From Candidatus Rhodoblastus alkanivorans (GTDB lineage: Bacteria; Pseudomonadota; Alphaproteobacteria; Rhizobiales; Beijerinckiaceae): a stretch of 64,000 nt of DNA. The notes under the pieces were generated by a model. It made no database searches and was not told where the DNA came from. It worked only from the letters and a program-made list of their open reading frames with translations. Position 1 is the stretch's first letter, and each line of letters opens with the position of its first letter. This document shows positions 1-64,000 of this stretch, in pieces. A program made the translations under genes and the position numbers. The stretch covers positions 1,009,501 through 1,073,500 of the forward strand of contig NZ_JAIVFP010000001.1 in the NCBI RefSeq assembly GCF_022760755.1, written 5' to 3'.

Positions 1-1330
1 TCACACCATGAACGACGCGCAACCTTCCGCCAAGCTGGTTAGAATTAGCTAGATAGTTAGTGAATTGTTCGATATCCCATCCGATTTTGCCGACGAAGAC
101 TAGATTTGGGATGTTCTGTGCCTTGTTGGCGATCAGTTTCTCCCAAAGTCGAACTATGTACATGTGGTTTTTGCGAACCTCAATTGTTGAGACGGACAAG
201 ACGTAAGGCTCGGAAAGAATGTCCTTTACTTCTTCACTCAGAACATGGGACTCGTTGTCGGGCGAAGCCAGCTCTGTAGCAAGCACAACGGCCTGTACCG
301 GGATTTCGAAATTCATTCTTGTTCGCATGAAATTGCGAACGTCTTCCGCGACAAACTCGGAATTGGTGAGGACGCCGTTCGCCAAGGTGAGGACATCGAT
401 TAACGCGCGACGGAATGCCAGGGTTGCTGCTTCATGTACATATTCCGGATGGCTTATTTGTATGAGATCATGAATGAAAACGACGAAACCCACGCCACTT
501 TCGCGAAGGCGGCGCACCATGTCGAAATGAGCGTAAATCCAGAATGCGCCAGCAATCGTGAATATATCACCCGGTTTAGGCGCGACCAATTTTCTCGATG
601 CGTAAACGGCGTCGATGGCTTTATCAAGATTGGCACGACCTGCGCGTGCGCCATGTAGAGCATCGATCATTCCAAGAACAAGGCGTCGATTCACCGCAAA
701 AATGCGCATATTATCGTATTCTGGCACAACAGGCACAATTCTAATTGGACCATTGTTTTTAACATATTCATCAATATTTGAAATTAAATTAGCGACGACG
801 CGCTGTATTCCGCTCAAAGATGGATTTGTTTTTACATATTCCATCAAATCGGTCATATCAACAAAAATCGTTTTTGTTGCGCTTGGCAGGTATGTGCCTT
901 CTGCATCCGATAAATCCGCGCCGAGATCGATTAACTCCTGGAGCGCATCGCGATTTGATGAATTCAATTCGAAAGAGCGTTTGTAGGCGGTTATGGCCGC
1001 ATCGCGCTGACCCGCCAGTTTCTCCAAATGGCCAAGGTTGAGATGGACATCAAAATCGTCTGGCCTCAGGCGTATTGCTGTGCCGTATGCGGCGCGGGCC
1101 TCGCCAAATCTGTTTGCTTCCTTCAGAGCGTGGCCCAGTTGCACCCAGATTTCGAAATCTTCCGGCGCATTCGAAAGGTAAGATTGATAGTTCTCCGCTG
1201 CCTTGCTCCAATCGCCTTCGACACGCGCCCGATCTCCTGACGCGCGTAACTCGTTATTTCGGCGTGAGTCGATTGCCGAGTCGCTCGACTCGTTCGTTGA
1301 CTTATTCGTTTTGGACAACCACGCCTTCAT
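1..1330 (-). CDS. TPR-containing glycosyltransferase, group 1 (GT4-like), 3' end beyond window
   Basis: The minus strand reads open from an ATG at 1330 (AGAAGAG about 8 nt upstream) to the window edge, giving 443 codons with no stop, so the C-terminus is missing. After a Ser/Asn-rich leader, residues about 40-105 form TPR-like helical pairs (ENYQSYLSNAPEDFEIW, then ARAAYGTAIRLRPDDFDVHL). A glycosyltransferase body follows: a sugar-binding-like half containing VFIHDLIQISHPEYV, the serine-rich linker VLTNSEFVAEDV, then EPYVLSVSTIEVRKNHMYIV, which matches the region where GT4 enzymes begin their nucleotide-sugar-binding half. It resembles the GT at 3978-5303 (HDLLPLDHPEFF, VGTIEPRKNH). It probably adds a sugar to the surface polysaccharide exported by the operon at 7683-11746. 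The DNA is AT-richer than its neighbours, suggesting acquisition by transfer. Family is fairly sure; donor and acceptor are unknown. Confidence 0.8.
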   Translation of the reverse strand, partial: MKAWLSKTNKSTNESSDSAIDSRRNNELRASGDRARVEGDWSKAAENYQSYLSNAPEDFEIWVQLGHALKEANRFGEARAAYGTAIRLRPDDFDVHLNLGHLEKLAGQRDAAITAYKRSFELNSSNRDALQELIDLGADLSDAEGTYLPSATKTIFVDMTDLMEYVKTNPSLSGIQRVVANLISNIDEYVKNNGPIRIVPVVPEYDNMRIFAVNRRLVLGMIDALHGARAGRANLDKAIDAVYASRKLVAPKPGDIFTIAGAFWIYAHFDMVRRLRESGVGFVVFIHDLIQISHPEYVHEAATLAFRRALIDVLTLANGVLTNSEFVAEDVRNFMRTRMNFEIPVQAVVLATELASPDNESHVLSEEVKDILSEPYVLSVSTIEVRKNHMYIVRLWEKLIANKAQNIPNLVFVGKIGWDIEQFTNYLANSNQLGGRLRVVHGV

Positions 1331-1552
1331 CGGGGATTTCTCTTCTAAGCAATCGAATTCTCGGCGTTTACAATTTTTATGGTTCGACTACAAGATAATT
1401 TCGCCGATGGTACGGGCGGCCATTACTTCTTTGGGAGCAACGAGGTCGCTGGCCCAATCCGGTCTTCGTAACTGCCTCGGCAGCCAAATTGTTGGTTCGG
1501 TGGTCGACACTGGTATAAGGCGTTTTTAGTCACGCGCTCATGGAAATCAGGA

Positions 1553-2356
1553 ATGCTATCATTTGCGCAAAACTTCGAAGATGTCATGCTGGCGCGCGCC
1601 TTGCGTGGCGTCGAAAAGGGATTTTATGTCGATGTTGGCGCGTGGGACCCGATTGTCGATTCGGTTACGGCTTATTTCTATAACAGGGGTTGGCGCGGCG
1701 TAAATATTGAGCCCGCGCCTTTTTATGCACAGGCGCTGGCGCGCCAAAGGCCAGGCGACGTTAACCTTCCTGTCGCGATCGGCGCGGGCTCTGGCGAAAC
1801 TGAGCTTTTCGTCATGGAAGGATCGGGCTGCTCGACGAGCGATCCCGCAATCGCCGAACTGCCGGCGCTGGCCCGTTTTCCGAAAAGCCGCATTCGCGTC
1901 GAAACCTGGACATTGACGCAAGTTTTCGAAAGATATGCGCCTGCGGAAACGCATTTTTTGAAGGTCGATTGCGAAGGCGCGGAGACAGCGGTTTTCGCCG
2001 GTTTCGATCTCCAGCGATTCCGCCCCTGGATCATCGTCGTCGAGGCGACGCGGCCCCTGTCACAGATTCCGTCGCATCAGAACTGGGAGCCGCTGCTGCT
2101 TGGCTCCGCCTATCATTTCGCTTATTTCGATGGATTAAACCGATTTTACGTCGCGGACGAACATAGCGAGCTGGATGCGGCTCTGGCCACGCCGCCGAAC
2201 GTTTGGGACGAGATCGAATTGGCGAGGCACGCGCGTGCGATCGCGAAATTGCAGGCGCGAATCGCAGGTCTCGAAGCTCAGTTGAACGCCGGCGCGAGGT
2301 CCCGTCGAAACGAACAAAGCGAGGAAGGCGATAAGCCTGGCCACGAGGAGGGCTGA
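1553..2356 (+). CDS. FkbM family SAM-dependent methyltransferase
   Basis: The protein has 267 residues. It opens with SFAQNFEDVMLARAL and GFYVDVGAWDP, the FkbM-type motif I that holds S-adenosylmethionine, and carries THFLKVDCEGAE around residue 140, the second FkbM signature. FkbM enzymes O-methylate small molecules or sugars. Next to glycosyltransferases and a capsule exporter, the likely substrate is a sugar of the surface polysaccharide. The last 40 residues are a charged helix (AKLQARIAGLEAQL) ending in a low-complexity Glu/Arg tail. The gene starts a plus-strand pair with the GT4 gene downstream and diverges from the TPR glycosyltransferase at the left edge. The 220 bp before it carry no gene that I can see and should hold both promoters. 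Substrate is not known from sequence. Confidence 0.85.
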   Translation: MLSFAQNFEDVMLARALRGVEKGFYVDVGAWDPIVDSVTAYFYNRGWRGVNIEPAPFYAQALARQRPGDVNLPVAIGAGSGETELFVMEGSGCSTSDPAIAELPALARFPKSRIRVETWTLTQVFERYAPAETHFLKVDCEGAETAVFAGFDLQRFRPWIIVVEATRPLSQIPSHQNWEPLLLGSAYHFAYFDGLNRFYVADEHSELDAALATPPNVWDEIELARHARAIAKLQARIAGLEAQLNAGARSRRNEQSEEGDKPGHEEG

Positions 2357-2522
2357 ATTATTTCCAGTGGCAGGCGTAACCTGTCGCGTGAAACGCTGCA
2401 GGTCGTCATTCGAATGCTGCGGATTGTGGCCGACGCGCGCGTTGAACTTGCGCCCAGCATTGGTTCAAGCTAGGCAGGGCGCGACCGTTGTTGCGGCGAT
2501 ATTTTCCAGCCGAGCGCTTGTC

Positions 2523-3878
2523 GTGCAAACAAAAATCCTGTTCGAATTGTTCAACCTGACCCTCGCGCGCGGCACCGGGATCGCCACTTACGCCCGCAAT
2601 CTCTGCGCGCTCGCCAATCAGCTCGGCTTCGATGCCGAGGGTTTGCTGCATTCCAATCGGCCCATCGACCCGAAAGACCCGGTTCTCGCCGAAATCGCCT
2701 TTTTCGATGCGCGCAACCGCAGTCCCGATCCGGTTTACCTCTACACGACCATGATCTTGCGACGACTCATGGGTCTGCCGTTCGGCCTGCCGTCGTTGGA
2801 AATGCCCAAACGGAAGATCGTGACCCCGACCGCGGCGCAAGATCCGTTTCAGGGCCTGTCGCGCCTTCATGTCGCGACCCTGTTCATGGATGCGACGCGC
2901 TATCATTTCAAGCTTTACGGGCGATCCGCGAAGCTTCGGGTCAAGGCGCGGCCGGATATTTTTCACGCCACCCAGGCGATCCCGCTGCGGGTCGAGGGCG
3001 CCCGCAATATCTATACGATCCACGATGTCGTGCCGTTGAAACTGCCGCAATCGACCCTCGACGACAAGAAATTCTTCTTGAATATGGTCCGCCATCTCGG
3101 CGCGACGGCCGACCGGATCGTCACGGTTTCGGAAGCCTCGCGCCGCGATCTCATCGACATTTGCGGGATCGACCCGAACCGTGTCGTCAACACCTATCAA
3201 TCCGTGTCCTTCCCGGAAGAGCTGCTGGCGCAGACCTATGCCGAATCCGCCAATCTCGTGCGGCGCGCCTTCGGGCTGGAGGCCGACGATTATTATCTGT
3301 TTTTCGGCGCGCTGGAGCCGAAGAAGAATGTCGGCCGGCTGCTGGATTCCTATATCGTCAGCGGGACGAAGCGAAAGCTGGCGTTGGCCGGGGGGCTTGG
3401 CTGGGAATATCACGACGACCTCGCCAAGATCGAGGATCTGCGCTCCCACGCCCTGAAAATCGACGGCGCCCGGATCACGCCCGACGAGCAGATCAGACGT
3501 CTCAGCCATGTGCCGCTGTTTCAGCTGACCGCTCTGATCCGCTGCGCCCGCGCGGTGGTTTTTCCCTCGCTTTACGAGGGCTTCGGCCTCCCGGTGCTGG
3601 AAGCCATGCTGCTCGGCGCGCCGGTGCTGACCTCGAACGGCTCGTCGCTGCCGGAAGTCGCTGGAGACGCGGCTCTGCTGGTCGATCCCACCGATGTGCG
3701 CGGCATCGCCGGCGCGCTGCGCAGGCTCGACGAGGATGACGCGCTCTGCGCCGATCTGCGCCAGCGCGGTTACGCCCAGGCGGCGAAATTCTCGCCCGAG
3801 GCGCATAAGGAGCGGCTCGCCCGGGTCTATGACGAGGCTTTGGCCGGCCCGCCGAGGCAAAACGCCAGAGCGGCGTGA
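2523..3878 (+). CDS. Glycosyltransferase family 4 (group 1)
   Basis: This is a 451-residue GT-B fold enzyme that transfers a sugar from an activated donor to a growing glycan on the cytoplasmic side. The protein proper begins TKILFELFNLTLARGTGIATYARN, the glycine-rich N-terminal loop of GT4 enzymes. The middle carries IYTIHDVVPLKLP and the linker VTVSEASRRDL. The second half has YYLFFGALEPKKNVGRLL and the catalytic EX7E-type segment VVFPSLYEGFGLPVLEAM. The frame stays open back to a GTG at 2367, but the family N-terminus fits a GTG at 2523, which I prefer; no clear ribosome site supports either. It follows the FkbM gene and converges with the minus-strand GT gene across a strong palindrome. 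Linkage specificity cannot be read from sequence. Confidence 0.85.
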   Translation: MQTKILFELFNLTLARGTGIATYARNLCALANQLGFDAEGLLHSNRPIDPKDPVLAEIAFFDARNRSPDPVYLYTTMILRRLMGLPFGLPSLEMPKRKIVTPTAAQDPFQGLSRLHVATLFMDATRYHFKLYGRSAKLRVKARPDIFHATQAIPLRVEGARNIYTIHDVVPLKLPQSTLDDKKFFLNMVRHLGATADRIVTVSEASRRDLIDICGIDPNRVVNTYQSVSFPEELLAQTYAESANLVRRAFGLEADDYYLFFGALEPKKNVGRLLDSYIVSGTKRKLALAGGLGWEYHDDLAKIEDLRSHALKIDGARITPDEQIRRLSHVPLFQLTALIRCARAVVFPSLYEGFGLPVLEAMLLGAPVLTSNGSSLPEVAGDAALLVDPTDVRGIAGALRRLDEDDALCADLRQRGYAQAAKFSPEAHKERLARVYDEALAGPPRQNARAA

Positions 3879-3931
3879 ACAAAAGTCGATGCTTGTTTTT
3901 CGTAAAAACGCTGCGAAAACAAACGAATCGA

Positions 3932-3967
3932 GAGCGGATTGCGATTCGGCAGAATCGCAATCCGCTC
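3932..3967. terminator. Perfect 16-bp hairpin between convergent genes
   Basis: GAGCGGATTGCGATTC at 3932-3947 is repeated as its exact reverse complement at 3952-3967, with a 4-nt GGCA loop. It sits in the 99-bp gap between two convergent glycosyltransferase genes, where a bidirectional terminator is expected. There is no clean T-run on either side, so it may act as an RNA-stabilising or Rho-linked hairpin, or be a copy of a dispersed palindrome. Confidence 0.55.
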
Positions 3968-3977
3968 CAGGCGGCGC

Positions 3978-5303
3978 TCACAGGGCAGCGATGAAATTGT
4001 CGATGGCGGCGAAATAATCCGCTTCGGTCGGCGCCGTGCAACCGGCGGCGGCGCGCAGCGCCTCCCGGCGGCGCGGAAAATCCGGTTTGGCGAAATCCAA
4101 GATCGCATTTTTCCAGCCGAGCCCGTCGATCGGCGACAGGTAGGTCGCGGATGCGCCGGCGGTTTCGTGAAAAATCGCGATGTCGGAGGCGATGAGCGGC
4201 GCGCCGAGATTCAGCGCCTCGACGACCGGTAGCCCATAGCCCTCGGCATAGCTCGGCATCAGCACGGCGCGGGCGTTCGCCACCAGCCGGCGCAAAGCGC
4301 GGCGCGGCAGGCCGCTGACCCTCTGCACCGTGCGGCGCAGCGCAGGACAGCGATCCAGCATGCGCAGGACATGTTCGTGATCCCAGCCGTCGACGCCGAC
4401 CAGAACCAGTTTCGGCGCTTCGGGGCCGAGCTCTTTCCAGATATTCAGGATGAGCTGGTGGTTCTTGCGCGGTTCGATCGTCCCGACCATGACGAAATAG
4501 GGGGCCTCGGCCAAAAGCGGATCGTCATCCTCGCGGTCGCGCCTGGCGCCGAGCGGCGACGGGAGGTGACGGACGATCATCGGCGGCGCAGGCTTGCGGC
4601 GGCGTTCATATTCCTCGGCGAGCCGGTCGCGGACGACGGCGGAGGTTGTGATGACCGCTTTCGCGTGCCGGACGATCGTCTGGACGCGGCGATCGAAACG
4701 CTGCCAATAGCCGGCGCGGAAGAATTCCGGATGGTCGAGCGGCAGAAGATCGTGGACGACGAAAAGCGGGGTGACGTCGGGACGGCGGGCGAGCCAGTCG
4801 AAGAAGCGATGATATTCGAACCCTGCCTGGGCAACATTGAGATAAATCGCGCCTTCGGGGACGGATGCGCCAAAATCGTCAATAAGACGCAGGAATAATT
4901 GGTCGGCGAGGGCGCGCGGCCCCTCGTCGACGCTGCGGCAGATCAATTCGCCGGGCAATTGCCGTTGCCCGGAGGGATCGGCGATCCAGGCGCGAAGATC
5001 GTTCCATGTCGCGTCGTCCGGCAGTGCGTCGTCCTCGCCGACCTTGCGGTGGAAACGCGCCACGAGCCGGCGCAGCCTCGCCGGGCTCCAGAGATGCGGC
5101 TCGCGCAGCCCGTAATGCAGGCCGCCGGCCAGCCCTTTATCCTCCGCATAGCGGCGGGCGTAAAGCAGATCGACGCGATCCATGCCGGTGAGGGCGCGGC
5201 GGTTCAGCCGCGCCACCAGATGAGTTGCGTCATAGACCAGCGGACGGCGCGGACCCGCCGCCGGCGTCAGGCCCGCGCTTTGCGTACGATCAGGCCGAAG
5301 CAT
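3978..5303 (-). CDS. Glycosyltransferase family 4 (group 1)
   Basis: The 441-residue protein has GT4 features: PLVYDATHLVARLNRRALTG near the N-terminus, LFVVHDLLPLDHPEFF in the middle, the linker AVITTSAVVRDRL, then FVMVGTIEPRKNHQLIL and the catalytic region AVLMPSYAEGYGLPVVEALN. It lacks the usual N-terminal GGxxRY-type loop, like other capsule GTs that begin with a DxT segment. The ATG at 5303 lies inside the end of the upstream methyltransferase gene (37-bp overlap), so the two are translationally coupled. It probably builds the polysaccharide exported by the nearby Kps-type system. It is related to the partial TPR glycosyltransferase at the left edge. Sugar specificity is unknown. Confidence 0.85.
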   Translation of the reverse strand: MLRPDRTQSAGLTPAAGPRRPLVYDATHLVARLNRRALTGMDRVDLLYARRYAEDKGLAGGLHYGLREPHLWSPARLRRLVARFHRKVGEDDALPDDATWNDLRAWIADPSGQRQLPGELICRSVDEGPRALADQLFLRLIDDFGASVPEGAIYLNVAQAGFEYHRFFDWLARRPDVTPLFVVHDLLPLDHPEFFRAGYWQRFDRRVQTIVRHAKAVITTSAVVRDRLAEEYERRRKPAPPMIVRHLPSPLGARRDREDDDPLLAEAPYFVMVGTIEPRKNHQLILNIWKELGPEAPKLVLVGVDGWDHEHVLRMLDRCPALRRTVQRVSGLPRRALRRLVANARAVLMPSYAEGYGLPVVEALNLGAPLIASDIAIFHETAGASATYLSPIDGLGWKNAILDFAKPDFPRRREALRAAAGCTAPTEADYFAAIDNFIAAL

Positions 5304-6331
5304 GTGGAGGCGAAGCCGTCGATGGATAGCTTGATATGGGTGCTGTCGTGCTGCGCCCGCATGGTTTCGAGCTTGCCGCTCGGATCGCCAGGATAGGGCG
5401 GCACGTCGATGAAACGGTCGAGCGGCTTTTCGCCAATGTCGAAATCGAGCGGCGCGACCTCATGGCCGTCCGCCCGCAGCCGCTCGGCCAGGGCTTCGAA
5501 ATGGCGCCGCTGTGGCAGAACGGTCGGCCAATTGTCGAGCGTACGGCCATTGTCGAGGAAATTGAACTCGGTGGTATGAATGGCGACGCCGCCGGGTTTC
5601 AGCGTGCGCAGCGAATTGACGACGAAATCCATGCCCTTTTCGATCGAGCCCAGATGTTCCAGCGCGCAGATCGACCAGCAGAAGTCATGGCCGGCGAGAT
5701 CATCGGGAAGGGCGTTCATATCGACAGAGCGGTGCGAAACCAGCGCGTCGAAAGCCTCGCGCGGGACGAGATAATCCTTGTAGGCCTGTTCGAGCGAGGA
5801 GAGATGCTGTCCGGTGTCGCGCCAGCCGGCGGCGGCGGCTTCCTCGCTCTGCAGATCGGTCACGGTCGCCTGAACGCCCCGGGAGGCGAGATAGCTCGCG
5901 ATCGGCTCCTCGCCGCAGCCGAAGCCGAGGCCGCGCCGGCCGGGGGCGAGCTGGCCGCTTTCCGCCAGGGCCTGAAGCAGGAAGCAAAATTCCCAGATCT
6001 TGCGGTGGAACACCACCGGAATGCGCAGCTGGGCGCACCAATGGGCGCACCAGTCGCTTTCGAGATCGGCTTGCGTGCTCGGCTTGCAGGCCAGCCCGAC
6101 GGGACGATAGGCGGCGTCCTGGCGCGGCGGCAGTTCCGCCGCGAGCCGCCGGGCCAGTTCGAAACCGAAATATTTGATGTTGAGCGCAAGAATATCGATG
6201 TCGCGCAGCCGCAAAGCCAGAGCCGACAGGTTCGGCCGCGACTGGTCGTCCACATTGGCCACGTTGCGGCGCAGGGCGTCGTCCAGCCAGGCCGGATCGA
6301 GAGGCGGAGGAGTGCTGGATATATTCGACAT
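5267..6331 (-). CDS. Class I SAM-dependent methyltransferase
   Basis: The 354-residue protein has a Rossmann methyltransferase core in its second half: motif I RRGLGFGCGEEPIASYLA, the acidic strand ATVTDLQSEE, and motif IV-like DFCWSICALEHLGS, followed by LRTLKPGGVAIHTTEFNF. The N-terminal 110 residues (DIDILALNIKYFGFELARRLA) have no motif I recognise and may bind the acceptor. It is encoded just before, and overlapping, a GT4 gene in a minus-strand unit, so a sugar or lipid-linked glycan is the likely target. The ATG at 6331 is the only good start. Precise substrate is not predictable. Confidence 0.8.
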   Translation of the reverse strand: MSNISSTPPPLDPAWLDDALRRNVANVDDQSRPNLSALALRLRDIDILALNIKYFGFELARRLAAELPPRQDAAYRPVGLACKPSTQADLESDWCAHWCAQLRIPVVFHRKIWEFCFLLQALAESGQLAPGRRGLGFGCGEEPIASYLASRGVQATVTDLQSEEAAAAGWRDTGQHLSSLEQAYKDYLVPREAFDALVSHRSVDMNALPDDLAGHDFCWSICALEHLGSIEKGMDFVVNSLRTLKPGGVAIHTTEFNFLDNGRTLDNWPTVLPQRRHFEALAERLRADGHEVAPLDFDIGEKPLDRFIDVPPYPGDPSGKLETMRAQHDSTHIKLSIDGFASTCFGLIVRKARA

Positions 6332-6425
6332 GCGGCTCGCAAAGGCGTCGATGAATGGAAGAATCGAATTGGGTGAAGGAGCGCCGCCAATTTAGCGGCG
6401 CGGCGCCGGCGCCGCTACAATTAAA

Positions 6426-7490
6426 TCACAGGCTTGGCGCTCGGATTCCGCCTCGTTCTTCCCTTCGATCGATCTGAACATGTTTCAGCGCGAGTCGGCC
6501 CTCGATGCAGCCGGTCAGGACCTGTATGCGGATTTCGACCGGCGCCAGCGGATTGGTCACCTCGAAATCGAGGTGGAAGGCAAAAAGTCCTGCGGGAGGA
6601 AGCTTGGCGGTGATCGCCGTCAATATCGCCTCGGAGAAAATATCGGCGCCGAGGCGATTGTCGGAATGGCAATGCTCCGTCTCGATTTCCACCGTCATGC
6701 GCCATTTGCCTTCCGGCAGGTGAAGATAGGGGCCGCAGACGATGAATCGGGCCGGTCCCAGAAGCTCGATCGGCCCCTCCAGAAAGGCGCCCGGCTCATC
6801 CCATTTGAGGAAAAGAGACGTCGGCCAGACGAATTGCGAGACGGTCCGGCCGGCGGTCAAGGGTGCGTAGCGGTCGCTGAGAACCTTGAGCGCCGCGCGC
6901 TGCGAAGGTGAAAGACGCAACGGCTCCGCCAGATCGCTGCCATGGGGGAAATGGCGTTCGACATAATCTTTCAAAGTGTCGATGTCGCTTCCCTCCGGCG
7001 CGAGAGCCGTCATGATCGATGCGATCTGGGCGTCGGAAAAGGCGGCGCCGTAGAACTGGCAGAGGCTTTCGACAAAGGCGCCGAGGTTGCGGGAAAGATC
7101 GGACGGCGATATGCGCAACACACGCGGCGTGCTGGTCAGGGCGGCGAGGGCGCAGACGACCTGGGTGGCGAAACGCGCCGCCGGCGCAAATTCCATCCCA
7201 CGGGAGCGCATCACATAGGAAACGATGTGGGCGAAATCCTCGACCACCAGCGCGATCGGGGAGCGCACATTGGACACCAGTTCGCTGATCTTCTTGTGCG
7301 GGCAATCGGAAAACAGGATGACGCATTTCTTTTGCTGGTTTTCGGCGCTGAACCATTTCTCGCGCAATTCCTCGAGAAACATGGCTTGAATGAAAACGTG
7401 CTCGCCGAACAGTTCATCTCCCATGCTTCGCAAGATATTTGCGGTCGCATAGGACAGCGATGACGGCGAGCCGAAGGAAACGATCAGCAT
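6426..7490 (-). CDS. Hypothetical protein of the capsule locus
   Basis: I do not recognise this 354-residue protein. It begins LIVSFGSPSSLSYATANIL, a strand-loop-helix reminiscent of a nucleotide-binding start but without a Walker lysine. The central part is helical (SRNLGAFVESLCQFYGAAFS). The last 120 residues look like a beta-rich domain: ARFIVCGPYLHLPEGKWRMT, MTVEIETEHCHSDNRLG and FAFHLDFEVTNPLAPVEIRI, as in carbohydrate-binding beta-sandwich folds. No signal peptide or membrane helix is seen. It is the first gene of a minus-strand unit with a methyltransferase and a GT, divergent from kpsE. I prefer the ATG at 7490; the frame extends to a GTG at 7541. A role in assembling or modifying the polysaccharide is inferred from position only. 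Confidence 0.75.
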   Translation of the reverse strand: MLIVSFGSPSSLSYATANILRSMGDELFGEHVFIQAMFLEELREKWFSAENQQKKCVILFSDCPHKKISELVSNVRSPIALVVEDFAHIVSYVMRSRGMEFAPAARFATQVVCALAALTSTPRVLRISPSDLSRNLGAFVESLCQFYGAAFSDAQIASIMTALAPEGSDIDTLKDYVERHFPHGSDLAEPLRLSPSQRAALKVLSDRYAPLTAGRTVSQFVWPTSLFLKWDEPGAFLEGPIELLGPARFIVCGPYLHLPEGKWRMTVEIETEHCHSDNRLGADIFSEAILTAITAKLPPAGLFAFHLDFEVTNPLAPVEIRIQVLTGCIEGRLALKHVQIDRREERGGIRAPSL

Positions 7491-7682
7491 GACGGGCCCA
7501 ATACAGGATTTCCGGATTGTGGATTGAGGGCGCCGAAACACAATATCGTCGGCCAGGATTGCGTCATCTCTTGAGGGGCGCTAAATTTTCGACATGGTTT
7601 TTGCGTAGTTGGCGGCTGCACGTCTGATTTGGAAACGGCGAAATTTCGCGGCGATCGCCGCAAAGTCGCATGAAAGCGCGCA

Positions 7683-8879
7683 ATGGGCAATATTTTGAAA
7701 CCGAAGGCCGCGACGGGATTGACGATCCAGCTTGACGGCTCCCTGGCGCAGCGCGCCGCGGGCGCCGCTCTGAAATGGGCGCCAGCGAGCCGACGTTCCC
7801 GGCTCTATATCCTTGCGGTCATGCTCCCCACCCTGTGGGCGATGCTTTATTACGGACTGATCGCGTCCAAACGTTATGTTTCCGAGGCGCAATTCGTCGT
7901 GCGCAGCGTCTCCAGCCAGCGGCTGAGCGGCCTGCAGATGTTCTTTCGTTCCTTCGGTCTGTCGCCGGCCGCCGACGACGCCAATGCCGTCGAGAGCTAT
8001 TTGCAGTCGCGCGACGCCGTGCGCGCGCTGGCCGGCAAGTTGCCGCTGCGAGAGATGTTCGGCCGCAAGGAAGCCGACGTATTCGCGCGCTTTCCCCATT
8101 TTTATCTTTGGCCGCGCAATTCGTTCGAACGGCTTTACGACTATTACCTCGAACGGGTGACCGTCGTGCGCGATCCGACCACCGGAATCACGGATTTGCG
8201 CGTCATCGCCTTCGACCCCCGCGACGCGCAGGAAATCGCCCAGGAATTGTTGCAACTGGCCGAGGCCATGGTCAACCGCATGAACGCCCGCGCCGAGAAG
8301 GATGCGGTGAAATCCTCGCTTGATGATCTCGCCATGGCCAACGCGCGGCTGGCGGCGTCGCAAAAGAGCCTGGCCGCCTATCGCAAAGAGGCGCAATTCC
8401 TCGACCCCGCCTCGACCTCCGCCTCCATCCTCGAGACGATCACCAGTCTCTCGAGCGATCTCGCCTCCGCGACGGCGCTTGCGGAGGAGATGAAAAAGAC
8501 CTCGCCAGCCAATCCCGCGATTTTCTCGATGTCGCAGAAAATCAATTCGCTTCGGGACGCCATCGACGCCGAACGGCAAAAAATCGCCGGCGGCGACCGC
8601 GCCGTTGCGGCCAAGCTTGCCCGCTACGAACAATTGCTGCTCGATGAGAAGCTTGCCGAAACCGGGGTGGAGGCCGCGAATGTTTCGCTGGAAGTCGCGC
8701 GGCAGGACGCCCGCAAGCAGTCGATCTATGTCGAGGAGGTGGTCGAACCCAATCTTGCCGACGAATCGACCGAACCGCAACGATTGCGCATGATCGCCAC
8801 GGTCTTCGTATTGTCCTTCGCCATTTTCGGCGTGATCTGGCTGCTGGTCGCCGGAACCAAGGAACATGTCGTCAGATGA
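7683..8879 (+). CDS. kpsE: Capsule polysaccharide export inner-membrane protein, KpsE/CtrB type (first copy)
   Basis: The 398-residue protein has the polysaccharide co-polymerase (PCP-3) layout: an N-terminal membrane helix at about 42-62 (LYILAVMLPTLWAMLYYGLI), the conserved ASKRYVSEAQFVVRSV right after it, a long periplasmic coiled-coil section, the conserved VVEPNLADESTEPQRL, and a C-terminal membrane helix (VFVLSFAIFGVIWLLVA). KpsE-type proteins link the ABC exporter to the outer-membrane channel. The ATG at 7683 starts a four-gene operon; its stop overlaps the kpsM start (ATGA). A second, diverged copy follows kpsM. No outer-membrane channel gene (KpsD/Wza) is present in the window. Confidence 0.85.
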   Translation: MGNILKPKAATGLTIQLDGSLAQRAAGAALKWAPASRRSRLYILAVMLPTLWAMLYYGLIASKRYVSEAQFVVRSVSSQRLSGLQMFFRSFGLSPAADDANAVESYLQSRDAVRALAGKLPLREMFGRKEADVFARFPHFYLWPRNSFERLYDYYLERVTVVRDPTTGITDLRVIAFDPRDAQEIAQELLQLAEAMVNRMNARAEKDAVKSSLDDLAMANARLAASQKSLAAYRKEAQFLDPASTSASILETITSLSSDLASATALAEEMKKTSPANPAIFSMSQKINSLRDAIDAERQKIAGGDRAVAAKLARYEQLLLDEKLAETGVEAANVSLEVARQDARKQSIYVEEVVEPNLADESTEPQRLRMIATVFVLSFAIFGVIWLLVAGTKEHVVR

Positions 8880-9700
8880 ATGCGATTCTGAATCATATGC
8901 AGAACCATGGAACCTTGGGGCAGGCTTTGTCCGGCTTCAAGGCCCAGGCGAAGGTCATTCTGGCCTTGATGGTCCGCGACGCCGTCGCCAAGTTCGGCCA
9001 TGAATCGCTCGGCTTTTTCTGGATCATCGGCGAACCCATGACGCTCACCGCGGGCGTAATGGTGATGTGGAGCCTTTCCGGCTCCAAGGAGGCCGCGGAA
9101 GTCGGCGTGGTGCCTTTCGCCTTGACCGGCTATTCGCACATCACCTTGTGGCGGCATCTCATCGGCCGCTCCATATTGGGCATTACGCGCAACGCTCCTT
9201 TGTTCTATTTGAGTCGCGTCAAATTCTTCGATGTGCTTCTCGCCGGGGCGCTGCTCGAAATCGTCGCTATCTTCGCGGCCTTTCTCATCGTCTATACGCC
9301 GCTCACGCTGCTCGGCTATGTGCCGGTGATGCACGATCCGCTGCTTTCGATCGGAGGTTTCCTGCTGACCGGCTGGTTCGGCTTCGCCTTCGGGCTGGTC
9401 ATCGCGGGTATTTCGGAACTCAATGAAACCGCCGAGCGGTTCATCCATCCCGCCATGTATATCACCATTCCGGCGACCGGCATTTTCACCATGCAATATT
9501 GGCTGCCCGCCAAGGCGCAGAAAGTGCTCGCCTGGTCGCCCTTGGTCAATTCCATGGAGATGTTTCGCGGCGGGATTTTTCCGCCGACCATGCCCGTGCA
9601 ATATGACGTTCCCTATGTCATCGCCTGGTGCGTGGCCTTGACGGCGATCGGCGTGCCCTTCTGCAATTACGCGCAACGCCATGCGAATTTGGACGGCTGA
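8876..9700 (+). CDS. kpsM: Polysaccharide ABC transporter permease (KpsM type, ABC-2 family)
   Basis: The 274-residue protein is an ABC-2 type permease with about six membrane helices, including FWIIGEPMTLTAGVMVMW and LEIVAIFAAFLIVYTPLTLL. Its N-terminus, MVRDAVAKFGHESLGFFW, is the amphipathic lead-in with the R/E...G.FW pattern of KpsM, BexB and CtrC permeases. With the KpsT ATPase at 10961 it should move the finished glycan across the inner membrane. Its start overlaps the stop of the first kpsE by 4 bp, and it is followed closely by the second kpsE copy. Length fits the family (about 260). Confidence 0.9.
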   Translation: MNAILNHMQNHGTLGQALSGFKAQAKVILALMVRDAVAKFGHESLGFFWIIGEPMTLTAGVMVMWSLSGSKEAAEVGVVPFALTGYSHITLWRHLIGRSILGITRNAPLFYLSRVKFFDVLLAGALLEIVAIFAAFLIVYTPLTLLGYVPVMHDPLLSIGGFLLTGWFGFAFGLVIAGISELNETAERFIHPAMYITIPATGIFTMQYWLPAKAQKVLAWSPLVNSMEMFRGGIFPPTMPVQYDVPYVIAWCVALTAIGVPFCNYAQRHANLDG

Positions 9701-9719
9701 TCCGGAAAGGCGGGCGCAG

Positions 9720-10964
9720 GTGTCAATCAAGATCAAGGACAAGGCGGCGGATTTCGCAGATTTGCGAAACGATTTCGACCTGCATGAAATCACGCTTACG
9801 CCCCTCGTTCAGAAAACGGACATAATCGTGGACGCCGATGCGCCCGCGGTCGCCGAAACGGCGCCGTCGCTCTGGACGCGGTTCGCGCCCTATCGGTTGT
9901 TTGTCTCCATTGTGGTCATTCCCTGCGCCCTGGCCGCGATCTATCTGTTCGTCATCGCGTCGGACCGCTATCTTTCAGAAGCACAGTTCATCGTGCGCTC
10001 CGCCAGCGACAGCGGCGCCGCAACGGCCACGGCGCTGATCGAGAGCAATGGCCTGTCGCGCGCGCATGACGAGACCTATGTCGTCAACGCCTATATCAAT
10101 TCGCGCGACGCCATGGACTGGCTGATCCGCAATGCCGGTCTGCGTCAGGTGTTCAGCCGTCCCGAAGCCGATTTCATCAATCGGTTCCCGAATTCCTTCA
10201 CGCGCGACAATCTGGAAAATTATTTCGAATATTACAAAAATATGGTCGAATCGGAGCCCGATGAGGAGACTGGCATCAGCACCGTCAGCGTGGTCGCCTT
10301 CACGCCGCAGGATGCGCAGCAGGTGGCGAAAGGCCTGCTACGCGCCGCCGAAATCCTGGTCAACAACATGAATATGCGCGCCGAAGCGGATGCGGTGACC
10401 GACGCCGACGCCGTCGTCGAGGAGGCGAGGCGCGGGCTTGGGGAGATCGAGCGGAAACTGGCCCAGTTCCGCAGCCGGGCGGGATTCGTCAGCGCCCAGC
10501 AGGAGGATGTGGCGGCGCTGAAAACCGTCACCAGCCTCATGACCCAGTTGGCGGAAGCGCAGGCCAATCTCAAGCAATCGCAGGCCTTGACGCCCGACAA
10601 CCCCGGGATCCCCAATCTTGCCGCAAAGATCAAAGCCTATGAGGCGCAACTCAACCAGGCCAAGGCGTCGATCGCCGGCGGCCGGTCGTCGATCGCCTCG
10701 AAAACCGGCGAATTCGAAATGCTGAGCCTGGAGGAGAAAATCGCCGAAAGGGCGCTGGCCAAGGCGGTCGCCGACCGCGAAGCGGCGCGGCAGGCGGCGC
10801 GTCGGCAGCACCTTTACCTCCAGGTCGTCGTCGAGCCCAATCTGGCGGATCAATCGACCTATCCGCGCCGTCTGCTCTATCTGCTTCTCACGTTCGTCGC
10901 CGCCGAGGCGATCTATATGATCGTCAAAAATCTGCGGCAATTCGCCATCGAGCACGCGCTGTGA
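9720..10964 (+). CDS. Capsule polysaccharide export inner-membrane protein, KpsE/CtrB type (second copy)
   Basis: This second KpsE-like co-polymerase has about 414 residues. It shares the marks of the first: a membrane helix (LFVSIVVIPCALAAIYLFVI) followed by ASDRYLSEAQFIVRSA, a coiled-coil periplasmic body with GLGEIERKLAQFRS and IKAYEAQLNQAK, then VVVEPNLADQSTYPRRL and a C-terminal membrane segment. A 50-residue cytoplasmic leader is longer than in the first copy. I prefer the GTG at 9720, preceded by GGAAAGG; an ATG at 9681 in the same frame would overlap kpsM. Its stop overlaps the kpsT GTG. Two co-polymerases around one permease suggest a hetero-oligomer or chain-length choice, which is inference. 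Confidence 0.85.
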   Translation: MSIKIKDKAADFADLRNDFDLHEITLTPLVQKTDIIVDADAPAVAETAPSLWTRFAPYRLFVSIVVIPCALAAIYLFVIASDRYLSEAQFIVRSASDSGAATATALIESNGLSRAHDETYVVNAYINSRDAMDWLIRNAGLRQVFSRPEADFINRFPNSFTRDNLENYFEYYKNMVESEPDEETGISTVSVVAFTPQDAQQVAKGLLRAAEILVNNMNMRAEADAVTDADAVVEEARRGLGEIERKLAQFRSRAGFVSAQQEDVAALKTVTSLMTQLAEAQANLKQSQALTPDNPGIPNLAAKIKAYEAQLNQAKASIAGGRSSIASKTGEFEMLSLEEKIAERALAKAVADREAARQAARRQHLYLQVVVEPNLADQSTYPRRLLYLLLTFVAAEAIYMIVKNLRQFAIEHAL

Positions 10965-11746
10965 AACATTTTCTCAAAAATTCCCTCGCCGGCTTCGGCC
11001 GGCGGCCCGCGGCGCCGGGCGCGGCTTTGCCCGTCGTGGCCGCGCCGGGGCAGACGCCGATCGCGCCGCGCCCCGTCGGGACAGTCGCCGGCCGGCGCAG
11101 CCTTCGCGTCGAAAACATCGTCAAGGAATATCACACCAACATTGGCCGCCGGCGCATCCTCGACGGCATTTCCTTTGAAGTGGGCGCGGGGGAAAAGATC
11201 GCGGTGGTCGGCCGCAACGGCGCCGGCAAATCGACTCTGTTCAAGATCGTCAGCGGCGTCGAATTGCCGACTTCGGGCGAGATCCATCGCGGCCTGTTCA
11301 TGTCCTGGCCGCTCGGCTTTGCCGGCGGACTGTCGGGCGAAATGACCGGGCGCGACAACGCCCGCTTCATCGCAAGGCTTTACGAGCGCGACCTCGACGA
11401 GGTCATCGATTTCGTCGACGATTTCGCCGAACTCGGCAGCCAGCTCGACCTGTCCGTGCGCAATTATTCGACCGGCCAGCGCATGCGTCTCGCCTTCGCG
11501 CTGACGCTTGCCGTCGATTTCGAATGTTTTCTGATCGACGAAGTCCTGTCGGTCGGCGATCAGCGCTTTCACCGCAAATGTCACGAAGCTTTGTTCGAGA
11601 AGCGGCGCGATTGCGCCATGATCCTCATCAGCCATGACGTCAACATCATCCGCGAATTCTGCTCGAAAGTGCTGGTTCTGAAGGCTGGCCGCAGCAAATT
11701 CTTCGACGACGTCGATCTCGCGCTGAATATCTATCAGACGTTGTGA
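10961..11746 (+). CDS. kpsT: Polysaccharide ABC transporter ATP-binding protein (KpsT type)
   Basis: The 261-residue ATPase energises export through KpsM. Visible motifs are Walker A GRNGAGKST at residues 84-92, the ABC signature region VRNYSTGQRMRLAFAL, Walker B FECFLIDEVLSVGD and the switch histidine in ILISHDV. The phrase LIDEVLSVGD is typical of the polysaccharide/O-antigen exporter subclass. The GTG start at 10961 overlaps the preceding stop (GTGA). The first 45 residues (Ala/Pro/Arg-rich) are an extension not usual in KpsT proteins of about 220 residues. It closes the operon; no gene follows for 310 bp. Confidence 0.9.
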   Translation: MKHFLKNSLAGFGRRPAAPGAALPVVAAPGQTPIAPRPVGTVAGRRSLRVENIVKEYHTNIGRRRILDGISFEVGAGEKIAVVGRNGAGKSTLFKIVSGVELPTSGEIHRGLFMSWPLGFAGGLSGEMTGRDNARFIARLYERDLDEVIDFVDDFAELGSQLDLSVRNYSTGQRMRLAFALTLAVDFECFLIDEVLSVGDQRFHRKCHEALFEKRRDCAMILISHDVNIIREFCSKVLVLKAGRSKFFDDVDLALNIYQTL

Positions 11747-12057
11747 GCTTGCGAAAACCGGCGGATGGAGAGCGCGCCATCGAATGACGAAGACGCGCGC
11801 CCGGATTACCTCGGCGATCACCGAGGCGGCGCCGGGTGGGCGGCGCAAAATGAGGCTCCCGCGCGGCTTTGGCGGTCGAAAAAGGTTGTGATCTCGCGCC
11901 ATTGCCGGCTGGAATCGAGAATAGCAGGTCGGTAGCATCGGCTATTCTGGGCGTGGCCGGGCGCAAGCCGAATTTGTCGAGCCATCGGCGGCGCTTGCCA
12001 ATCTCACGCCCGGCTGTCGCCGCAAGGCGGGTGAGCAAACGGAGGTGAAGAACCCTC
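11747..12057. other. 311-bp gap after the capsule operon
   Basis: I see no convincing gene here. The stretch has a short hairpin (CCTCGG / CCGAGG near 11808-11825) that could help end the kps transcript, and near its right end a strong ribosome site (GGAGGTGA, about 12041) belonging to the next gene. A 35-codon open frame from an ATG at 11783 lacks a ribosome site and is not called. Confidence 0.4.
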
Positions 12058-13635
12058 ATGGCCAGAAAGCCTGCGAAATCGCCGCAACCGGTCGGTAAAG
12101 CGCGAAAACGGGCCGCGCCGCTTATCGACGACGAGGTTCTATCTGCTCTGCTCGACGCGCTCTTGACACAGGGCGCCTGTGTCTTGCCAGGGGCGGCGCC
12201 AGCGAGCCTGGATCGCATGTTCGCCGATTTTCTCGAAATTTGTCGCGAAGGCCGATTGGAGGATAGCGACGAATTGATCGCCGATCTCGCCTCGGCGCTG
12301 GAGGAGGGGCGCATAGACGCCAACGGCGGCGCTCCTGACGCGCGGCGGGCGCTCGCGGAAATCGACCGGCTGCTGCGGGAAGCACTGGCGGACGGCGCCT
12401 TGAAACCGGCGGAGATGATGGCGACCGGCAAAATTTTCATCGACGCCGGCTTGCCGCCGCCGCAATGTCTGAAGGAGGCTCTGGCGCGTGTGTTCAGCCT
12501 GCTAACGGAAGCGCCGGGGGCCGAAAGTCAGGAAGATCTCGGCGCCGTATTGGGGGAAGACGCGTTCAAGGTCGGCGACAATCCTTTTGACATATATGAC
12601 CACGCGCGTTCGCTGACCTGCATTCTGCCTGATGCGGCGAAAATCGCGATCATCGGCCATCTCGCCAATGATCCCCTGGCCGCGCAAGCGGCCGCCGGCT
12701 TTTTGCTCGATCCCGACGACGCGGTGGCGATCGCCACGGCGGAGGCGCTGGCCGAGGCGGCGAAAAAAGCGCCGGTCGAGAGCGTCGCGCTGGAGAGACT
12801 TGTTCTCATCCGGCCGTGGCTGGAGCCGGCGCGGCGACCCGCCGTCGACGCGGCGATCAAAGCCATGCGGCGCAACGCCTTGCCCGCCGAGCCGGCGCCG
12901 GCCGCGAAAGTCGTGAAATGCGTGGCGACGCTTTGCGACGGATCGGGCGCGATGCAATTCGCCATGGCGCAAAAGGTTGGAACGCGCTTTCGCATCGCGG
13001 CGATCATGACCAAACCGGCCGGCGTCGCCGACGCTTTCGTTCTCGATGGCCTGCCCAAGCGTGAAATGGAGGCCGTGCTCGCCCAGGTGAAATCGGCGGT
13101 CCCGACGAGAGAAACGGACGCGTCGACGCTGGCGCGGCTGTTGCGAATCGCCCTCGGCGACAATCTGACGTCAAAAACGCCGCCGCCGTTCCAGATCGTG
13201 CAGGCGGTCGAAGCGATGGGGCTCGGGCAAATATGTCCTGATTGCGCGTCGCCGTCCGAAGTGATCGAGCGCCTTCTCGCCGACGCGCCTCCCGCGTCCG
13301 CCAAGCCGGAGATCCAGGTTGCGGAGCTTGATTTTGTGGAGGGCTGGTTTGAGGGCGTCGCGGATGTCGAAAGCCTGCTGAAGCCGGTGAAGGGACGGCA
13401 AAGGCGGATCAAGAAGCTCCTTGAGGCCTATCTGCCCGGGCGGCGCCATTTCTGGGCGCGGCAATGCGCCATGACGGCGCTCGTCCTGCGCGCCGGCAGG
13501 GACCGCATTGACACGGCCTGGCCGCAACTGGCGCGGGCGGGCCGCGACATCGCCTCCGACCGCCCGCTCGCCGAAATTCCGCTGATGACTCGCGTCGCCG
13601 AGGAAACCGTTCGGGCGTTCGAGGAGAGTCTTTGA
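12058..13635 (+). CDS. Hypothetical protein with helical-repeat-like centre
   Basis: I do not recognise this 525-residue protein. It begins with a basic leader (ARKPAKSPQPVGKARKRAAP) and contains no signal peptide or membrane helix. The middle (about 195-270) has alanine-rich helical pairs such as LANDPLAAQAAAGFLLDPDD followed by AVAIATAEALAEAAKKAP, which look like HEAT-type repeats. A Cys pair (QICPDCASPSEVI) near residue 400 could bind metal. The C-terminal part has RRIKKLLEAYLPGRRHFWAR and MTALVLRAGRDRID, possibly a nucleic-acid- or protein-binding helix bundle. The start is secure: GGAGGTGA lies about 10 nt before the ATG. It stands alone between the capsule operon and cls. Function unknown. 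Confidence 0.8.
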   Translation: MARKPAKSPQPVGKARKRAAPLIDDEVLSALLDALLTQGACVLPGAAPASLDRMFADFLEICREGRLEDSDELIADLASALEEGRIDANGGAPDARRALAEIDRLLREALADGALKPAEMMATGKIFIDAGLPPPQCLKEALARVFSLLTEAPGAESQEDLGAVLGEDAFKVGDNPFDIYDHARSLTCILPDAAKIAIIGHLANDPLAAQAAAGFLLDPDDAVAIATAEALAEAAKKAPVESVALERLVLIRPWLEPARRPAVDAAIKAMRRNALPAEPAPAAKVVKCVATLCDGSGAMQFAMAQKVGTRFRIAAIMTKPAGVADAFVLDGLPKREMEAVLAQVKSAVPTRETDASTLARLLRIALGDNLTSKTPPPFQIVQAVEAMGLGQICPDCASPSEVIERLLADAPPASAKPEIQVAELDFVEGWFEGVADVESLLKPVKGRQRRIKKLLEAYLPGRRHFWARQCAMTALVLRAGRDRIDTAWPQLARAGRDIASDRPLAEIPLMTRVAEETVRAFEESL

Positions 13636-13672
13636 TTCGCCGCCAAGATTCGCCGCCAAGATTCGCCGCCAA
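13634..13672. repeat. Three perfect tandem copies of a 13-bp unit
   Basis: GATTCGCCGCCAA occurs three times head to tail at 13634-13646, 13647-13659 and 13660-13672, beginning inside the stop codon of the preceding gene. It lies between convergent genes (hypothetical protein and cls). It is probably a slippage product; whether copy number varies cannot be seen here. Confidence 0.85.
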
Positions 13673-13716
13673 GCCCATGTCCTTTCGGTCGAGCGTCCGG
13701 GCCAATCCTTTCGCCC

Positions 13717-15147
13717 TCAAAGGATCGGACTAAAAAGCCTTGCTATGGGAGCGCCGATGCGCAGCGCCGCCGATTCGTCGGAAAGCGGTCGATCGTGAAT
13801 CGAAGAGGCGGCGATATCCGTTTCCAGCATGGCGGCGACCGCCTGCGCAAAGCCCGAATCGAAGATCAGGGCGCTTGCCTCGAAGTTCAGCCGGCATGAC
13901 CGGCTGTCGAGATTGTGGCTGCCGATCGATGCGACCGCGTCGTCGATCAGCAGAACCTTCTGGTGGATGAAGCCGGGCGCGTAGCGATAGAACCGGACGC
14001 CTGACCCGCGCATCTCGTCGAGAAAGGCGAAGGCGGCGAGCCAGGACAGCCAATGGTCGCGTTTCGCCGGGATGATCACGCGCACGTCGACGCCGCGCGC
14101 CGCGGCGAGACACAACGCATTCATCAGGCCGGAATCGGGGGTGAAATAGGGCGTGCTGATCCACAGGCGTTTTCGCGCAGAGGTCAGTGCGTGGAGAAAA
14201 TAGAGACTGCCCGTCTCGCGCGCATCGGCCGGACCCGAGGCCAGGACGAGCGCGCTGACGCCGCCGGGAGCCGCCCGCGGCCGCCAGTACAGGTCGAGGC
14301 TTTCGCCCGTGGCCCAATGCCAGTCGTCGACGAAATGACTTTGCATTTGCGCCACGACCGGCCCTTCGAGGCGCACCATGGTGTCGCGCCAGGCGCCGAG
14401 CGCGGGGTTGCGGCCGAGATATTCGTCTCCGAAGTTGAATCCGCCGGTAAAGGCCGTTTCCCCATCGATGACCGTGATCTTGCGGTGATCGCGGAAATTG
14501 AGGCGCATCGGCGCGAACAGACGCCAGCCATGACGGGAGTGGAAATCGGTGATCGCGACGCCGGCCTCGCGCAATCGCCGGACGTAAGCGCGATCGAGGC
14601 TATAGCTGCCGAAAGGATCGTAGAGGATTTCGACGCGCACGCCTTCGCGCGCCTTTTTGATCAGCCGTTCCTGGAGAGCGCGGCCGAGCCGGTCGTTGCG
14701 CAGGATATAGGTTTCGATCAGAATGTAGCGGCGCGCATTGGCGATTGCGGTGAAAACCGCCTCGAAGGCCGCGCGGTCGGTCAGGAGCGCCGCCGCATTT
14801 TGTCCGACGGCGCTCCGCCCGGCCAGCGCTTCGAATCCTTTTCGCATCGGGTCGGCTTCTTCGGCCGGCGCCGGCATCGACCGATCGTCCAGGCCCCTGC
14901 TGCTGGCGTGAATCGTCATTTGCGATGACCGGCGCGCGCGAACCATGCCGTGATAGCGAAAGTCGCCGAAGACCAGAAAGGCCGGCACGCCCAGCAGGGG
15001 AAAAACCATTAGAAAGAAGGCCCAGCCGACGGCGCCTTGAGGCGTGCGCGCCGACCGGATCGCGCGCAAGGCAAAAAAGGCCGCCACGAATTGAAGGGCG
15101 AAAAGCCCCGCGGACAATCCGAATGAAAGGGGGGAGGGGAGAGCCAT
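13717..15147 (-). CDS. cls: Cardiolipin synthase (phospholipase D superfamily)
   Basis: The 476-residue protein has two N-terminal membrane helices (LSAGLFALQFVAAFFALRA; VGWAFFLMVFPLLGVPAFLV) and two PLD catalytic HKD motifs: FRDHRKITVIDGETAFTGG and GFIHQKVLLIDDAVASIGSH. Such enzymes join two phosphatidylglycerols to form cardiolipin in the inner membrane. The segment between the motifs includes WRDTMVRLEGPVVAQMQSHF, as in ClsA. Length matches bacterial ClsA (about 480). The ATG at 15147 has GGGGAGGGGA just upstream. A possible 58-codon gene ends 7 bp upstream on the same strand. The assignment is firm at family level. Confidence 0.92.
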   Translation of the reverse strand: MALPSPLSFGLSAGLFALQFVAAFFALRAIRSARTPQGAVGWAFFLMVFPLLGVPAFLVFGDFRYHGMVRARRSSQMTIHASSRGLDDRSMPAPAEEADPMRKGFEALAGRSAVGQNAAALLTDRAAFEAVFTAIANARRYILIETYILRNDRLGRALQERLIKKAREGVRVEILYDPFGSYSLDRAYVRRLREAGVAITDFHSRHGWRLFAPMRLNFRDHRKITVIDGETAFTGGFNFGDEYLGRNPALGAWRDTMVRLEGPVVAQMQSHFVDDWHWATGESLDLYWRPRAAPGGVSALVLASGPADARETGSLYFLHALTSARKRLWISTPYFTPDSGLMNALCLAAARGVDVRVIIPAKRDHWLSWLAAFAFLDEMRGSGVRFYRYAPGFIHQKVLLIDDAVASIGSHNLDSRSCRLNFEASALIFDSGFAQAVAAMLETDIAASSIHDRPLSDESAALRIGAPIARLFSPIL

Positions 15148-15153
15148 CAGACC

Positions 15154-15330
15154 TCACGCGGCCGAGATTCGTTTGTCATTGCCAGCTTCGCGATCATAGC
15201 GCTTTTCGTCCCCGGGGCGCCCGCGCGAGATGGGGCTGGCCTTGCGCTTGAGCATGACGCCTTCGCCCGGCGCGGCAACCTTTTTCCCACGGGAGCGTTT
15301 TGAAGAGAAGACCTGAACCCGAGGGGCCAT
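15154..15330 (-). CDS. Possible small basic protein upstream of cls
   Basis: A 58-codon frame runs from an ATG at 15330 to a TGA ending 7 bp before the cls start. The product begins MAPRVQVFSSKRSRGKKVAA and is rich in Lys and Arg, with the middle VMLKRKASPISRGRPGDEKR. Nothing in it matches a family I know. The spacing suggests co-transcription with cls. There is no clear ribosome site, so this is a candidate. The rest of the cls/Rieske-protein intergenic region (to 15476) should hold the divergent promoters. Confidence 0.3.
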   Translation of the reverse strand: MAPRVQVFSSKRSRGKKVAAPGEGVMLKRKASPISRGRPGDEKRYDREAGNDKRISAA

Positions 15331-15476
15331 TCGAAGCGTCGCAACGAAAAAGGATTCCCGGGTCGGGTTGGATTGGAGCGAATTGCAGCCAGCCCGCGCA
15401 TTGAAATTCGCCGCTTTGCGGGTTTTTCGTCGGGCCGCCGAGCGACAATCGCAATTTCCAGCAAAGGTCGCACGAA

Positions 15477-17000
15477 ATGGCCGAAGACCAGTCCAAAACC
15501 GCCGGTCCCGATCTGACCCGTGGCGTTGAATGCGGCGCCATCCCCGATGGCGGCAAGCTTCTCGGCCATGTCGGCGAAGCCCAGGTTCTCGTGGTTCGCG
15601 TCGGCGCGGAATTCTTCGCGGTCGACGCCTTTTGCACCCATTATCACGGTCCGCTCGCCGACGGTCTTGTTGCGGACGGCGCCTTGCGCTGTCCGTGGCA
15701 TCACGCCTGCTTTGACCTGCGCACGGGCGAAGCCCTGCGCCCGCCGGCTTTCGGCCCGCTGGCGTGCTGGTCCGTGGAGCAGCGCAACGGCCGCATTTTC
15801 GTGCGTGAACAGCGCAAATCAGCCGCGACGGCGCCGCGCGCCCTTGGCGGCGCGCCCGAACGCATCGTCATTGTCGGCGGCGGCGCGGCCGGTTTCGCCG
15901 CGGCGGAGAAATTGAGGCGCGAGCATTATCAGGGAAGCATCGTCATGCTGAGCGATGACGATGCGCCGCCCGTCGATCGGCCCAATCTGTCCAAGGACTA
16001 TCTCGCCGGCAGCGCGCCGGAGGAATGGGTTCCCCTCCAGCCGGAACAATTTTATGCGGAAAGCGGCATTGACCTCCGCCTCAAGGCGAATGTGACCGCC
16101 CTCGATCCGCAACGTCGCGAAGTCATCCTCTGCGATGGCGGCAGCGTTCCCTATGACCGCCTGCTGCTCGCGACGGGCGCCGAGCCGGTCCGTTTGCCGA
16201 TCTCGGGAGCGGACCGGCCGCATGTCCATGCCCTGCGCTCGTTTTCGGATTGCCAGGCGATCATCGCCGCGGCCGGCGCCGCCCGGCGGGCGGTGGTGAT
16301 CGGCGCGAGCTTCATCGGCCTCGAAGCCGCCGCGGCGCTGCGCGCCCGCAAGATCGAAGTTCACGTCGTCGCGCCCGAGGCACGGCCGATGGAACGAATC
16401 CTCGGTCCGGAGATGGGGGATTTCATTCGCGCGCTTCACGAAGAGCACGGCGTCGTATTCCACCTAGAAGAAAAACCGGCCGCAATCGAGGACAGGCAGG
16501 TGATACTGGAGAGCGGCAAAAAGCTCGACGCGGATCTGGTGATCCTCGGCGTCGGCGTGCGGCCGAGGACGCAACTTGCGGAGGCGGCGGGCCTGCGCGT
16601 CGATCGCGGCGTGACGGTCGACGCCTATCTTGAAACCAGCGCCCCGGGCGTCTTCGCCGCGGGAGACATCGCGCGCTGGCCCGATCCGCACGGCGGCGCG
16701 CCGATTCGCGTCGAGCATTGGGTCGTTGCCGAGCGCCAGGGGCAGACGGCGGCGCTCAACATGCTGGGACGGCGGCAACAATATGCGGCGGTTCCCTTCT
16801 TCTGGAGCCAGCATTACGACGTTCCGATCAATTATGTCGGCCATGCCGAGAACTGGGACGATCTTACGATCGAAGGCGACATAAGGGCGAAAGACTGCCT
16901 GCTGCGCTTCAACCGGAATGGCCGCGCTTTGGCGGTCGCGTCGATTTTCCGCGATCTCGAAAGCCTCAAGGCCGAGCTTGCAATGGAGCGCGATTCGTAG
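15477..17000 (+). CDS. Rieske [2Fe-2S]-FAD/NAD(P) oxidoreductase, AIFM/ferredoxin-reductase family
   Basis: The 507-residue protein fuses a Rieske domain to a pyridine-nucleotide disulfide-type reductase. The Rieske ligands are C53/H55 (FCTHYHGPL) and C72/H75 (RCPWHHACFD). The FAD-binding motif is IVIVGGGAAGFAAAEKL around residue 130, the NAD(P) motif AVVIGASFIGLEAAAALRAR around 273, and the late FAD motif PGVFAAGDIARWPD. A C-terminal ferredoxin-reductase-type domain follows (VPFFWSQHYDVPINYVGHAE). The layout is that of apoptosis-inducing-factor-like reductases that feed electrons to ferredoxins or oxygenases; the partner is not known. It lies directly upstream of an NsrR-like regulator in the same direction, so control by NO or Fe-S status is possible. 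The ATG at 15477 has AAAGG upstream. Confidence 0.85.
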   Translation: MAEDQSKTAGPDLTRGVECGAIPDGGKLLGHVGEAQVLVVRVGAEFFAVDAFCTHYHGPLADGLVADGALRCPWHHACFDLRTGEALRPPAFGPLACWSVEQRNGRIFVREQRKSAATAPRALGGAPERIVIVGGGAAGFAAAEKLRREHYQGSIVMLSDDDAPPVDRPNLSKDYLAGSAPEEWVPLQPEQFYAESGIDLRLKANVTALDPQRREVILCDGGSVPYDRLLLATGAEPVRLPISGADRPHVHALRSFSDCQAIIAAAGAARRAVVIGASFIGLEAAAALRARKIEVHVVAPEARPMERILGPEMGDFIRALHEEHGVVFHLEEKPAAIEDRQVILESGKKLDADLVILGVGVRPRTQLAEAAGLRVDRGVTVDAYLETSAPGVFAAGDIARWPDPHGGAPIRVEHWVVAERQGQTAALNMLGRRQQYAAVPFFWSQHYDVPINYVGHAENWDDLTIEGDIRAKDCLLRFNRNGRALAVASIFRDLESLKAELAMERDS

Positions 17001-17049
17001 TTCTCGTCACGAAGAAAGCGGGCAGGATCGGCCTCGAGGACGAACCAGA

Positions 17050-17523
17050 TTGAAGCTGACGAGCTATTCGAATTTCACCTTGCGCGTCCTGATGGTCGCC
17101 GCGGCCCGGCAGCCGGAGCTGACCACGATCGGCGAGATCGCGGACGCCTTCCAGATTTCCAAGGCGCATCTGACCCGCTGCGTCCATCAGCTCGGGCAAT
17201 GGGGCTATATCGAGACCGTCAGGGGCAATGGCGGCGGGTTCCGCCTGGCGCGCGACGCCACGGCGATCTCGGTTGGCGAGGTGATCCGACGGACGGAAGA
17301 AGGCTTCGACGTGGTCGAATGTTTCGACGCCGAAACCGCGACCTGCCCGCTGCTGCCGCGCTGCGGCCTGCGTCCCGCCCTGCTGCGGGCGACCGACGTG
17401 TTCCTGGCGACCCTCGACGGCTTCACTCTGGCGGAAATCGCCGCCAATGGCGAAGATCTGCTCGACGCGCTCGCGCTTCAGCGTCCCGCCGCCGCTTGCG
17501 ACGAGGCGCGGGCGGCTTTCTGA
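17050..17523 (+). CDS. nsrR: Rrf2 family regulator, NsrR-like (Fe-S, NO-responsive)
   Basis: A winged-helix Rrf2 protein of 157 residues. I place the start at TTG 17050, giving LKLTSYSNFTLRVLMVAAAR, which aligns with NsrR/IscR N-termini and has GAGGA upstream; the frame is open further back but those residues do not fit. The recognition helix lies in ISKAHLTRCVHQLGQ and the wing in ETVRGNGGGFRLAR. Three cysteines at about 91, 99 and 105 (ECFDAETATCPLLPRC) match the NsrR cluster that senses nitric oxide. It follows the Rieske-FAD gene by 50 bp. Its last 46 bp overlap the end of the opposing Rrf2 gene. Likely targets are neighbouring redox genes. Confidence 0.82.
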   Translation: MKLTSYSNFTLRVLMVAAARQPELTTIGEIADAFQISKAHLTRCVHQLGQWGYIETVRGNGGGFRLARDATAISVGEVIRRTEEGFDVVECFDAETATCPLLPRCGLRPALLRATDVFLATLDGFTLAEIAANGEDLLDALALQRPAAACDEARAAF

Positions 17524-17936
17524 ACCCCGCCTTCCTCCGCCGTGTCGAGGGCGAGGTCGGCCAGGCTCAGCCGGGCGAGTTCCTCGCGGAAGGCGCGATA
17601 AGCGGCTTCGCAGGCTCGGCGCAGGATGCATAAAGAGACGATGCGGCATTCGTCCTCCTGATGCAGGCGGCAGGGGAAGAGATTCTCCTGGGGCTCGAAA
17701 AGATCGAGAATTTCCACGGCGTTGATCGCGCCCGCGGGTTTGGCGAGGCGATAGCCGCCGCCGGGACCGCGCTGGCCGACGAGATAGCCCGCCTGCATCA
17801 ATTCATTGCATGTCTTCAGCACCAGGGCCTCGGTCAGGCCGAGGCGGCGCGCCATCTCCGGCATGGAGAGCGGACGGTCGGTCCGGCAGACCATGAGGAT
17901 TCGCATCGCGCCATTGGTTGCGGCGTTAAGTCTCAT
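17478..17936 (-). CDS. Rrf2 family transcriptional regulator (second NsrR-like copy)
   Basis: The 152-residue protein has an Rrf2 winged helix (AATNGAMRILMVCRTDRP; helix MARRLGLTEALVLKTCNEL; wing VGQRGPGGGYRLAKPAGA). Cysteines at 89, 97 and 103 (FPCRLHQEDECRIVSLC) have the same spacing as in the first regulator, so it probably also carries an Fe-S cluster; a fourth Cys lies at 109. It is read toward the first regulator and overlaps it by 46 bp at the 3' ends, an antisense arrangement. It diverges from the DUF2202 gene across an AT-rich 160-bp gap and probably controls it. Whether it senses NO, iron or oxygen cannot be settled from sequence. Confidence 0.85.
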   Translation of the reverse strand: MRLNAATNGAMRILMVCRTDRPLSMPEMARRLGLTEALVLKTCNELMQAGYLVGQRGPGGGYRLAKPAGAINAVEILDLFEPQENLFPCRLHQEDECRIVSLCILRRACEAAYRAFREELARLSLADLALDTAEEGGVQKAARASSQAAAGR

Positions 17937-18096
17937 CCCGATCCTTAAAGATATATTGCTAGTATAACTATTTTGGCTTATTTATGTATCATCCTTGGAC
18001 GGCCGTCCATGCGTCAGATCAAGCGCGGCGCGGCGACAAAAGGACATGGGCGCCCGCTGTCGGCGGCCGCTCCATCTTCATGGACAGGAGCATGGC
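17937..18096. promoter_or_regulatory. AT-rich divergent promoter between Rrf2 regulator and DUF2202 gene
   Basis: Bases 17941-17995 (AAAGATATATTGC...TATAACTATTTTGG) stand out as AT-rich in a GC-rich window and lie between divergent genes, so they should hold both promoters and an Rrf2 operator. I do not see a perfect dyad, and exact -35/-10 boxes are not claimed. Confidence 0.4.
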
Positions 18097-18675
18097 ATGC
18101 ATTTCGAAAACGGCGCGGCCCATGGCGGCTGCGGATGCGGCGGTCGCGGATCTGGCCACGGACGCGGTCGCGGCCATGGGATGGGCGGCGGTTGCGCCAT
18201 GCCGGCGTTCGACGCGGTCGAGGGCCGGCTGTCGGCGGAGGCCCACGAGGCGGTGCTGGAGGCGCTCGACGACGAATATCGCGCCCGCGCCTTCTATCTC
18301 GCGGTGCTGGAGCGCTTCCCCGGCGCCATGCCCTTCGCCCATATCGTCGAGTCGGAGGAAAGGCACGCCGCCGCGCTCGCCCGCGTTCTCGCGGCCTACG
18401 GACTGGCGGTTCCGCCCAATCCCTATATCGGAAACGAGGCCATAAGCCGCAGCGTTCCGGGCTCGATCGCCTGCGCCTGCGACCTCGCCGTCAAGGAGGA
18501 GGTCCACAACGACCGGCTCTATGAGGAGAAGCTTCTGCCGAAGGCGGAGGCCTTCCCCCTCGTCGCGCAGGTTTTCGAGCGGCTGATGCTGGCCTCGCGC
18601 GAACGCCATCTGCCGGCCTTCCGCCGTTTCGCCGAGGCCTATCGCGCGGGCCGGCGTCCCGAACGGGCGCATTGA
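18097..18675 (+). CDS. Ferritin-like DUF2202 domain protein with Gly/His/Cys-rich N-terminus
   Basis: The 192-residue protein starts at ATG 18097, seven bases after AGGAG. Residues 1-35 are a metal-ligand-rich leader (AHGGCGCGGRGSGHGRGRGH, then GMGGGCAMPAF). A DUF2202 ferritin-like four-helix domain follows: LDDEYRARAFYLAVLERFPG, PFAHIVESEERHAAALARVL and YGLAVPPNP, then CDLAVKEEVHNDRLYEEKLL and ASRERHLPAFRRFAEAY. The paired E..R.A and E..H residues are those expected to hold a di-iron site. Function of the family is poorly known; iron or oxidative chemistry is likely. It is divergent from an Rrf2 gene and lies just upstream of cydA, suggesting shared redox control. No signal peptide is obvious. 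Confidence 0.8.
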   Translation: MHFENGAAHGGCGCGGRGSGHGRGRGHGMGGGCAMPAFDAVEGRLSAEAHEAVLEALDDEYRARAFYLAVLERFPGAMPFAHIVESEERHAAALARVLAAYGLAVPPNPYIGNEAISRSVPGSIACACDLAVKEEVHNDRLYEEKLLPKAEAFPLVAQVFERLMLASRERHLPAFRRFAEAYRAGRRPERAH

Positions 18676-18830
18676 CTCCGCCATAGGGGCCTCTCCGCCT
18701 GGCCCCGGTCTGAGACATTCTGTCGCGCTTCCTCGCAAGCGCGGCAGAGCAGGGGATTTTTACGCCAAATCAGTTCGTTGGACCAGGATCTGTCTCGCCG
18801 CGGCGCTCATCGGATGCGCCGCCGCACAAT

Positions 18831-18874
18831 TCTTATATTGAAACTACAGCTTTAATCTTATATCAAAAATTGAT
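18831..18874. promoter_or_regulatory. Candidate operator upstream of cydA
   Basis: In the 258-bp gap before cydA an AT-rich patch contains two direct copies of TCTTATAT (18831-18838 and 18856-18863, 25 bp apart) and a dyad ATCAA-N3-TTGAT (18862-18874). The dyad is the reverse orientation of an FNR box and so is not one. Binding by an NsrR-like protein or another redox regulator is possible. Confidence 0.35.
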
Positions 18875-18933
18875 GTTTGGATTCCTCTCCCGCGCCGCGA
18901 AGCGCGAGAGCGTCCGGCTGAAAGGCGTCCCAA

Positions 18934-20511
18934 ATGATCGATCCAACTGTCGTTGAGCTGTCGCGATGGCAATTCGCCGCGACGGCGCTCTATCACTTCC
19001 TTTTCGTTCCGCTCACCCTCGGCCTCTCCTGGCTCCTGGTGATCATGGAGTCGGTCTATGTCATGACCGGCAAGGAAATCTACAAGGACATGGTCAAGTT
19101 CTGGGGCAAGCTGTTCGGCATCAATTTCGCCCTCGGCGTGACCACCGGCCTGACCATGGAGTTTCAGTTCGGCACCAATTGGGCCTATTACTCCCATTAT
19201 GTCGGCGACGTCTTCGGCGCCCCGCTCGCCATTGAAGGCCTGATGGCCTTCTTCCTCGAATCGACTTTCATCGGCCTGTTCTTCCTCGGCTGGGAGAAGC
19301 TGACCAAGATCCAGCATCTCGGCGTCACCTTCCTCACCGCGCTCGGCTCCAACCTGTCCGCGCTGTGGATTCTCGTGGCCAACGGCTGGATGCAGAACCC
19401 GGTCGGCGCGATTTTCTCGCCCGAGACCATGCGGATGGAGATGCAGAGTTTTTCCGATGTCTTCCTCAACCCCGTCGCGCAGGTCAAATTCGTCCATACC
19501 GTCGCGGCGGGCTATGTCACCGGCTCCATGTTCGTGCTCGGCATTTCCGCCTGGCATATTCTCAAGGGCCGCGACCTGGCCTTCTTCCGCCGCTCCTTCG
19601 CGGTGGCGGTCGGCTTCGGCCTTGCCGCCAGCCTGTCGGTGATCGTGCTCGGCGACGAATCCGGCTACGTGCTCGGCGACGTGCAGAAGGTGAAGCTCGC
19701 GGCGATCGAGGCCGAATGGCATACCGAACCGCCGCCCGCCTCCTTCACCTTGTTCGGTCTGCCCTCGCAGGAAAAGCAGCACACTTACGCCCGGATCTCG
19801 ATTCCCTGGGTCATGGGGCTGATCGCCACCCGCTCGATCGATACGCCGGTCACGGGCCTGATCGATCTGGAGCAAGAGCACCAGAGCCGCATCCGCTCCG
19901 GGATGCTCGCCTATGACGCGCTGATGAAGCTGCGCTCCGGCGACAAATCGGCGGCGACGCAGGCCGAATTCGACGCCCATTCCAAGGACATCGGCTATGG
20001 CCTGCTGTTGAAGCAATTCACCGACAATCCGGCCAAGGCGACCGAGGTCGACATCAAGGCGGCGGCCAGAAGCTCCATCCCGACGGTCTGGCCTTTGTTT
20101 TGGGCGTTCCGCGTGATGGTCGGCCTCGGCTTCATGATGCTGTTCATCTTCGCCTCGGGCTTCTGGCTCAATGCGGCGAAAAAGCTCGAGCGCAATCGCT
20201 GGCTGCTGTGGCTTGCGGTCCTCGCCATTCCCGCGCCATGGATCGCGTCCGAAGCGGGCTGGTTCGTCGCCGAATTCGGCCGTCAGCCTTGGGCGATCGG
20301 CGAGGTTCTGCCGACCTTCCTGGCGACTTCGACCCTCACGCCCGGCGATCTCATCTTCTCGCTATCGGGCTTCATCCTATTCTACACCTTCCTGTTCATG
20401 ATCGAGATCTTTCTCATGCAGAAATATGCGCGGCTGGGGCCGAGTTCGCTGGGCCTTGGACGTTATCATTACGAGAAGGGCGCGCAGGCCCGGTTCTCGG
20501 CGGCCGAGTGA
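18934..20511 (+). CDS. cydA: Cytochrome bd ubiquinol oxidase subunit I
   Basis: CydA (525 residues) oxidises quinol and reduces oxygen to water in the inner membrane. Heme ligands are visible: H21 in ALYHFLFVPLTLG, H188 in VKFVHTVAAGY, and the conserved E101/E109 in EGLMAFFLEST. The quinol loop carries the GRQPW motif (VAEFGRQPWAIGEVLPT), and the loop length with a 525-residue total fits the long Q-loop, E. coli-like class. An ATG at 18934 follows AAAGG. It heads a cydA-cydB-cydX-cydD-cydC cluster. Bd oxidases have high oxygen affinity and tolerate NO, consistent with the two NsrR-like regulators upstream. Confidence 0.97.
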   Translation: MIDPTVVELSRWQFAATALYHFLFVPLTLGLSWLLVIMESVYVMTGKEIYKDMVKFWGKLFGINFALGVTTGLTMEFQFGTNWAYYSHYVGDVFGAPLAIEGLMAFFLESTFIGLFFLGWEKLTKIQHLGVTFLTALGSNLSALWILVANGWMQNPVGAIFSPETMRMEMQSFSDVFLNPVAQVKFVHTVAAGYVTGSMFVLGISAWHILKGRDLAFFRRSFAVAVGFGLAASLSVIVLGDESGYVLGDVQKVKLAAIEAEWHTEPPPASFTLFGLPSQEKQHTYARISIPWVMGLIATRSIDTPVTGLIDLEQEHQSRIRSGMLAYDALMKLRSGDKSAATQAEFDAHSKDIGYGLLLKQFTDNPAKATEVDIKAAARSSIPTVWPLFWAFRVMVGLGFMMLFIFASGFWLNAAKKLERNRWLLWLAVLAIPAPWIASEAGWFVAEFGRQPWAIGEVLPTFLATSTLTPGDLIFSLSGFILFYTFLFMIEIFLMQKYARLGPSSLGLGRYHYEKGAQARFSAAE

Positions 20512-20521
20512 GGAGGGCGTC

Positions 20522-21673
20522 ATGTTTGATTTCGCGACCCTGAAATTCATCTGGTGGATCCTCGTCGGCGCGCTGCTGATCGGCTTCGCCATCACCGATG
20601 GCATGGACATGGGGGTCGGCAGCCTGCTGCCCTTCGTCGCCAAATCCGACACCGAGCGCCGCATCGCGATCAATACGGTCGGCCCGCATTGGGACGGCAA
20701 CCAGGTGTGGCTGATCACCGCAGGCGGCGCCATCTTCGCCGCCTGGCCCTCCGTTTACGCGGCGGCCTTCTCCGGCTTCTACATGGCGATGATGCTGGTG
20801 CTGTTCGCTCTGTTCTTCCGGCCAGTGGGCTTCGACTATCGCTCCAAGCTCAACGCCAAACGCTGGCGCGGGGCCTGGGACTGGGGCCTGTTCCTCGGCG
20901 GCGCGGTTCCGGCCCTGATCTTCGGGGTCGCCTTCGGCAATCTGCTCCAGGGCGTGCCCTTCTGGCTCGACGACCTGCTGCGCCCGCATTACCAGGGCAG
21001 CCTGCTCACGGCGCTGCTGCCGCTGCTCAACCCCTTCGCTTTGGTCGCGGGGCTGATCAGCCTCGGCATGCTCACCGTCCATGGCGGATTGTGGCTGCAA
21101 TTGCGCGCCGACGAGCCGATCGCGGGCCGCGCCCAAAAAATCGTCGCAACCATCGCCCCGGCGGTCACGATCCTGTTCGCGCTCGCCGGAATCTGGATGT
21201 GGTTCGGCGTGGACGGCTATCGCATCGTGTCGGAGCCCGCGCATAACGCCATGCCCAATCCCCTGGCCAAGGAAGTTGTCCGCGCCAGCCACGCCTGGTT
21301 CGACGTCTATCGCGCTTTTCCGGTCGCCTTGCTCGCCCCGGCGATCGGCCTTGCCGGCCCCCTCCTTGCCGCGCGGCTGTCCGCCATGGGCAGGGCCGGC
21401 CTCGCCTTCGTCGCCAGCGCCCTTGCGATGACCGGGATCATCGGCACCGCCGGCCTGTCCATGTTCCCCTTCATCATGCCGTCGAGCCTCAAGCCCAATT
21501 CGAGCCTCACCGTGTGGGACGCGACGTCGAGCCATCTGACCCTCAGCGTGATGTTCTGGGCGGTGGTGATCTTCCTGCCCATCGTGCTCGGCTATACGGT
21601 CTGGTGCTACGCCAAAATGTGGGGAACGGTCTCGGCCGGGGAAATCGAAACCCGGTCCCATTCCGCTTATTAA
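20522..21673 (+). CDS. cydB: Cytochrome bd ubiquinol oxidase subunit II
   Basis: CydB (383 residues) is the partner subunit of CydA. It begins MFDFATLKFIWWILVGALL and contains AITDGMDMGVGSLLPF and HWDGNQVWLITAGGAIFAAW, conserved in CydB. About eight membrane helices are visible. The ATG at 20522 has GAGGAGG five bases upstream and lies 10 bp after the cydA stop; the frame extends further back inside cydA but that is not the start. The gene is followed by cydX at 15 bp. Confidence 0.97.
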   Translation: MFDFATLKFIWWILVGALLIGFAITDGMDMGVGSLLPFVAKSDTERRIAINTVGPHWDGNQVWLITAGGAIFAAWPSVYAAAFSGFYMAMMLVLFALFFRPVGFDYRSKLNAKRWRGAWDWGLFLGGAVPALIFGVAFGNLLQGVPFWLDDLLRPHYQGSLLTALLPLLNPFALVAGLISLGMLTVHGGLWLQLRADEPIAGRAQKIVATIAPAVTILFALAGIWMWFGVDGYRIVSEPAHNAMPNPLAKEVVRASHAWFDVYRAFPVALLAPAIGLAGPLLAARLSAMGRAGLAFVASALAMTGIIGTAGLSMFPFIMPSSLKPNSSLTVWDATSSHLTLSVMFWAVVIFLPIVLGYTVWCYAKMWGTVSAGEIETRSHSAY

Positions 21674-21688
21674 GGAAAGGTTCGAACG

Positions 21689-21817
21689 ATGTGGTATTTC
21701 GCCTGGATCCTCGGCGTGACCGCCGCCGCCGCCATCGGGGTCATCAATGTCATGTGGTACGAATGCCAGGACAGTCTCGATCGGAACGGCGAGGGGCTGG
21801 CTCCCAAGCGGTCCTGA
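21689..21817 (+). CDS. cydX: Cytochrome bd small subunit CydX/CbdX
   Basis: A 42-residue protein: it starts MWYFAWILGVTAAAAIGVIN, forms one membrane helix, and ends in a polar tail (WYECQDSLDRNGEG...KRS). MWYFxWILG is the CydX signature, and these peptides stabilise the heme b595/d site of the bd oxidase. It lies 15 bp after cydB with GGAAAGG upstream. It is easily missed by gene callers because of its size. Confidence 0.9.
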   Translation: MWYFAWILGVTAAAAIGVINVMWYECQDSLDRNGEGLAPKRS

Positions 21818-21883
21818 TCCGCTCCGCGCGCCCGGGCCGGCGTCCTCGTCCCGCCCCGGCGCGGTTCATCTTGCGCCCCGCCC

Positions 21884-23659
21884 ATGACCGACGCAGCTGA
21901 TTTCCTTGAACGGACGCGCGCCGACGCCGGCCGCGCCCTGACCTTGGCCATGGCCGCCGCCGCCGCCCGCGGCGGTCTCGCCATTCCCTTCGCCTGGCTG
22001 CTCGCGGGCGCAATCGACCGGGCGGCGTTCCACAAGGCCGACGCCACAAGCCTCGCGCCGACTTTGTTCGCCCTCGTCGCTTTGGTCCTGCTTCGCCTCG
22101 CGCTCGCGCTCCTCACCGAGCGCGCCGCCGTCATGGCTTCCGCCCGGGCGCGCGCGGGCCTGTTCCGCCGCCTGCTCGCCCATGTCCGCGCGCTCGGGCC
22201 CATCCGCCTTGCCGGCCAGCCGACCGGGGAAATGGTTGCGGCGCTGACCGACGCCGTGGCGGCGCTCGATCCTTTTTGGCGCCGCTATCTGCCCGCGCTC
22301 GCGTCCGGCGCGGCGCTGCCCGTTCTTATTCTGCTCGCGGTCACCGTCGCCGAATGGCGCGCGGCGCTGGTCTTTCTGATCGGCGCGCCGGTCGCCGTCC
22401 TTTTTCTGGTTCTCGTCGGGCAGGGCGCCGAAAAAGCGAGTCAGAAGCAATGGGGCAATCTGACCCGGCTCGGCGGCTCGCTGCTCGACGCCGTCCAGGG
22501 CCTGGCGGATTTGAAGATTTTCCGCGCCTCGAAGGCCGAGATCGCGATCGTCGCCCAAATGGCGGAGGCCTACCGCCGCGATACGATGGCGGTCCTGCGC
22601 CTCGCCTTTCTGTCCGCGCTGGCGCTGGAGTTCTTTACCGCTCTGGCGATCGCTTTGGTCGCGGTTCTGGTCGGCTTCCGGCTGCTCTGGGGCGAGATGC
22701 ATTTCCACGCCGGGCTTTTCATCCTACTGCTCGCGCCGGAATTCTACGCGCCCTTGCGCGCGCTCGGCGTCGAGCGCCACGCCAAGATGGAGGCGATCGC
22801 GGCGGCGGAAAAAATCGTGGCCTTGCTCGACCGCCCCGCGCCGGCGCGGCCGCGTGCGCCGCTGACGCCTGTTCTGGGCAAGGCGGCGGCGTTGCGCTTC
22901 GACAATGTGAGCTTCTCCTACGACGGCGGCCCGCCCGCGCTTGAAAATTTCAGTCTCGACATAGCGGGCGGCGAACATGTCGCCGTGGTCGGGCCGAGCG
23001 GCGCCGGCAAGAGCACCATTCTTTCCCTCCTCCTCGGCTTCATCCAGCCGACCTCGGGCCGCATCCTGGCCGACGGCTTCGACCTTGCCGAAATCGACCT
23101 CGCGCTTTGGCGGGCGCAGATCGCTTTTGTGCCGCAAAGCCCACATTTCTTCGACGGCGACATTGCGCGGAATGTCGCCATGGGCCGCGCCCCGCCGGAC
23201 GGCGACGTCGCGTCCGCCGTCGCCCGCGCCTTGCGTGACGCGCGCGCGGAAACCGTCGTGGCCCATCTGCCGCAAGGCGTGAACACGCCGCTCGGCGAGG
23301 GCGGGCTGGGTTTAAGCGGCGGCGAGGCGCAGCGCATAGCGCTTGCCCGCGCCTTTTTCCTCCCCGCGCCCCTGATCCTGTTCGACGAGCCGACCGCCCA
23401 TCTCGATTCCGCGACCGAACGCGAATTACAGCATTCCTTCGCGCGCCTCGCCGTAGGCCGCACCGCGCTCACCATCGCCCATCGTCTGGAAACCGCGAAA
23501 AAAGCCGGCCGCCTGATCGTCCTCGACCGCGGCCATATGGTTGAAGCCGGCGCGCATGAGGCGCTCGTCGCGGCGGGCGGTCTCTATGCCCGTCTCGCGG
23601 CGGCCGATCTCGCCCCGCCCGATCTCGCGCCACCTTGGCCTGAAGGCGCGGCGCCATGA
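21884..23659 (+). CDS. cydD: Thiol reductant ABC exporter subunit CydD
   Basis: The 591-residue protein has six membrane helices followed by an ABC ATPase: Walker A VVGPSGAGKSTILSL, signature GLSGGEAQRIALARA, Walker B LILFDEPTAHLD and the H-loop LTIAHRLETA. With CydC it forms the heterodimer that exports glutathione/cysteine (or affects heme) to the periplasm and is needed to assemble cytochrome bd. Proline-rich repeats at the end (DLAPPDLAPPW) are local. Start ATG 21884 lies 66 bp after cydX; its stop overlaps cydC (ATGA). Confidence 0.93.
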   Translation: MTDAADFLERTRADAGRALTLAMAAAAARGGLAIPFAWLLAGAIDRAAFHKADATSLAPTLFALVALVLLRLALALLTERAAVMASARARAGLFRRLLAHVRALGPIRLAGQPTGEMVAALTDAVAALDPFWRRYLPALASGAALPVLILLAVTVAEWRAALVFLIGAPVAVLFLVLVGQGAEKASQKQWGNLTRLGGSLLDAVQGLADLKIFRASKAEIAIVAQMAEAYRRDTMAVLRLAFLSALALEFFTALAIALVAVLVGFRLLWGEMHFHAGLFILLLAPEFYAPLRALGVERHAKMEAIAAAEKIVALLDRPAPARPRAPLTPVLGKAAALRFDNVSFSYDGGPPALENFSLDIAGGEHVAVVGPSGAGKSTILSLLLGFIQPTSGRILADGFDLAEIDLALWRAQIAFVPQSPHFFDGDIARNVAMGRAPPDGDVASAVARALRDARAETVVAHLPQGVNTPLGEGGLGLSGGEAQRIALARAFFLPAPLILFDEPTAHLDSATERELQHSFARLAVGRTALTIAHRLETAKKAGRLIVLDRGHMVEAGAHEALVAAGGLYARLAAADLAPPDLAPPWPEGAAP

Positions 23660-25329
23660 CCAGCCTTTGGCGCCTTGTCGGCCTGTTCCGGCCCCATGCC
23701 GGCTGGATCGCGCTGTCGATTCTGATTTCGCTCGCGAGCCTTCTCGCCAATATCGGCCTGCTGGCGACCTCCGGCTGGTTCATCGCGGCCATGGCGGGCG
23801 CGGGGCTCGCCGGCGCGGCGATCAATTATTTCACCCCCGCCGCCGTCATCCGGACTTTCGCCATTCTGCGCACCGGCGGGCGCTATGCCGACCGGCTCAT
23901 CAGCCATGAGGCGACCCTTCGCCTGATCGCGCGCCTTCGCGTGGAAATTTTCGCGCGGCTGGAGCGGATCGCCCCGGCCGCGCTCGGCGACTTGCGCTCG
24001 GGCGACGTGCTGGCGAGCCTGCGCGGCGATGTCGATCGGCTGGAGCAGGTCTTTTTGCGCCTGTTCGCGCCCCTGATCGTCGCTCTGCTTGCGGCTTCGA
24101 TTCTGGTCGCGGCGCTTGCCTTCTGGAGCGCCGCGCTCGCCGTCGCGGCGGCGCTCATTTTCGCTTTGGCCGGTTTCGCCGCGCCGGCTTCGAGCGCCCT
24201 TTGGGCGCGCCGCCCGAGCCGGGCCGTCGCCGCCCGCGCCGCGGCCTTGCGCGCTCGTCTCGTCGACGACCTGCAAGGATTGGCGGCCTTGCAGGCGACC
24301 GGCGCCGACGCGCGTCATTTCGACGCGCTCGAACGCCAGATGGCCGATCTGCTCGCGGCCGAAGCGGATGTCGCGCGCATCGGCGCCCTTGGCCAGGCCT
24401 GCGTCGGCGCAACTGTGGAATTGACGGCGCTCGCCGCTCTGGCGCTCGGGGCGGGGGTGGTGAAGTCGGGCCTGATCGACGGGCCGCAATTGACCGGAGG
24501 CGTGCTGACGGCGCTCGCTTCGCTCGAAGCCTTCGGCGGGGTCGCCGCCGCCTTCGCCGGCCTCTTCGCCGTCATCGCCTCGGCCGAGCGCGTCTTCGGC
24601 CTCATGGACCGGCGCCCCGTTGTCGTCGAGCCCGCCCGGCCGGCGCCGCCGCCACAGGGCTTCGACCTGAAATTGCACGACGTGAGCCTGACCTTTCCGG
24701 GGGCCGCGCGGCCGGCCCTGCGGAACATCGACCTCGACATTCCCGAAGGCCGCCGCATCGCTTTCGTCGGCGCGAGCGGCGCCGGCAAGTCGAGCCTTTC
24801 CGACCTGATCGTGCGTTTCCGCGACCCCGATGCGGGCGCGATCTGGCTCGGCGGCGTGGAGCTGAAGGATTTGCCCGGCGACGTCATCCGTTCGCGCATC
24901 GTGGTCATGCGCCAGGCGCCGCATATTTTCGCCGCGAGCGTCGCGCGCAACCTGCGCCTCGCCAAGCCGGAAGCGGCCGAACAGGAATTGTGGAACGCCC
25001 TTGCGGCGGTCGAAATGGAAGAGACCGTTCGCGCTCTTCCCCAAGGTCTCGACAGTCCGGTCGGGGTCGGGGGCGCCAAATTGTCCGGCGGGCAGGCGAA
25101 ACGGCTGGCCTTGGCCCGCGCCCTGCTGACGGATGCGCCGATCCTCTTCCTTGACGAGCCGACCGAAGGCCTGGACCCGGACGCCGCGCGCCGCATTCTC
25201 GGCAGGATCATAGAGCGGAGCCGTGGCAAGACGCTGCTGCTGGCGACGCACCGCCCCGCCGAACGCGCCGCCATGAACGAGATCGTGACGCTCGACGGCG
25301 GCAGGATCGTGGCGCGGCGCCTCGTATGA
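23656..25329 (+). CDS. cydC: Thiol reductant ABC exporter subunit CydC
   Basis: The 557-residue partner of CydD. It begins LWRLVGLFRPHAGWIALSIL and has SGWFIAAMAGAGLAG, a typical CydC first-helix region, then a transmembrane domain and an ATPase with Walker A FVGASGAGKSSLSDL, signature LSGGQAKRLALARA, Walker B PILFLDEPTEGLD and LLATHRPAERA. It overlaps cydD by four bases and ends the cyd operon. Confidence 0.93.
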   Translation: MTSLWRLVGLFRPHAGWIALSILISLASLLANIGLLATSGWFIAAMAGAGLAGAAINYFTPAAVIRTFAILRTGGRYADRLISHEATLRLIARLRVEIFARLERIAPAALGDLRSGDVLASLRGDVDRLEQVFLRLFAPLIVALLAASILVAALAFWSAALAVAAALIFALAGFAAPASSALWARRPSRAVAARAAALRARLVDDLQGLAALQATGADARHFDALERQMADLLAAEADVARIGALGQACVGATVELTALAALALGAGVVKSGLIDGPQLTGGVLTALASLEAFGGVAAAFAGLFAVIASAERVFGLMDRRPVVVEPARPAPPPQGFDLKLHDVSLTFPGAARPALRNIDLDIPEGRRIAFVGASGAGKSSLSDLIVRFRDPDAGAIWLGGVELKDLPGDVIRSRIVVMRQAPHIFAASVARNLRLAKPEAAEQELWNALAAVEMEETVRALPQGLDSPVGVGGAKLSGGQAKRLALARALLTDAPILFLDEPTEGLDPDAARRILGRIIERSRGKTLLLATHRPAERAAMNEIVTLDGGRIVARRLV

Positions 25330-25426
25330 GCCGAGGCTTGCGGAACCGTTCAGCTTGATCCCATAATCATGGTCGCCGCGACCTTTCTTCGGCGCTTCGG
25401 CAAGCGCTGCGGCGCGACTGGGCGCG

Positions 25427-25460
25427 ATCTCCGAAAAGTGGATGTCGGTTTTCGGATGAT
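25427..25460. repeat. Rhizobiales-style intergenic palindrome
   Basis: An imperfect inverted repeat (CCGAAAA...TTTTCGG with flanking ATC/GAT) of the form CCGAAAAGTGG-N-CGGTTTTCGG lies in the 255-bp gap after cydC. Such palindromes are scattered between genes in many Rhizobiales genomes. The rest of this gap (25330-25584) shows no gene I trust. Confidence 0.5.
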
Positions 25461-25584
25461 ATTCCTGCTTGGGCACGGTTTGATTGGGCGCGGTTTGACC
25501 GATCGCCGCCAGCCGAACGGATCAGGGGCCTTGATCGTCCCGGCGGCAGGATGTTTCGATCATTGGGAGGGAGCGAATGAAAGG

Positions 25585-26046
25585 TTGATTTTCGCGCGGA
25601 GCAGCCTGCTCGCGGCGCTTGTCGCATTGACGCCGATCCCGTCGGAGGCGATGGGCGTTGCGACGATGCCCGGCCCGGCGGCTCACGGTGACGATTATAT
25701 CGTCCTGGCGCGGGGAAGGGGCGGCGGCTTCCATGGCGGCGGGGTCCATCGTGGCGCGGGCGTCCATCGCAATGTGAACCGGAACGTCAACCGCAACGTC
25801 AACCGCAACGTTCGTGTCAATCGCGGGATTTATCGCGGCCCCAATGTCTATTATCGCGGCGGCGCGTGGGTCCGTCCGCGCAATTATTGGTGGCCGGTTG
25901 GCGGCGCCATCGCCGCCGGCGCGGCGATCGGCGTCATTTCGGCCGCGGCGGCGGCGTCCTGGGCCGGCTCGCCTCCCGGACCCAATTATTGCTGGTATTA
26001 CACCAACTCCAGCAAACGCAGCGGTTTCTGGGACGTCTGCCGCTGA
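25585..26046 (+). CDS. Small secreted Asn/Arg-repeat protein
   Basis: I place the start at TTG 25585, giving a signal-peptide-like LIFARSSLLAALVALTPIPS and a 153-residue protein; the longer frame upstream looks non-coding and runs over an intergenic palindrome. The mature part is Gly/His-rich (RGRGGGFHGGGVHRGAG), then has tandem NVNR units (RNVNRNVNRNVNRNVRVNRG). A hydrophobic Gly/Ala segment follows (VGGAIAAGAAIGVISAAAAA), and it ends in PNYCWYYTNSSKRSGFWDVC, a pattern seen in small alphaproteobacterial envelope proteins of unknown function. Two Cys at the end may form a disulfide. It converges with the SulP gene. Confidence 0.65.
   Translation: MIFARSSLLAALVALTPIPSEAMGVATMPGPAAHGDDYIVLARGRGGGFHGGGVHRGAGVHRNVNRNVNRNVNRNVRVNRGIYRGPNVYYRGGAWVRPRNYWWPVGGAIAAGAAIGVISAAAAASWAGSPPGPNYCWYYTNSSKRSGFWDVCR
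25771..25806. repeat. 12-bp tandem repeat coding for NVNR
   Basis: Three 12-bp units (AATGTGAACCGG, AACGTCAACCGC, AACGTCAACCGC) plus a decayed fourth encode the NVNR repeats of the secreted protein. The last two full units are identical, so recent slippage is possible. Confidence 0.8.
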
Positions 26047-26142
26047 AGCTTCGGCCGGTCGATTTCAGAAGCTGGGCGCGGGAAAGGAAAGAGCCGGGAC
26101 GGGATCGGCTGGATTTGCCGCTCCCGTCCGATTCGGGTTCAA

Positions 26143-27816
26143 TCATTTCGGGGTTTCGGCCGACATCGTTTTGAATCGTTCGATCGCCACGCGCGCGTTG
26201 AAAAGCAGGCGGTCGCGGCCAAGTTGTTGGTCGAAGCCGGAACGGCGCGCCATCTCGAGCGCCGCGGGATTGAGTCCGGCAAGCCAGAACTGTGCGCCTC
26301 GTTCGGTCGCGCGCTTGTCCGCCTCGATCATCGTTTGCAAGGCGGAAAATTCGATGTCGGGAACGCGGCTCATGTCGAGGACGAGGACCCGCGGCCGATA
26401 TTGCGCCTGGAGCGCAGCAACCTGATCGGCGACGTTCTGGACGTTGAGGAAGAACAGGCGGCCCTCCGGCCGCAGGATCAGAAGGCCTTCGATCATTTCG
26501 TCGTCGGGATGGTCCGGCGACAAGGGACGCAAGACGTCGGCGCCGCGCTTGCGCACGATCACCGAGACGCGCGGATGCGCGGTTTGGCTCCCGAGGCCGA
26601 TGACGGAGAGGATGATCGCAACGACGACGCCTTGCAGCGTGCCGAAAACCAGCACGCCGAGCGTGGCGGCGACGGCCCACCAGAACTCCATGGTGCGGAC
26701 GCGGTGGATGGCGGCGAATTCCCGCGGCTGGATCAGGCCCGCCGAATAGACGATCACGATCGCCGCCAGAGTGGCGTTTGGCAACAGCCCGAGCAGCGGC
26801 GCCAGAGCCAGCATGGTGGCGAGCGATGCCGCCGCGGTGACCAGAGAAGTCATTTGCGACCGGCCGCCGGCCGCAAAAACAACGCCGGTCTGCGATGTCC
26901 CGCCGCCGGCGGGCATCGCGCCGAGAAAGGCTCCGCCGATATTGGCCGCGCCGGTGGCGATCAGTTCGCGGTTCGGGTTGATCGGCGGATCGTTCGGGCG
27001 CGCGAAGGCGCGGGCCGCCGCTATGCTTTCGGTGAAGCTCATCAGCGCCAGGCCGAGGGCGCCGGGCGCGAGATCCCGGGCGAGGCTCAAATCGGGCAAA
27101 GTGAGCGCGGGCAGTCCTTGAGGAATGACGCCGACCGTCGCGACGCCATGCGCGGCGAGGCCCAGGAGCCATGACGCGAGAATAGCGCCGCCGACCATGA
27201 CCAAAGGCGCCGGCGAATGCGGCCGCAGCCATTCCGCGCCGATGAGAAAGGCGAGCGTCGCGACGGCGACGGCAAGCGTCGGCGGGGAGGCGTCGGTGAG
27301 GTGATGCGCCAGGGCGACCGCATCGGCGAAGAAGGAATGTTTGGTGAAATGGACCCCGAGCAGCTTTGGCGCCTGGTCCAGCAGGATGACAAGCCCGACG
27401 CCCGCCTTGAATCCGGTCAGCACCGGGCTGGAGATGAAATTGGCGACGAAACCGAGGCGCAACAGGCGCGCGAGGACGAGGAAGACGCCGACGAGCGCAG
27501 TCAGAGTCGCCGTCGCGGCAATGAGCCTGGCCGGATCGCCGTTCGGCGCGACCGTTCCGAGTTCCGCTCCCGCCAATATCGCGAGGGTCGTCGTCGAGCT
27601 GAAGCTGAGCACGCGCGACGAGCCGAGCAGGCCGTAAATGGCGCAGGGAACAAAGGCGGTATAGAGCCCGACTTCGGGAGGCAGGCCCGCGACGGTCGCA
27701 TAAGCCATCGCCTTGGGAAGGACGACCGCCGCGGCGGTGAGCCCGGCGACGAGATCGAAACGGAAAGCGTTGGCGTCCGTGCGCGGCGTGGGATCGGCGT
27801 GGGATGGCGTCGTCAT
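26143..27816 (-). CDS. SulP family anion transporter with STAS domain
   Basis: The 557-residue protein has the SulP fold (about 12-14 membrane helices) with PKAMAYATVAGLPPEVGLYT near the N-terminus, the SulP signature region, and later GGAFLGAMPAGGGTSQTG. A C-terminal STAS domain (about 430-545) includes VLVLDMSRVPDIEFSALQTM. SulP proteins move sulfate, bicarbonate or other anions across the inner membrane; the substrate is not evident here. An ATG at 27816 gives the start. It is a single gene, convergent with the repeat protein and divergent from the acylphosphatase gene. Confidence 0.9.
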   Translation of the reverse strand: MTTPSHADPTPRTDANAFRFDLVAGLTAAAVVLPKAMAYATVAGLPPEVGLYTAFVPCAIYGLLGSSRVLSFSSTTTLAILAGAELGTVAPNGDPARLIAATATLTALVGVFLVLARLLRLGFVANFISSPVLTGFKAGVGLVILLDQAPKLLGVHFTKHSFFADAVALAHHLTDASPPTLAVAVATLAFLIGAEWLRPHSPAPLVMVGGAILASWLLGLAAHGVATVGVIPQGLPALTLPDLSLARDLAPGALGLALMSFTESIAAARAFARPNDPPINPNRELIATGAANIGGAFLGAMPAGGGTSQTGVVFAAGGRSQMTSLVTAAASLATMLALAPLLGLLPNATLAAIVIVYSAGLIQPREFAAIHRVRTMEFWWAVAATLGVLVFGTLQGVVVAIILSVIGLGSQTAHPRVSVIVRKRGADVLRPLSPDHPDDEMIEGLLILRPEGRLFFLNVQNVADQVAALQAQYRPRVLVLDMSRVPDIEFSALQTMIEADKRATERGAQFWLAGLNPAALEMARRSGFDQQLGRDRLLFNARVAIERFKTMSAETPK

Positions 27817-28030
27817 TGGGTCAGTCCCCGCGAAAAGGCGCCCAGGCGCGTCGATCAGATTAAACCTGAAATGTCAGCCAGACCAGTATCGCGAACCATG
27901 ATCGCGCGATCGTCGCAACCCGCAATGGGGCTTGGCGATCGATCGCGAAGGGCGATAAGCTTGAATCTGCGTCCCAGGGCCCGGATTCTGGAGATCATGA
28001 CGACGCATTGATCGTTCTGGCGGACGGGTA

Positions 28031-28324
28031 GTGACCGGAAACGAGACAAAATCCTTGCTGATTGTTGTCGAGGGCCGCGTTCAGGGCGTCGGCTATCGCG
28101 AATTCGTGCGCCGCGCCGCCCTGCGCCTGCAACTGTCCGGATGGGTGCGCAATCGCTGGGACGGCGCCGTCGAGGCGCGGGTCAGCGGCGCGGCGCTCGA
28201 TCTCGACGCTCTGGTCGACGCCATGCGCGCCGGCCCCTCCATGGCCCAGGTGCGCGCCTTGAAAGTGGTCGAGGACGGCGATCCTCCCGAAAGCGGCGGC
28301 TTCGTCATCGCCTCCAGCGCCTGA
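28031..28324 (+). CDS. acyP: Acylphosphatase
   Basis: The 97-residue enzyme hydrolyses acyl-phosphates. Conserved residues are visible: the substrate-binding arginine in VEGRVQGVGYREFVRRAA and the catalytic asparagine in LSGWVRNRWDGAVEARV. Length and ferredoxin-like pattern fit the family. The GTG at 28031 is the only reasonable start. It lies 100 bp before the msrB operon in the same direction but is probably independent. Confidence 0.92.
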   Translation: MTGNETKSLLIVVEGRVQGVGYREFVRRAALRLQLSGWVRNRWDGAVEARVSGAALDLDALVDAMRAGPSMAQVRALKVVEDGDPPESGGFVIASSA

Positions 28325-28424
28325 GGCTGTTGATCCGGCCGAGATTTTGTTGGTTGAGGCGTAACGAAGCGCGGCGGCGCGCGTATCCCGCTTGAACACA
28401 TTTCCAGCAATCGGGAGAAAGCCC

Positions 28425-28892
28425 ATGTTCACTCGTCGCGCGACCTTCGGCCTCATCGCTTGCGCCGCGCTCGCCGGGGGCGCCGCGCAGGCCGCCGCCG
28501 CCGAGGACAAGATCGTCCACAGCGACGCCGAATGGCGCAAGCTTCTGACGCCCGACCAATATGAGATTCTGCGCCGCGACGGCACCGAGCGGCCCTTCAC
28601 CAGCCCGCTCCTGCACGAGAAGCGCAAGGGGATTTTCGCCTGCGCCGGCTGCGACCTCGATCTCTATTCCTCGGCGACCAAATATGACAGCGGCACCGGC
28701 TGGCCGAGCTTCTGGGCCCCGCTCCCCCATGCAGTGACCGAGAAGGAGGACCGCTCCTTCGGCATGGTCCGCACGGCGGTGAATTGCGCGCGCTGCGCCG
28801 GCCATCTCGGCCATGTCTTCAACGACGGTCCCAAGCCGACGGGCCTGCGCTATTGCATGAACGGCGCGGCGCTGAAATTCAAGGCGGCCTGA
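28425..28892 (+). CDS. msrB: Exported peptide methionine-(R)-S-oxide reductase MsrB
   Basis: The 155-residue protein starts at ATG 28425, seven bases after GGGAG, with an N-terminal signal ([20 protein letters not shown]). The MsrB domain has both zinc Cys pairs ([31 protein letters not shown]) and the catalytic Cys in [13 protein letters not shown]. The mature part has no further Cys, so it lacks a resolving cysteine and must be regenerated by an outside thiol. It reduces Met-R-sulfoxide in periplasmic proteins. dipZ starts one base after its stop, and msrA follows, forming an exported repair operon. Confidence 0.92.
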
Positions 28893-28893
28893 C

Positions 28894-30693
28894 ATGATCC
28901 TCTACCTGCTCGCCTTCCTGGGCGGCGCCCTGACCATCGCCAGCCCCTGCATCCTCCCCGTTCTGCCTTTCGTCTTCGCCGGCGCCGGGCGATCTTTCGG
29001 GCGTCGCGGCCTGCCCATGCTGCTGGGCATGGCCATGACCTTCGCTCTGGTCGCGACGCTCGCCGCCGTCGGCGGCGGCTGGGCGGCCCACGCCAATTCC
29101 ATCGGCCGCGATCTCGCTCTGGCGCTGATGGCTTTGTTCGGCCTCGCGCTGCTGTGGCCGGGGCTCTCCGAGCGGCTGTCGGCGCCGTTGGTTTCCCTCG
29201 GCGGCCGTCTGTCGCAGCGCGCGGACGGGGAGGGCGGAATCGGCGCGTCCTTGCTGCTCGGCGTCGCCACCGGCCTGTTGTGGGCGCCCTGCGCCGGCCC
29301 GATCCTCGGCGTCATTCTGACCGGCGCGGCGCTCAAGGGCGCGAGCGCCGGGACCTCTTTCCTGCTGCTCGCCTATGGCCTCGGCGCGGCGACCTCGCTC
29401 GCTCTGGCTTTGCTCATCGGCGGCAAGGTTTTCGCGGCGATGAAGCGTTCGCTCGGCATCGGCGAATGGGCGCGGCGCGGTTTCGGCGTCGCGGTGCTGG
29501 TCGCGGTCGCGGCCATCGCGCTTGGAGCCGACACCGGCTTTCTCGCCAATCTGTCGCTGGCGAGCACCGACAAATGGGAACAGGCGCTCATCGACAAATT
29601 CACGCCTGCGCATGCCGCCGCCGACCAGAAGGCCTCGGTCGTCATGGCGCCGGGCGAGGGCGCGATGATGATGAAGGCCGGCGCGGGTGCGTTGAAGGCG
29701 GAGCCTGCGCGTCTCGTTGCCAACCTGCCGGACGACGGCCCGGCCCCGGCGCTGACCGGCGCCGTCGCCTGGCTCGATTCGCCGCCGCTGACCTGGAAGG
29801 AGCTTAAGGGCAAGGTGGTGCTGGTCGATTTCTGGACCTATAGCTGCATCAACTGCCTGCGGACCCTGCCCTATGTCCGGGCCTGGGCCGACAGATACCG
29901 CGATCAGGGTCTGGTGGTGATCGGCGTCCACGCGCCCGAATTCGCCTTCGAGCGCGACATATCCAATGTGAAGCGCGCGGTCGCCGACCTTCACATCGAC
30001 TATCCGGTGGCGATCGACAACGATTACGCGATCTGGCGCGCTTTCGGCAATCAGTACTGGCCGGCGGAATATCTCATCGACGCGCGCGGCCATCTGCGCC
30101 ATCAGCATTTTGGCGAGGGCGATTACGCCGAAACCGAAAAGGCGATCCAGGAGCTTCTGGCCGAGGCCGGACATGCGGTCGCGCCGTCGAAGCCGGTCCT
30201 GGACAAGGCGTCAGGCGTCGAGGCGGCGCCCGACTTCGCCGCGCTCAAATCGCCGGAGACCTATATCGGCTATGGCCGCGCCGAAAATTTCGCCTCGCCC
30301 GACGGCGCCGTTCAGGATCGCGCCCATGCCTATGAGGGCGTCGCCGACCTCAAGCTCAACCAATGGAGCCTGGCCGGCGACTGGACGGTCCAGGAGGAGC
30401 GCGCCGAACTCGATAAGCCGGGCGGCGCCATATTCTTCCGCTTCCACGCCCGCGATCTCAATCTGGTTCTCGGACCCGGCGCCGACGGCAAGCCGGTGCG
30501 CTTCAAGGTGACGGTCGATGGCGCGGTCCCCGGCGCCAGCCACGGGGTGGATGTCAATGCGCAGGGCGAGGGGACAGTGACCGGCGACCGCCTCTACCAG
30601 CTCGTCCGCCAGTCCGGCGACATTCGCGACCGCCTGTTCCGGATCGAATTCCTCGATCCGGGCGTGCGCGCCTATGCCTTCACCTTCGGCTGA
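28894..30693 (+). CDS. dipZ: DipZ: CcdA-type membrane electron carrier fused to thioredoxin-like domain
   Basis: The 599-residue protein carries reducing power from cytoplasmic thioredoxin across the inner membrane. The N-terminal CcdA/DsbD-beta domain has membrane helices and two key cysteines, C19 (TIASPCILPVLPFV) and C133 (LLWAPCAGPILGV). A periplasmic thioredoxin-like domain follows with C318/C321 (DFWTYSCINCLRTLPYV). The C-terminal 160 residues (from ESPE-like SPETYIGYGRAENFASP) form a beta-rich DipZ-type carbohydrate-binding-module-like domain. It lies between msrB and msrA, so its likely job is to reduce these two enzymes outside the cytoplasm. Confidence 0.92.
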   Translation: MILYLLAFLGGALTIASPCILPVLPFVFAGAGRSFGRRGLPMLLGMAMTFALVATLAAVGGGWAAHANSIGRDLALALMALFGLALLWPGLSERLSAPLVSLGGRLSQRADGEGGIGASLLLGVATGLLWAPCAGPILGVILTGAALKGASAGTSFLLLAYGLGAATSLALALLIGGKVFAAMKRSLGIGEWARRGFGVAVLVAVAAIALGADTGFLANLSLASTDKWEQALIDKFTPAHAAADQKASVVMAPGEGAMMMKAGAGALKAEPARLVANLPDDGPAPALTGAVAWLDSPPLTWKELKGKVVLVDFWTYSCINCLRTLPYVRAWADRYRDQGLVVIGVHAPEFAFERDISNVKRAVADLHIDYPVAIDNDYAIWRAFGNQYWPAEYLIDARGHLRHQHFGEGDYAETEKAIQELLAEAGHAVAPSKPVLDKASGVEAAPDFAALKSPETYIGYGRAENFASPDGAVQDRAHAYEGVADLKLNQWSLAGDWTVQEERAELDKPGGAIFFRFHARDLNLVLGPGADGKPVRFKVTVDGAVPGASHGVDVNAQGEGTVTGDRLYQLVRQSGDIRDRLFRIEFLDPGVRAYAFTFG

Positions 30694-30705
30694 GAGGGAA
30701 TGCTC

Positions 30706-31392
30706 ATGAAAATCGTGAAAAGTCTCATTCTGTCGGCGGCGCTGGCTCTCGGCGCCGCCACCGCCAGGGCCGACGAAAAGCCGCACACCATTCCCGCGCC
30801 CATTCAGGACGAGATGATACATCAGGGGCCGGAGAGCATTGTGCTCGCCGGCGGCTGTTTCTGGGGCGTGCAGGGCGTTTTCCAGCATGTGAAGGGGGTG
30901 ACGCGGGCGGTTTCCGGCTATGCCGGCGGCGTCGCGGCGACCGCCCATTACGACCTGACCAGCCGGGGCGACACCGGCCATGCCGAATCGGTGCGGGTCA
31001 CTTTCGATCCGACGAAAACCAGTCTCGGGCGCATCCTGCAAATCTATTTCGCGGTGGCCCATGACCCGACCGAGCTGAACCGGCAGGGCCCGGACTACGG
31101 GACGCAATATCGCTCGGCGATCTTCCCGAGCGACGAGGGGCAGGCGAGCATAGCGCGGGCCTATATCACCCAGCTCGATCAGGCCCACGCCTTTCACGCC
31201 CCGATCGTGACGACCATCGAGCCGGGCAAGACCTTCTATCCGGCCGAGGCCTATCATCAGGACTTTCTGGCGCTCAATCCCGACTATCCCTATATCGTCA
31301 TCAACGATCTGCCCAAGATCGCCGCCTTGCGTCGGCTCTATCCGGGCTCATATCGCGACCGGCCGGTCCTGGTCGGGATTGTCGCGCGGTAA
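30706..31392 (+). CDS. msrA: Exported peptide methionine-(S)-S-oxide reductase MsrA
   Basis: The 228-residue protein begins MKIVKSLILSAALALGAATA, a Sec signal peptide with cleavage near RA-DEK. I prefer the ATG at 30706 because AGAGGGA sits about 7 bases upstream; another ATG lies at 30700. The catalytic motif is GGCFWGVQGVF (C51), and YGTQYRSAIF and GKTFYPAEAYHQDFL match the MsrA core. C51 is the only cysteine in the whole protein, so no resolving Cys exists and electrons should come from an external thiol, most simply DipZ. It ends the msrB-dipZ-msrA operon, four bases before a 268-bp element. Confidence 0.93.
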   Translation: MKIVKSLILSAALALGAATARADEKPHTIPAPIQDEMIHQGPESIVLAGGCFWGVQGVFQHVKGVTRAVSGYAGGVAATAHYDLTSRGDTGHAESVRVTFDPTKTSLGRILQIYFAVAHDPTELNRQGPDYGTQYRSAIFPSDEGQASIARAYITQLDQAHAFHAPIVTTIEPGKTFYPAEAYHQDFLALNPDYPYIVINDLPKIAALRRLYPGSYRDRPVLVGIVAR

Positions 31393-31396
31393 GTCT

Positions 31397-31664
31397 TAGA
31401 GCGTTTTCCGACCATATTGACGCAGTCTGCCGAGGGGATTTCGCGCCGTGGCCAGGAGGGTGGCGACGGCCGTGTCGGGGACACGGCCGAGCCGACCGAC
31501 GCCGCGACGGCGCGAAAGCCCCCGGCCCGAAGGGTTCGCTTTCGGCGGACGCCCGGCGTCGCGCGCGCCTCGACCGCATCCCCAATGCGCTCTTCGGCGC
31601 GCGCTTGCCGGATCGTCTCTCCGAAAGCGAACAGATTGCGTCAATATGGTCGGAAAACGCTCTA
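31397..31664. mobile_element. 268-bp MITE-like element, copy 1
   Basis: The element is bounded by terminal inverted repeats of at least 28 bp, beginning TAGAGCGTTTTCCGACCATA at 31397 and ending with its reverse complement at 31664. It matches copy 2 (38353-38620, opposite orientation) with three differences that I count by eye in 268 bases. It starts and ends with TA, as IS630/Tc1-type miniature elements do. Inside it has a hairpin (GGCCGTGTC / GACACGGCC near 31469-31489) and a longer-range inverted pair (GTTCGCTTTCGG / CCGAAAGCGAAC). It has no transposase gene. Its right end supplies the TAG stop of the TonB receptor gene. Confidence 0.8.
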
Positions 31665-34091
31665 GAACTTCACCCGCAGGCCGGCGTAGAAGGACAAAGG
31701 CTGGGAGGGGACGAGCATTTCCGGATTGGTGAAGGCCTGGAACAGGGACGACGTGTCGAAATAGGTCCCGTAGGTGTAATAGCGCTGGTTCAGCAAGTTT
31801 TCGGCGCGGGCGAAGACCTCGACATCGCGCGTAATCTTGTAGGCGCCGTTGAGCGAGACGGTGGCGTAGCCCGGAATCTGCGGCTGCTGGTTGGAGGCGT
31901 CGCCGGCATAGCGCATCGGCCCGGTGATGAGGACGTCCGCGCCGACGCGGGTTCTGGAATTGATGTCCCAGTCGAGGCTGATTTTCGCGCGCTGGCGCGG
32001 GATCAGCGGGATCTGGTCGCCGGGGACGACATAGATATTGCCGCTGGCGTCGGCTGAAGGGCTGTTCGAGCCGAGCGTCAGGTAGTTGCGGAAGGTCGCG
32101 TCGATATAGGCGTAGGTGGCGCGGACGGTGAAGGGGCCCTTGCGGTAATTGATCTGCGCTTCGACGCCCTGGCGGAGCGTGTCGCCGACATTGGCGAAAT
32201 AGCCGTAGCCCTGCAAATAGGGGTCGGGAATATTGAGGATGTCGTTGAGGCTGAGGGTGCGGTAGACGCCCGCCTTCCAGCCCACCGCGCCCCAGTCGTC
32301 GGCGAGAACATGCTGTCCGCGCAGGCCCGCCTCGAAGGTCTGGGCCACGACCTGCTGGAGCGGCGGGTCGGAAACCAGGAAGCTCGCCATGAGGCAGGGC
32401 TGCTGCGGATTGGCGCAGCCGAGTTCGAGCGGCGTCGGCGCGCGATTGGCTTCCGAGAACGAGCCATAGGCCAGCAGGTCGGGCGTGATCTTGTAGGTCA
32501 GGCCGACCATGGGATTGACGTGGGTATATTGGCTGTCGCCGTTGACGTCGCCGCCGAGCTGGTCGGAGAGCGAGATCGAAGCGATGTTCAGGCGCGCGCC
32601 GGCCGAAAGGGTCAGCTTGTCGGTGAGGTCGAGCGCGTCGAGGGCATAGAGGCCGAAATAGCGGTTGTAACTGTTGACGCTGACGGGGCCTTCGGTGACC
32701 GGTTCGCCGGAGTTCCCGATAATGACGCCGCTGCCGAGGACATAATAATTGGGCAGGATGGTCGCCAGTTCGGGCGTGGCGGCGTAATTGGTCGCGCCGA
32801 AATCGAAGCTCGCGCCCAGGGTCGCGTGGTTCTTCAGGCCGAACAATGTGTCGCTGTTGGTGAGCTGCGCGTTGGCCCCGGCGCTGGTGGTGAGGATGTG
32901 CGAATAGTCGATCTCGCCCAGCACCGTGTTCGGCGGGAAGGGATTGGCGAGCTGCTGGCCGTTCACGCCATTGGCCGGCGTCGAATCGTCGCCGAAGCAA
33001 AGCTGCGACGGGTCGGCGCAGGGCTGGACCGAGGTCGCGTTGCCGTCCACCGTGTGCTGGATATAGCGGCGGACATAGGCGTTGGTGGTGAGGCTCCAGG
33101 TCGGCGACAGGTTGAAACTGCCGGAGAGCGCGATCTGCCCGATCTGGTAATGCTGGGTCTGCGGATAAGTGTAGGTGCTGCCCCAATATTGCTGCAGCAT
33201 CTGGATCGGGGCCGGGCCGCTCGCGCCGAATTCATTGTCGGCGAGGCCTAAGGTTAGGTGAAATTCATTGCCGTTGGCGCGATAGCCGAGATCGCCATAG
33301 AAGCGCTTGATGGCCGAGGCGCCGTCGATACGGAAGCCATTGTCCTGCACGCCTTCGAGCGCGCCATAAAAGGCGAAATCGCCGACCTGCTTGCCATATT
33401 CCACCGCGCCCTGGATGCGGCCGTAGGAGCCGCCGGAAATCTGGAGCTGGCCGCCCTGGTTGTTGAAGCCGTCCTTCATCCTGATATTGACGGCGCCGCC
33501 GAGCGCATTGAGGCCATAGACCGGATTGGCGGAAATCATGTCCATCGAGGCGATGGCGAAGGTCGGGAGCGCGTCCCAGTTCATCGTGTCGCCGAAGGCC
33601 TCGTTCACGCGCACGCCGTTCTGATAGATGGCGAGGCCCTGTGGCGTGCCTTGGATCGGCGACGAGACGAAGCCGCGAAAGACCACGTCGGGCGAGAGCG
33701 AATTGCCGGAAGCGCTCTGCACGTCGACGCCCGGCGCGAGCTGTTGGAGGACGGCGGCGGCGTCGGGCGATCCGACGCGCGAAATCTCTTTCGCGTTGAT
33801 GCGGGTGTTGTTGGCCGGCGTCACGTCGCGGGTGAAATCGAACGGGGCGGCGCTGGGCGGCGGCGCGGCCACTGGCGGCGCCGCGACACCAGGGGCGGCT
33901 TGACGCGTGACGACGGGCGTGGCCGCGACGCGGGGCGCGGGGGCCGGGCGCGCCGCAACCCGCGGCCGGGCGCTCGGCACGTCGGTGGTCACGTCGATGT
34001 CGGGAAGCGGCTGTCCGCTCTGCGCAAAAGCGAGCGCCGGCGCGCCGAGGACGGCGACGGTCGCGAGAAGGGCGGAGCGCAGGCGGTTCAT
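31662..34091 (-). CDS. TonB-dependent outer-membrane receptor
   Basis: The 809-residue protein starts at ATG 34091 after GGGGAA, with a signal peptide (NRLRSALLATVAVLGAPALA, cut near AFA-QSG). A Pro/Ala-rich linker comes next, then the plug domain (DAAAVLQQLAPGVDVQSASG; GLAIYQNGVRVNEAFGD; NPVYGLNALGGAVNIRMKDG) and a 22-strand barrel ending in YAGLRVKF with a terminal aromatic residue. TPLELGCANPQQPCL is typical of TonB receptors for organic ligands or vitamins, but the ligand is unknown. The stop codon TAG lies in the terminal repeat of the 268-bp element. The gene follows a sensor kinase on the same strand. A TonB/ExbBD set is not in the window. Confidence 0.9.
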   Translation of the reverse strand: MNRLRSALLATVAVLGAPALAFAQSGQPLPDIDVTTDVPSARPRVAARPAPAPRVAATPVVTRQAAPGVAAPPVAAPPPSAAPFDFTRDVTPANNTRINAKEISRVGSPDAAAVLQQLAPGVDVQSASGNSLSPDVVFRGFVSSPIQGTPQGLAIYQNGVRVNEAFGDTMNWDALPTFAIASMDMISANPVYGLNALGGAVNIRMKDGFNNQGGQLQISGGSYGRIQGAVEYGKQVGDFAFYGALEGVQDNGFRIDGASAIKRFYGDLGYRANGNEFHLTLGLADNEFGASGPAPIQMLQQYWGSTYTYPQTQHYQIGQIALSGSFNLSPTWSLTTNAYVRRYIQHTVDGNATSVQPCADPSQLCFGDDSTPANGVNGQQLANPFPPNTVLGEIDYSHILTTSAGANAQLTNSDTLFGLKNHATLGASFDFGATNYAATPELATILPNYYVLGSGVIIGNSGEPVTEGPVSVNSYNRYFGLYALDALDLTDKLTLSAGARLNIASISLSDQLGGDVNGDSQYTHVNPMVGLTYKITPDLLAYGSFSEANRAPTPLELGCANPQQPCLMASFLVSDPPLQQVVAQTFEAGLRGQHVLADDWGAVGWKAGVYRTLSLNDILNIPDPYLQGYGYFANVGDTLRQGVEAQINYRKGPFTVRATYAYIDATFRNYLTLGSNSPSADASGNIYVVPGDQIPLIPRQRAKISLDWDINSRTRVGADVLITGPMRYAGDASNQQPQIPGYATVSLNGAYKITRDVEVFARAENLLNQRYYTYGTYFDTSSLFQAFTNPEMLVPSQPLSFYAGLRVKF

Positions 34092-34275
34092 CTGTTTCCC
34101 CAAACTTTGGCAGGCGGCCGTTCGACCTTGGCTGTTTTTCCGCCGCCCCGGGTTTCGCCGCCACGGCTCCCGGCCGGCGCCATTTTTCGTCATAATGAAG
34201 ACACTAATATAAGCTGGTTTGATCGGGAAGATTTGCTCCGGGGAAAGCATCCTGATCGAGCAGGAAAAAATCCCG

Positions 34276-34298
34276 GCGTCTATATTAAACCTAGACGC
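34276..34298 (-). terminator. Candidate Rho-independent terminator after the sensor kinase
   Basis: On the minus strand GCGTCTA-loop-TAGACGC (34298 to 34276) is followed by CGGGATTTTTTCC. It lies 45 bp beyond the kinase stop codon and before the TonB receptor start, so it could end the kinase transcript and separate the two genes. Confidence 0.45.
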
Positions 34299-34343
34299 TG
34301 AGAATATTTTAGCTATTGCCTGTGATCTATTTGCAACAAGTTG

Positions 34344-35681
34344 TCACAAATCTTTCCCTTGCGCCAGCGGCAGGGCCGCCTCGACCAGCCCGCCGCCGCC
34401 CGGCGCCTCGCCGAAGCTGAGACTTCCGCCAAGGCTCAAGACGCGCTCGCGCATCCCGGTCAGGCCGAGGCCCGGCGGCTTCGACGGATCGATCCCGACG
34501 CCGTCGTCCTGGACGCGGACGCGGATTTCCGGCGGCGACACGTTGCGCGACAGGACGATCGAGGCGTGGGTCGCCCTGGCATGGCGATAAATATTGGTGA
34601 GGGCCTCCTGAACCAGCCGGTAGAGCGCAAGTCCGGTCTTCTCGTCGGGCGGGTCGAGCCCCTGCGGCAGGCTCAGTTCGATATCGACGCCGGGCTCGGT
34701 TTCGCGCCAGCCGTCCACCAGGATTTTCAGCGCCTCGCACAGCCCCAGTTCGTCGAGCGCGGGCGGGCGCAACTGGCGTAGAATGCGCTTGTTGTGGCCC
34801 TGCAGCGACTCGATCTCGCCGCGTATGGCGGCGACGCGGCGTTCAAGCTCCTCCTGTCCCGAATTTTTAAGGCCTTTTTCGAGCAGGCTGGCGTTGGCGC
34901 GCAGGGCGAAGAGATAGGGGCCGATCTCGTCGTGCAATTCCCGCGCGATCCTTTTGCGCTCGTCTTCCTGCACCTCCATCAGGCGCTGGATCAGGGCGCG
35001 ATTGGCGTCCGACAGGCTTTGCAGCGCGGCGGCGAGGGCGTTGATCTTGGCGCAGAGGTCGTGAAACTCCGGCGATCCGGCGGCTTCGACCCGCGTCCGG
35101 TAGTCGCCGTCGCGCAAGGCGCCGAGCGCGCCCGCGCAGCTCTCCAGCGGGGCCAAGGTGCGGCCGAGGATGAAGCTCGCGCCGATCAGGGCCGCGAGCG
35201 CGATCGCGCCGCCGGTCAGGGCCAGATTGCGGACATCCTGCCAGACCTCGTTGACCTCGTCGGCGGGATCGCTGGCGATGACGATGTCGCCATATTTGCG
35301 GCCGTCGATCACCGCCGGCAGGATCGTCAGATGGGCGCGGGCGTGGATGAGGGCGTCGAACCAGGACGGCGATTCGCGCCGCGAAATGTCCGGCGCAAGC
35401 GCGGCCGCCGGGATTTGTCCGGTATCGTGGACGAAGGCGATGCGGACATGGCGCAACGAATCGAGGCTGCGCGCGAGATGGCGCAGGCTCGCTTCGGGGG
35501 CGGGGGCGCCGTGGAAATTGTTGAACGCGGCTTCGACGAAATCGCGCGTCACCCTGGTCATCGCCGCGCTTTCGGCCTGGACGCGGGCGCGGGCGTTGAC
35601 CGCCATGCGGCCGATATCGGCGGCAAGGCCAAGCAGAAGCACCAGGCCGAAAAGAAGGTCGATTCGAATTTTGAGCGACAT
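34344..35681 (-). CDS. NarX/UhpB-type sensor histidine kinase with LapD/MoxY-like periplasmic domain
   Basis: The 445-residue protein starts at ATG 35681 (MSLKIRIDLLFGLVLLLGLA, first membrane helix). A periplasmic segment (about 35-155) contains SLRHVRIAFVHDTG, ESPSWFDALIHARAH and YGDIVIASDPADEVNEVW, which resembles the LapD_MoxY_N sensor. After a second helix comes HAMP (SFILGRTLAPLESCAGALGA), then HisKA_3 with the phosphorylated His in ERKRIARELHDEIGPYLFAL and an ATPase domain with VQEALTNIYRHARAT and VQDDGVGID. No response regulator gene lies beside it, which is unusual for this family. Gene order suggests it may control the TonB receptor downstream; that is inference. Confidence 0.85.
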   Translation of the reverse strand: MSLKIRIDLLFGLVLLLGLAADIGRMAVNARARVQAESAAMTRVTRDFVEAAFNNFHGAPAPEASLRHLARSLDSLRHVRIAFVHDTGQIPAAALAPDISRRESPSWFDALIHARAHLTILPAVIDGRKYGDIVIASDPADEVNEVWQDVRNLALTGGAIALAALIGASFILGRTLAPLESCAGALGALRDGDYRTRVEAAGSPEFHDLCAKINALAAALQSLSDANRALIQRLMEVQEDERKRIARELHDEIGPYLFALRANASLLEKGLKNSGQEELERRVAAIRGEIESLQGHNKRILRQLRPPALDELGLCEALKILVDGWRETEPGVDIELSLPQGLDPPDEKTGLALYRLVQEALTNIYRHARATHASIVLSRNVSPPEIRVRVQDDGVGIDPSKPPGLGLTGMRERVLSLGGSLSFGEAPGGGGLVEAALPLAQGKDL

Positions 35682-35784
35682 GAGGCGAAGGCCGCGCCGG
35701 GCTGCGAGCGGGCGATGGTCGAGCCCGTCCCGCCTCAAGTCAAGGGCTTCCGGCGCCAACTCAGCGCCGCCGCGCGAAGCCGCC

Positions 35785-36558
35785 TTAGGCGCCTTCCCAA
35801 TAGCTTTCGTCGAACGAATAGCCATAGGCCTTCATTTCAGGCCCGCACAGGCGCTCGAAAAGGGCGCGTCTCGGCTCGTCCCACAGATCCGCGAGGGCGA
35901 GGACGCGCCGGGCGGTTCCCGCCTCGGTCTCCTGCGGACGATCCTTCTGGAAGGCCTGGGTCATCGCCGCCACATTGGCGTCGGCAAGGTCCAGCAAATG
36001 GCCGATGGCCGCGGCGGCCGTCGTGGGATCCCGGATCAGATCCTGTTGATCGACCTCGACATATTTGTCCCGCGGGATTTTGTCCCGCATGAGCCTCCAG
36101 GCTTCCATGTTTCGCGCCCAGTCGCGGCAATGATATTCGAAATTATGGCCGGGAAATTTTTTCAGGCGGGAAACGATATTCTCGATGGCGCGCCTTTTAG
36201 CGAAAATGAACACGCTTTCGGGCCAAAGCTCGAGCAAGGTCGGGATCGCCTCGATCATTTCGGGATTGCCGGTCTTGTCGAACCACGGCGCGTCGGGATT
36301 GTGGCGGTTGACGACGTCGCGGAAAACGACGGCGATCGAATCCATCAGCGCCTCCTTGTCGACGACCGAGGCGAGAACCTTCGGCCCGTCATTGCCGAAC
36401 GTGGCGAAATGGCGGTCGATGAAACGGCCGAGAACCGTCAGCAGGCTGAGAAAATTTCCCTCGCGGAAACCATTGTAGCCCGCGCGCAGCATGCCTTCGG
36501 CGAGCGCGCTCGTTCCCGACCGGGGGGAGCCGATGATGAAGACTGGATATTTCGCCAT
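35785..36558 (-). CDS. Sulfotransferase family protein
   Basis: The 257-residue protein begins AKYPVFIIGSPRSGTSALAE, the 5'-phosphosulfate-binding loop (PSRSGT-type) of PAPS-dependent sulfotransferases. The 3'-phosphate-binding region is likely VFIFAKRRAIENIVSRLKKF, with the conserved R and S. It should move sulfate from PAPS to a carbohydrate or small molecule. The ATG at 36558 follows AAAGGCGG. It is encoded upstream of the kinase with a 100-bp gap. A link to the surface polysaccharide is possible but unsupported by position. Confidence 0.8.
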   Translation of the reverse strand: MAKYPVFIIGSPRSGTSALAEGMLRAGYNGFREGNFLSLLTVLGRFIDRHFATFGNDGPKVLASVVDKEALMDSIAVVFRDVVNRHNPDAPWFDKTGNPEMIEAIPTLLELWPESVFIFAKRRAIENIVSRLKKFPGHNFEYHCRDWARNMEAWRLMRDKIPRDKYVEVDQQDLIRDPTTAAAAIGHLLDLADANVAAMTQAFQKDRPQETEAGTARRVLALADLWDEPRRALFERLCGPEMKAYGYSFDESYWEGA

Positions 36559-37026
36559 CAATTGCCAATCCGCCTTTCACGACAAGGATTTATTGGCCGC
36601 CCGCCAGCCGGGGCTCGCGGGCGCTTCCGGGCGATGGAGCGTCGCGGGGAGGCCTGGAGCAACCTCAATCATTTCCACATGAATCGTCTTCGGCCCGGCG
36701 GCGTCTCGTCTTTCGAAAATTTTGCGCTGACGGTCGGAGAGAGTGGGCGAGCATTCGTGAAAACTTTAGTTTCGGGGCTGTTTTCATAGCTTCCGGCTTT
36801 ATCGCTGTCCAGCGGCCTCGGGCGCGAGGCCAGGCTCCAGCCCAAATCCTTGTCCAAAGTTCAGCTCTGCGGAAAAATATTTCATCTTGCCCTTGCCAAC
36901 AGGCATGCGTTATCGGCAATATGAATAATCGCGAAAGTATGAATAAGTGCGCATAACGCCGCCTCGCGGCACATTGTGGCGGCAGCGAAACGACAGACGC
37001 CCGCGCCTCGGAGACGATAGCGAAAC
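36559..37026. promoter_or_regulatory. 468-bp gap with candidate ArsR operator at 36907-36959
   Basis: No gene is supported in this gap. Near its right end TATGAATAA occurs twice (36920-36928 and 36938-36946, 18-bp period), flanked by an inverted repeat GCGTTAT (36907-36913) / ATAACGC (36953-36959). This AT-rich block lies about 70 bp before the ArsR-family gene and is a good candidate for its autoregulatory operator. It does not match the published ATTC-N8-GAAT SqrR pattern exactly. Confidence 0.5.
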
Positions 37027-37386
37027 ATGCCCTCCGCCCTGGACATTCACGCGCATGCCGACGAGGCTCCGACGAGGGGGCCCGTTGACGCAGCGGCGCT
37101 CGCCGACGCGGCCGATCAGGCCAGCGACTTTCTCAAATCGCTGGCCAATCCCGTGCGGCTGCGGATCCTGTGCCTGCTGGCGCAAGGCGAATCGCCGGTC
37201 GGCGACATCGCCGAAAAGCTCTCCGCCCGGCAAAGCCTGATTTCCCAGCATCTCGCCTTGCTGCGGAAGGACGGCCTCGTGCGCCCCCGCCGCGATGGCC
37301 AGACCATCCGCTACGCATTGGCCGACGAAAAGGCCGAACGGCTGATCGGCGTGCTCTACGAATCCTTCTGCCCGGTCAAGCGCTGA
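37027..37386 (+). CDS. ArsR family regulator, BigR/SqrR-like
   Basis: The 119-residue winged-helix repressor contains DFLKSLANPVRLRILCLLAQ, the recognition helix ARQSLISQHLALLRKDGLV and the wing RPRRDGQTIRYALAD. Cysteines at 49 (RILCLL) and 115 (YESFCPVKR) sit where BigR and SqrR have the pair that forms a persulfide or disulfide bridge in response to sulfide or oxidants; no metal-binding CxC motif is present. It is followed by a pirin gene 90 bp downstream in the same direction, possibly a target. A sulfur-related ligand is inferred from the cysteine positions alone. Confidence 0.82.
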   Translation: MPSALDIHAHADEAPTRGPVDAAALADAADQASDFLKSLANPVRLRILCLLAQGESPVGDIAEKLSARQSLISQHLALLRKDGLVRPRRDGQTIRYALADEKAERLIGVLYESFCPVKR

Positions 37387-37476
37387 TAAAAAGCTTGCAT
37401 TTCGGCAAAGGCTGACAGGCGCGAACTTGTCGCGCGCCGCCAGTCCGCCAATGTCTCGGAGCAAAGGAGACATGGC

Positions 37477-38355
37477 ATGACCGTCATGCAGGATTTGGAA
37501 GCGCGAAAGGATTTGGACGCGCGAAAGGTCGTCGCCGTCACGCGGGGCGAGGCGACCTCGGACGGCGCGGGGGTGAAGATGATTCGCCTCATCGGTTCGG
37601 CCGCGCAGCCGCCCGTCGACCCATTCCTGATGCTCGATTTCTTCGGCTCCGAACAGCCCGGCGATTATATCGGCGGCTTCCCCGATCACCCGCATCGCGG
37701 CTTCGAGACGGTAACCTATATGCTGGCGGGACGGATGCGCCACCGCGATAATCACGGCCACTCGGGGGTGATCGAGGCCGGCGACGTGCAATGGATGAAG
37801 GCCGGGCGCGGCCTGATTCATTCCGAAATGCCGGAACAGGACCACGGTCTGATGCGCGGCTTCCAGCTCTGGATCAACCTGCCCGCCGCCGAGAAAATGT
37901 CGCCGCCGGCCTATCAGGAATTCAAGGCGGCCCAGATTCCGGTCGAGACGCGAGAGGGCGCCCGGGTCAAGATCGTTGCCGGCGCGGGGGCGTCGGGCGC
38001 GCTCGGCCCGGTCCGGGCGCCGCATGTGGACGCCGTCTATCTGGATGTGGAGCTTGCGCCCGGCGCGACCTTCAGCCAGGCCCTGCCGGCGGATCACCAG
38101 GCCTTTTTCGTCCTTTACGAGGGCTCGGCTTCCGCGCCCGGGGACAAAGGCGAGCAGGCGGTCGAGGCGCTCGCCCTCCTCGCGCTCGGCGCGGGCGGGG
38201 AGGCGGTCCTGACCGGCGGCCCGCAAGGCGCCCGCGCCCTGCTGCTCGCGGCGCGACCGTTGCGCGAGCCCATCGCCTGGAGCGGCCCCTTCGTGATGAA
38301 CAGCCGGCAGGAGCTGATCCAGGCTTTCGAGGATTATCGGGCGGGTCGATTCTAA
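37477..38355 (+). CDS. Pirin family protein
   Basis: The 292-residue bicupin has the pirin N-terminal core VDPFLMLDFFGSEQPGDY and the metal-binding motifs DHPHRGFETVTYML (two His), then HSEMPEQDHGLMRGFQLWIN (His and Glu). Pirins bind Fe; some act as quercetin dioxygenases or redox sensors. Start ATG 37477 lies seven bases after GGAG. The leader has a small direct repeat (LEARKDLDARK). Its stop codon TAA is formed at the boundary of the 268-bp element copy 2, which may have replaced the original 3' region. Confidence 0.9.
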   Translation: MTVMQDLEARKDLDARKVVAVTRGEATSDGAGVKMIRLIGSAAQPPVDPFLMLDFFGSEQPGDYIGGFPDHPHRGFETVTYMLAGRMRHRDNHGHSGVIEAGDVQWMKAGRGLIHSEMPEQDHGLMRGFQLWINLPAAEKMSPPAYQEFKAAQIPVETREGARVKIVAGAGASGALGPVRAPHVDAVYLDVELAPGATFSQALPADHQAFFVLYEGSASAPGDKGEQAVEALALLALGAGGEAVLTGGPQGARALLLAARPLREPIAWSGPFVMNSRQELIQAFEDYRAGRF

Positions 38356-38620
38356 AGCGTTTTCCGACCATATTGACGCAATCTGTTCGCTTTCGGAGAG
38401 ACGATCCGGCAAGCGCGCGCCGAAGAGCGCATTGGGGATGCGGTCGAGGCGCGCGCGACGCCGGGCGTCCGCCGAAAGCGAACCCTTCGGGCCGGGGGCT
38501 TTCGCGCCGTCGCGGCGTCGGTCGGCTCGGCCGTGTCCCCGACACGGCCGTCGCCACCCTCCTGGCCACGGCGCGAAATTCCCTCGGCAGATTGCGTCAA
38601 TATGGTCGGAAAACGCTCTA
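38353..38620. mobile_element. 268-bp MITE-like element, copy 2 (inverted relative to copy 1)
   Basis: This is the reverse-complement counterpart of the element at 31397-31664, with the same length and terminal repeats; the three differences that I see are near the ends. Its left end begins TAAAGCGTTTTCCG, so it carries the TAA stop of the pirin gene. Its right end (ACGCTCTA at 38620) lies 36 bp before the stop of the hybrid kinase gene. It has no transposase; long open frames in it, rich in Arg and Pro, are not likely to be genes. Confidence 0.8.
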
Positions 38621-38633
38621 GCGACGGCCGCAA

Positions 38634-38670
38634 GGCGAAGCGGCCGCGCTCCGGATCAGGCCGCTTCGCC
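38634..38670 (-). terminator. Hairpin across the stop codon of the hybrid kinase gene
   Basis: GGCGAAGCGGCC (38634-38645) and GGCCGCTTCGCC (38659-38670) form a 12-bp stem with a 13-nt loop. It overlaps the minus-strand kinase stop codon at 38656 and could protect or end that transcript. There is no T-run. Confidence 0.35.
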
Positions 38671-41124
38671 GCAGCCGCACGGCGTGCGGCGCGGCGCGGA
38701 TCGGGCGCCGGCGCGCGCCGCCAGGGCGGCCTCGAGCGCTGTGACGGCGTGGCTCCATGTATCGCGCAGTTCTTCGAGACAATCGTCGCCGTAAAGCGCG
38801 AAAGTATCGGTTCCGAGCGCGCGCCACGCCCGGCAGAGCCCGGCCAGGGCGATGGCGCCGACATTGCCGGCGCTGCTTTCGAGGGCGTGCGCCGCGCGAC
38901 CGAAGGCGTGGCGATCGCCCCGTTCGACCGCGACCGCCATATGCTCGGCGATGAGTCCGCCTTCCTCGATGAATTCCTTGACCACCTTGGCCAGGAAATC
39001 CTCGCCGCCCAGAGCGGCCAGCGCCTTGATCGAGGACTCGTCGAGCGGTGCGGTCGCGGCGGTCCGCGCTGCGCGGGCGGCTTTTTTCGCGTGGCGCTCG
39101 GGCGGCTTCGCCGCGGCGGCCGATCCGGCGTCGCGCCATGAGGCGTCGCCCCATGCGGCGTCGAGCGCGGCAAGCAGGGCTTCGGCGGCGATCGGCTTGA
39201 CCAGACAGGCCGCCATCCCGGCGCGCGCGCAGTCCTCGCGCCTTTGCGCGCTGGCGTCGGCGGTCAAGGCGAGGATCGGCGCGTGGTTCTCTCCGGCGCG
39301 CGCGAGGCGATAGAGCCGCGCCGCCTCGATGCCGTCGATCCTGGGCATGTTGAGGTCGAGCAGGATGAGGTCGAAATCCTCATTCAGCATGGCGTCGAGC
39401 GCCGCCTCGCCGTCCGCGGCCGTTTCGACCCGATAGCCGCCGCCCGACAAAATCGCCTCGAAGATCATCCGATTGACGCCATTGTCCTCGGCGAGCAGGA
39501 TTTTCCGGCCGGCGCCGCGCGGCCGGATCGTAGCGGCGAGCGCTTCGTCGCGCGGCGCTTCCGCTAGTCCGCCCGACAAGTCGCGCAGCTCGGCGGCGAT
39601 CCGCTGCGCCGTCGCGATCTCGTCGGCGTTGTTGGCGTCATGGGCGACGGCGGCGAGGGCGAAGCGCCGGGCGAGGGCCAGGGAGTCGAAGGGTGCTGGC
39701 GCGACGACGCAGACCGGCCCAAGCGCCTGCGGCCCGGCGAAAGCCGGCGCGTCCTCGAATACCAAGGGCGGAGCCATGATTTGCGAGGCGCGCGCGATCG
39801 CGTCGGCGTCGTCGCGCTCGACCGCCAGTTCGAACCAGAACAGCGCGCCTTTCCCGGGCTCGCTCTCGACCCCGATGCGCCCGCCGCGCGCCTCGAGCCG
39901 GCGCCGCGCGATGGCCAGCCCCAGCCCGCTGCCGCCGAACCGTGCGGCGATGTCGGGTCCGCCCTGCACGAAGGTTTCGAAAATGCGGTCCTGCGCCGCC
40001 TTGTCGATCCCGATGCCGGTGTCGCGCGCCTCGACCCGCAGCACGAGGCCGCCGTCCTCGCCTTCGCGCGCCGAGACATGGATCGCGACGGCGCCAGAGG
40101 CGGTGAACTTCACCGCATTGCCGCCCACGTTCTGGATGGTGTCGAGCAGGAGTCCGGCATCCGAAAGAATGTAGCGCGGCGCGCCGGCGCCGATGCTTAA
40201 GCCCAGGCGCACGCCCTTGCCGTCGGCCTCGACCGCCAGCATGGCGCGCAGCGACATCAGCAGGGCGTAGAGATCGATCCGTTCGGGCGGGGGCGCTTCG
40301 ACGCCGATCTCGTCGCGCGAGACCGTCAGCAGACCCTCGATATGGCGCAGAAGGAGGCCGCCGGCGCCGCGGATGGTCTCGACCATATCACGCTGCTGGC
40401 CGTCCAGGCGGGTGTTTTTCAGCATGTCGCCGAGGCCGAGAATCGCGGTCAGCGGCGTGCGCAGCTCGTGGCTCACATTGGCGAGCAGGAGGGTCTTGGC
40501 GCGACTGGCGCGCTCGGCTTCGGCGCGGGCCTCGGCGATGCGGCGCAACAACAATCCTCCATAGGCCGGCATGGTGATGAGCGCGCAGAACAGGCCGGCG
40601 GACAGCGAGGCGTTCGCCCGCCAGAACGGCGTGAACACTATCGTCGCGGCGAAGCCGATCGCCGCGCTGGCGACGGACGCCGCCATATAGGCCGCGCCGA
40701 GGCGGACGCCATTGCCGAGGATCATCCACAGATAGAGCGGGAAAAGAAAAGCCGATGCGCTTGAGCCCAGATAAAGGCCGTAGGAAATGGCGGCGGAATC
40801 GGCGCAGATGGCGACGATGCGGCGAAGCCGGTTCGGTTCCGGCCGCAAGGCGAGATGGGCCTGCGCCAGCCCGATGAAGACGACATAGGCCTGCAGTCCG
40901 GGCAGGCCGGCATTGAGAAAAAGGCGCGCGTCTCCGCCGCGGCCCGCCTGCCAGGCGGCGGCGCACAGGACCACCAGCGCCAGGAACAGGCGGTTGAGCA
41001 TGATTCCCTGCTCGGGGCGTTCCTGGGCGAGAAAGAATCCGCGCCTCATTCCGGCCGAGGCGGCGCGCGCGGCGCGGCCGATCGCGGCAGGCGCGGCGAA
41101 GATCGATGCGGCAGACGATTTCAT
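38656..41124 (-). CDS. Hybrid sensor histidine kinase with REC and HPt domains
   Basis: The 822-residue protein starts at ATG 41124, four bases before the stop of the upstream response-regulator gene (ATGA overlap). The N-terminal 200 residues hold about six membrane helices (FLALVVLCAAAWQAG; YVVFIGLAQAHLAL; FLFPLYLWMILGNGV) and no periplasmic sensor domain. HisKA (LLANVSHELRTPLTAILGLG) and HATPase (NVGGNAVKFTASGAVAIHV; FGGSGLGLAIARRRLEARGG) are followed by a REC domain (ILLAEDNGVNRMIFEAIL; LILLDLNMPRIDGIEAARL) and an HPt domain with HALESSAGNVGAIAL. It is a complete phosphorelay in one protein. The ligand is unknown. Its coupled partner upstream is probably the output. Confidence 0.88.
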   Translation of the reverse strand: MKSSAASIFAAPAAIGRAARAASAGMRRGFFLAQERPEQGIMLNRLFLALVVLCAAAWQAGRGGDARLFLNAGLPGLQAYVVFIGLAQAHLALRPEPNRLRRIVAICADSAAISYGLYLGSSASAFLFPLYLWMILGNGVRLGAAYMAASVASAAIGFAATIVFTPFWRANASLSAGLFCALITMPAYGGLLLRRIAEARAEAERASRAKTLLLANVSHELRTPLTAILGLGDMLKNTRLDGQQRDMVETIRGAGGLLLRHIEGLLTVSRDEIGVEAPPPERIDLYALLMSLRAMLAVEADGKGVRLGLSIGAGAPRYILSDAGLLLDTIQNVGGNAVKFTASGAVAIHVSAREGEDGGLVLRVEARDTGIGIDKAAQDRIFETFVQGGPDIAARFGGSGLGLAIARRRLEARGGRIGVESEPGKGALFWFELAVERDDADAIARASQIMAPPLVFEDAPAFAGPQALGPVCVVAPAPFDSLALARRFALAAVAHDANNADEIATAQRIAAELRDLSGGLAEAPRDEALAATIRPRGAGRKILLAEDNGVNRMIFEAILSGGGYRVETAADGEAALDAMLNEDFDLILLDLNMPRIDGIEAARLYRLARAGENHAPILALTADASAQRREDCARAGMAACLVKPIAAEALLAALDAAWGDASWRDAGSAAAAKPPERHAKKAARAARTAATAPLDESSIKALAALGGEDFLAKVVKEFIEEGGLIAEHMAVAVERGDRHAFGRAAHALESSAGNVGAIALAGLCRAWRALGTDTFALYGDDCLEELRDTWSHAVTALEAALAARAGARSAPRRTPCGCGEAA

Positions 41125-42617
41125 GCCCGGCGCGCCTTGATTTCCGGCGCATCCTCGGCGGCGCGCGTTCCAAGCAGCGCGCTGAAATCGCGTAGCGCGA
41201 AGGGCGCGCCGAAACATGGCCCCTGGGCCCAGCCGACGCCGGCGCGCCTCAGCGGCGCCAGCAGCGCCGGCGACGCAGCGTCGGCCGCGCGCAAAACGGG
41301 CGTCTTGCCAAACTGACGCTCGATCCGGGCGCGAAGCGCGCGCGCCCGCGCCACCCCTCCATCGTCGGGGCTCGAGAAGCGGATGGCGCCGATCGCGCCC
41401 TGGGCCAGCGCCTTTTGCAGGACCGGCCAATGGGGCGCGTCGGCGCTATCCTGCCCGAGCGCCCCAAGATCGAAGGTCAGTCCGGCGCCGAGGGCGGCGA
41501 GGGCGGGAACGAGCCTGTCCGCCCGCGCGCCATTCGCCAGCATATCCGTGACAGGAAGGATGAGATCGAGGCGGGCGGGTTCGACGCCGGATTCGGCGAG
41601 AAGCGGCGGCAGGCGCAAAACAAAGGACTCGGCGTCGTCGCTGGCGAGGCTCAGGCGCAGGCAGAGGCGGAAGTTTTCGACTCCATCGCGCCGGGTCCGC
41701 GCCGCGCAGGACAAAGCGACGCTCAGGGCCTCCCGGTCGGAGAATTCCGCTTCGCGGGCGCCGTCCTGCAACTGGGCGCCGACGAGGGCGCCGCTGGCGA
41801 GATCGACCAGAGGCGCGAGACGCCATCGCTCCGCGACGGGGCGCGGAGAGTCGGCGCGCCAGATTTCGCGCATCGAGCCGATCGCCGCGCGTAGGCAGGC
41901 CGCCGCATCTTCCCCGGCGCGGGGCAAAGCCGCGCCGGCGCGCAGGGTGGCGATGCGCCCGAAGGCCGCCCTGGCGCGCAGCAGGCGGCGCGCCAGGGCC
42001 CGCGCGTCGGACCGATGGGCGACCCCCGTTTGCAGCAGGACGTAGCGCAAAGGATCGAGCCGGGCGACAGCGTCGCATTCGCGCACATGGGCGCGCAGGA
42101 TGGCGGACAAATCCGGCGCGGGGCCTACGGGAACGATCTCGATGACATGAAGGGCGAAGCCGCCTTCGCCGCAGCGATCGAGCAAAGCGCGGATTTCGTC
42201 CTCGGGACGCGCCTCCGCCGCGGGCGCCGCGTCGCCGGCGGAACGGCTGAGCTTGAGCAGGTTGCGCGCCCGGGTGATGAATTCGCAATGGTCGATCGGC
42301 GCGCGCAGAAAATCCGTCGCGCCGCTCTCCAGCGCGCGCAGGCGCTTCTGGCGCTGTCCGCAGACGGTGATCATCATGATCGGCACCCGGGCGGAGCCGG
42401 GCTGGGCGCGGAAACGGGTGATGAATTCGTCGCCGTCGATCCGGGGCATTTCGTAATCGGTGACGATCAGATCGGCCGCATTCGCTTTCAGCCAGTCGAG
42501 CGCGCTGGCGGCGTCGCCAAAGGCCTGGACGGTGACGTCCTGACCGAGAGACCTTGCGAGTTGTGTGTAAATGGCGCGATTAGTAGCTCGATCATCAACG
42601 ATAACTATGCTGTACAT
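41121..42617 (-). CDS. Response regulator with degenerate GGDEF and EAL-like domains
   Basis: The 498-residue protein starts at ATG 42617: MYSIVIVDDRATNRAIYTQL. The REC domain has the phosphorylatable Asp in ADLIVTDYEMPRIDG and the conserved K-region replaced near FLRAPIDHCEFITRA. A GGDEF-like part follows with VRECDAVARLDPLRYVLLQT, where the catalytic GG[D/E]EF is lost. Then an EAL-like domain begins RLAPLVDLASGALVGAQLQD, where the EAL glutamate is missing, and ends in GVGWAQGPCFGAPFAL (usually QGYxxGxP). It therefore cannot be an ordinary diguanylate cyclase or phosphodiesterase; it may bind c-di-GMP or a protein partner. It overlaps the hybrid kinase by four bases. Confidence 0.82.
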   Translation of the reverse strand: MYSIVIVDDRATNRAIYTQLARSLGQDVTVQAFGDAASALDWLKANAADLIVTDYEMPRIDGDEFITRFRAQPGSARVPIMMITVCGQRQKRLRALESGATDFLRAPIDHCEFITRARNLLKLSRSAGDAAPAAEARPEDEIRALLDRCGEGGFALHVIEIVPVGPAPDLSAILRAHVRECDAVARLDPLRYVLLQTGVAHRSDARALARRLLRARAAFGRIATLRAGAALPRAGEDAAACLRAAIGSMREIWRADSPRPVAERWRLAPLVDLASGALVGAQLQDGAREAEFSDREALSVALSCAARTRRDGVENFRLCLRLSLASDDAESFVLRLPPLLAESGVEPARLDLILPVTDMLANGARADRLVPALAALGAGLTFDLGALGQDSADAPHWPVLQKALAQGAIGAIRFSSPDDGGVARARALRARIERQFGKTPVLRAADAASPALLAPLRRAGVGWAQGPCFGAPFALRDFSALLGTRAAEDAPEIKARRA

Positions 42618-42761
42618 ACCCAAACCCGGTCGCCAGCCTGGAGCCCGGCGCGTTTTCCGCTTTTTCGTAAACAGAACGACGCCGCTTGTCGGCCGCCGTC
42701 CGCGGACTCCAGACGGCCTATTTTCCTGAAAACTCATTAAGGTATTGTTTCTATTATATCT

Positions 42762-43301
42762 TTAATTCGTTTCGCTCGACGATTCCGGTCGCGGCCAGAA
42801 TGGCGACAGACGGCGGACGCCGCTTGCGTCGACGCGCGCCGCAAGCTCGGCGAGCCGCGCGCCGGCAAAGCGCAGGTCGGGCGCGATTTCAGCGAGCGGG
42901 ACAAGGACGAAGGCGCGTTGCGCAAGTCCGGGATGGGGCAGGGTCAGCCTGTCGTCGCGCCATGCGAGGTCGTCGTAAAACAGAAGATCGATGTCGATCG
43001 CACGCGGTCCCCAGCGCCGGGTTTCCTCGCGTCCCAGCGCGCGCTCCGTCGCCTTGACGAGGTCGAGCAGGTCGAGCGGCGCGAGCCTGGTGCGGGCCAA
43101 GGCGCAGGCGTTGACGAAGTCCGGCTGGTCGGTCACGCCCCAGGGCGGGGTGGCGTAAAGCGAAGAGAGCGCGTCGAACACGAGTCCCGCCGCGCTGAGC
43201 GACGCGACGGCGCGGCGGAGATTCTCGGCTGGATCGCCGAGATTGGCGCCGAGGCCGAGGCCGATGCGCCGCTGCGCTCCGAGGGCGTCAGGCGCGCTCA
43301 A
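42762..43301 (-). CDS. folK: 2-amino-4-hydroxy-6-hydroxymethyldihydropteridine pyrophosphokinase
   Basis: FolK (179 residues) transfers pyrophosphate from ATP to the pterin in folate synthesis. It has GLGLGANLGDPAENLRRAV, YATPPWGVTDQPDFVNAC, the signature RWGPRAIDIDLLFYDD and LPHPGLAQRAFVLVPL. The start is a TTG at 43301 with GGAG six bases before; it overlaps the end of folP by 14 bases, so the two are coupled. Confidence 0.93.
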   Translation of the reverse strand: MSAPDALGAQRRIGLGLGANLGDPAENLRRAVASLSAAGLVFDALSSLYATPPWGVTDQPDFVNACALARTRLAPLDLLDLVKATERALGREETRRWGPRAIDIDLLFYDDLAWRDDRLTLPHPGLAQRAFVLVPLAEIAPDLRFAGARLAELAARVDASGVRRLSPFWPRPESSSETN

Positions 43302-44124
43302 TTTCGCTCCAGATTCTCAAGGCGCCGACATGTTCGGCGACGTCATGGACGCGGAAGATCGACGCCCCGCGCGAAAAGGCGCGCAAATGGGCGGCAAGCG
43401 TTCCGGCAAGGCGCTCGCCGACCGGCGCGCCGGTCAGGGCGCCGATAAAGCTTTTGCGCGAGGCGCCGATCAGCACGGGAAGGCCGAATTTTTCCCGCAA
43501 GGCGCCGCAGGCGTCGATCGCCTGAAGATTCTGGCGCAGAGTCTTGCCGAAGCCGACGCCCGGATCGAGCACGATTTTTTCGCGCGCCACGCCGGCTTTT
43601 TCGGCGCGTTCGAGCGTCTCGCCGAAAAAGGCGAGCATGTCGGCGACAATGTCGCGCGCCGCATCCGCTTCCGCGCAATGATGCATGACGATGAGCGCGG
43701 CGCCGCTTGCCGCCGCGACCTCGGCCATGGCCGGATCGGCGCGCAGGCCGGACACGTCATTGATCGCCGTCGCGCCGAGCAAGGCCGCCCGGCGCGCGAC
43801 GGCGGCCTTGGTCGTATCGACCGAAACCGGCAGAGCGATGCGCGCGAGAAGAGGCGCCAGCACGGGCTCAAGCCGCGCCCATTCTTCCGCCTCGTCCACC
43901 GGCGCGAAGCCCGGCCGGGTGGATTCGGCGCCGATATCGATCATGTCCGCGCCGGCGGCCTCCATCGCTTGCGCATGGGCGAGGGCCGCCTCCGCCGCGA
44001 CAAACCGTCCGCCGTCGGAGAAGGAATCCGGCGTGACGTTCAAAATTCCCATGACGAGGGGCCCATGGGCCAACCGCGCGACCAGCCTGTCCGCGCCTTC
44101 CCTTGCTTTAGCGAATGGCTCCAT
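43288..44124 (-). CDS. folP: Dihydropteroate synthase
   Basis: FolP (278 residues) joins p-aminobenzoate to the pterin pyrophosphate made by FolK. It has the TIM-barrel signatures VMGILNVTPDSFSDGG, MIDIGAESTRPGFAPV, ALPVSVDTTKAAVAR, INDVSGLRADPAM, VLDPGVGFGKTLRQN and IGASRKSFIGALTGAPV. I place the start at ATG 44124, after AAGGGGGG; the frame runs further upstream but overlaps the DUF1003 gene end. It is the target of sulfonamide drugs. folB is not adjacent. Confidence 0.95.
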   Translation of the reverse strand: MEPFAKAREGADRLVARLAHGPLVMGILNVTPDSFSDGGRFVAAEAALAHAQAMEAAGADMIDIGAESTRPGFAPVDEAEEWARLEPVLAPLLARIALPVSVDTTKAAVARRAALLGATAINDVSGLRADPAMAEVAAASGAALIVMHHCAEADAARDIVADMLAFFGETLERAEKAGVAREKIVLDPGVGFGKTLRQNLQAIDACGALREKFGLPVLIGASRKSFIGALTGAPVGERLAGTLAAHLRAFSRGASIFRVHDVAEHVGALRIWSEIERA

Positions 44125-44191
44125 CGAGCCCCCCTTTTTCGCGGGAGAGCGGATAAACGCCGCCTCGCCCGATGCAATGCCACCGCAAAAC

Positions 44192-45100
44192 CTATTCCTG
44201 ATCATTCTCGGCGTCGGGCGATTGGTCCAATTCCTGCGCCTGACCATCGTCGATGGGCTTCGGCGTCTTGATTTTTTTGTGCCGACCGCCCTGGTGTAGC
44301 ATTTCGATCTGCACCTGCTGGATTTCCGACAGGCGTTGCCATTGCCGGGAGATGAGGTAGTCGATCTTTTCGTGCAGATGGCGAATTTCGAGTTCCGCCT
44401 TGAGGTTTACGCGATAGTCGTTGAAGGAGCGCTGACGGTCTTTTTCTTCCTGCCGCTTCTGGCTCATCATGATGACCGGCGCCTGGATCGCCGCAAGACA
44501 GGACAGCACAAGATTGAGCAATATGAAGGGATAGGGGTCGAATGCGGCCCGTTCGCCTCTTGCAATATTGAAAGCCATCCAAATCAACATGACGACGCCG
44601 AACGATATCAGAAAGGCCCAACTCCCGCCGAAGCTTGCCAGTTGATCCGATAGGCGTTCTCCGAGCGTGCGGTGTTCGTCGTATTCTTCCTCGGTGTTCT
44701 CGGCGATCGTATCCTGTTTCGCGATGCTTTCGGCGACCTCCCGGTCGAGTTCCGAAAACTCGCCGTGCTCCTGCTGGAGCAGCTCTTCGACGTAAAGCAT
44801 CTGATAGCGAGCAAGTTCGCCATAGCTGATCTTCGCGTTCGGCGGCAGGTCCGGGAAGTCGCGTTGGATACGCTCGGCGAGCGAAGGCCGCAAGCTGTCG
44901 ATGCGGACCAACTGGCGCTTGCGGTACATGCGCCCGCTGATCGCCGAGGTCGCTTTCTTGACGCGCTGTTTGACGTCGATTGTCTGGTCGTCGTCGTCGT
45001 CGATGAAGTCCTGCTCTTCGTCAAAGTTCTGCTGATCGACCTCTTGATCATCGAGGTTGTCGTCAAGCGGAGGTTTCCCGCTGGTTGGCGTCGTGGACAA
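44192..45100 (-). CDS. DUF1003 membrane protein
   Basis: The protein has about 302 residues. The N-terminal third is very acidic (DNLDDQEVDQQNFDEEQDFI, DDDDD). The conserved DUF1003 domain follows: GERLSDQLASFGGSWAFLIS, two membrane helices (AFLISFGVVMLIWMAFN and YPFILLNLVLSCLAAIQAP), then VIMMSQKRQEEKDRQRSFND and a charged tail. The family has no established function. I prefer the TTG at 45100 because GGAGACGACA precedes it; a TTG at 45181 is possible. The gene lies 68 bp from folP in the same direction; no functional link is evident. Confidence 0.82.
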   Translation of the reverse strand: MSTTPTSGKPPLDDNLDDQEVDQQNFDEEQDFIDDDDDQTIDVKQRVKKATSAISGRMYRKRQLVRIDSLRPSLAERIQRDFPDLPPNAKISYGELARYQMLYVEELLQQEHGEFSELDREVAESIAKQDTIAENTEEEYDEHRTLGERLSDQLASFGGSWAFLISFGVVMLIWMAFNIARGERAAFDPYPFILLNLVLSCLAAIQAPVIMMSQKRQEEKDRQRSFNDYRVNLKAELEIRHLHEKIDYLISRQWQRLSEIQQVQIEMLHQGGRHKKIKTPKPIDDGQAQELDQSPDAENDQE

Positions 45101-45315
45101 TGTCGTCTCCGGAACAAATCGCGTGAGGGTTTCCGTGGCGGGCGGCCGACGGGCGTTACCACAAAGCCGCGGCGGGGCCAAAGCGGCTTCGGGTCGCGCG
45201 CCGTCATAACGGATTGGTTGTCAGATTGTATGACGATGAACGGCTGTTTTGGCCAGGCGGGTCTTCCGCCCGATGTCTGCCTGCCGCCGTCCGGCGGCGA
45301 AATGCAATCTGCGCA

Positions 45316-45372
45316 ATGGGCGATCAAGAGCGAATGGGCCGATCAGGACCGAAGGGGCCGATCAGGAAAAGG
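45316..45372. repeat. Degenerate ~19-bp tandem repeat at the nitrilase 3' end
   Basis: Three imperfect units (ATGGGCGATCAAGAGCGA, ATGGGCCGATCAGGACCGA, AGGGGCCGATCAGGAAAAG) run through the stop codon of the nitrilase gene; GGGCCGATCAGGA occurs exactly twice (45336-45348 and 45355-45367). It lies in the 261-bp gap between two divergently oriented neighbours and has no known role. Confidence 0.6.
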
Positions 45373-46186
45373 ACTCGCGCCTCTGCGCCGCGACCGGGAT
45401 GGCGGCGCGCACCTTGGCGACGAGCGCGGCGTCAAGCCGCGCGGCGACGAAGCCGGGCGCGTCGGCGACCATGGCGATGCGGCGCCCCCACGGGTCGCAA
45501 ATCAATGAATGGCCATAGGTCTGGCGGGTTTCGCCCTTGACCTGATGGGCGCCGGTCTGGGCGGGCGCGAGGAAATAGCTTTGCGTCTCGATCGCCCGCG
45601 CCCGGCACAGGACCTCCCAATGGTCCTTGCCGGTCTGCAGGGTGAAGGCGGAGGGCAGCACGATGGCCTGGGCCCCGCGCGCCGCCAGCGCCTGAAAAAG
45701 CGCCGGGAAGCGAATATCGTAGCAGATGGCGCAGCCTAAGGTCAGGCCCTCGGCCTCATAGGTCACGACGTCGCCGCCCGGCCTGAAGGCGGCGCTTTCG
45801 CGATAGGCGGCGCCATCGGGCGTGGTGACGTCGAACATGTGAATCTTGCGATAGACCGCGATTTCGCGGCCCAGGCGGTCGAAGACCACGGACGTGTTGG
45901 ACAGGCGGTCGCCGTCGGCGTTCCTTTCGAGCAGGGAGCCGGCATGGAGGAACACGCCATGTTTGGCGGCAAGCTCCGCGCCCAGCGCATAGGCCGGACC
46001 CTCGCGCAAAATTTCGGCGGCCTCGAATTTTTCCGGTTTCGAGCCGCCGAGAAAATCGAACACTTCCGGCAGGCCGATCCAGTCCGGCTTTTCGAAAGCC
46101 ACAGCCTCCTCGATCAGCCGCCGCGCCTGCGCCAGATTGGCGGGCTTGTCGGCGGTCGAATTCATCTGGATCACGCAGGTCTTCAT
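45362..46186 (-). CDS. Carbon-nitrogen hydrolase (nitrilase superfamily amidase, Nit1/Nit2-like)
   Basis: The 274-residue enzyme starts at ATG 46186 (MKTCVIQMNSTADKPANLAQ). The catalytic triad Glu-Lys-Cys is visible: E in DWIGLPEVFDFLGG, K in AVYRKIHMFDV, C in LGCAICYDIRFPALFQALAA. SAFTLQTGKDHWEVLCRARA matches the branch that includes Nit2 omega-amidase and Nit1 deaminated-glutathione amidase, so clean-up of damaged glutathione or 2-oxoglutaramate is likely. It diverges from the YhaO-like gene. Confidence 0.88.
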   Translation of the reverse strand: MKTCVIQMNSTADKPANLAQARRLIEEAVAFEKPDWIGLPEVFDFLGGSKPEKFEAAEILREGPAYALGAELAAKHGVFLHAGSLLERNADGDRLSNTSVVFDRLGREIAVYRKIHMFDVTTPDGAAYRESAAFRPGGDVVTYEAEGLTLGCAICYDIRFPALFQALAARGAQAIVLPSAFTLQTGKDHWEVLCRARAIETQSYFLAPAQTGAHQVKGETRQTYGHSLICDPWGRRIAMVADAPGFVAARLDAALVAKVRAAIPVAAQRRESFS

Positions 46187-46302
46187 GTCTTCCCGCCCTC
46201 TTCGGCGCTCAGCAGAGCAAGTTTCGCGCGGCAAAACAAGCAAAGCCTTCTGTCGCCGCGCGGCCCGGCCTAGAATTCGCCAAACGAATCGCCCGGGCCT
46301 TC

Positions 46303-47526
46303 ATGCGCTTCACCTTCCTCCACGCCGCCGATCTGCATCTCGGCAGCCCGTTCCGGGGCCTGAGCCTGCGCGACGAGGCGCTCAGCCGTCGACTCGCCGG
46401 CGCCAGCCGCGAAGCTTTCGTCGAACTCATCGACCGGGCGCTCGAAGAAAAAATCGCCTTCGCCATTTTCGCCGGCGATATTTTCGACGGCGACTGGCGC
46501 GACGCATCGATCGCTCTGTTCTTCAACCGCCAGATCTCGCGGCTCGCCAAGGCGGATGTGCCGATTTTTCTCCTCAAGGGCAATCACGACGCCGATTCCG
46601 TCGTCACCAAGAGCGTCGTTCCGCCCGATCTCGCGCGGCAGTTTCCGACCGGCCGGGAGGGAACTTTCGAACTTCCAGAATTGCGCGTCGCCCTGCATGG
46701 CCGCGGCTTTTCGCATCGCGCCGAGAGCGAAAATCTCGCACGCGCCTTGCCGCCGCCCAAATCGGGCTGGTTCAACATCGGCGTCCTGCATACGTCGCTT
46801 GACGGCCGCCCCGGCCATACGCCCTATGCGCCCTGCACGCTCGACGACCTGCGCGCGAAAAACTACGATTATTGGGCGCTCGGCCATGTCCACGCCCATG
46901 AAGTGGTCGCACGCGATCCCTATGTGGTTTTCCCGGGCAATCTCCAGGGCCGCAACATCCGCGAGACCGGCCCGAAAGGCGCCGTTCTGGTCGATGTCGC
47001 CGACGGGCAGGTGAGGGACTTGCGCCGCCTAATCGTCGATCGCGCCCGATTCGCGGAGATTGCGCTCGACGCCGCCGGCCATGACGATGCGGCGAGCCTG
47101 CTGCGGGCGGTGGAGGCCCGCGCCGGCGGCGAGGTCCGCGAGGCCGAAGGCCGTCCGCTCGCCTTGCGCATCCGCATTTTTGGCGCGAGTCCGCTCCACG
47201 TCCAATTCGCCGCCGATCCGGCGCGCTGGCGCGACGAGATCGAGGCGGCGGCGCAACGCGCCCACGAGGATGTCGCGATCGAGCGGCTGCTGTTCGAGAC
47301 CGGGGCGCCGCCTTCGGCGCCGCGTTTCGATAGGGAATTCGATTTCGCGGCTTTGCTCGACGCCTGCCTCGCCGATCCGGGCCTGCGCGAGGCGGCGCTT
47401 GCCGCGCTCGGGACGATCGAGGCGAAAATTCCGGCGCCGGGCCTGAGCCTCGGCGACGACCTCGACGCGCTTCTGCGGGAGGCGCGCGACCTCGCTTTGG
47501 CGCGCGCCGAAGGGGGCGGGTCATGA
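46303..47526 (+). CDS. DNA repair exonuclease, SbcD/Mre11 family (YhaO-like)
   Basis: The 407-residue metallophosphatase has all metal motifs: FLHAADLHLGSPF, AIFAGDIFDGDWRD, LLKGNHDADSVV, GVLHTSLDGR and YWALGHVHAHEVV. The 150-residue C-terminal part (from EVREAEGRPLALRIRIFGAS) is the capping region of the YhaO type. It overlaps the following ATPase gene by 4 bp (ATGA), and the pair should act like Mre11-Rad50/SbcCD on DNA ends. ATG 46303 is well placed. Confidence 0.88.
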   Translation: MRFTFLHAADLHLGSPFRGLSLRDEALSRRLAGASREAFVELIDRALEEKIAFAIFAGDIFDGDWRDASIALFFNRQISRLAKADVPIFLLKGNHDADSVVTKSVVPPDLARQFPTGREGTFELPELRVALHGRGFSHRAESENLARALPPPKSGWFNIGVLHTSLDGRPGHTPYAPCTLDDLRAKNYDYWALGHVHAHEVVARDPYVVFPGNLQGRNIRETGPKGAVLVDVADGQVRDLRRLIVDRARFAEIALDAAGHDDAASLLRAVEARAGGEVREAEGRPLALRIRIFGASPLHVQFAADPARWRDEIEAAAQRAHEDVAIERLLFETGAPPSAPRFDREFDFAALLDACLADPGLREAALAALGTIEAKIPAPGLSLGDDLDALLREARDLALARAEGGGS

Positions 47527-50500
47527 GGCTGATCGAACTCACCCTCGACTGCTACGGCCCGTTCAACGGCGTGCGCCTGGAATTCGATCCCGGCGCGCGG
47601 GTCCATATCGTCTATGGCGCGAACGAGACCGGCAAATCCTCGGCCCTGGCGGCGATCGGCGACCTGTTTTATGGCGCGCCGCGCCGGGAAAAAATTTCCT
47701 TCCTGCGGCCGAGGGACATGCGGCTCGGCGCGACCATCCGGGGCCGCAACGGCCAGATCATGCAATTCTTCCGCCGGCGCGGCGACAAAAATACTCTGCT
47801 CGACGCCTCGGGCGCGGCCCTGCCCGACGATGCGCTCGCGCCCTTCCTCGGCGCGGCGACGCGCGAGATTTTCCATCGCGCCTTCGGCCTCGACGCCGCG
47901 AGCCTGCGCGCCGGCGGCGACGACATGTTGCGCGCCGAGGGCGAGATCGGCGCGAGCCTGTTCGCGGCGGCCTCGGGGTTGCGCGGCCTGCTCGACCTGC
48001 GCGCGGGGCTGGATGCGGAGGCGGAAAAGATTTTCGGCGACCGCCGCGCCGGCCATCGCGCCTTCTATCAGGCCCTGGACCGCTATGATGAGGCGCGGGC
48101 GCAGGAAAAATCGGCTCAGGTTTCGGAAGGCCAGTTGAAAGGTCTCGCCGACGCCATCGACACGGCGGCGGCGGAAATCGCGGATATCGAAGCCGCGGAA
48201 AAGGAGGCCCAGGCGGAAAGGCTGCGGTTGGAGCGGCTGCGCAAGGCAGCGCCGCTCCTGCGGCGCCTGGCGCTGCTGCGGGCCGAGGCGGCGCTTTTCA
48301 CCGATCTCGCCGCCATTTCGCCGGAGGCGGCGGCGAAATTCGCGGAGTTTCTGGCCGCCCGCGGCCGCGCCCGCGAAACGGCGGAACGAGCCCGCAAAAC
48401 CAGGGAGGCGGCGCGCGCGGAGGTGGAGGCTGCGCAGCCGGACAACGATCTGCTCGCTCAAGGCCAGACGATCGAGGACCTGATTCGCGCCAGCGGCGCC
48501 TATGAGAAATCCGCCGCCGACCTGCCCCGGCGGGAAACGGCCCTCCGGGACGCCCGGCAGCAACTGGATCTGCGCGCGCAGGCTTGCGGGCTGGCGACGA
48601 TCGAAGGCCTGCGCGCCGCCGCGCCGGACGCCGCGACCTTGCTGCGCGCCGAAAAGCTGATCGGCCGCGGCAGGGAGTTTGCGGCCACCAAGCAGCAGCC
48701 GGAGCGCGATCTCGCCGACGAGGAGAGCCGGCTCGCCGCCCTTGGCGCCCAGAACGGCGAGGCCCTGCCCGAGGCCGAGGCGCTGCGGGAAAAGCTGCGC
48801 GCCTTCGGCGATATCGAACGGCGCGACGCCAGCCTGCAAGACGTTTCTCGCGCCTGCGCCGATGAGGCGCGCACCCTTGCCGAGGCCCAGGGCCGGCTGT
48901 CGCCGCCGCTGCCCGATCTAGACCTTTTCGCCTGCCGCCCCAGCCCGGACGCCGGCGCGATCGAACAGGCGGCGCGCGCCTTCGACGATTTTCGCGCGCG
49001 CGAGGCCGAGGCGCGGCGAAAGGCGGAGGAAGCGGGGGAGCGGCTCGCCGCCGCCGAGACCCAGCTGCGCAAGCTGGAGCTGGAAGGCCCGCTCGTCCGT
49101 CTCGCCGATTTGCGCGCCGCCCGCGCCCGGCGCGACGAAGCGTGGTCTTCCCTGCGCGGCCTGTTCGCCGACGGAAGCAGCGCCGATCCCGCCCGGCTCG
49201 ACGACCGCGCCCGGCTGTTCGAGGCGCTCGCGGTCGAGGCCGACCGCAGCGCCGACATCCTGCTCTCCGGCGCCGCGCGGGTCGCGGCGGCGGAAGCCGA
49301 ACGCGAAAAAATCGCTTTTCAACAGACGGAAAAAGACCGCGCCGACGCCGCGCTGGCCCAATTGGCCGAAGAAGGCGTATGGTCGCGGGAGGATTGGGCG
49401 CGCGCCTGGGAGGCCTGCGGCGTGACCCCGGCCGCACCGCGCGACATGCTGGCCTGGCGCGCCAAGGCTGACAATCTGCTGGCGGCGCGCGATGATCTCG
49501 CGCGCGAAAAAGCCCGCGCCGAGGGGCTGCGTCAGGCGCTGGAGGAGGCGAGGCCGGGGCTGGAGGCGCTGGCCGGCGCATGCGGCCTGCCGTCCTTGCC
49601 GCTTGGCCCCGGCGCGCTTGCGCGCAGAATCGCCGCGCGAATCGAGGAAATCGCCAAGGCGCAAGCTGTTTCGCGCGAGGCGCGCGCGCGCCTCGCCGAC
49701 GCGCCCGAGCGGATCGCCAGGCTCAAGGCCCAGCTCCGGAAGCTTGGCGATGACGAAGCGTTGTGGCGCGATCAATGGCTCGACGCGCTCGCGCGTTTGC
49801 GTCTCGATTCCGACGCGACATTCGACGAGGCGCAGGCGCGGATCGCGCTCTGGCGCGGCCTGCCCGCTGAACTGGCCGACGAAGAGGAAAAGGCGCGGCG
49901 GGTCGACGCGATCCGCGACGACATCCTTGCCTTCGAACAGAGCCTCGACGCCCTGCTGGCGCTGTGCGGCCGCGACATTCCCGCGCGGCCGGCGGAAACC
50001 GCGGTCGCGCGGCTGCGCGAAAGAATCTTGCGGGCGCGCGAAACGTCCGCTTTGCGCGCCCGCGCCGAACGCGACCTGCAGGCGGGCGCGGAATCGGCGC
50101 GGCAGGCTGAGGAGGCCTGCGCCCTGGTGGAGCGGGAGGTCCGAAACTTTTGCGAGGACTTCGGTCAGAACGGCGAGCCGGAGCAGCTCGCCGCGCGCCT
50201 TTCCGCGCGTGAGGCGGTCGAGCAGGAGATCAGGACTCAACGCGCCAGCCTCGCCTTGGTCGCCGATGGTTTCGAGGAGGCGGCGCTGGCGCGCGAAATC
50301 GAGGGCTTCGACGCCGACGCCGCGCAAATTCGCATCGACGAGATCGGCCGGCAGGGCGAGGAGCGCAAAACCCGCGCGCGCGAAATCTATGCCGGGCAGA
50401 GCGCCAAAAAGGCCGAATGGGCGCGCCTGCAGGACAGCATGGGCGCGGAAGCGGCGATCCTGGCCCGGGAGAGCGCGCGCGCGGAAATTCATGAGCAGGC

Positions 50501-50996
50501 GCGGCGCTGGGCGGCGCTGAAGCTCGCCGCGCTTCTGGTTGACGCCGGATTGGCGCGCCATCGCGCCGAACGCAAGGATCCGCTGCTCGCCCGCGCCGGC
50601 GCCTTGTTCTCGGCGCTGACCGAAGGGCGTTACGCCGGGCTCGACCAGAATTTCGGCGAGGACGACCAGCTTCGCCTGCGCGCGCGGCGCGCCGACGGGG
50701 CGGAGCTCGAACTCAATGGGTTAAGCGAAGGCGCGCGCGACCAGCTCTATCTGGCCTTGCGGCTCGCCTTTCTCGAAGATTACGCCGCGCGCTCCGAGGC
50801 GCCGCCCTTTATTGGCGACGATCTGTTCGCGAGTTTCGATGATTCGCGCGTCGCGGCCGGATTCCGAGCGCTGGCGGCGGCGAGCGCGGCGATTCAGCCC
50901 ATTCTTTTCACCCATCATGCGCATATCCTGCGCCTGGCCGAAACGGCGCTCGGCGGGAGCGCGCAAATCCTGCGGCTCGACGCGCAAGAGGCATGA
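47523..50996 (+). CDS. Large coiled-coil AAA ATPase, SbcC/Rad50-like (YhaN family)
   Basis: The 1157-residue protein begins RLIELTLDCYGPFNGVRLEF and has Walker A at HIVYGANETGKSSALAAIGD. It continues with YhaN-type FLRPRDMRLGATIRGRNG, then about 800 residues of Ala/Glu/Arg-rich coiled coil. The C-terminal half of the ATPase has the signature GLSEGARDQLYLALRLAFLE, Walker B PPFIGDDLFASFDDSR and a switch region ILFTHHAHILRLAE. It works with the upstream nuclease in DNA break repair. Long coiled coil with very high GC explains several long false reading frames on the other strand. Confidence 0.9.
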   Translation: MRLIELTLDCYGPFNGVRLEFDPGARVHIVYGANETGKSSALAAIGDLFYGAPRREKISFLRPRDMRLGATIRGRNGQIMQFFRRRGDKNTLLDASGAALPDDALAPFLGAATREIFHRAFGLDAASLRAGGDDMLRAEGEIGASLFAAASGLRGLLDLRAGLDAEAEKIFGDRRAGHRAFYQALDRYDEARAQEKSAQVSEGQLKGLADAIDTAAAEIADIEAAEKEAQAERLRLERLRKAAPLLRRLALLRAEAALFTDLAAISPEAAAKFAEFLAARGRARETAERARKTREAARAEVEAAQPDNDLLAQGQTIEDLIRASGAYEKSAADLPRRETALRDARQQLDLRAQACGLATIEGLRAAAPDAATLLRAEKLIGRGREFAATKQQPERDLADEESRLAALGAQNGEALPEAEALREKLRAFGDIERRDASLQDVSRACADEARTLAEAQGRLSPPLPDLDLFACRPSPDAGAIEQAARAFDDFRAREAEARRKAEEAGERLAAAETQLRKLELEGPLVRLADLRAARARRDEAWSSLRGLFADGSSADPARLDDRARLFEALAVEADRSADILLSGAARVAAAEAEREKIAFQQTEKDRADAALAQLAEEGVWSREDWARAWEACGVTPAAPRDMLAWRAKADNLLAARDDLAREKARAEGLRQALEEARPGLEALAGACGLPSLPLGPGALARRIAARIEEIAKAQAVSREARARLADAPERIARLKAQLRKLGDDEALWRDQWLDALARLRLDSDATFDEAQARIALWRGLPAELADEEEKARRVDAIRDDILAFEQSLDALLALCGRDIPARPAETAVARLRERILRARETSALRARAERDLQAGAESARQAEEACALVEREVRNFCEDFGQNGEPEQLAARLSAREAVEQEIRTQRASLALVADGFEEAALAREIEGFDADAAQIRIDEIGRQGEERKTRAREIYAGQSAKKAEWARLQDSMGAEAAILARESARAEIHEQARRWAALKLAALLVDAGLARHRAERKDPLLARAGALFSALTEGRYAGLDQNFGEDDQLRLRARRADGAELELNGLSEGARDQLYLALRLAFLEDYAARSEAPPFIGDDLFASFDDSRVAAGFRALAAASAAIQPILFTHHAHILRLAETALGGSAQILRLDAQEA

Positions 50997-51063
50997 ATTA
51001 TGTTCTGGCGCCAAATTTGTTTTGCGCTAAATTATTACCAAACAGAAATCTGGGGACTGCATC

Positions 51064-51402
51064 ATGCGTCAGAATCGTAAGAGCGGAATTTCCAGCCATC
51101 TCGTGCGGCTGATGATCGCCAATTGGGCGCTCGGCTGGGCGGTCGGATTCGCCTGCGCCGGGGCGGTTCTCGTCTCCAATGTCGGCGGAATCCGCGAAAT
51201 CATGATGCGGTCCGACGTCATGCTGCAGGGCCTGGCGCTGCTGTTCGGCGGCTTCGGCTTCACCTTCGGCGGCGTGGTCTGCGCGACCGCCATCATGCTG
51301 CTGCCGACCGACGAGGACTCGTGGAATCACCGGGGCGGCCGGCGCGCGCCGATCCTGCTCCCGGCTTACGCTCTGGCCAAGGTCCGCGCCGCGCGCCCCT
51401 AA
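51064..51402 (+). CDS. Hypothetical two-helix membrane protein
   Basis: The 112-residue protein has a short basic leader (RQNRKSGISSHLVR) and two membrane helices: NWALGWAVGFACAGAVLVS and LQGLALLFGGFGFTFGGVVCA. A basic C-terminal tail follows (WNHRGGRRAPILLPAYALAK). GGGGA is nine bases before the ATG at 51064. I do not recognise the family. It stands alone between the ATPase and purU genes, and the topology suggests both ends in the cytoplasm. Confidence 0.75.
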   Translation: MRQNRKSGISSHLVRLMIANWALGWAVGFACAGAVLVSNVGGIREIMMRSDVMLQGLALLFGGFGFTFGGVVCATAIMLLPTDEDSWNHRGGRRAPILLPAYALAKVRAARP

Positions 51403-51496
51403 GTCGCCGCGCCGCATCGACTTTTCGCCCCACACGGGCTACACAGCGGAATCGCCCGCCCGGCCATGCGCCGGGGGGCCGTTGTGAAAACTGGTC

Positions 51497-52465
51497 ATGC
51501 CTTCCACGCTCCGTTCCAAGCCCGCTCAGGCCGGCCGCAAATCGCAATCCGGCAAGAAATCCCAAACCGGACTATGCGCGGAGCCGCCGCTTCCGCCCGC
51601 GCCGGGCGGAGAGCATTATCGCCTGCTGCTGACCTGCCAGAACCGTCCCGGCATCGTCGCGCGCGTCGCCGGCCATATTTTCCAGGCGGGTTTCAACATC
51701 GGCGATTCGCGCCAGTTCGACGAATTCGAAACGAATCAGTTCTTCATGCGCATCGAGTTCAATCCGGTGTGCGCCGACGCCGACGTCGAAGCCTGGCGCG
51801 CCAGCTTCACGGAGCTTGCCGAGGAATTCGGCATGAAATGGACCCTTTGCGCGGCCTGGCGGCGACCGAAGGTGATGATTCTGGTCTCGAAATTCGACCA
51901 TTGCCTGGCCGATCTGCTCTACCGCTGGCGCATCGACGACCTGCAGATCGACATTGTCGCCATCGTCGCCAATTACCCCCGAGAGGCCTATCCCCATCTC
52001 GATTTCGGAACGATTCCCTTCCATTATCTGCCGGTCACCCGCGAAACCAAGATGGAGCAGGAGGCCGAGATCTGGGCCCTGGTCCAGGAGAGCGGCGCGG
52101 AGCTGGTTGTGCTCGCCCGCTATATGCAGATATTGTCCGACGGCCTCGCCGCGAAACTCTCCGGGCGCTGCATCAACATCCACCATTCCTTCCTGCCGAG
52201 TTTCAAAGGCTCGAAGCCCTATCACCAGGCGCACGCGCGCGGCGTGAAGGTCATCGGCGCGACCGCCCATTATGTGACCTCGGACCTCGACGAGGGGCCG
52301 ATCATCGAGCAGGACGTCGAGCGCATTTCGCATCATCAAACGCCGGACGATCTGATCCGCAAGGGCCGCGACATCGAGCGCCGGGTGTTGGCCCGCGCCG
52401 TGCGCTACCATATCGAAAGCCGCGTGCTGATCAACGGCCGCAAGACGATCGTGTTCACGGAATAA
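51497..52465 (+). CDS. purU: Formyltetrahydrofolate deformylase
   Basis: PurU (322 residues) hydrolyses 10-formyl-THF to formate and THF. The N-terminal ACT domain (YRLLLTCQNRPGIVARVAGH; NIGDSRQFDEFETNQFFMRI) follows a 40-residue basic leader not usual in PurU. The formyltransferase-like domain has the catalytic CINIHHSFLPSFKGSKPYHQ and HYVTSDLDEGPIIEQDVERI. Formate release matters in one-carbon metabolism, and methylotrophs of this order often use it. ATG 51497 is the only good start, with no clear ribosome site. Confidence 0.93.
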   Translation: MPSTLRSKPAQAGRKSQSGKKSQTGLCAEPPLPPAPGGEHYRLLLTCQNRPGIVARVAGHIFQAGFNIGDSRQFDEFETNQFFMRIEFNPVCADADVEAWRASFTELAEEFGMKWTLCAAWRRPKVMILVSKFDHCLADLLYRWRIDDLQIDIVAIVANYPREAYPHLDFGTIPFHYLPVTRETKMEQEAEIWALVQESGAELVVLARYMQILSDGLAAKLSGRCINIHHSFLPSFKGSKPYHQAHARGVKVIGATAHYVTSDLDEGPIIEQDVERISHHQTPDDLIRKGRDIERRVLARAVRYHIESRVLINGRKTIVFTE

Positions 52466-53003
52466 AGCGGCATACCCGCTCTCGCAGGGCAGCGAACGGT
52501 GAAAATTACACGCCGGGCGCCCTGGATCGACGCCTGCATTCGGCTCGTTGCCGCCGGAGCCGCCGTCACCGGCGATGGTCTCATCATGACCCAAGGCGGA
52601 AATTCGTCATTGGAATCGTCGCGGTCCGCGAAAAGCGGTGAGCGGTCATACGCCGAAGGAACGGTTAAGGGGCTTGAGCCGTTGTAGGTTCAACGGCAAG
52701 TTTGCACCATAGCGGATATTGATGAGAGGGCAGAGATTCCGCTCCGGATCCGAGCGATGGGAAAGCCATGAACATCGCCGCCTCATTGGATTCTCGTTGC
52801 GGCCATCGCACAGCGGCGCAATCCCGCTGTGCGAGTCATCGGCGTCATTTGTCCCATTCAACGCGCCGTCGATTTCCGCGCAAGAGATGGCGTTGCATGC
52901 GCCGAAGGTCGGCACAGCTCATTGACGCCTGCGGCTATCTGCTTGTTCACTCGAAGGAAGAAAGCCTTGGGCGATATTCGACGCGTCTCGAAAGGACCGA
53001 GCT
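52466..53003. other. 538-bp gap with two hairpins, no supported gene
   Basis: I see no trusted gene. A hairpin GCCGTTG-TAGGTT-CAACGGC lies at 52678-52697 and a stronger one, 10-bp stem CGCACAGCGG / CCGCTGTGCG with a 7-nt loop, at 52807-52833. The right end (AAAGGACCGAGCT) is the ribosome site of the cytochrome gene. A decayed insertion or an RNA element is possible; open frames here on both strands have no ribosome sites or family motifs. Confidence 0.4.
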
Positions 53004-53483
53004 ATGCGCCTGAACGTTGCCGCGTTAGCCGCGACGACGGTTTGTTGCCTCGCCGGGATCGCTTTCGCGCAGATGGCGACGCCCGCCGAGCAAATACGGC
53101 CGGTGAGCCCCGTCGCGGCGGACGATCGCCAGGCTGTTCCCGTCACGCCCGCCACGCGCATTTTTGTTCTTGCTGAAATGCGCACAATGCTGGCGGCGGC
53201 GCAGGGCGTGGCCGAAGCTGCCGGCAAGCACGATTTCAAAGCCGTTGCAGCCGCGGCGCGCACGTCGGGCCTGAAGGCGTTTGAGGGGATGCCCAAGCAG
53301 ATCATGATGGAGCTGCCCGAAGATTTTCGCGGGCTGGGACGCCAATCGCATATGTCGTTCGACGCGATCGCGCAAGCGGCAGATTCGGGTTCGGACGCGA
53401 CGGTCGTCAGCGCGAAATTGGGGGAGGCGCTGCAGTTTTGCGTCGCTTGCCACGAGGCCTATCGCTTTACACCGAAGAAGTGA
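53004..53483 (+). CDS. Periplasmic cytochrome c'/c556-like protein
   Basis: The 159-residue protein has a signal peptide (RLNVAALAATTVCCLAGIAF-AQ) and one heme-binding motif near the C-terminus, CVACH at about 146-150, in EALQFCVACHEAYRF. A helical body precedes it (VLAEMRTMLAAAQGVAEAAG; MSFDAIAQAADSG). The C-terminal CXXCH in a four-helix-like protein is the cytochrome c'/c556 pattern. These bind NO or move electrons in the periplasm. AAAGGACC lies just before the ATG at 53004. It leads a row of small periplasmic or membrane genes before copCD. Confidence 0.78.
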   Translation: MRLNVAALAATTVCCLAGIAFAQMATPAEQIRPVSPVAADDRQAVPVTPATRIFVLAEMRTMLAAAQGVAEAAGKHDFKAVAAAARTSGLKAFEGMPKQIMMELPEDFRGLGRQSHMSFDAIAQAADSGSDATVVSAKLGEALQFCVACHEAYRFTPKK

Positions 53484-53566
53484 AAGCGAATAGGCCGCAC
53501 GCGAAGGGCGCGAGGCGCCGATACGACCGCGGAAGGCTATGGCGGCCGAATACGGAGAAAGCGAAA

Positions 53567-53917
53567 ATGCGCGTCGTCGGATCTTCGACGACAAAGGCCC
53601 GGGCCTGCGGCTCAGTCTTCGTTGGAGCGTCGTTTGTCGTCGCGCTCGTCGCTTTGGCGGCGCCCCCGCCCGCGGAAGCGCGTCCAATCTATGCCCGGCA
53701 AACCAATTTGCCTTGCGGCAGCTGCCATATCAATCCTCAAGGCGGCGGGCCGAGAAACGCTTTTGGCCGCGCTTTCGCAAGAAACGGACACCGTCTGCCC
53801 GGCAAGGCAGGAGATGGGCGCCGTCAGGGCGGCGAAGGTTCTAAGCCTGAGCGCTACCGCCACATGATGGACGGCGGCATGATGGGGCCGGGAATGATGG
53901 GCGGCGACGGGCGTTAG
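53567..53917 (+). CDS. Small single-heme c-type cytochrome with Met-rich tail
   Basis: The 116-residue protein starts at ATG 53567 (GGAG about 10 bases upstream). A signal/anchor helix (SVFVGASFVVALVALAAPPP) is followed by the heme motif C50-GS-C53-H54 in RQTNLPCGSCHINPQGGGPR and NAFGRAFARNGHRLPG. The end is Met/Gly-rich (HMMDGGMMGPGMMGGDGR), a typical copper(I)-binding sequence. It may carry electrons or copper in the periplasm. Position near the copper genes supports a link. The larger frame upstream is not used. Confidence 0.7.
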   Translation: MRVVGSSTTKARACGSVFVGASFVVALVALAAPPPAEARPIYARQTNLPCGSCHINPQGGGPRNAFGRAFARNGHRLPGKAGDGRRQGGEGSKPERYRHMMDGGMMGPGMMGGDGR

Positions 53918-53926
53918 CGAAACGCT

Positions 53927-54100
53927 GTGGACTTTGCCGTGACGCCGCTCGTTCCTGTCGACGGCGGGACGCCGATTGTCGAATACGCGACGCACGTCGC
54001 CCTTGAAGATCTGCAAAATCCGCCGCGACAAAAGTTTCGGGGCCGACTCAAGGAGATGCTGAACGCTCAAGCGTCGCCGGGCGATATGCAAGGGGAATGA
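53927..54100 (+). CDS. Possible 57-residue protein
   Basis: An in-frame stretch of 57 codons from GTG 53927 to a stop one base before the next ATG reads VDFAVTPLVPVDGGTPIVEY then ATHVALEDLQNPPRQKFRGR and ends LKEMLNAQASPGDMQGE. Codon usage looks coding (mainly G/C third positions). There is no clear ribosome site and the family is unknown. It could be a remnant or a coupled gene. Confidence 0.3.
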   Translation: MDFAVTPLVPVDGGTPIVEYATHVALEDLQNPPRQKFRGRLKEMLNAQASPGDMQGE

Positions 54101-54101
54101 C

Positions 54102-54359
54102 ATGATGTGGCATAACGGATGGATGTCGTGGAATTCGGGCGGAGGCTTCGGCGTCATGTGGATTGGGCCGATATTTTTGATCGTTATTCTTGCCGCGGCC
54201 GTTTGGGCGGTAAGCGCCTTTGCATCGAAAGGCGGTGGCGGAAGGCGGCTTCCGTCGCCCGACGACAAGACGCCGCGCGAGATTCTCGATGAACGTTTCG
54301 CGCGGGGCGAGATTGACGAGGAAGAATACCGCCGCCGGCGCGACGCGCTCAAATCGTGA
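54102..54359 (+). CDS. Small SHOCT-domain membrane protein
   Basis: The 85-residue protein has a Met/Trp/Gly-rich N-terminus (MMWHNGWMSWNSGGGFGVMW), one membrane helix (IGPIFLIVILAAAVWAVSAF) and a C-terminal SHOCT motif (TPREILDERFARGEIDEEEY then RRRRDALKS). Such proteins are common beside copper and periplasmic redox genes, but their role is unknown. ATG 54102 (or 54105) follows GGGGAATGAC, coupled to the preceding frame. Confidence 0.75.
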   Translation: MMWHNGWMSWNSGGGFGVMWIGPIFLIVILAAAVWAVSAFASKGGGGRRLPSPDDKTPREILDERFARGEIDEEEYRRRRDALKS

Positions 54360-54505
54360 AGGAACCGCCGGGTTTCGATCACGCAATGGCCAGATGTCGT
54401 CCAAATTGCGAGGCGTATGCAGTGCCGCAGGCTGAATTCGCTGGATTCCGGAATTTGGCGGCGCAACGCAGCCAATCGATCGCCCGCGCCCGCTCTCGAT
54501 TTCGA

Positions 54506-55429
54506 CTATCCGGTCGGCGATGTGACGCCCATGAAGGCGGCCACGGCGAGGACGACCGCCGCCAGGCCCTGATCGACGACAACATGGCGAAGCAAATCCT
54601 TCGTCGCTTCTTTCCGGCGGGCGCCAAGCAAGGGCGTCAGCACGAAGCGGTTGCGGTAAGCGATTGCGATCAGCGCGCCGAACAGCACGACTTTGGACAC
54701 AACGCACCACCCCCAAGCAGTGAGGTCCGACGGGTTCAGGGCCGCAACCTCCGGTTGGATATTGAGGGCGGCGCCGACAAGGACCAGCGCAACGGCGCCG
54801 GTCGCCATGGTCGCGAAACGTCCCAGCGCGAACTGAACATAGGGACGGACGCGATCGTCGTGTTTCGCTTCAGCCAATATTGTGCGCAACGGCCAAAGCC
54901 CACCGATCCACGCCGCGCCGCCGAGGAGGTGCAGCGAATAGCCGGCAATAACGAACGGCCTCACCTTGTCGGGCAGCGCCGCCGGATGACCGATTCCCGC
55001 CTGACTGACCAGCAGCGCGCCGACGAGAACAAGCACGATGCCGGTCGCCGCATTGCGGGCCGGCAAGCGCCTTCTCGCCAAGACCAACGCGCCTACAAGA
55101 AGCGCGGTCAACAGAAGACGGGCCAGCCACAGGCGTCCGAAGCTGGCTTCGAGAAAAAAGGCCTTCACAAAACCGGGGTCGCCTACACTGATCCAGCCGT
55201 CGCCCATGCTTGCGATCGATGTCGCCACCCAGGCCAGCAGCGATAGCGGCTGAACCGTCCCCGCGACCGCGATTGCCCGCCGCGTCGATGAAGCCAACCG
55301 TTCGCCGCAAGGCGCCGGGGCCGCGCGCGTGACATAGAACGGGAACAGAACGACGCCGAACAGAACGAAAAGCGAAAAGAACTGCGCCCATCGCGCCGCC
55401 GCGAGAATTGCGAACAGGGCGTCGCTCAT
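54506..55429 (-). CDS. copD: Copper resistance protein CopD family
   Basis: The 307-residue inner-membrane protein has eight predicted helices and CopD-type features: FFSLFVLFGVVLFPFYV, HLLGGAAWIGGLWPLRTIL, with the conserved His/Trp, and FATMATGAVALVLVGAAL. CopD is thought to move copper in from the periplasm, receiving it from CopC. The start overlaps the end of copC by 4 bp. It ends the minus-strand copper cluster. Confidence 0.88.
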   Translation of the reverse strand: MSDALFAILAAARWAQFFSLFVLFGVVLFPFYVTRAAPAPCGERLASSTRRAIAVAGTVQPLSLLAWVATSIASMGDGWISVGDPGFVKAFFLEASFGRLWLARLLLTALLVGALVLARRRLPARNAATGIVLVLVGALLVSQAGIGHPAALPDKVRPFVIAGYSLHLLGGAAWIGGLWPLRTILAEAKHDDRVRPYVQFALGRFATMATGAVALVLVGAALNIQPEVAALNPSDLTAWGWCVVSKVVLFGALIAIAYRNRFVLTPLLGARRKEATKDLLRHVVVDQGLAAVVLAVAAFMGVTSPTG

Positions 55430-55800
55430 GGGCGCACTTCGAAATGATAGCTCCCCCGCATCACATGGGTGTCATTGCTGACGCAACGCCATCGTGTTTC
55501 ATAGGCGCCGGGCGGCAAAGGCTGGGAAAGCTTGACGACGAGCGTCGCAGGAGCAGCCTGATCGACATAGGCTTTGCCCGCCGTGGCGACCGGCCCCTTA
55601 GCGCCGACGATCTCGATGGCCGACATGCTTGGCTCGACGGCCTCGCTGAACGCGATGCGCACTTCTTGCGGCCCCGCGGCAACGATCGAATCCGGCGCCG
55701 GACTGGCGCTCTTGAGATGCGCGTGAGCGGACGCGCCCGAGATCAGCGCGCAATAAAGCAACACGGGAGCGAGATACCGGAGTTGATGTCTTGCTATCAT
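55426..55800 (-). CDS. copC: Copper-binding periplasmic protein CopC
   Basis: The 124-residue protein starts at the ATG at 55800, six bases after AAGGAGG; an ATG at 55815 lies within that ribosome site. The signal peptide ends at SAHA, so the mature protein begins with His (HLKSASPAPDSIVAAGPQEV), as in Cu(II)-binding CopC. The remaining ligands are likely D and H in CVSNDTHVMRGSYHF. The body is the CopC beta-barrel (EVRIAFSEAVEPSMSAIEIV). It is coupled to copD. Confidence 0.92.
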   Translation of the reverse strand: MIARHQLRYLAPVLLYCALISGASAHAHLKSASPAPDSIVAAGPQEVRIAFSEAVEPSMSAIEIVGAKGPVATAGKAYVDQAAPATLVVKLSQPLPPGAYETRWRCVSNDTHVMRGSYHFEVRP

Positions 55801-55857
55801 TATTTCCTCCTTCATGTGGATTTGCGCGTCGTCGACCTGACGCCGCGCCGTTCGTGG

Positions 55858-55980
55858 TCAGCGGCGCAAATATTTGATCAGCGCGGCGATAGCCAGAACG
55901 ATGACGACGAGGATCAACAGCCAAAACAGACCCATTCCCCACATCGCGCCGCCGCTCATCATTCCTTCGAAACCCGTCAT
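55858..55980 (-). CDS. 40-residue Met-rich membrane peptide
   Basis: A short gene between copC and cusF: MTGFEGMMSGGAMWGMGLFW, one membrane helix (LLILVVIVLAIAALIK) and YLRR at the end. AAGGGAG lies 8 bases upstream of the ATG at 55980. Met/Trp-rich peptides of this type recur beside Cus/Cop genes. It may hold Cu(I) or help a partner insert. Confidence 0.7.
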   Translation of the reverse strand: MTGFEGMMSGGAMWGMGLFWLLILVVIVLAIAALIKYLRR

Positions 55981-56035
55981 GGCGTTTCTCCCTTTGTCTC
56001 GCCCGCGACGGGCGCGTCCCGATGGCGTCGTCCGC

Positions 56036-56398
56036 TCATTCGTCTGTTCTGATTGCGTCGATGACGTAGACGCCGTCGACGCCGCGATTCAAGGTGAAGG
56101 AGATCTTTGAGCCGGGCTTGAGCGAGCCGAGATCGATTCCCGGCGCGACGCCGAAATTCATGGTCATTCCCGGCCAATTCAGCGCGGCGATCGGCCCATG
56201 GGTGATGTTGAGCTTGCGCGCCTTCGTGTCGATCGTGTTCAGGGTTCCCTGTCCGGTTGGTTCGTCGGCTTGCGCGACGACAATCGCGCCGGCGGTTGAT
56301 GCGGCGACGGACGTGGCGACGGCGCCGATCAGAATCGTCGCTACGGCGCAGATCGTCCTGGCGAATGCGGTCCGGCGATGACAAAGCTTCGATTGCAT
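56036..56398 (-). CDS. cusF: CusF-like periplasmic copper chaperone
   Basis: The 120-residue protein starts at ATG 56398 after AGGAG. A signal peptide (TICAVATILIGAVATSVAAS) leads to a CusF beta-barrel with all metal ligands: H67, W75, M78 and M80 in LNITHGPIAALNWPGMTMNF. It delivers Cu(I)/Ag(I) to CusB. It lies 22 bp after cusA. Confidence 0.92.
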   Translation of the reverse strand: MQSKLCHRRTAFARTICAVATILIGAVATSVAASTAGAIVVAQADEPTGQGTLNTIDTKARKLNITHGPIAALNWPGMTMNFGVAPGIDLGSLKPGSKISFTLNRGVDGVYVIDAIRTDE

Positions 56399-56420
56399 AT
56401 GCGGTCTCCTGATAGTCGGC

Positions 56421-59400
56421 CTATTCGGCGGCCGAGGATTCGACTGGCGGAACGTGAGAGGGCGTTTGGTCGGCCGCTTTCGCCGCCGCGCGTTCGCGCG
56501 GCAGCCCAACCCCCTTCATGAGGGCGTAGATGGCGGGGATGACGACGAGTGTCAGGAGCGTGGAGGACGTCATGCCGCCGATCATCGGCACGGCGATCCG
56601 CTGCATGACTTCCGAGCCCGCGCCCGTGCTCCAAAGAATTGGCACGAGGCCGGCCATGATGGCGGCGACCGTCATCATTTTCGGACGCACGCGCTCGACT
56701 GCGCCGCGCATGATCGCGTCGTGCAAATCGGCGCGGGTGAACGGCTGGGCCGCCTCGGCGCGTTCGGCCGCGACCTCCGCCATAGCCTGGTCGAGATAGA
56801 TCAACATCACCACGCCGGTTTCGGCGGCGACGCCGGCAAGCGCGATGAAGCCTACCGCGACCGCGACCGACATGTTGAACCCCATGAGCCACATCAGCCA
56901 GACGCCGCCGACCAGCGCGAAGGGGAGCGACGTCATTACAATCAGCGTCTCGGTCAATCGCCTGAAGTTGAGATAGAGGAGCAGGAAAATGATGAGCAGC
57001 GTGATCGGCACGACCACACGCATCCTCGCCGCGGCGCGCTCCATATATTCGAACTGCCCGCTCCAGGCGACGTAATAGCCCGGCGGGAATTTGACCGAAT
57101 TCGCCACCGCCTGGCGCGCCTCGGCGACATAGGAGCCGATATCGCGGTCGCGGACATCGACATAGACATAGGCCGCGAGCTGGCCGTTCTCGGTGCGGAT
57201 CGCGGTCGGCCCGCGAACGAGTTGGATCTTGGCGACCTGGCCGAGAGGCGCCGTGCCGCCGGCCGGCAGCGGAACAAGCACGTCGCGGGCGATCTCTTGC
57301 GGCGAGGAGCGGAAATCGCGCGGATAGCGGATATTGACGCCATAGCGCTCGCGCCCCTCTACCGTGGTCGTGACGGTCTCGCCGCCGAGGGCGGTGGCGA
57401 TGACCTCCTGCAGGTCGCCAATCGTCAGGCCATATTGCGCCAGCGCCGCCCGATCCGGGACGATATCGAGGTAATAGCCGCCTATGATCCGTTCCGCATA
57501 GGCGCTCGACGTGCCTGGAACCTTTCTGACCACCGATTCAACCTGACGAGCGAGGGCCTCGATCTCATTCAGGTCGCGGCCGAAGATCTTGACGCCTACC
57601 GGTGTGCGAATGCCGGTCGAAAGCATGTCCAGGCGGCCCTTGATCGGCATGGTCCAGGCGTTGGAGACGCCGGGAAACTGGAGCGCCGCGTCCATTTTGG
57701 CGATCAGCTTGTCGATCGTCAGGCCGGCGGGCCATTGCTCCTTCGGCTTCAACTGGATCACTGTCTCGAACATTTCCATCGGCGCGGGGTCGGTCGCGGT
57801 CGCGGCGCGCCCGGCCTTGCCGAAGACGGATCGCACTTCGGGGAAGCTCTTGATGATCTGGTCCTGCGTCTGGAGAAGTTCTGCCGCCTTGGTGACCGAG
57901 AGGCCGGGCAAGGTCGTGGGCATGTAAAGCAGCGTGCCTTCGTTGAGCGTCGGCATGAACTCGCTGCCGATCTGGCGCGCAGGCCACACGGTCGCGGCGA
58001 GCGCGGCCAACGCGACCAGGACAGTTAACACCCTGGCGCGCAGGACCGTCTGGATCACCGGCCGATAGAGCCAGATCAGCAATTTGTTGAGCGGGTTTTT
58101 GTGCTCGGGAATGATCTTTCCGCGCACGAAAATCACCATCAAGGCGGGAACGAGCGTGATCGACAGGATCGCCGCCGCCGCCATCGAAAAGGTCTTCGTA
58201 TAGGCGAGCGGGCGGAACAGCCGCCCTTCCTGCGCCTCCAGAGCAAAGATCGGCAGGAAGGCGGCGGTGATGACCAGAAGGCTGAAAAAAAGCGCCGGAC
58301 CCACTTCCGTAGCGGCCTCGATCAGGATGTCGAGCCTTGGCTTGCCAGGCGGCGCGCGCTCAAGATGTTTGTGGGCGTTCTCGATCATCACGATCGCTGC
58401 GTCCACCATCGCCCCGATGGCGATGGCGATGCCGCCGAGGCTCATGATGTTGGCGCCGAGACCGAGCGTCTTCATCGCCGCGAAGGCCATGAGCACGCCG
58501 ACCGGCAGCATGATGATCGCGACGAGAGCGCTGCGCACATGGAGCAGGAAAATCACGCAGACGAAAGCGACGATGAGGCTTTCCTCGGCGAGCGTGTGTT
58601 TCAGCGTCTCGATCGCCGCGTCGATAAGCTGCGAGCGGTCGTAAACGGGAATGATTTCGACGCTCTTGGGCAGGCTCGACGCCATCCGCGCGAGGGCCGC
58701 CTTGACGTTGTCGATGACGGTGAGCGCATTGGCGCCGAAGCGCTGGATGGCGATGCCGCTCGCCACTTCGCCATCGCCGTTGAGTTCGGTGACACCACGC
58801 CGCTCGTCGGGACCGATCTCGACCCGCGCCACGTCCTTGAGCCGCAGCGGCGTGCCGTTGTCCGAGCGCAGGACGATATTTTCGAGGTCGGAAACTCCTC
58901 GTAGATAGCCCCGCCCGCGCACCACGAATTCGAATTCGGAAAGCTCAACCGTACGGCCGCCAACATCCGTGTTGCTGGTGCGGATGGCGTCCCGCAGCTT
59001 TTGCAGCGGAATGCCGAGTTCCTGCAAGCGGCGCGGATCGACGACGACATTATATTGCTTGACGAAGCCGCCAACGCTCGCGACCTCGGCCACTCCCTCG
59101 GCCTTGGCGAGGCCATAGCGAATGGTCCAGTCCTGAAGCGAACGCAGTTCGGCGAGCGTCATTTCCTTGGCGACGACGGCATATTGATAGACCCAGCCGA
59201 CGCCGGTCGCGTCCGGACCCAGCACCGGCGTGACGCCGGCTGGCAGCTGTTTGCCCGCGGCGGAGAGATATTCGAGCACGCGCGAGCGCGCCCAGTAGAG
59301 GTCGGTTCCATCCTCGAAAATGATGTAGACGAAGGACACGCCGAAGAAGGAGAAGCCGCGCACGACTTTCGAACGTGGCGCTGTGAGCATGGCGCTGGCG

Positions 59401-59606
59401 AGCGGATAGGTGACCTGATCCTCGACGACCTGCGGCGCCTGCCCCGGATATTCGGTATATACGATGACCTGAACGTCCGAGAGATCGGGAAGCGCGTCGA
59501 GCGGCAACGTGCGAAGCGCCAGGACGCCGGCGGCGACGACAAAGACCATCCCGATGAAAATCAGGAAAAGATTGCGCGCCGACCAGGAAATGAGACGGCC
59601 GATCAT
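56421..59606 (-). CDS. cusA: Heavy-metal RND efflux transporter CusA
   Basis: The 1061-residue protein is a full HME-RND pump: GRLISWSARNLFLIFIGMVF at the start, TLPLDALPDLSDVQVIVYTE, the transmembrane proton-relay region IAIAIGAMVDAAIVMIENA, and the second half beginning at the periplasmic domain (IGSEFMPTLNEGTLLYMPTT). RLDMLSTGIRTPVGVKIFG contains the conserved Met of the Cu(I) pathway, marking the Cus/Sil subclass. With CusB it exports copper or silver from the periplasm; no outer-membrane CusC is here. Start overlaps the end of cusB by 4 bp. Confidence 0.95.
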   Translation of the reverse strand: MIGRLISWSARNLFLIFIGMVFVVAAGVLALRTLPLDALPDLSDVQVIVYTEYPGQAPQVVEDQVTYPLASAMLTAPRSKVVRGFSFFGVSFVYIIFEDGTDLYWARSRVLEYLSAAGKQLPAGVTPVLGPDATGVGWVYQYAVVAKEMTLAELRSLQDWTIRYGLAKAEGVAEVASVGGFVKQYNVVVDPRRLQELGIPLQKLRDAIRTSNTDVGGRTVELSEFEFVVRGRGYLRGVSDLENIVLRSDNGTPLRLKDVARVEIGPDERRGVTELNGDGEVASGIAIQRFGANALTVIDNVKAALARMASSLPKSVEIIPVYDRSQLIDAAIETLKHTLAEESLIVAFVCVIFLLHVRSALVAIIMLPVGVLMAFAAMKTLGLGANIMSLGGIAIAIGAMVDAAIVMIENAHKHLERAPPGKPRLDILIEAATEVGPALFFSLLVITAAFLPIFALEAQEGRLFRPLAYTKTFSMAAAAILSITLVPALMVIFVRGKIIPEHKNPLNKLLIWLYRPVIQTVLRARVLTVLVALAALAATVWPARQIGSEFMPTLNEGTLLYMPTTLPGLSVTKAAELLQTQDQIIKSFPEVRSVFGKAGRAATATDPAPMEMFETVIQLKPKEQWPAGLTIDKLIAKMDAALQFPGVSNAWTMPIKGRLDMLSTGIRTPVGVKIFGRDLNEIEALARQVESVVRKVPGTSSAYAERIIGGYYLDIVPDRAALAQYGLTIGDLQEVIATALGGETVTTTVEGRERYGVNIRYPRDFRSSPQEIARDVLVPLPAGGTAPLGQVAKIQLVRGPTAIRTENGQLAAYVYVDVRDRDIGSYVAEARQAVANSVKFPPGYYVAWSGQFEYMERAAARMRVVVPITLLIIFLLLYLNFRRLTETLIVMTSLPFALVGGVWLMWLMGFNMSVAVAVGFIALAGVAAETGVVMLIYLDQAMAEVAAERAEAAQPFTRADLHDAIMRGAVERVRPKMMTVAAIMAGLVPILWSTGAGSEVMQRIAVPMIGGMTSSTLLTLVVIPAIYALMKGVGLPRERAAAKAADQTPSHVPPVESSAAE

Positions 59607-60985
59607 TTCGACGCCTCCGCCGGATCGAGGCCCTTCACCGCCGCCTTGAGATTGCTCTCCGCGTCAATCAGGAAATTGGCGGAAGTAACGACCTTGTCGC
59701 CTTCGGAAACGCCCCGACGGATTTCGACCATGCCCTCGCCATGCATCCCGGTCTTGACCTGGCGAGGCTCAAAGCGGCCGTCTCCCAGATCGAGGAGCAC
59801 GAGCTTTTTCGTTCCGGAGTCGATGACGGCGCTTTCGGGAACCGTCACGACCTTGGCGCCGTCTCCCGCCGCGATTTCGGCGTCGACATACATGTCGGGC
59901 CGTAACACGAGGTCTGGATTCTGCAATTCGATCCGCACGCGCGCGGTGCGCGTCTCGCGGTTGATCTTCGGATAGACCAGGCTGACCTTGCCGGAGAAAA
60001 CGCGGCCGGGCATGCCCCGCACATGGATCGACGCCGCCTCTCCCGGCCTGATCCTCGGATAATCTTGCTCGGACACATCGACCAAGGCCCAGACGACGGA
60101 CAGATCGACGATCTTGAAAAGCTCCTGTCCCGCGTCGGCTTTCATCCCGTCCACCGCCGTGCGTTCGAACACGAGGCCGTCGCGCGGCGCTGGCCAATCC
60201 ACGCTCAGCGGAACCTTGTGTGAGCGTTCGATCTCGGCGATGAAATTCGCCGGAGCGTTCAAAACATCCAGTCGCATGCGCGCGCCGACATAGTCCCGAT
60301 TGGCGAAATATTGTGCGGCCGCCGCGGCGATCTCGGGCGAATAAAACCTGAAAAGCGTCTGGCCTTTCCTGACCAAATCGCCGGTCGTCACATTGGCCAC
60401 CTTCTCGATGAAGGCGGTCGAGCGGGTCGCCACGATCGTGACGCGGCGTTCGTCAAGTTGGATCGTTCCCGGGGCGCGAATGCCGGAAACGACCGCTTGC
60501 AGCTTGGCCGCCTCGGAGCGCACGCCGGTGCGCTGCACCTTGCCCGGCGACAATGTGATGGCGGAGGACTCCTGATCCTCGCCCTCATAGACGGGCACGT
60601 AATCCATGCCCATCGAATCCTTCTTCGGCGTTGGCGAAATGTCGGGGAGACCCATCGGGTTCCGGTAATAGAGGATGTGTTTCCCGGCCGTCTTCTCATG
60701 CCCCGCCTCAGGCGCGGCTTTCGCCGGCGCTCCGATCGGCGGGAGCAGCTTCGCGATGTCTGCCGCGCGCACGGGCAGGAAATCCATGCCCATACCGTCC
60801 TTCTTCGGGCTCCTGGACAGTTCGGCCCCGCCCATCGGGTCGCGATAGAACAGAATCGGGTCGTCCTGCATTTGCGCGGCGGCCGAAAAGGCCAGTCGCG
60901 AGACGAGCGAGGGCGCGGCGAACGCCGCAAGGGCGCAGCCGCCGACGAGCGCAAGCGCGCCCGCGAAACGAGCCTTGGGTGACAT
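59603..60985 (-). CDS. cusB: Efflux RND periplasmic adaptor CusB with two HMBD domains
   Basis: The 460-residue adaptor starts at ATG 60985. A signal anchor (ARFAGALALVGGCALAAFAA) is followed by two tandem heavy-metal-binding domains, about 43-72 (ILFYRDPMGGAELSRSPKKD) and 103-132 (ILYYRNPMGLPDISPTPKKD), each with the Cys-less Met pair GMGMD. The membrane-fusion body comes next (VSGIRAPGTIQLDERRVTIV; LFRFYSPEIAAAAAQYF; VPESAVIDSGTKKLVLLDLG). The doubled HMBD is unusual, as one is standard. It is coupled to cusA. Confidence 0.93.
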   Translation of the reverse strand: MSPKARFAGALALVGGCALAAFAAPSLVSRLAFSAAAQMQDDPILFYRDPMGGAELSRSPKKDGMGMDFLPVRAADIAKLLPPIGAPAKAAPEAGHEKTAGKHILYYRNPMGLPDISPTPKKDSMGMDYVPVYEGEDQESSAITLSPGKVQRTGVRSEAAKLQAVVSGIRAPGTIQLDERRVTIVATRSTAFIEKVANVTTGDLVRKGQTLFRFYSPEIAAAAAQYFANRDYVGARMRLDVLNAPANFIAEIERSHKVPLSVDWPAPRDGLVFERTAVDGMKADAGQELFKIVDLSVVWALVDVSEQDYPRIRPGEAASIHVRGMPGRVFSGKVSLVYPKINRETRTARVRIELQNPDLVLRPDMYVDAEIAAGDGAKVVTVPESAVIDSGTKKLVLLDLGDGRFEPRQVKTGMHGEGMVEIRRGVSEGDKVVTSANFLIDAESNLKAAVKGLDPAEASK

Positions 60986-61037
60986 GATTTGAAGATCTCC
61001 TGGCCGGAGCGCGGCCTTCGCGTGACATCGCGCGGAC

Positions 61038-61063
61038 GCCATTCGCCCTTCAGGGCGAATGGC
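61038..61063. terminator. Perfect 11-bp hairpin upstream of cusB
   Basis: GCCATTCGCCC and GGGCGAATGGC form a perfect stem with a 4-nt loop (TTCA) between the His/Cys-rich gene and cusB on the minus strand. With no T-run it is more likely an RNA processing or attenuation element that sets the ratio of the two gene products. Confidence 0.4.
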
Positions 61064-61080
61064 GATCCAGTTTCACGGCG

Positions 61081-61410
61081 TCAGGCGATGGGGGGGCGGA
61101 GGGCCGGAGACGCGGGCAGACTTAAAAGGCCGGCGAGGCGGAACAACGGGAACAATACGGGCAAAGCGATGCGTGGCGCCGGCGCAAAGGCTTGAGTTGC
61201 AGCGAGCGGCGCCGGAGCGGCGCAAAGACCCAGAGCGCAGCATTTGGGAATCGCGCTATGGTCGTCGCTCTGCCCATGATGATGATGCATCGTCGATTCG
61301 GCCGCCATGGGCGGACAGCAATGATGCGCTTTGGCCGCCATGGCTCCGTTCGCGACCAGCAGGCCGCAAAGTGCGAAGACCGAGAAAACGACGCGAAGCC
61401 AGCTCATCAT
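61081..61410 (-). CDS. Small secreted His/Cys-rich protein of the copper cluster
   Basis: The 109-residue protein starts at ATG 61410 with GGAAG upstream. A signal peptide (SWLRVVFSVFALCGLLVANG) is followed by a metal-ligand-rich segment: HHCCPP at about 29-34, MHHHHGQSDDH at 41-51 and PKCCALGLC at 55-63. The end is hydrophobic and Pro/Ala-rich (RIALPVLFPLFRLAGLLSLP). Location between copA and cusB suggests copper buffering in the periplasm. No family name is known to me. Confidence 0.65.
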   Translation of the reverse strand: MMSWLRVVFSVFALCGLLVANGAMAAKAHHCCPPMAAESTMHHHHGQSDDHSAIPKCCALGLCAAPAPLAATQAFAPAPRIALPVLFPLFRLAGLLSLPASPALRPPIA

Positions 61411-61506
61411 CCAGAACGCTTCCAGTGCGAGGCGCAATATTATCATCAACCGATGTGGTTGAACAGGTTTTCAACGCGCGGAGCAGGCGCGCGTCCATTT
61501 TGAAGG

Positions 61507-63873
61507 TCACAGCTTAGTCGTTCTCAAACGAGCTGCGTTGGCGATCACGCTGACCGAAGACAGCGACATCGCCGCCGCGGCGATGATCGGCGAAAGCAGA
61601 ATTCCAAAGAAGGGATACAGGACGCCGGCGGCGACCGGGACGCCAAGCGCATTGTAGACGAAGGCGAAGAACAGATTCTGCCTTATGTTGCTCATCGTCG
61701 CCTGCGAAAGCCGACGCGCGCGCACGATGCCCGTTAAATCGCCTTTGAGCAGCGTCACGCCCGCGCTCTCCATCGCGACGTCCGTCCCTGTTCCCATCGC
61801 GATTCCGACATCGGCGGAAGCCAGAGCGGGCGCGTCGTTCACGCCGTCGCCCGCCATGGCGACGACCCTTCCCGCCTCCTTGAGGCGCTGGACGATCAGG
61901 CTCTTTTTGTCCGGCAGAACCTCCGCCTCGACATCGTCGATGCCGAGCCGGCGCGCCACGGCTTTAGCGGTTGTCCAATTGTCGCCAGTCAGCATCACCA
62001 CCTTGACGCCGTCTTCCTTGAGCGCCGCCAAGGCGGAAGGCGTCGAGGCCTTGACCGGGTCGGCGATGGCGAAAACGCCCGCAACGCGTCCGTCAACGCC
62101 AACGAAGATCGCGGTCGCGCCGTCCTCGCGAAGCCGGTCCGCCTGCGCAGCCACGCTTTCGGTTAAGATCCCTTGTTCTTCAAGGAAACGGGCGTTGCCG
62201 AGAAGGACGTGGCGGCCCTCGACCGTCCCCAGCGCGCCGCGGCCGGTGGGGGAATTGAAGCCCTCGACGGGGGCGAGCTCCAATTCGCGCGCCTCGGCGG
62301 CCGCGACGATCGCGCGCGCCAGCGGATGTTCGCTCGCCCGCTCCACGGAGGCGGCCAGTCGGAGCACATCCGCCTCGCCAAAGCCCCGCGCCGCGGCAAT
62401 CGAGGTCACCGCCGGCTTGCCTTCCGTCAGCGTCCCGGTCTTGTCGATGACGAGCGTATCGACCTTCTCCATGCGCTCCAGCGCCTCGGCGTTCTTGATC
62501 AGCACGCCGGCCCGGGCGCCGCGGCCGACGCCGACCATGATCGACATGGGCGTGGCGAGGCCGAGCGCGCAGGGGCAGGCGACGATGAGAACCGCCACGG
62601 CGGCGATCAGACCATAAGAAAAGCGGGGTTCCGGACCGAAGATCGACCAGGCGGCGAAGGCGAGAACCGCGACGCCAATGACCGCCGGAACGAACCATCC
62701 GGAAACCTCGTCGGCAAGACGCTGGATCGGCGCCCGGCTGCGCTGCGCTGCCGCCACGAGTTGAACGATCTGCGAAAGCATGGTGTCGCGGCCGACCCTT
62801 TCGGCCTGAACGACGAGGCCGCCGCTCTGGTTGATCGTGCCGCCGATCACCCGGGCGCCGGCCTCCTTGGTGACCGGCATGGATTCGCCGGTGACCATGG
62901 ATTCATCCATGGCGCTGCGCCCTTCCAGGACGATCGCGTCCGCAGGAACTTTTTCACCGGGTCGCACCCGCAGCCGATCGCCGACTTCAACGGCGTCGAG
63001 CCCGATTTCCTCTTCGCCGCCGTCCGCCTTGATGCGGCGCGCCGTTTTCGGCGCCAGATCGAGCAAGGCGCGAATGGCGCCGCTGGTGGTCTCCCGCGCC
63101 CTCAATTCGAGCACTTGCCCGAGCAGCACCAGCACGGTGATGACCGCCGCCGCCTCGAAATAGACCGCCACCGAACCATCGGGACCTCGGAAAGCCGCCG
63201 GGAAGATTTCCGGGGCGACGGTCGCGGCGACGCTATAGGTCCAGGCGATGCCCGTGCCCATGGCGATCAGGGTGAACATATTGAGCTGGCGCGTGACGAG
63301 CGACTTGGCGGCGCGCACGAAAAAGGGCCAGCCGGCCCAAAGCACGACGGGCGTGGCGAGAACAAGCTGAACCCAGTTCGAGGTCGAGCGGCTGATGAAA
63401 CGGTCGAGGTTAAACAGATGCCCGCCCATTTCGAGGAGGAAAATGGGCAAAGCGATCGCCAGGCCGAGCCAGAACCGGAGCGTCATGTCCTTGAGTTCGG
63501 GACTGGGGCCGGTTTCCGCCGTCGCGACGATGGGCTCCAGCGTCATCCCGCAAATCGGGCAGTTGCCGGGACCGGCCTGCCGGATTTCCGGGTGCATGGG
63601 ACAGGTATGGATCGTTCCCTTGGGAACTGCTTGGGCCGTCCCCTTGTTCGCATCCGGCCGCGCGTATTGCGTCGGATCCGCGATGAATTTCCCGCGGCAT
63701 CCTTCGGCGCAAAAATAATAGGTCGCGCCGCCGTGAACGGCGCTCAGCGCCTTTTGTGGATCGACCGACATCCCGCAGACAGGATCCTTCGTTCCTTCCC
63801 GATGCGCGGCCGCCTGATGCGAATGAGCGGCATGACCGGGATGGTCATGCGCGTGCGTGGTTTCTTCGCCCAT
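61507..63873 (-). CDS. copA: Copper-exporting P1B-type ATPase with YHS and HMBD domains
   Basis: The 788-residue protein starts at ATG 63873, nine bases after GGAAGG. The His-rich leader ([20 protein letters not shown]) precedes a YHS domain (about 29-72, [12 protein letters not shown] and [13 protein letters not shown]) and an HMBD domain (about 88-115, [20 protein letters not shown]), so no classic CxxC HMA domain is used. The pump core has the TGES motif in [14 protein letters not shown], the metal CPC in [29 protein letters not shown], the HP motif [13 protein letters not shown] and [16 protein letters not shown]. It pumps Cu(I) out of the cytoplasm and is under the CueR-type promoter upstream. 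Confidence 0.94.
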
Positions 63874-63903
63874 CACCAAGGTCCTTCCCAAGTCTTAGTT
63901 GAA

Positions 63904-63934
63904 AGCGTACACCTTCCCATGGTTGGAAGGTCAA
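63904..63934 (-). promoter_or_regulatory. CueR/HmrR-type copper promoter
   Basis: On the minus strand -35 TTGACC (63934-63929) and -10 TACGCT (63909-63904) are separated by 19 bp, the overlong spacing typical of MerR-family promoters. The spacer holds the dyad ACCTTCC-N7-GGAAGGT (63911-63931), the same half-sites as the E. coli copA CueR box. It drives the copA-type ATPase gene and lies between it and the regulator gene. Confidence 0.88.
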
Positions 63935-63944
63935 GGGGATGGCG

Positions 63945-64000
63945 ATGAATATTGGTCTGGCGGCGAATGAGACCGGCGTCTCGGCCAAAATGATCCGTCA
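63945..64000 (+). CDS. cueR: MerR family copper regulator CueR/HmrR, 3' end beyond window
   Basis: Only the first 18 codons lie in the window: MNIGLAANETGVSAKMIR, the start of the MerR winged helix (usually MNIGxAAxxSGVSAKMIRYYE in CueR/HmrR). It diverges from copA and shares the operator region. The protein would be about 130-150 residues, and its metal-binding cysteines cannot be seen. Confidence 0.8.
   Translation, partial: MNIGLAANETGVSAKMIR

Follow-up and report, generated by a model that had tools for sequence, protein, structure and literature searches.

Miniature inverted-repeat transposable elements (MITEs) usually receive their names from their ends and are traced through them, while their interior is taken as decay. 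Among the described systems closest to the locus studied here is RUP of Streptococcus pneumoniae, an IS630-Spn1-related MITE of 107 bp with about 108 copies and a known IS (PMC2229807). As far as RUP is portrayed in the relevant part of that source, the element reported below resembles it in its IS630-type ends, TA target, lack of coding capacity and stable fold, but differs in its length of 268 bp, in its five copies, in that no partner IS was found, and in a cloverleaf core common to elements with other ends. The GTAG/CGTC REPs (Di Nocera and others 2013) offer a second comparison; in the portion of the account that concerns them, CGTC repeats consist of an 8-9 bp stem starting with A-T pairs, a loop of 4-5 bases and a CCA tail, and target duplications are absent from that description (PMC3733652). 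Common to these REPs, as outlined there, and to our element are paired inverted hairpins with CGTC at the foot of the arm on one strand, ends that often provide a TAG stop, and, for some dimers, a position within longer palindromes, whereas the arms found here, which are about 98 bases long, contain two internal loops and lie inside IS-type ends, do not correspond to CGTC repeats. QMITE2 of Coxiella, which has relatives in Bradyrhizobium and Rhodopseudomonas, is likewise a MITE with a long palindromic stem partly common to alphaproteobacteria, but is set apart, in the passages that describe it, by direct repeats of 7-9 bp and a single stem (PMC5896051). The same kind of comparison distinguishes CIR of Caulobacter and Brucella, which also has two hairpin arms, but in the section describing it these are joined by a linker, with GANTC in the loop and no end stem (PMC2229807). 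No description of this cloverleaf core was found in the open-access literature, nor one of stop-codon insertions by IS630-type MITEs, and a search of open-access full text for the element's end sequence returned only papers unrelated by title.

Results

The window, a stretch of 64,000 nucleotides from Candidatus Rhodoblastus alkanivorans, contains two 268 bp sequences in inverted orientation, positions 31397-31664 and the reverse complement of 38353-38620, which differ at three positions (element positions 29, 41 and 266). Coordinates and length agree exactly with the preliminary description of this DNA, and a repeat tool returned arms at 31397-31667 and 38350-38620 that were 99% complementary with 6682 bases between them. 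The terminal inverted ends pair over 32-33 bases, slightly longer than the at least 28 bp previously claimed, and both copies have TA at each end and contain no transposase gene, again as described; one end of copy 2 reads TAAAGCG versus TAGAGCG. Being short, devoid of a transposase and bounded by terminal inverted repeats, the element has the make-up of a MITE. Its predicted fold reached −196.6 kcal/mol compared with −120.65 (sd 4.85) for 200 dinucleotide shuffles (z −15.66), none of which folded as stably, and repeat and fold are far beyond chance. The interior is predicted to form a cloverleaf composed of an end stem, a hairpin arm, a mini-hairpin and an inverted second arm. The features are as follows:

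31397-31664, plus strand: complete copy 1 (L001) of the element, 268 bp, with TA at each end
31397-31428, plus strand: copy 1 left end, IS630-like terminal inverted repeat (helix 1, end match)
31429-31526, plus strand: copy 1 hairpin arm 1, with AGGAG at 31454-31458 and CGACG at 31497-31501
31527-31533, plus strand: copy 1 central mini-hairpin, CC-GAA-GG, within GCCCGAAGGGT
31534-31632, minus strand: copy 1 hairpin arm 2, weakly related to arm 1 in inverted form (33 bits), without AGGAG
31633-31664, minus strand: copy 1 right end, IS630-like terminal inverted repeat (helix 1, end match)
31662-31664, minus strand: TonB receptor gene stop codon TAG, made of target TA and the element's first G
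38353-38620, minus strand: full element, copy 2 (L004), 268 bp, three differences to copy 1
38353-38355, plus strand: pirin gene stop codon TAA, made of target TA and the element end
38353-38384, plus strand: copy 2 right end, starting TAAAGCG
38385-38483, plus strand: copy 2 hairpin arm 2
38491-38588, minus strand: copy 2 hairpin arm 1
38589-38620, minus strand: copy 2 left end (element orientation)

A genome search with one copy, as had been proposed, yielded five full copies, four of which match the query at 99% and the fifth at 93%, with 2 to 4 pairwise differences among the four near-identical copies; the element had no match in plasmids at E 1e-5. IS630 elements prefer CTAG, and the flanks of all five copies read Y-TA...TA-R, with CTAG in two of them. 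Three of the five copies are inserted in the TA of a neighbouring gene's stop codon, where a stop (TAG or TAA) remains, a feature that the preliminary description overlooked, and two are placed between divergent gene starts. The orthologous stops are free of the element: in the relatives G006, G004, G008 and G001 the pirin gene ends in TTC-TAG, and the TonB receptor stop is likewise empty. The comparison of TA duplications with empty sites that had been suggested thus came out in favour of a MITE, with TA at both ends in 5/5 copies. A stop-codon test on other TAGAGC repeats covered 57 of 145 listed ends, in 40 hand-picked regions, and relied on an ad hoc gene caller.

Pfam domains agreed with the gene names assigned previously to the 6.7-kb segment between the copies (TonB receptor, histidine kinase, sulfotransferase, ArsR and pirin) and identified MsrA and a hybrid kinase outside of it. 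The msrA/TonB junction is the same in G006, G004 and G008 as in the window, and so is the pirin/hybrid-kinase junction in G006, G004, G008 and G007; the present orientation is therefore ancestral at both boundaries.

The core extends well beyond this genome. An arm model (R1) matched 18 of 397 family genomes, spread over 8 of 43 genera and including its two training genomes, and also detected the two oppositely oriented arms within an element. In a control comprising 54 sources and 555,614 bases with many other hairpin repeats, nothing outside our own element scored below E 0.14. A stem with three hairpins was obtained for 24 of 29 folded rows (23 of 28 distinct elements). After removal of 7 mirror rows of 53, AGGAG was present in 32 and CGACG in 28 of the 33 distinct non-training arms, while our own second arm lacks AGGAG. 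In alignment A4, which was fitted to the structure of the model and includes training and mirror rows, 37 of 40 base pairs showed changes on both sides and covariation amounted to 0.710 versus at most 0.103 when slid. Rfam gave no match for the window at the gathering score and none for eight loci at E 0.1.

Most relatives examined carry the core between other ends, which resemble IS5-family ends of two types and which we take to be the IS427-like and IS1031-like groups. Elements with GAGGCTGT ends showed a TA/TA target duplication in 13 of 17 cases, those with GAGCCTGTTT ends an equal TNA/TNA duplication in 5 of 10; this end count has no row from L362 and L364, does not include L366, L369, L370 and L359, and treats L371 as the same element as L391. 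Matching flanks indicate that L391/L392 and L372/L374 probably go back to old insertions held in common, so that the TA-type elements, 17 in number, represent fewer independent events. The G023 end matched L397 at 18/18 and 17/18 positions, with TA, and the G029 end matched L399 at 17/19 and 16/19, with TTA, although these IS5 end matches came from short queries with E values of 4 to 5 and are weak alone. The transposase domains of the IS5 members are DDE_Tnp_1 and DUF4096. End sequence and target duplication together place the relatives' ends with the IS5 type; an exact 14-base pattern search of ten genomes found no IS with these ends.

The ends of our own element, in contrast to those of the relatives, shared 16 of 17 bases on either side with L402, a Bradyrhizobium IS630 element, and 15/17 and 14/17 with L052, an IS630 element of G004 carrying a DDE_3 transposase, versus 11/17 with the two IS5 ends. 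Together with insertion at TA, this makes the ends IS630-type. The earlier proposal of an IS630/Tc1-type origin holds for ends and target, but not for the interior, which is a folded core and not IS630 material: compared with the interiors of L052 and L402 only, its best match was 11 bases (E 0.14). No resident IS sharing these ends turned up, and the IS630-family element with identical terminal inverted repeats that had been anticipated was not found in this genome or in 396 others of the family. The 27-base end, allowing up to 3 mismatches, occurs at 10 places, all of them ends of the five copies; the exact end pattern had no match in the genome_contigs collection, and IS630 relics are present here but broken. 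Searching plasmids with the own end yielded three records, none annotated as an IS beneath the match; the one inspected lies within an amidohydrolase gene.

Discussion

Taken together, each repeat is probably a copy of a non-autonomous MITE in which a conserved cloverleaf core was kept while the ends were exchanged, and which likely serves as a 3'-end structure. Conserved core and differing ends are unlike the usual MITE and suggest that the core itself is kept. No transposition event was observed; the copies would owe their mobility to an IS630 transposase acting in trans, of which this genome now has no intact version, and the core may outlive a change of transposase by gaining new ends. Its retention would point to some function, the most likely role being a two-way 3'-end structure that could protect or insulate transcripts of the genes upstream of the insertion; a purely 3'-end role does not fit the two own copies between divergent gene starts, and many of the relatives' copies likewise lie upstream of genes. 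A bolder reading, at somewhat less than even chances, is that of a mobile structural core: the cloverleaf with its two inverted AGGAG/CGACG arms would itself be the conserved unit, would travel between genomes through exchange of its ends, with transposases as unrelated as those of IS630 and of two IS5 types as carriers, and would act as a movable two-way 3'-end element. Such a mobile core would be favoured or tolerated at stop codons, since these provide TA and TNA targets and are restored by the GAG ends.

The preliminary description also considered that the two copies might let the 6.7-kb segment invert. Their near identity, inverted orientation and spacing of 6.7 kb would suit a unit, invertible or composite, able to flip or carry that segment, but the between-genome comparison shows both outer junctions unchanged, each copy sits in its own stop-codon TA, and the two window copies resemble each other no more than they resemble distant ones; we consider such a unit highly improbable and rejected it. 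Local gene conversion, invoked earlier for the near identity, is not favoured either: the window pair has 3 differences, and 2 to 4 separate the near-identical copies in general. A simple deletion derivative of an IS630 element, in which the interior is a decayed IS and the fold a by-product of inverted ends, would be the textbook origin of a MITE and agrees with IS630 ends and TA duplications. This explanation is already strained and appears quite improbable, as the core shares nothing beyond 11-base runs with the tested IS630 interiors and its arms reappear in other genera, covarying and with fixed motifs, where they are flanked by different ends.

Exchange of ends could itself be mistaken if one ancestral pair had drifted and followed successive changes of transposase; the IS630-like and IS5-like ends would then only look borrowed. 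All ends indeed start with GAG or GGG and most target TA, the two IS5 end types share GAGSCTGT, and in copy L005 both ends are altered together at two pairs. Against such drift, our own ends agree far better with IS630 than with the two IS5 ends, and TNA versus TA duplications mean different transposition reactions, which renders it unlikely. A somewhat doubtful but serious alternative is that the core acts as DNA in cis for transposition, as a cruciform or as a site for a host factor or second recombinase, and not as an RNA structure. Two inverted arms produce a near-symmetric element and thus both strands fold alike, AGGAG and CGACG are fixed in both arms, and some known REP dimers are nested in longer palindromes, as stated in the part of PMC3733652 that treats them. 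The excess of G-U over A-C pairs (60 versus 25) among the non-training arms leans towards single-strand folding, if weakly, the alignment having been built with RNA scoring.

With a conserved interior and variable ends, end-based searches would split one family into several unrelated ones. That such elements settle at stop codons in GC-rich genomes would have a simple reason: few other sites offer a TA or TNA target, and a stop codon survives the insertion thanks to the GAG ends. If the core is functional, it provides a natural experiment in which the same folded module lies behind many genes, with empty sites in sister species.

Weak element matches were noted in 87 family genomes, with 2 candidates per genome scored; most were rejected as short GC-rich stretches, and two of seven inspected by eye presumably belong to a coding gene of flagellar ring type.

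Element copies and their insertion sites

A whole-genome search of the Candidatus Rhodoblastus alkanivorans assembly (4.35 Mb in 5 contigs, with a completeness of 98.3%) recovered the inverted pair of near-identical 268-bp copies reported in the preliminary description, differing at three positions, and the count of copies proposed there came to five full ones (C1, contig of this genome):

31397-31664, window: element copy
38353-38620, window, reverse: element copy
C1:3967618: copy outside the window, 99%
C1:4111637: copy outside the window, 99%
C1:1783227: divergent copy, 93%, 8-base deletion

Since the four near-identical copies differ pairwise at 2 to 4 positions, the window pair is not special. 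In 5/5 copies, GAG or AAG follows Y-TA at one end and CTC or TTC precedes TA-R at the other; flanks joined in thought give the targets CTAG (twice), TTAG (twice) and TTAA (once). An isolated 36-base match to element positions 225-260 (94%) at C1:3904853-3904888 (L007 1501-1536) is probably a relic of a further copy.

The sites without the element expected in relatives from a mobile origin were indeed found. Among the compared genomes (G numbers), the pirin gene ends in TTC-TAG, element-free, in G006, G004, G008 and G001, and its stop is TGA in G005, G007 and G010, while no copy lies behind the TonB receptor gene in G006, G005, G007, G008 or G004. The msrA gene adjoins TonB in G006, G004 and G008, this junction being absent from the stretch seen in G005 and G007, and pirin adjoins the hybrid kinase in G006, G004, G008 and G007, the G005 contig stopping at that junction. 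As these sites are element-free in the compared relatives, the window insertions postdate the split from those species; as TonB and pirin lie on separate contigs in G006, G005, G007, G008 and G004, gene order within the segment is not conserved.

A conserved core with different ends

The element folds into a stem and three hairpins. Two half-elements in G003 have arm 1, the first hairpin of the core, in common with it (73-74%), with 8/40 pairs changed on both sides, and their ends differ (GAGCGGGATG). A covariance model of arm 1 (R1), searched under strict filters, matched in 18/397 genomes and 8/43 genera (E 0.001 or better). Sequences were retrieved for 20 match sites and 17 further stretches; clear inverted ends were seen at 17 of the 20 sites, L366 and L370 being without such ends and L369 shortened. 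Because both arms match R1 in opposite orientation, the core is an inverted pair. R1 does not pick up hairpins in general: over 555,614 bases, among them 57 ends from a different class of hairpin repeats, only the element itself fell below E 0.14. In A5, an alignment built without structure, AGG A and CGAC were invariant (12/12 rows); the second arm of the Rhodoblastus element is atypical (33 bits, without AGGAG). Non-training arms showed 60 G-U against 25 A-C pairs, a weak hint at a folded single strand. We infer both the core's nature as an RNA or DNA structure and its role.

The IS630-type origin proposed for the ends was supported by an annotated IS630 of Bradyrhizobium barranii (ends TAGAGCATTTTCCGACC and TAGAGCGTTTTCCGATC), which matches them at 16/17 bases and was found in a plasmid search with the 1055-bp G004 IS630 (ends TAGAGCGTTTTCTGA and TAGAGCATTTTCTGA). 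A DDE_3 domain was detected in 9/11 genomes of the genus search, which yielded the G004 element; of the G004-type transposase, the Rhodoblastus genome holds broken relatives only, from which IS630-like ends were absent in the places examined. The suggested IS630 with identical terminal repeats did not emerge, the 27-base element end (up to three mismatches) yielding 10 sites, all at the five copies, and none in the 396 other genomes searched.

Two different IS630 transposase relics in this genome are interrupted at the same conserved coding motif by one element, which we take, by eye, to be of IS110 type and which appears to target this motif:

L324 2344-3639 (C1 about 667.8-669.1 kb): 1.29-kb element
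L325 2553-3849 (C1 about 3084.6-3085.8 kb): 1.29-kb element

Core-bearing elements of Terrarubrum (G029) and G118 start with GAGCCTGTTT and duplicate TNA, with equal copies in 5/10 (TCA, TTA, TTA, TAA, TGA); those of G023, G056, G364, G315 and G386 start with GAGGCTGTYA, with TA/TA in 13/17. Neither group contains an element that follows the pattern of the other. Ends of an IS5-family element in Methylobacterium radiotolerans (target TA) match the GAGGCTGTYA type at 18 and 17 of 18 bases, and those of one in Gluconobacter oxydans H24 (target TTA) the Terrarubrum type at 17 and 16 of 19. Both were chosen by short-query searches giving E 5 and 4, so the IS5 case is built on a match starting at the IS terminus, an inverted partner and the same duplication. 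An exact 14-base end pattern was run against ten element-bearing genomes, and among the matches listed no two formed an inverted pair at the distance expected of an IS. In our reading, the ends tell the mode of movement and the core what was retained. We consider a mobile element with a conserved core and different ends likely; that the ends are actively exchanged while a functional core is retained is possible, with the balance tipping slightly against it.

Association with stop codons

The TonB and pirin stops in the window each consist of the target TA plus element bases, and the copy at L005, outside the window, likewise supplies the stop of a gene read by eye as apt; the remaining two copies each separate a pair of divergent genes. 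At the end of a G006 contig, a partial relative (86% over 63 bases) adjoins a called TAG stop, neither G003 half-element adjoins one, and 6/27 elements of relatives do; in the annotation of the Terrarubrum (G029) record, the final base of a PTS IIC gene directly precedes the element. Element copies sit at stops in 3/5 cases versus 4/40 tolerated YTAR sites in the window, from which the four element ends were removed by hand (Fisher p 0.021). Of 57 ends of the wider YTAGAGCRTTTTC repeat class, 10 fell at stops, 44 in intergenic DNA and 3 in coding sequence; the other YTAR sites numbered 13, 178 and 66 in these categories (stop versus intergenic, p 0.016). That GTAG repeats donate stop codons has already been described (PMC3733652).

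A single TA serves both the TonB and the msrA stop in G008, where it is repeat-free; in G004, exactly this TA is occupied by a different repeat, TAGAGC...GCTCTA, with TA on either side:

L226 about 8619-8722 (G004:C54): TAGAGC...GCTCTA repeat, unrelated to the element

Copy number of YTAGAGCRTTTTC repeat ends spreads widely within the genus, with 60 in G002, 29 in G010, 21 in G003, 18 in G009 and between 1 and 7 in each of the seven remaining ones.
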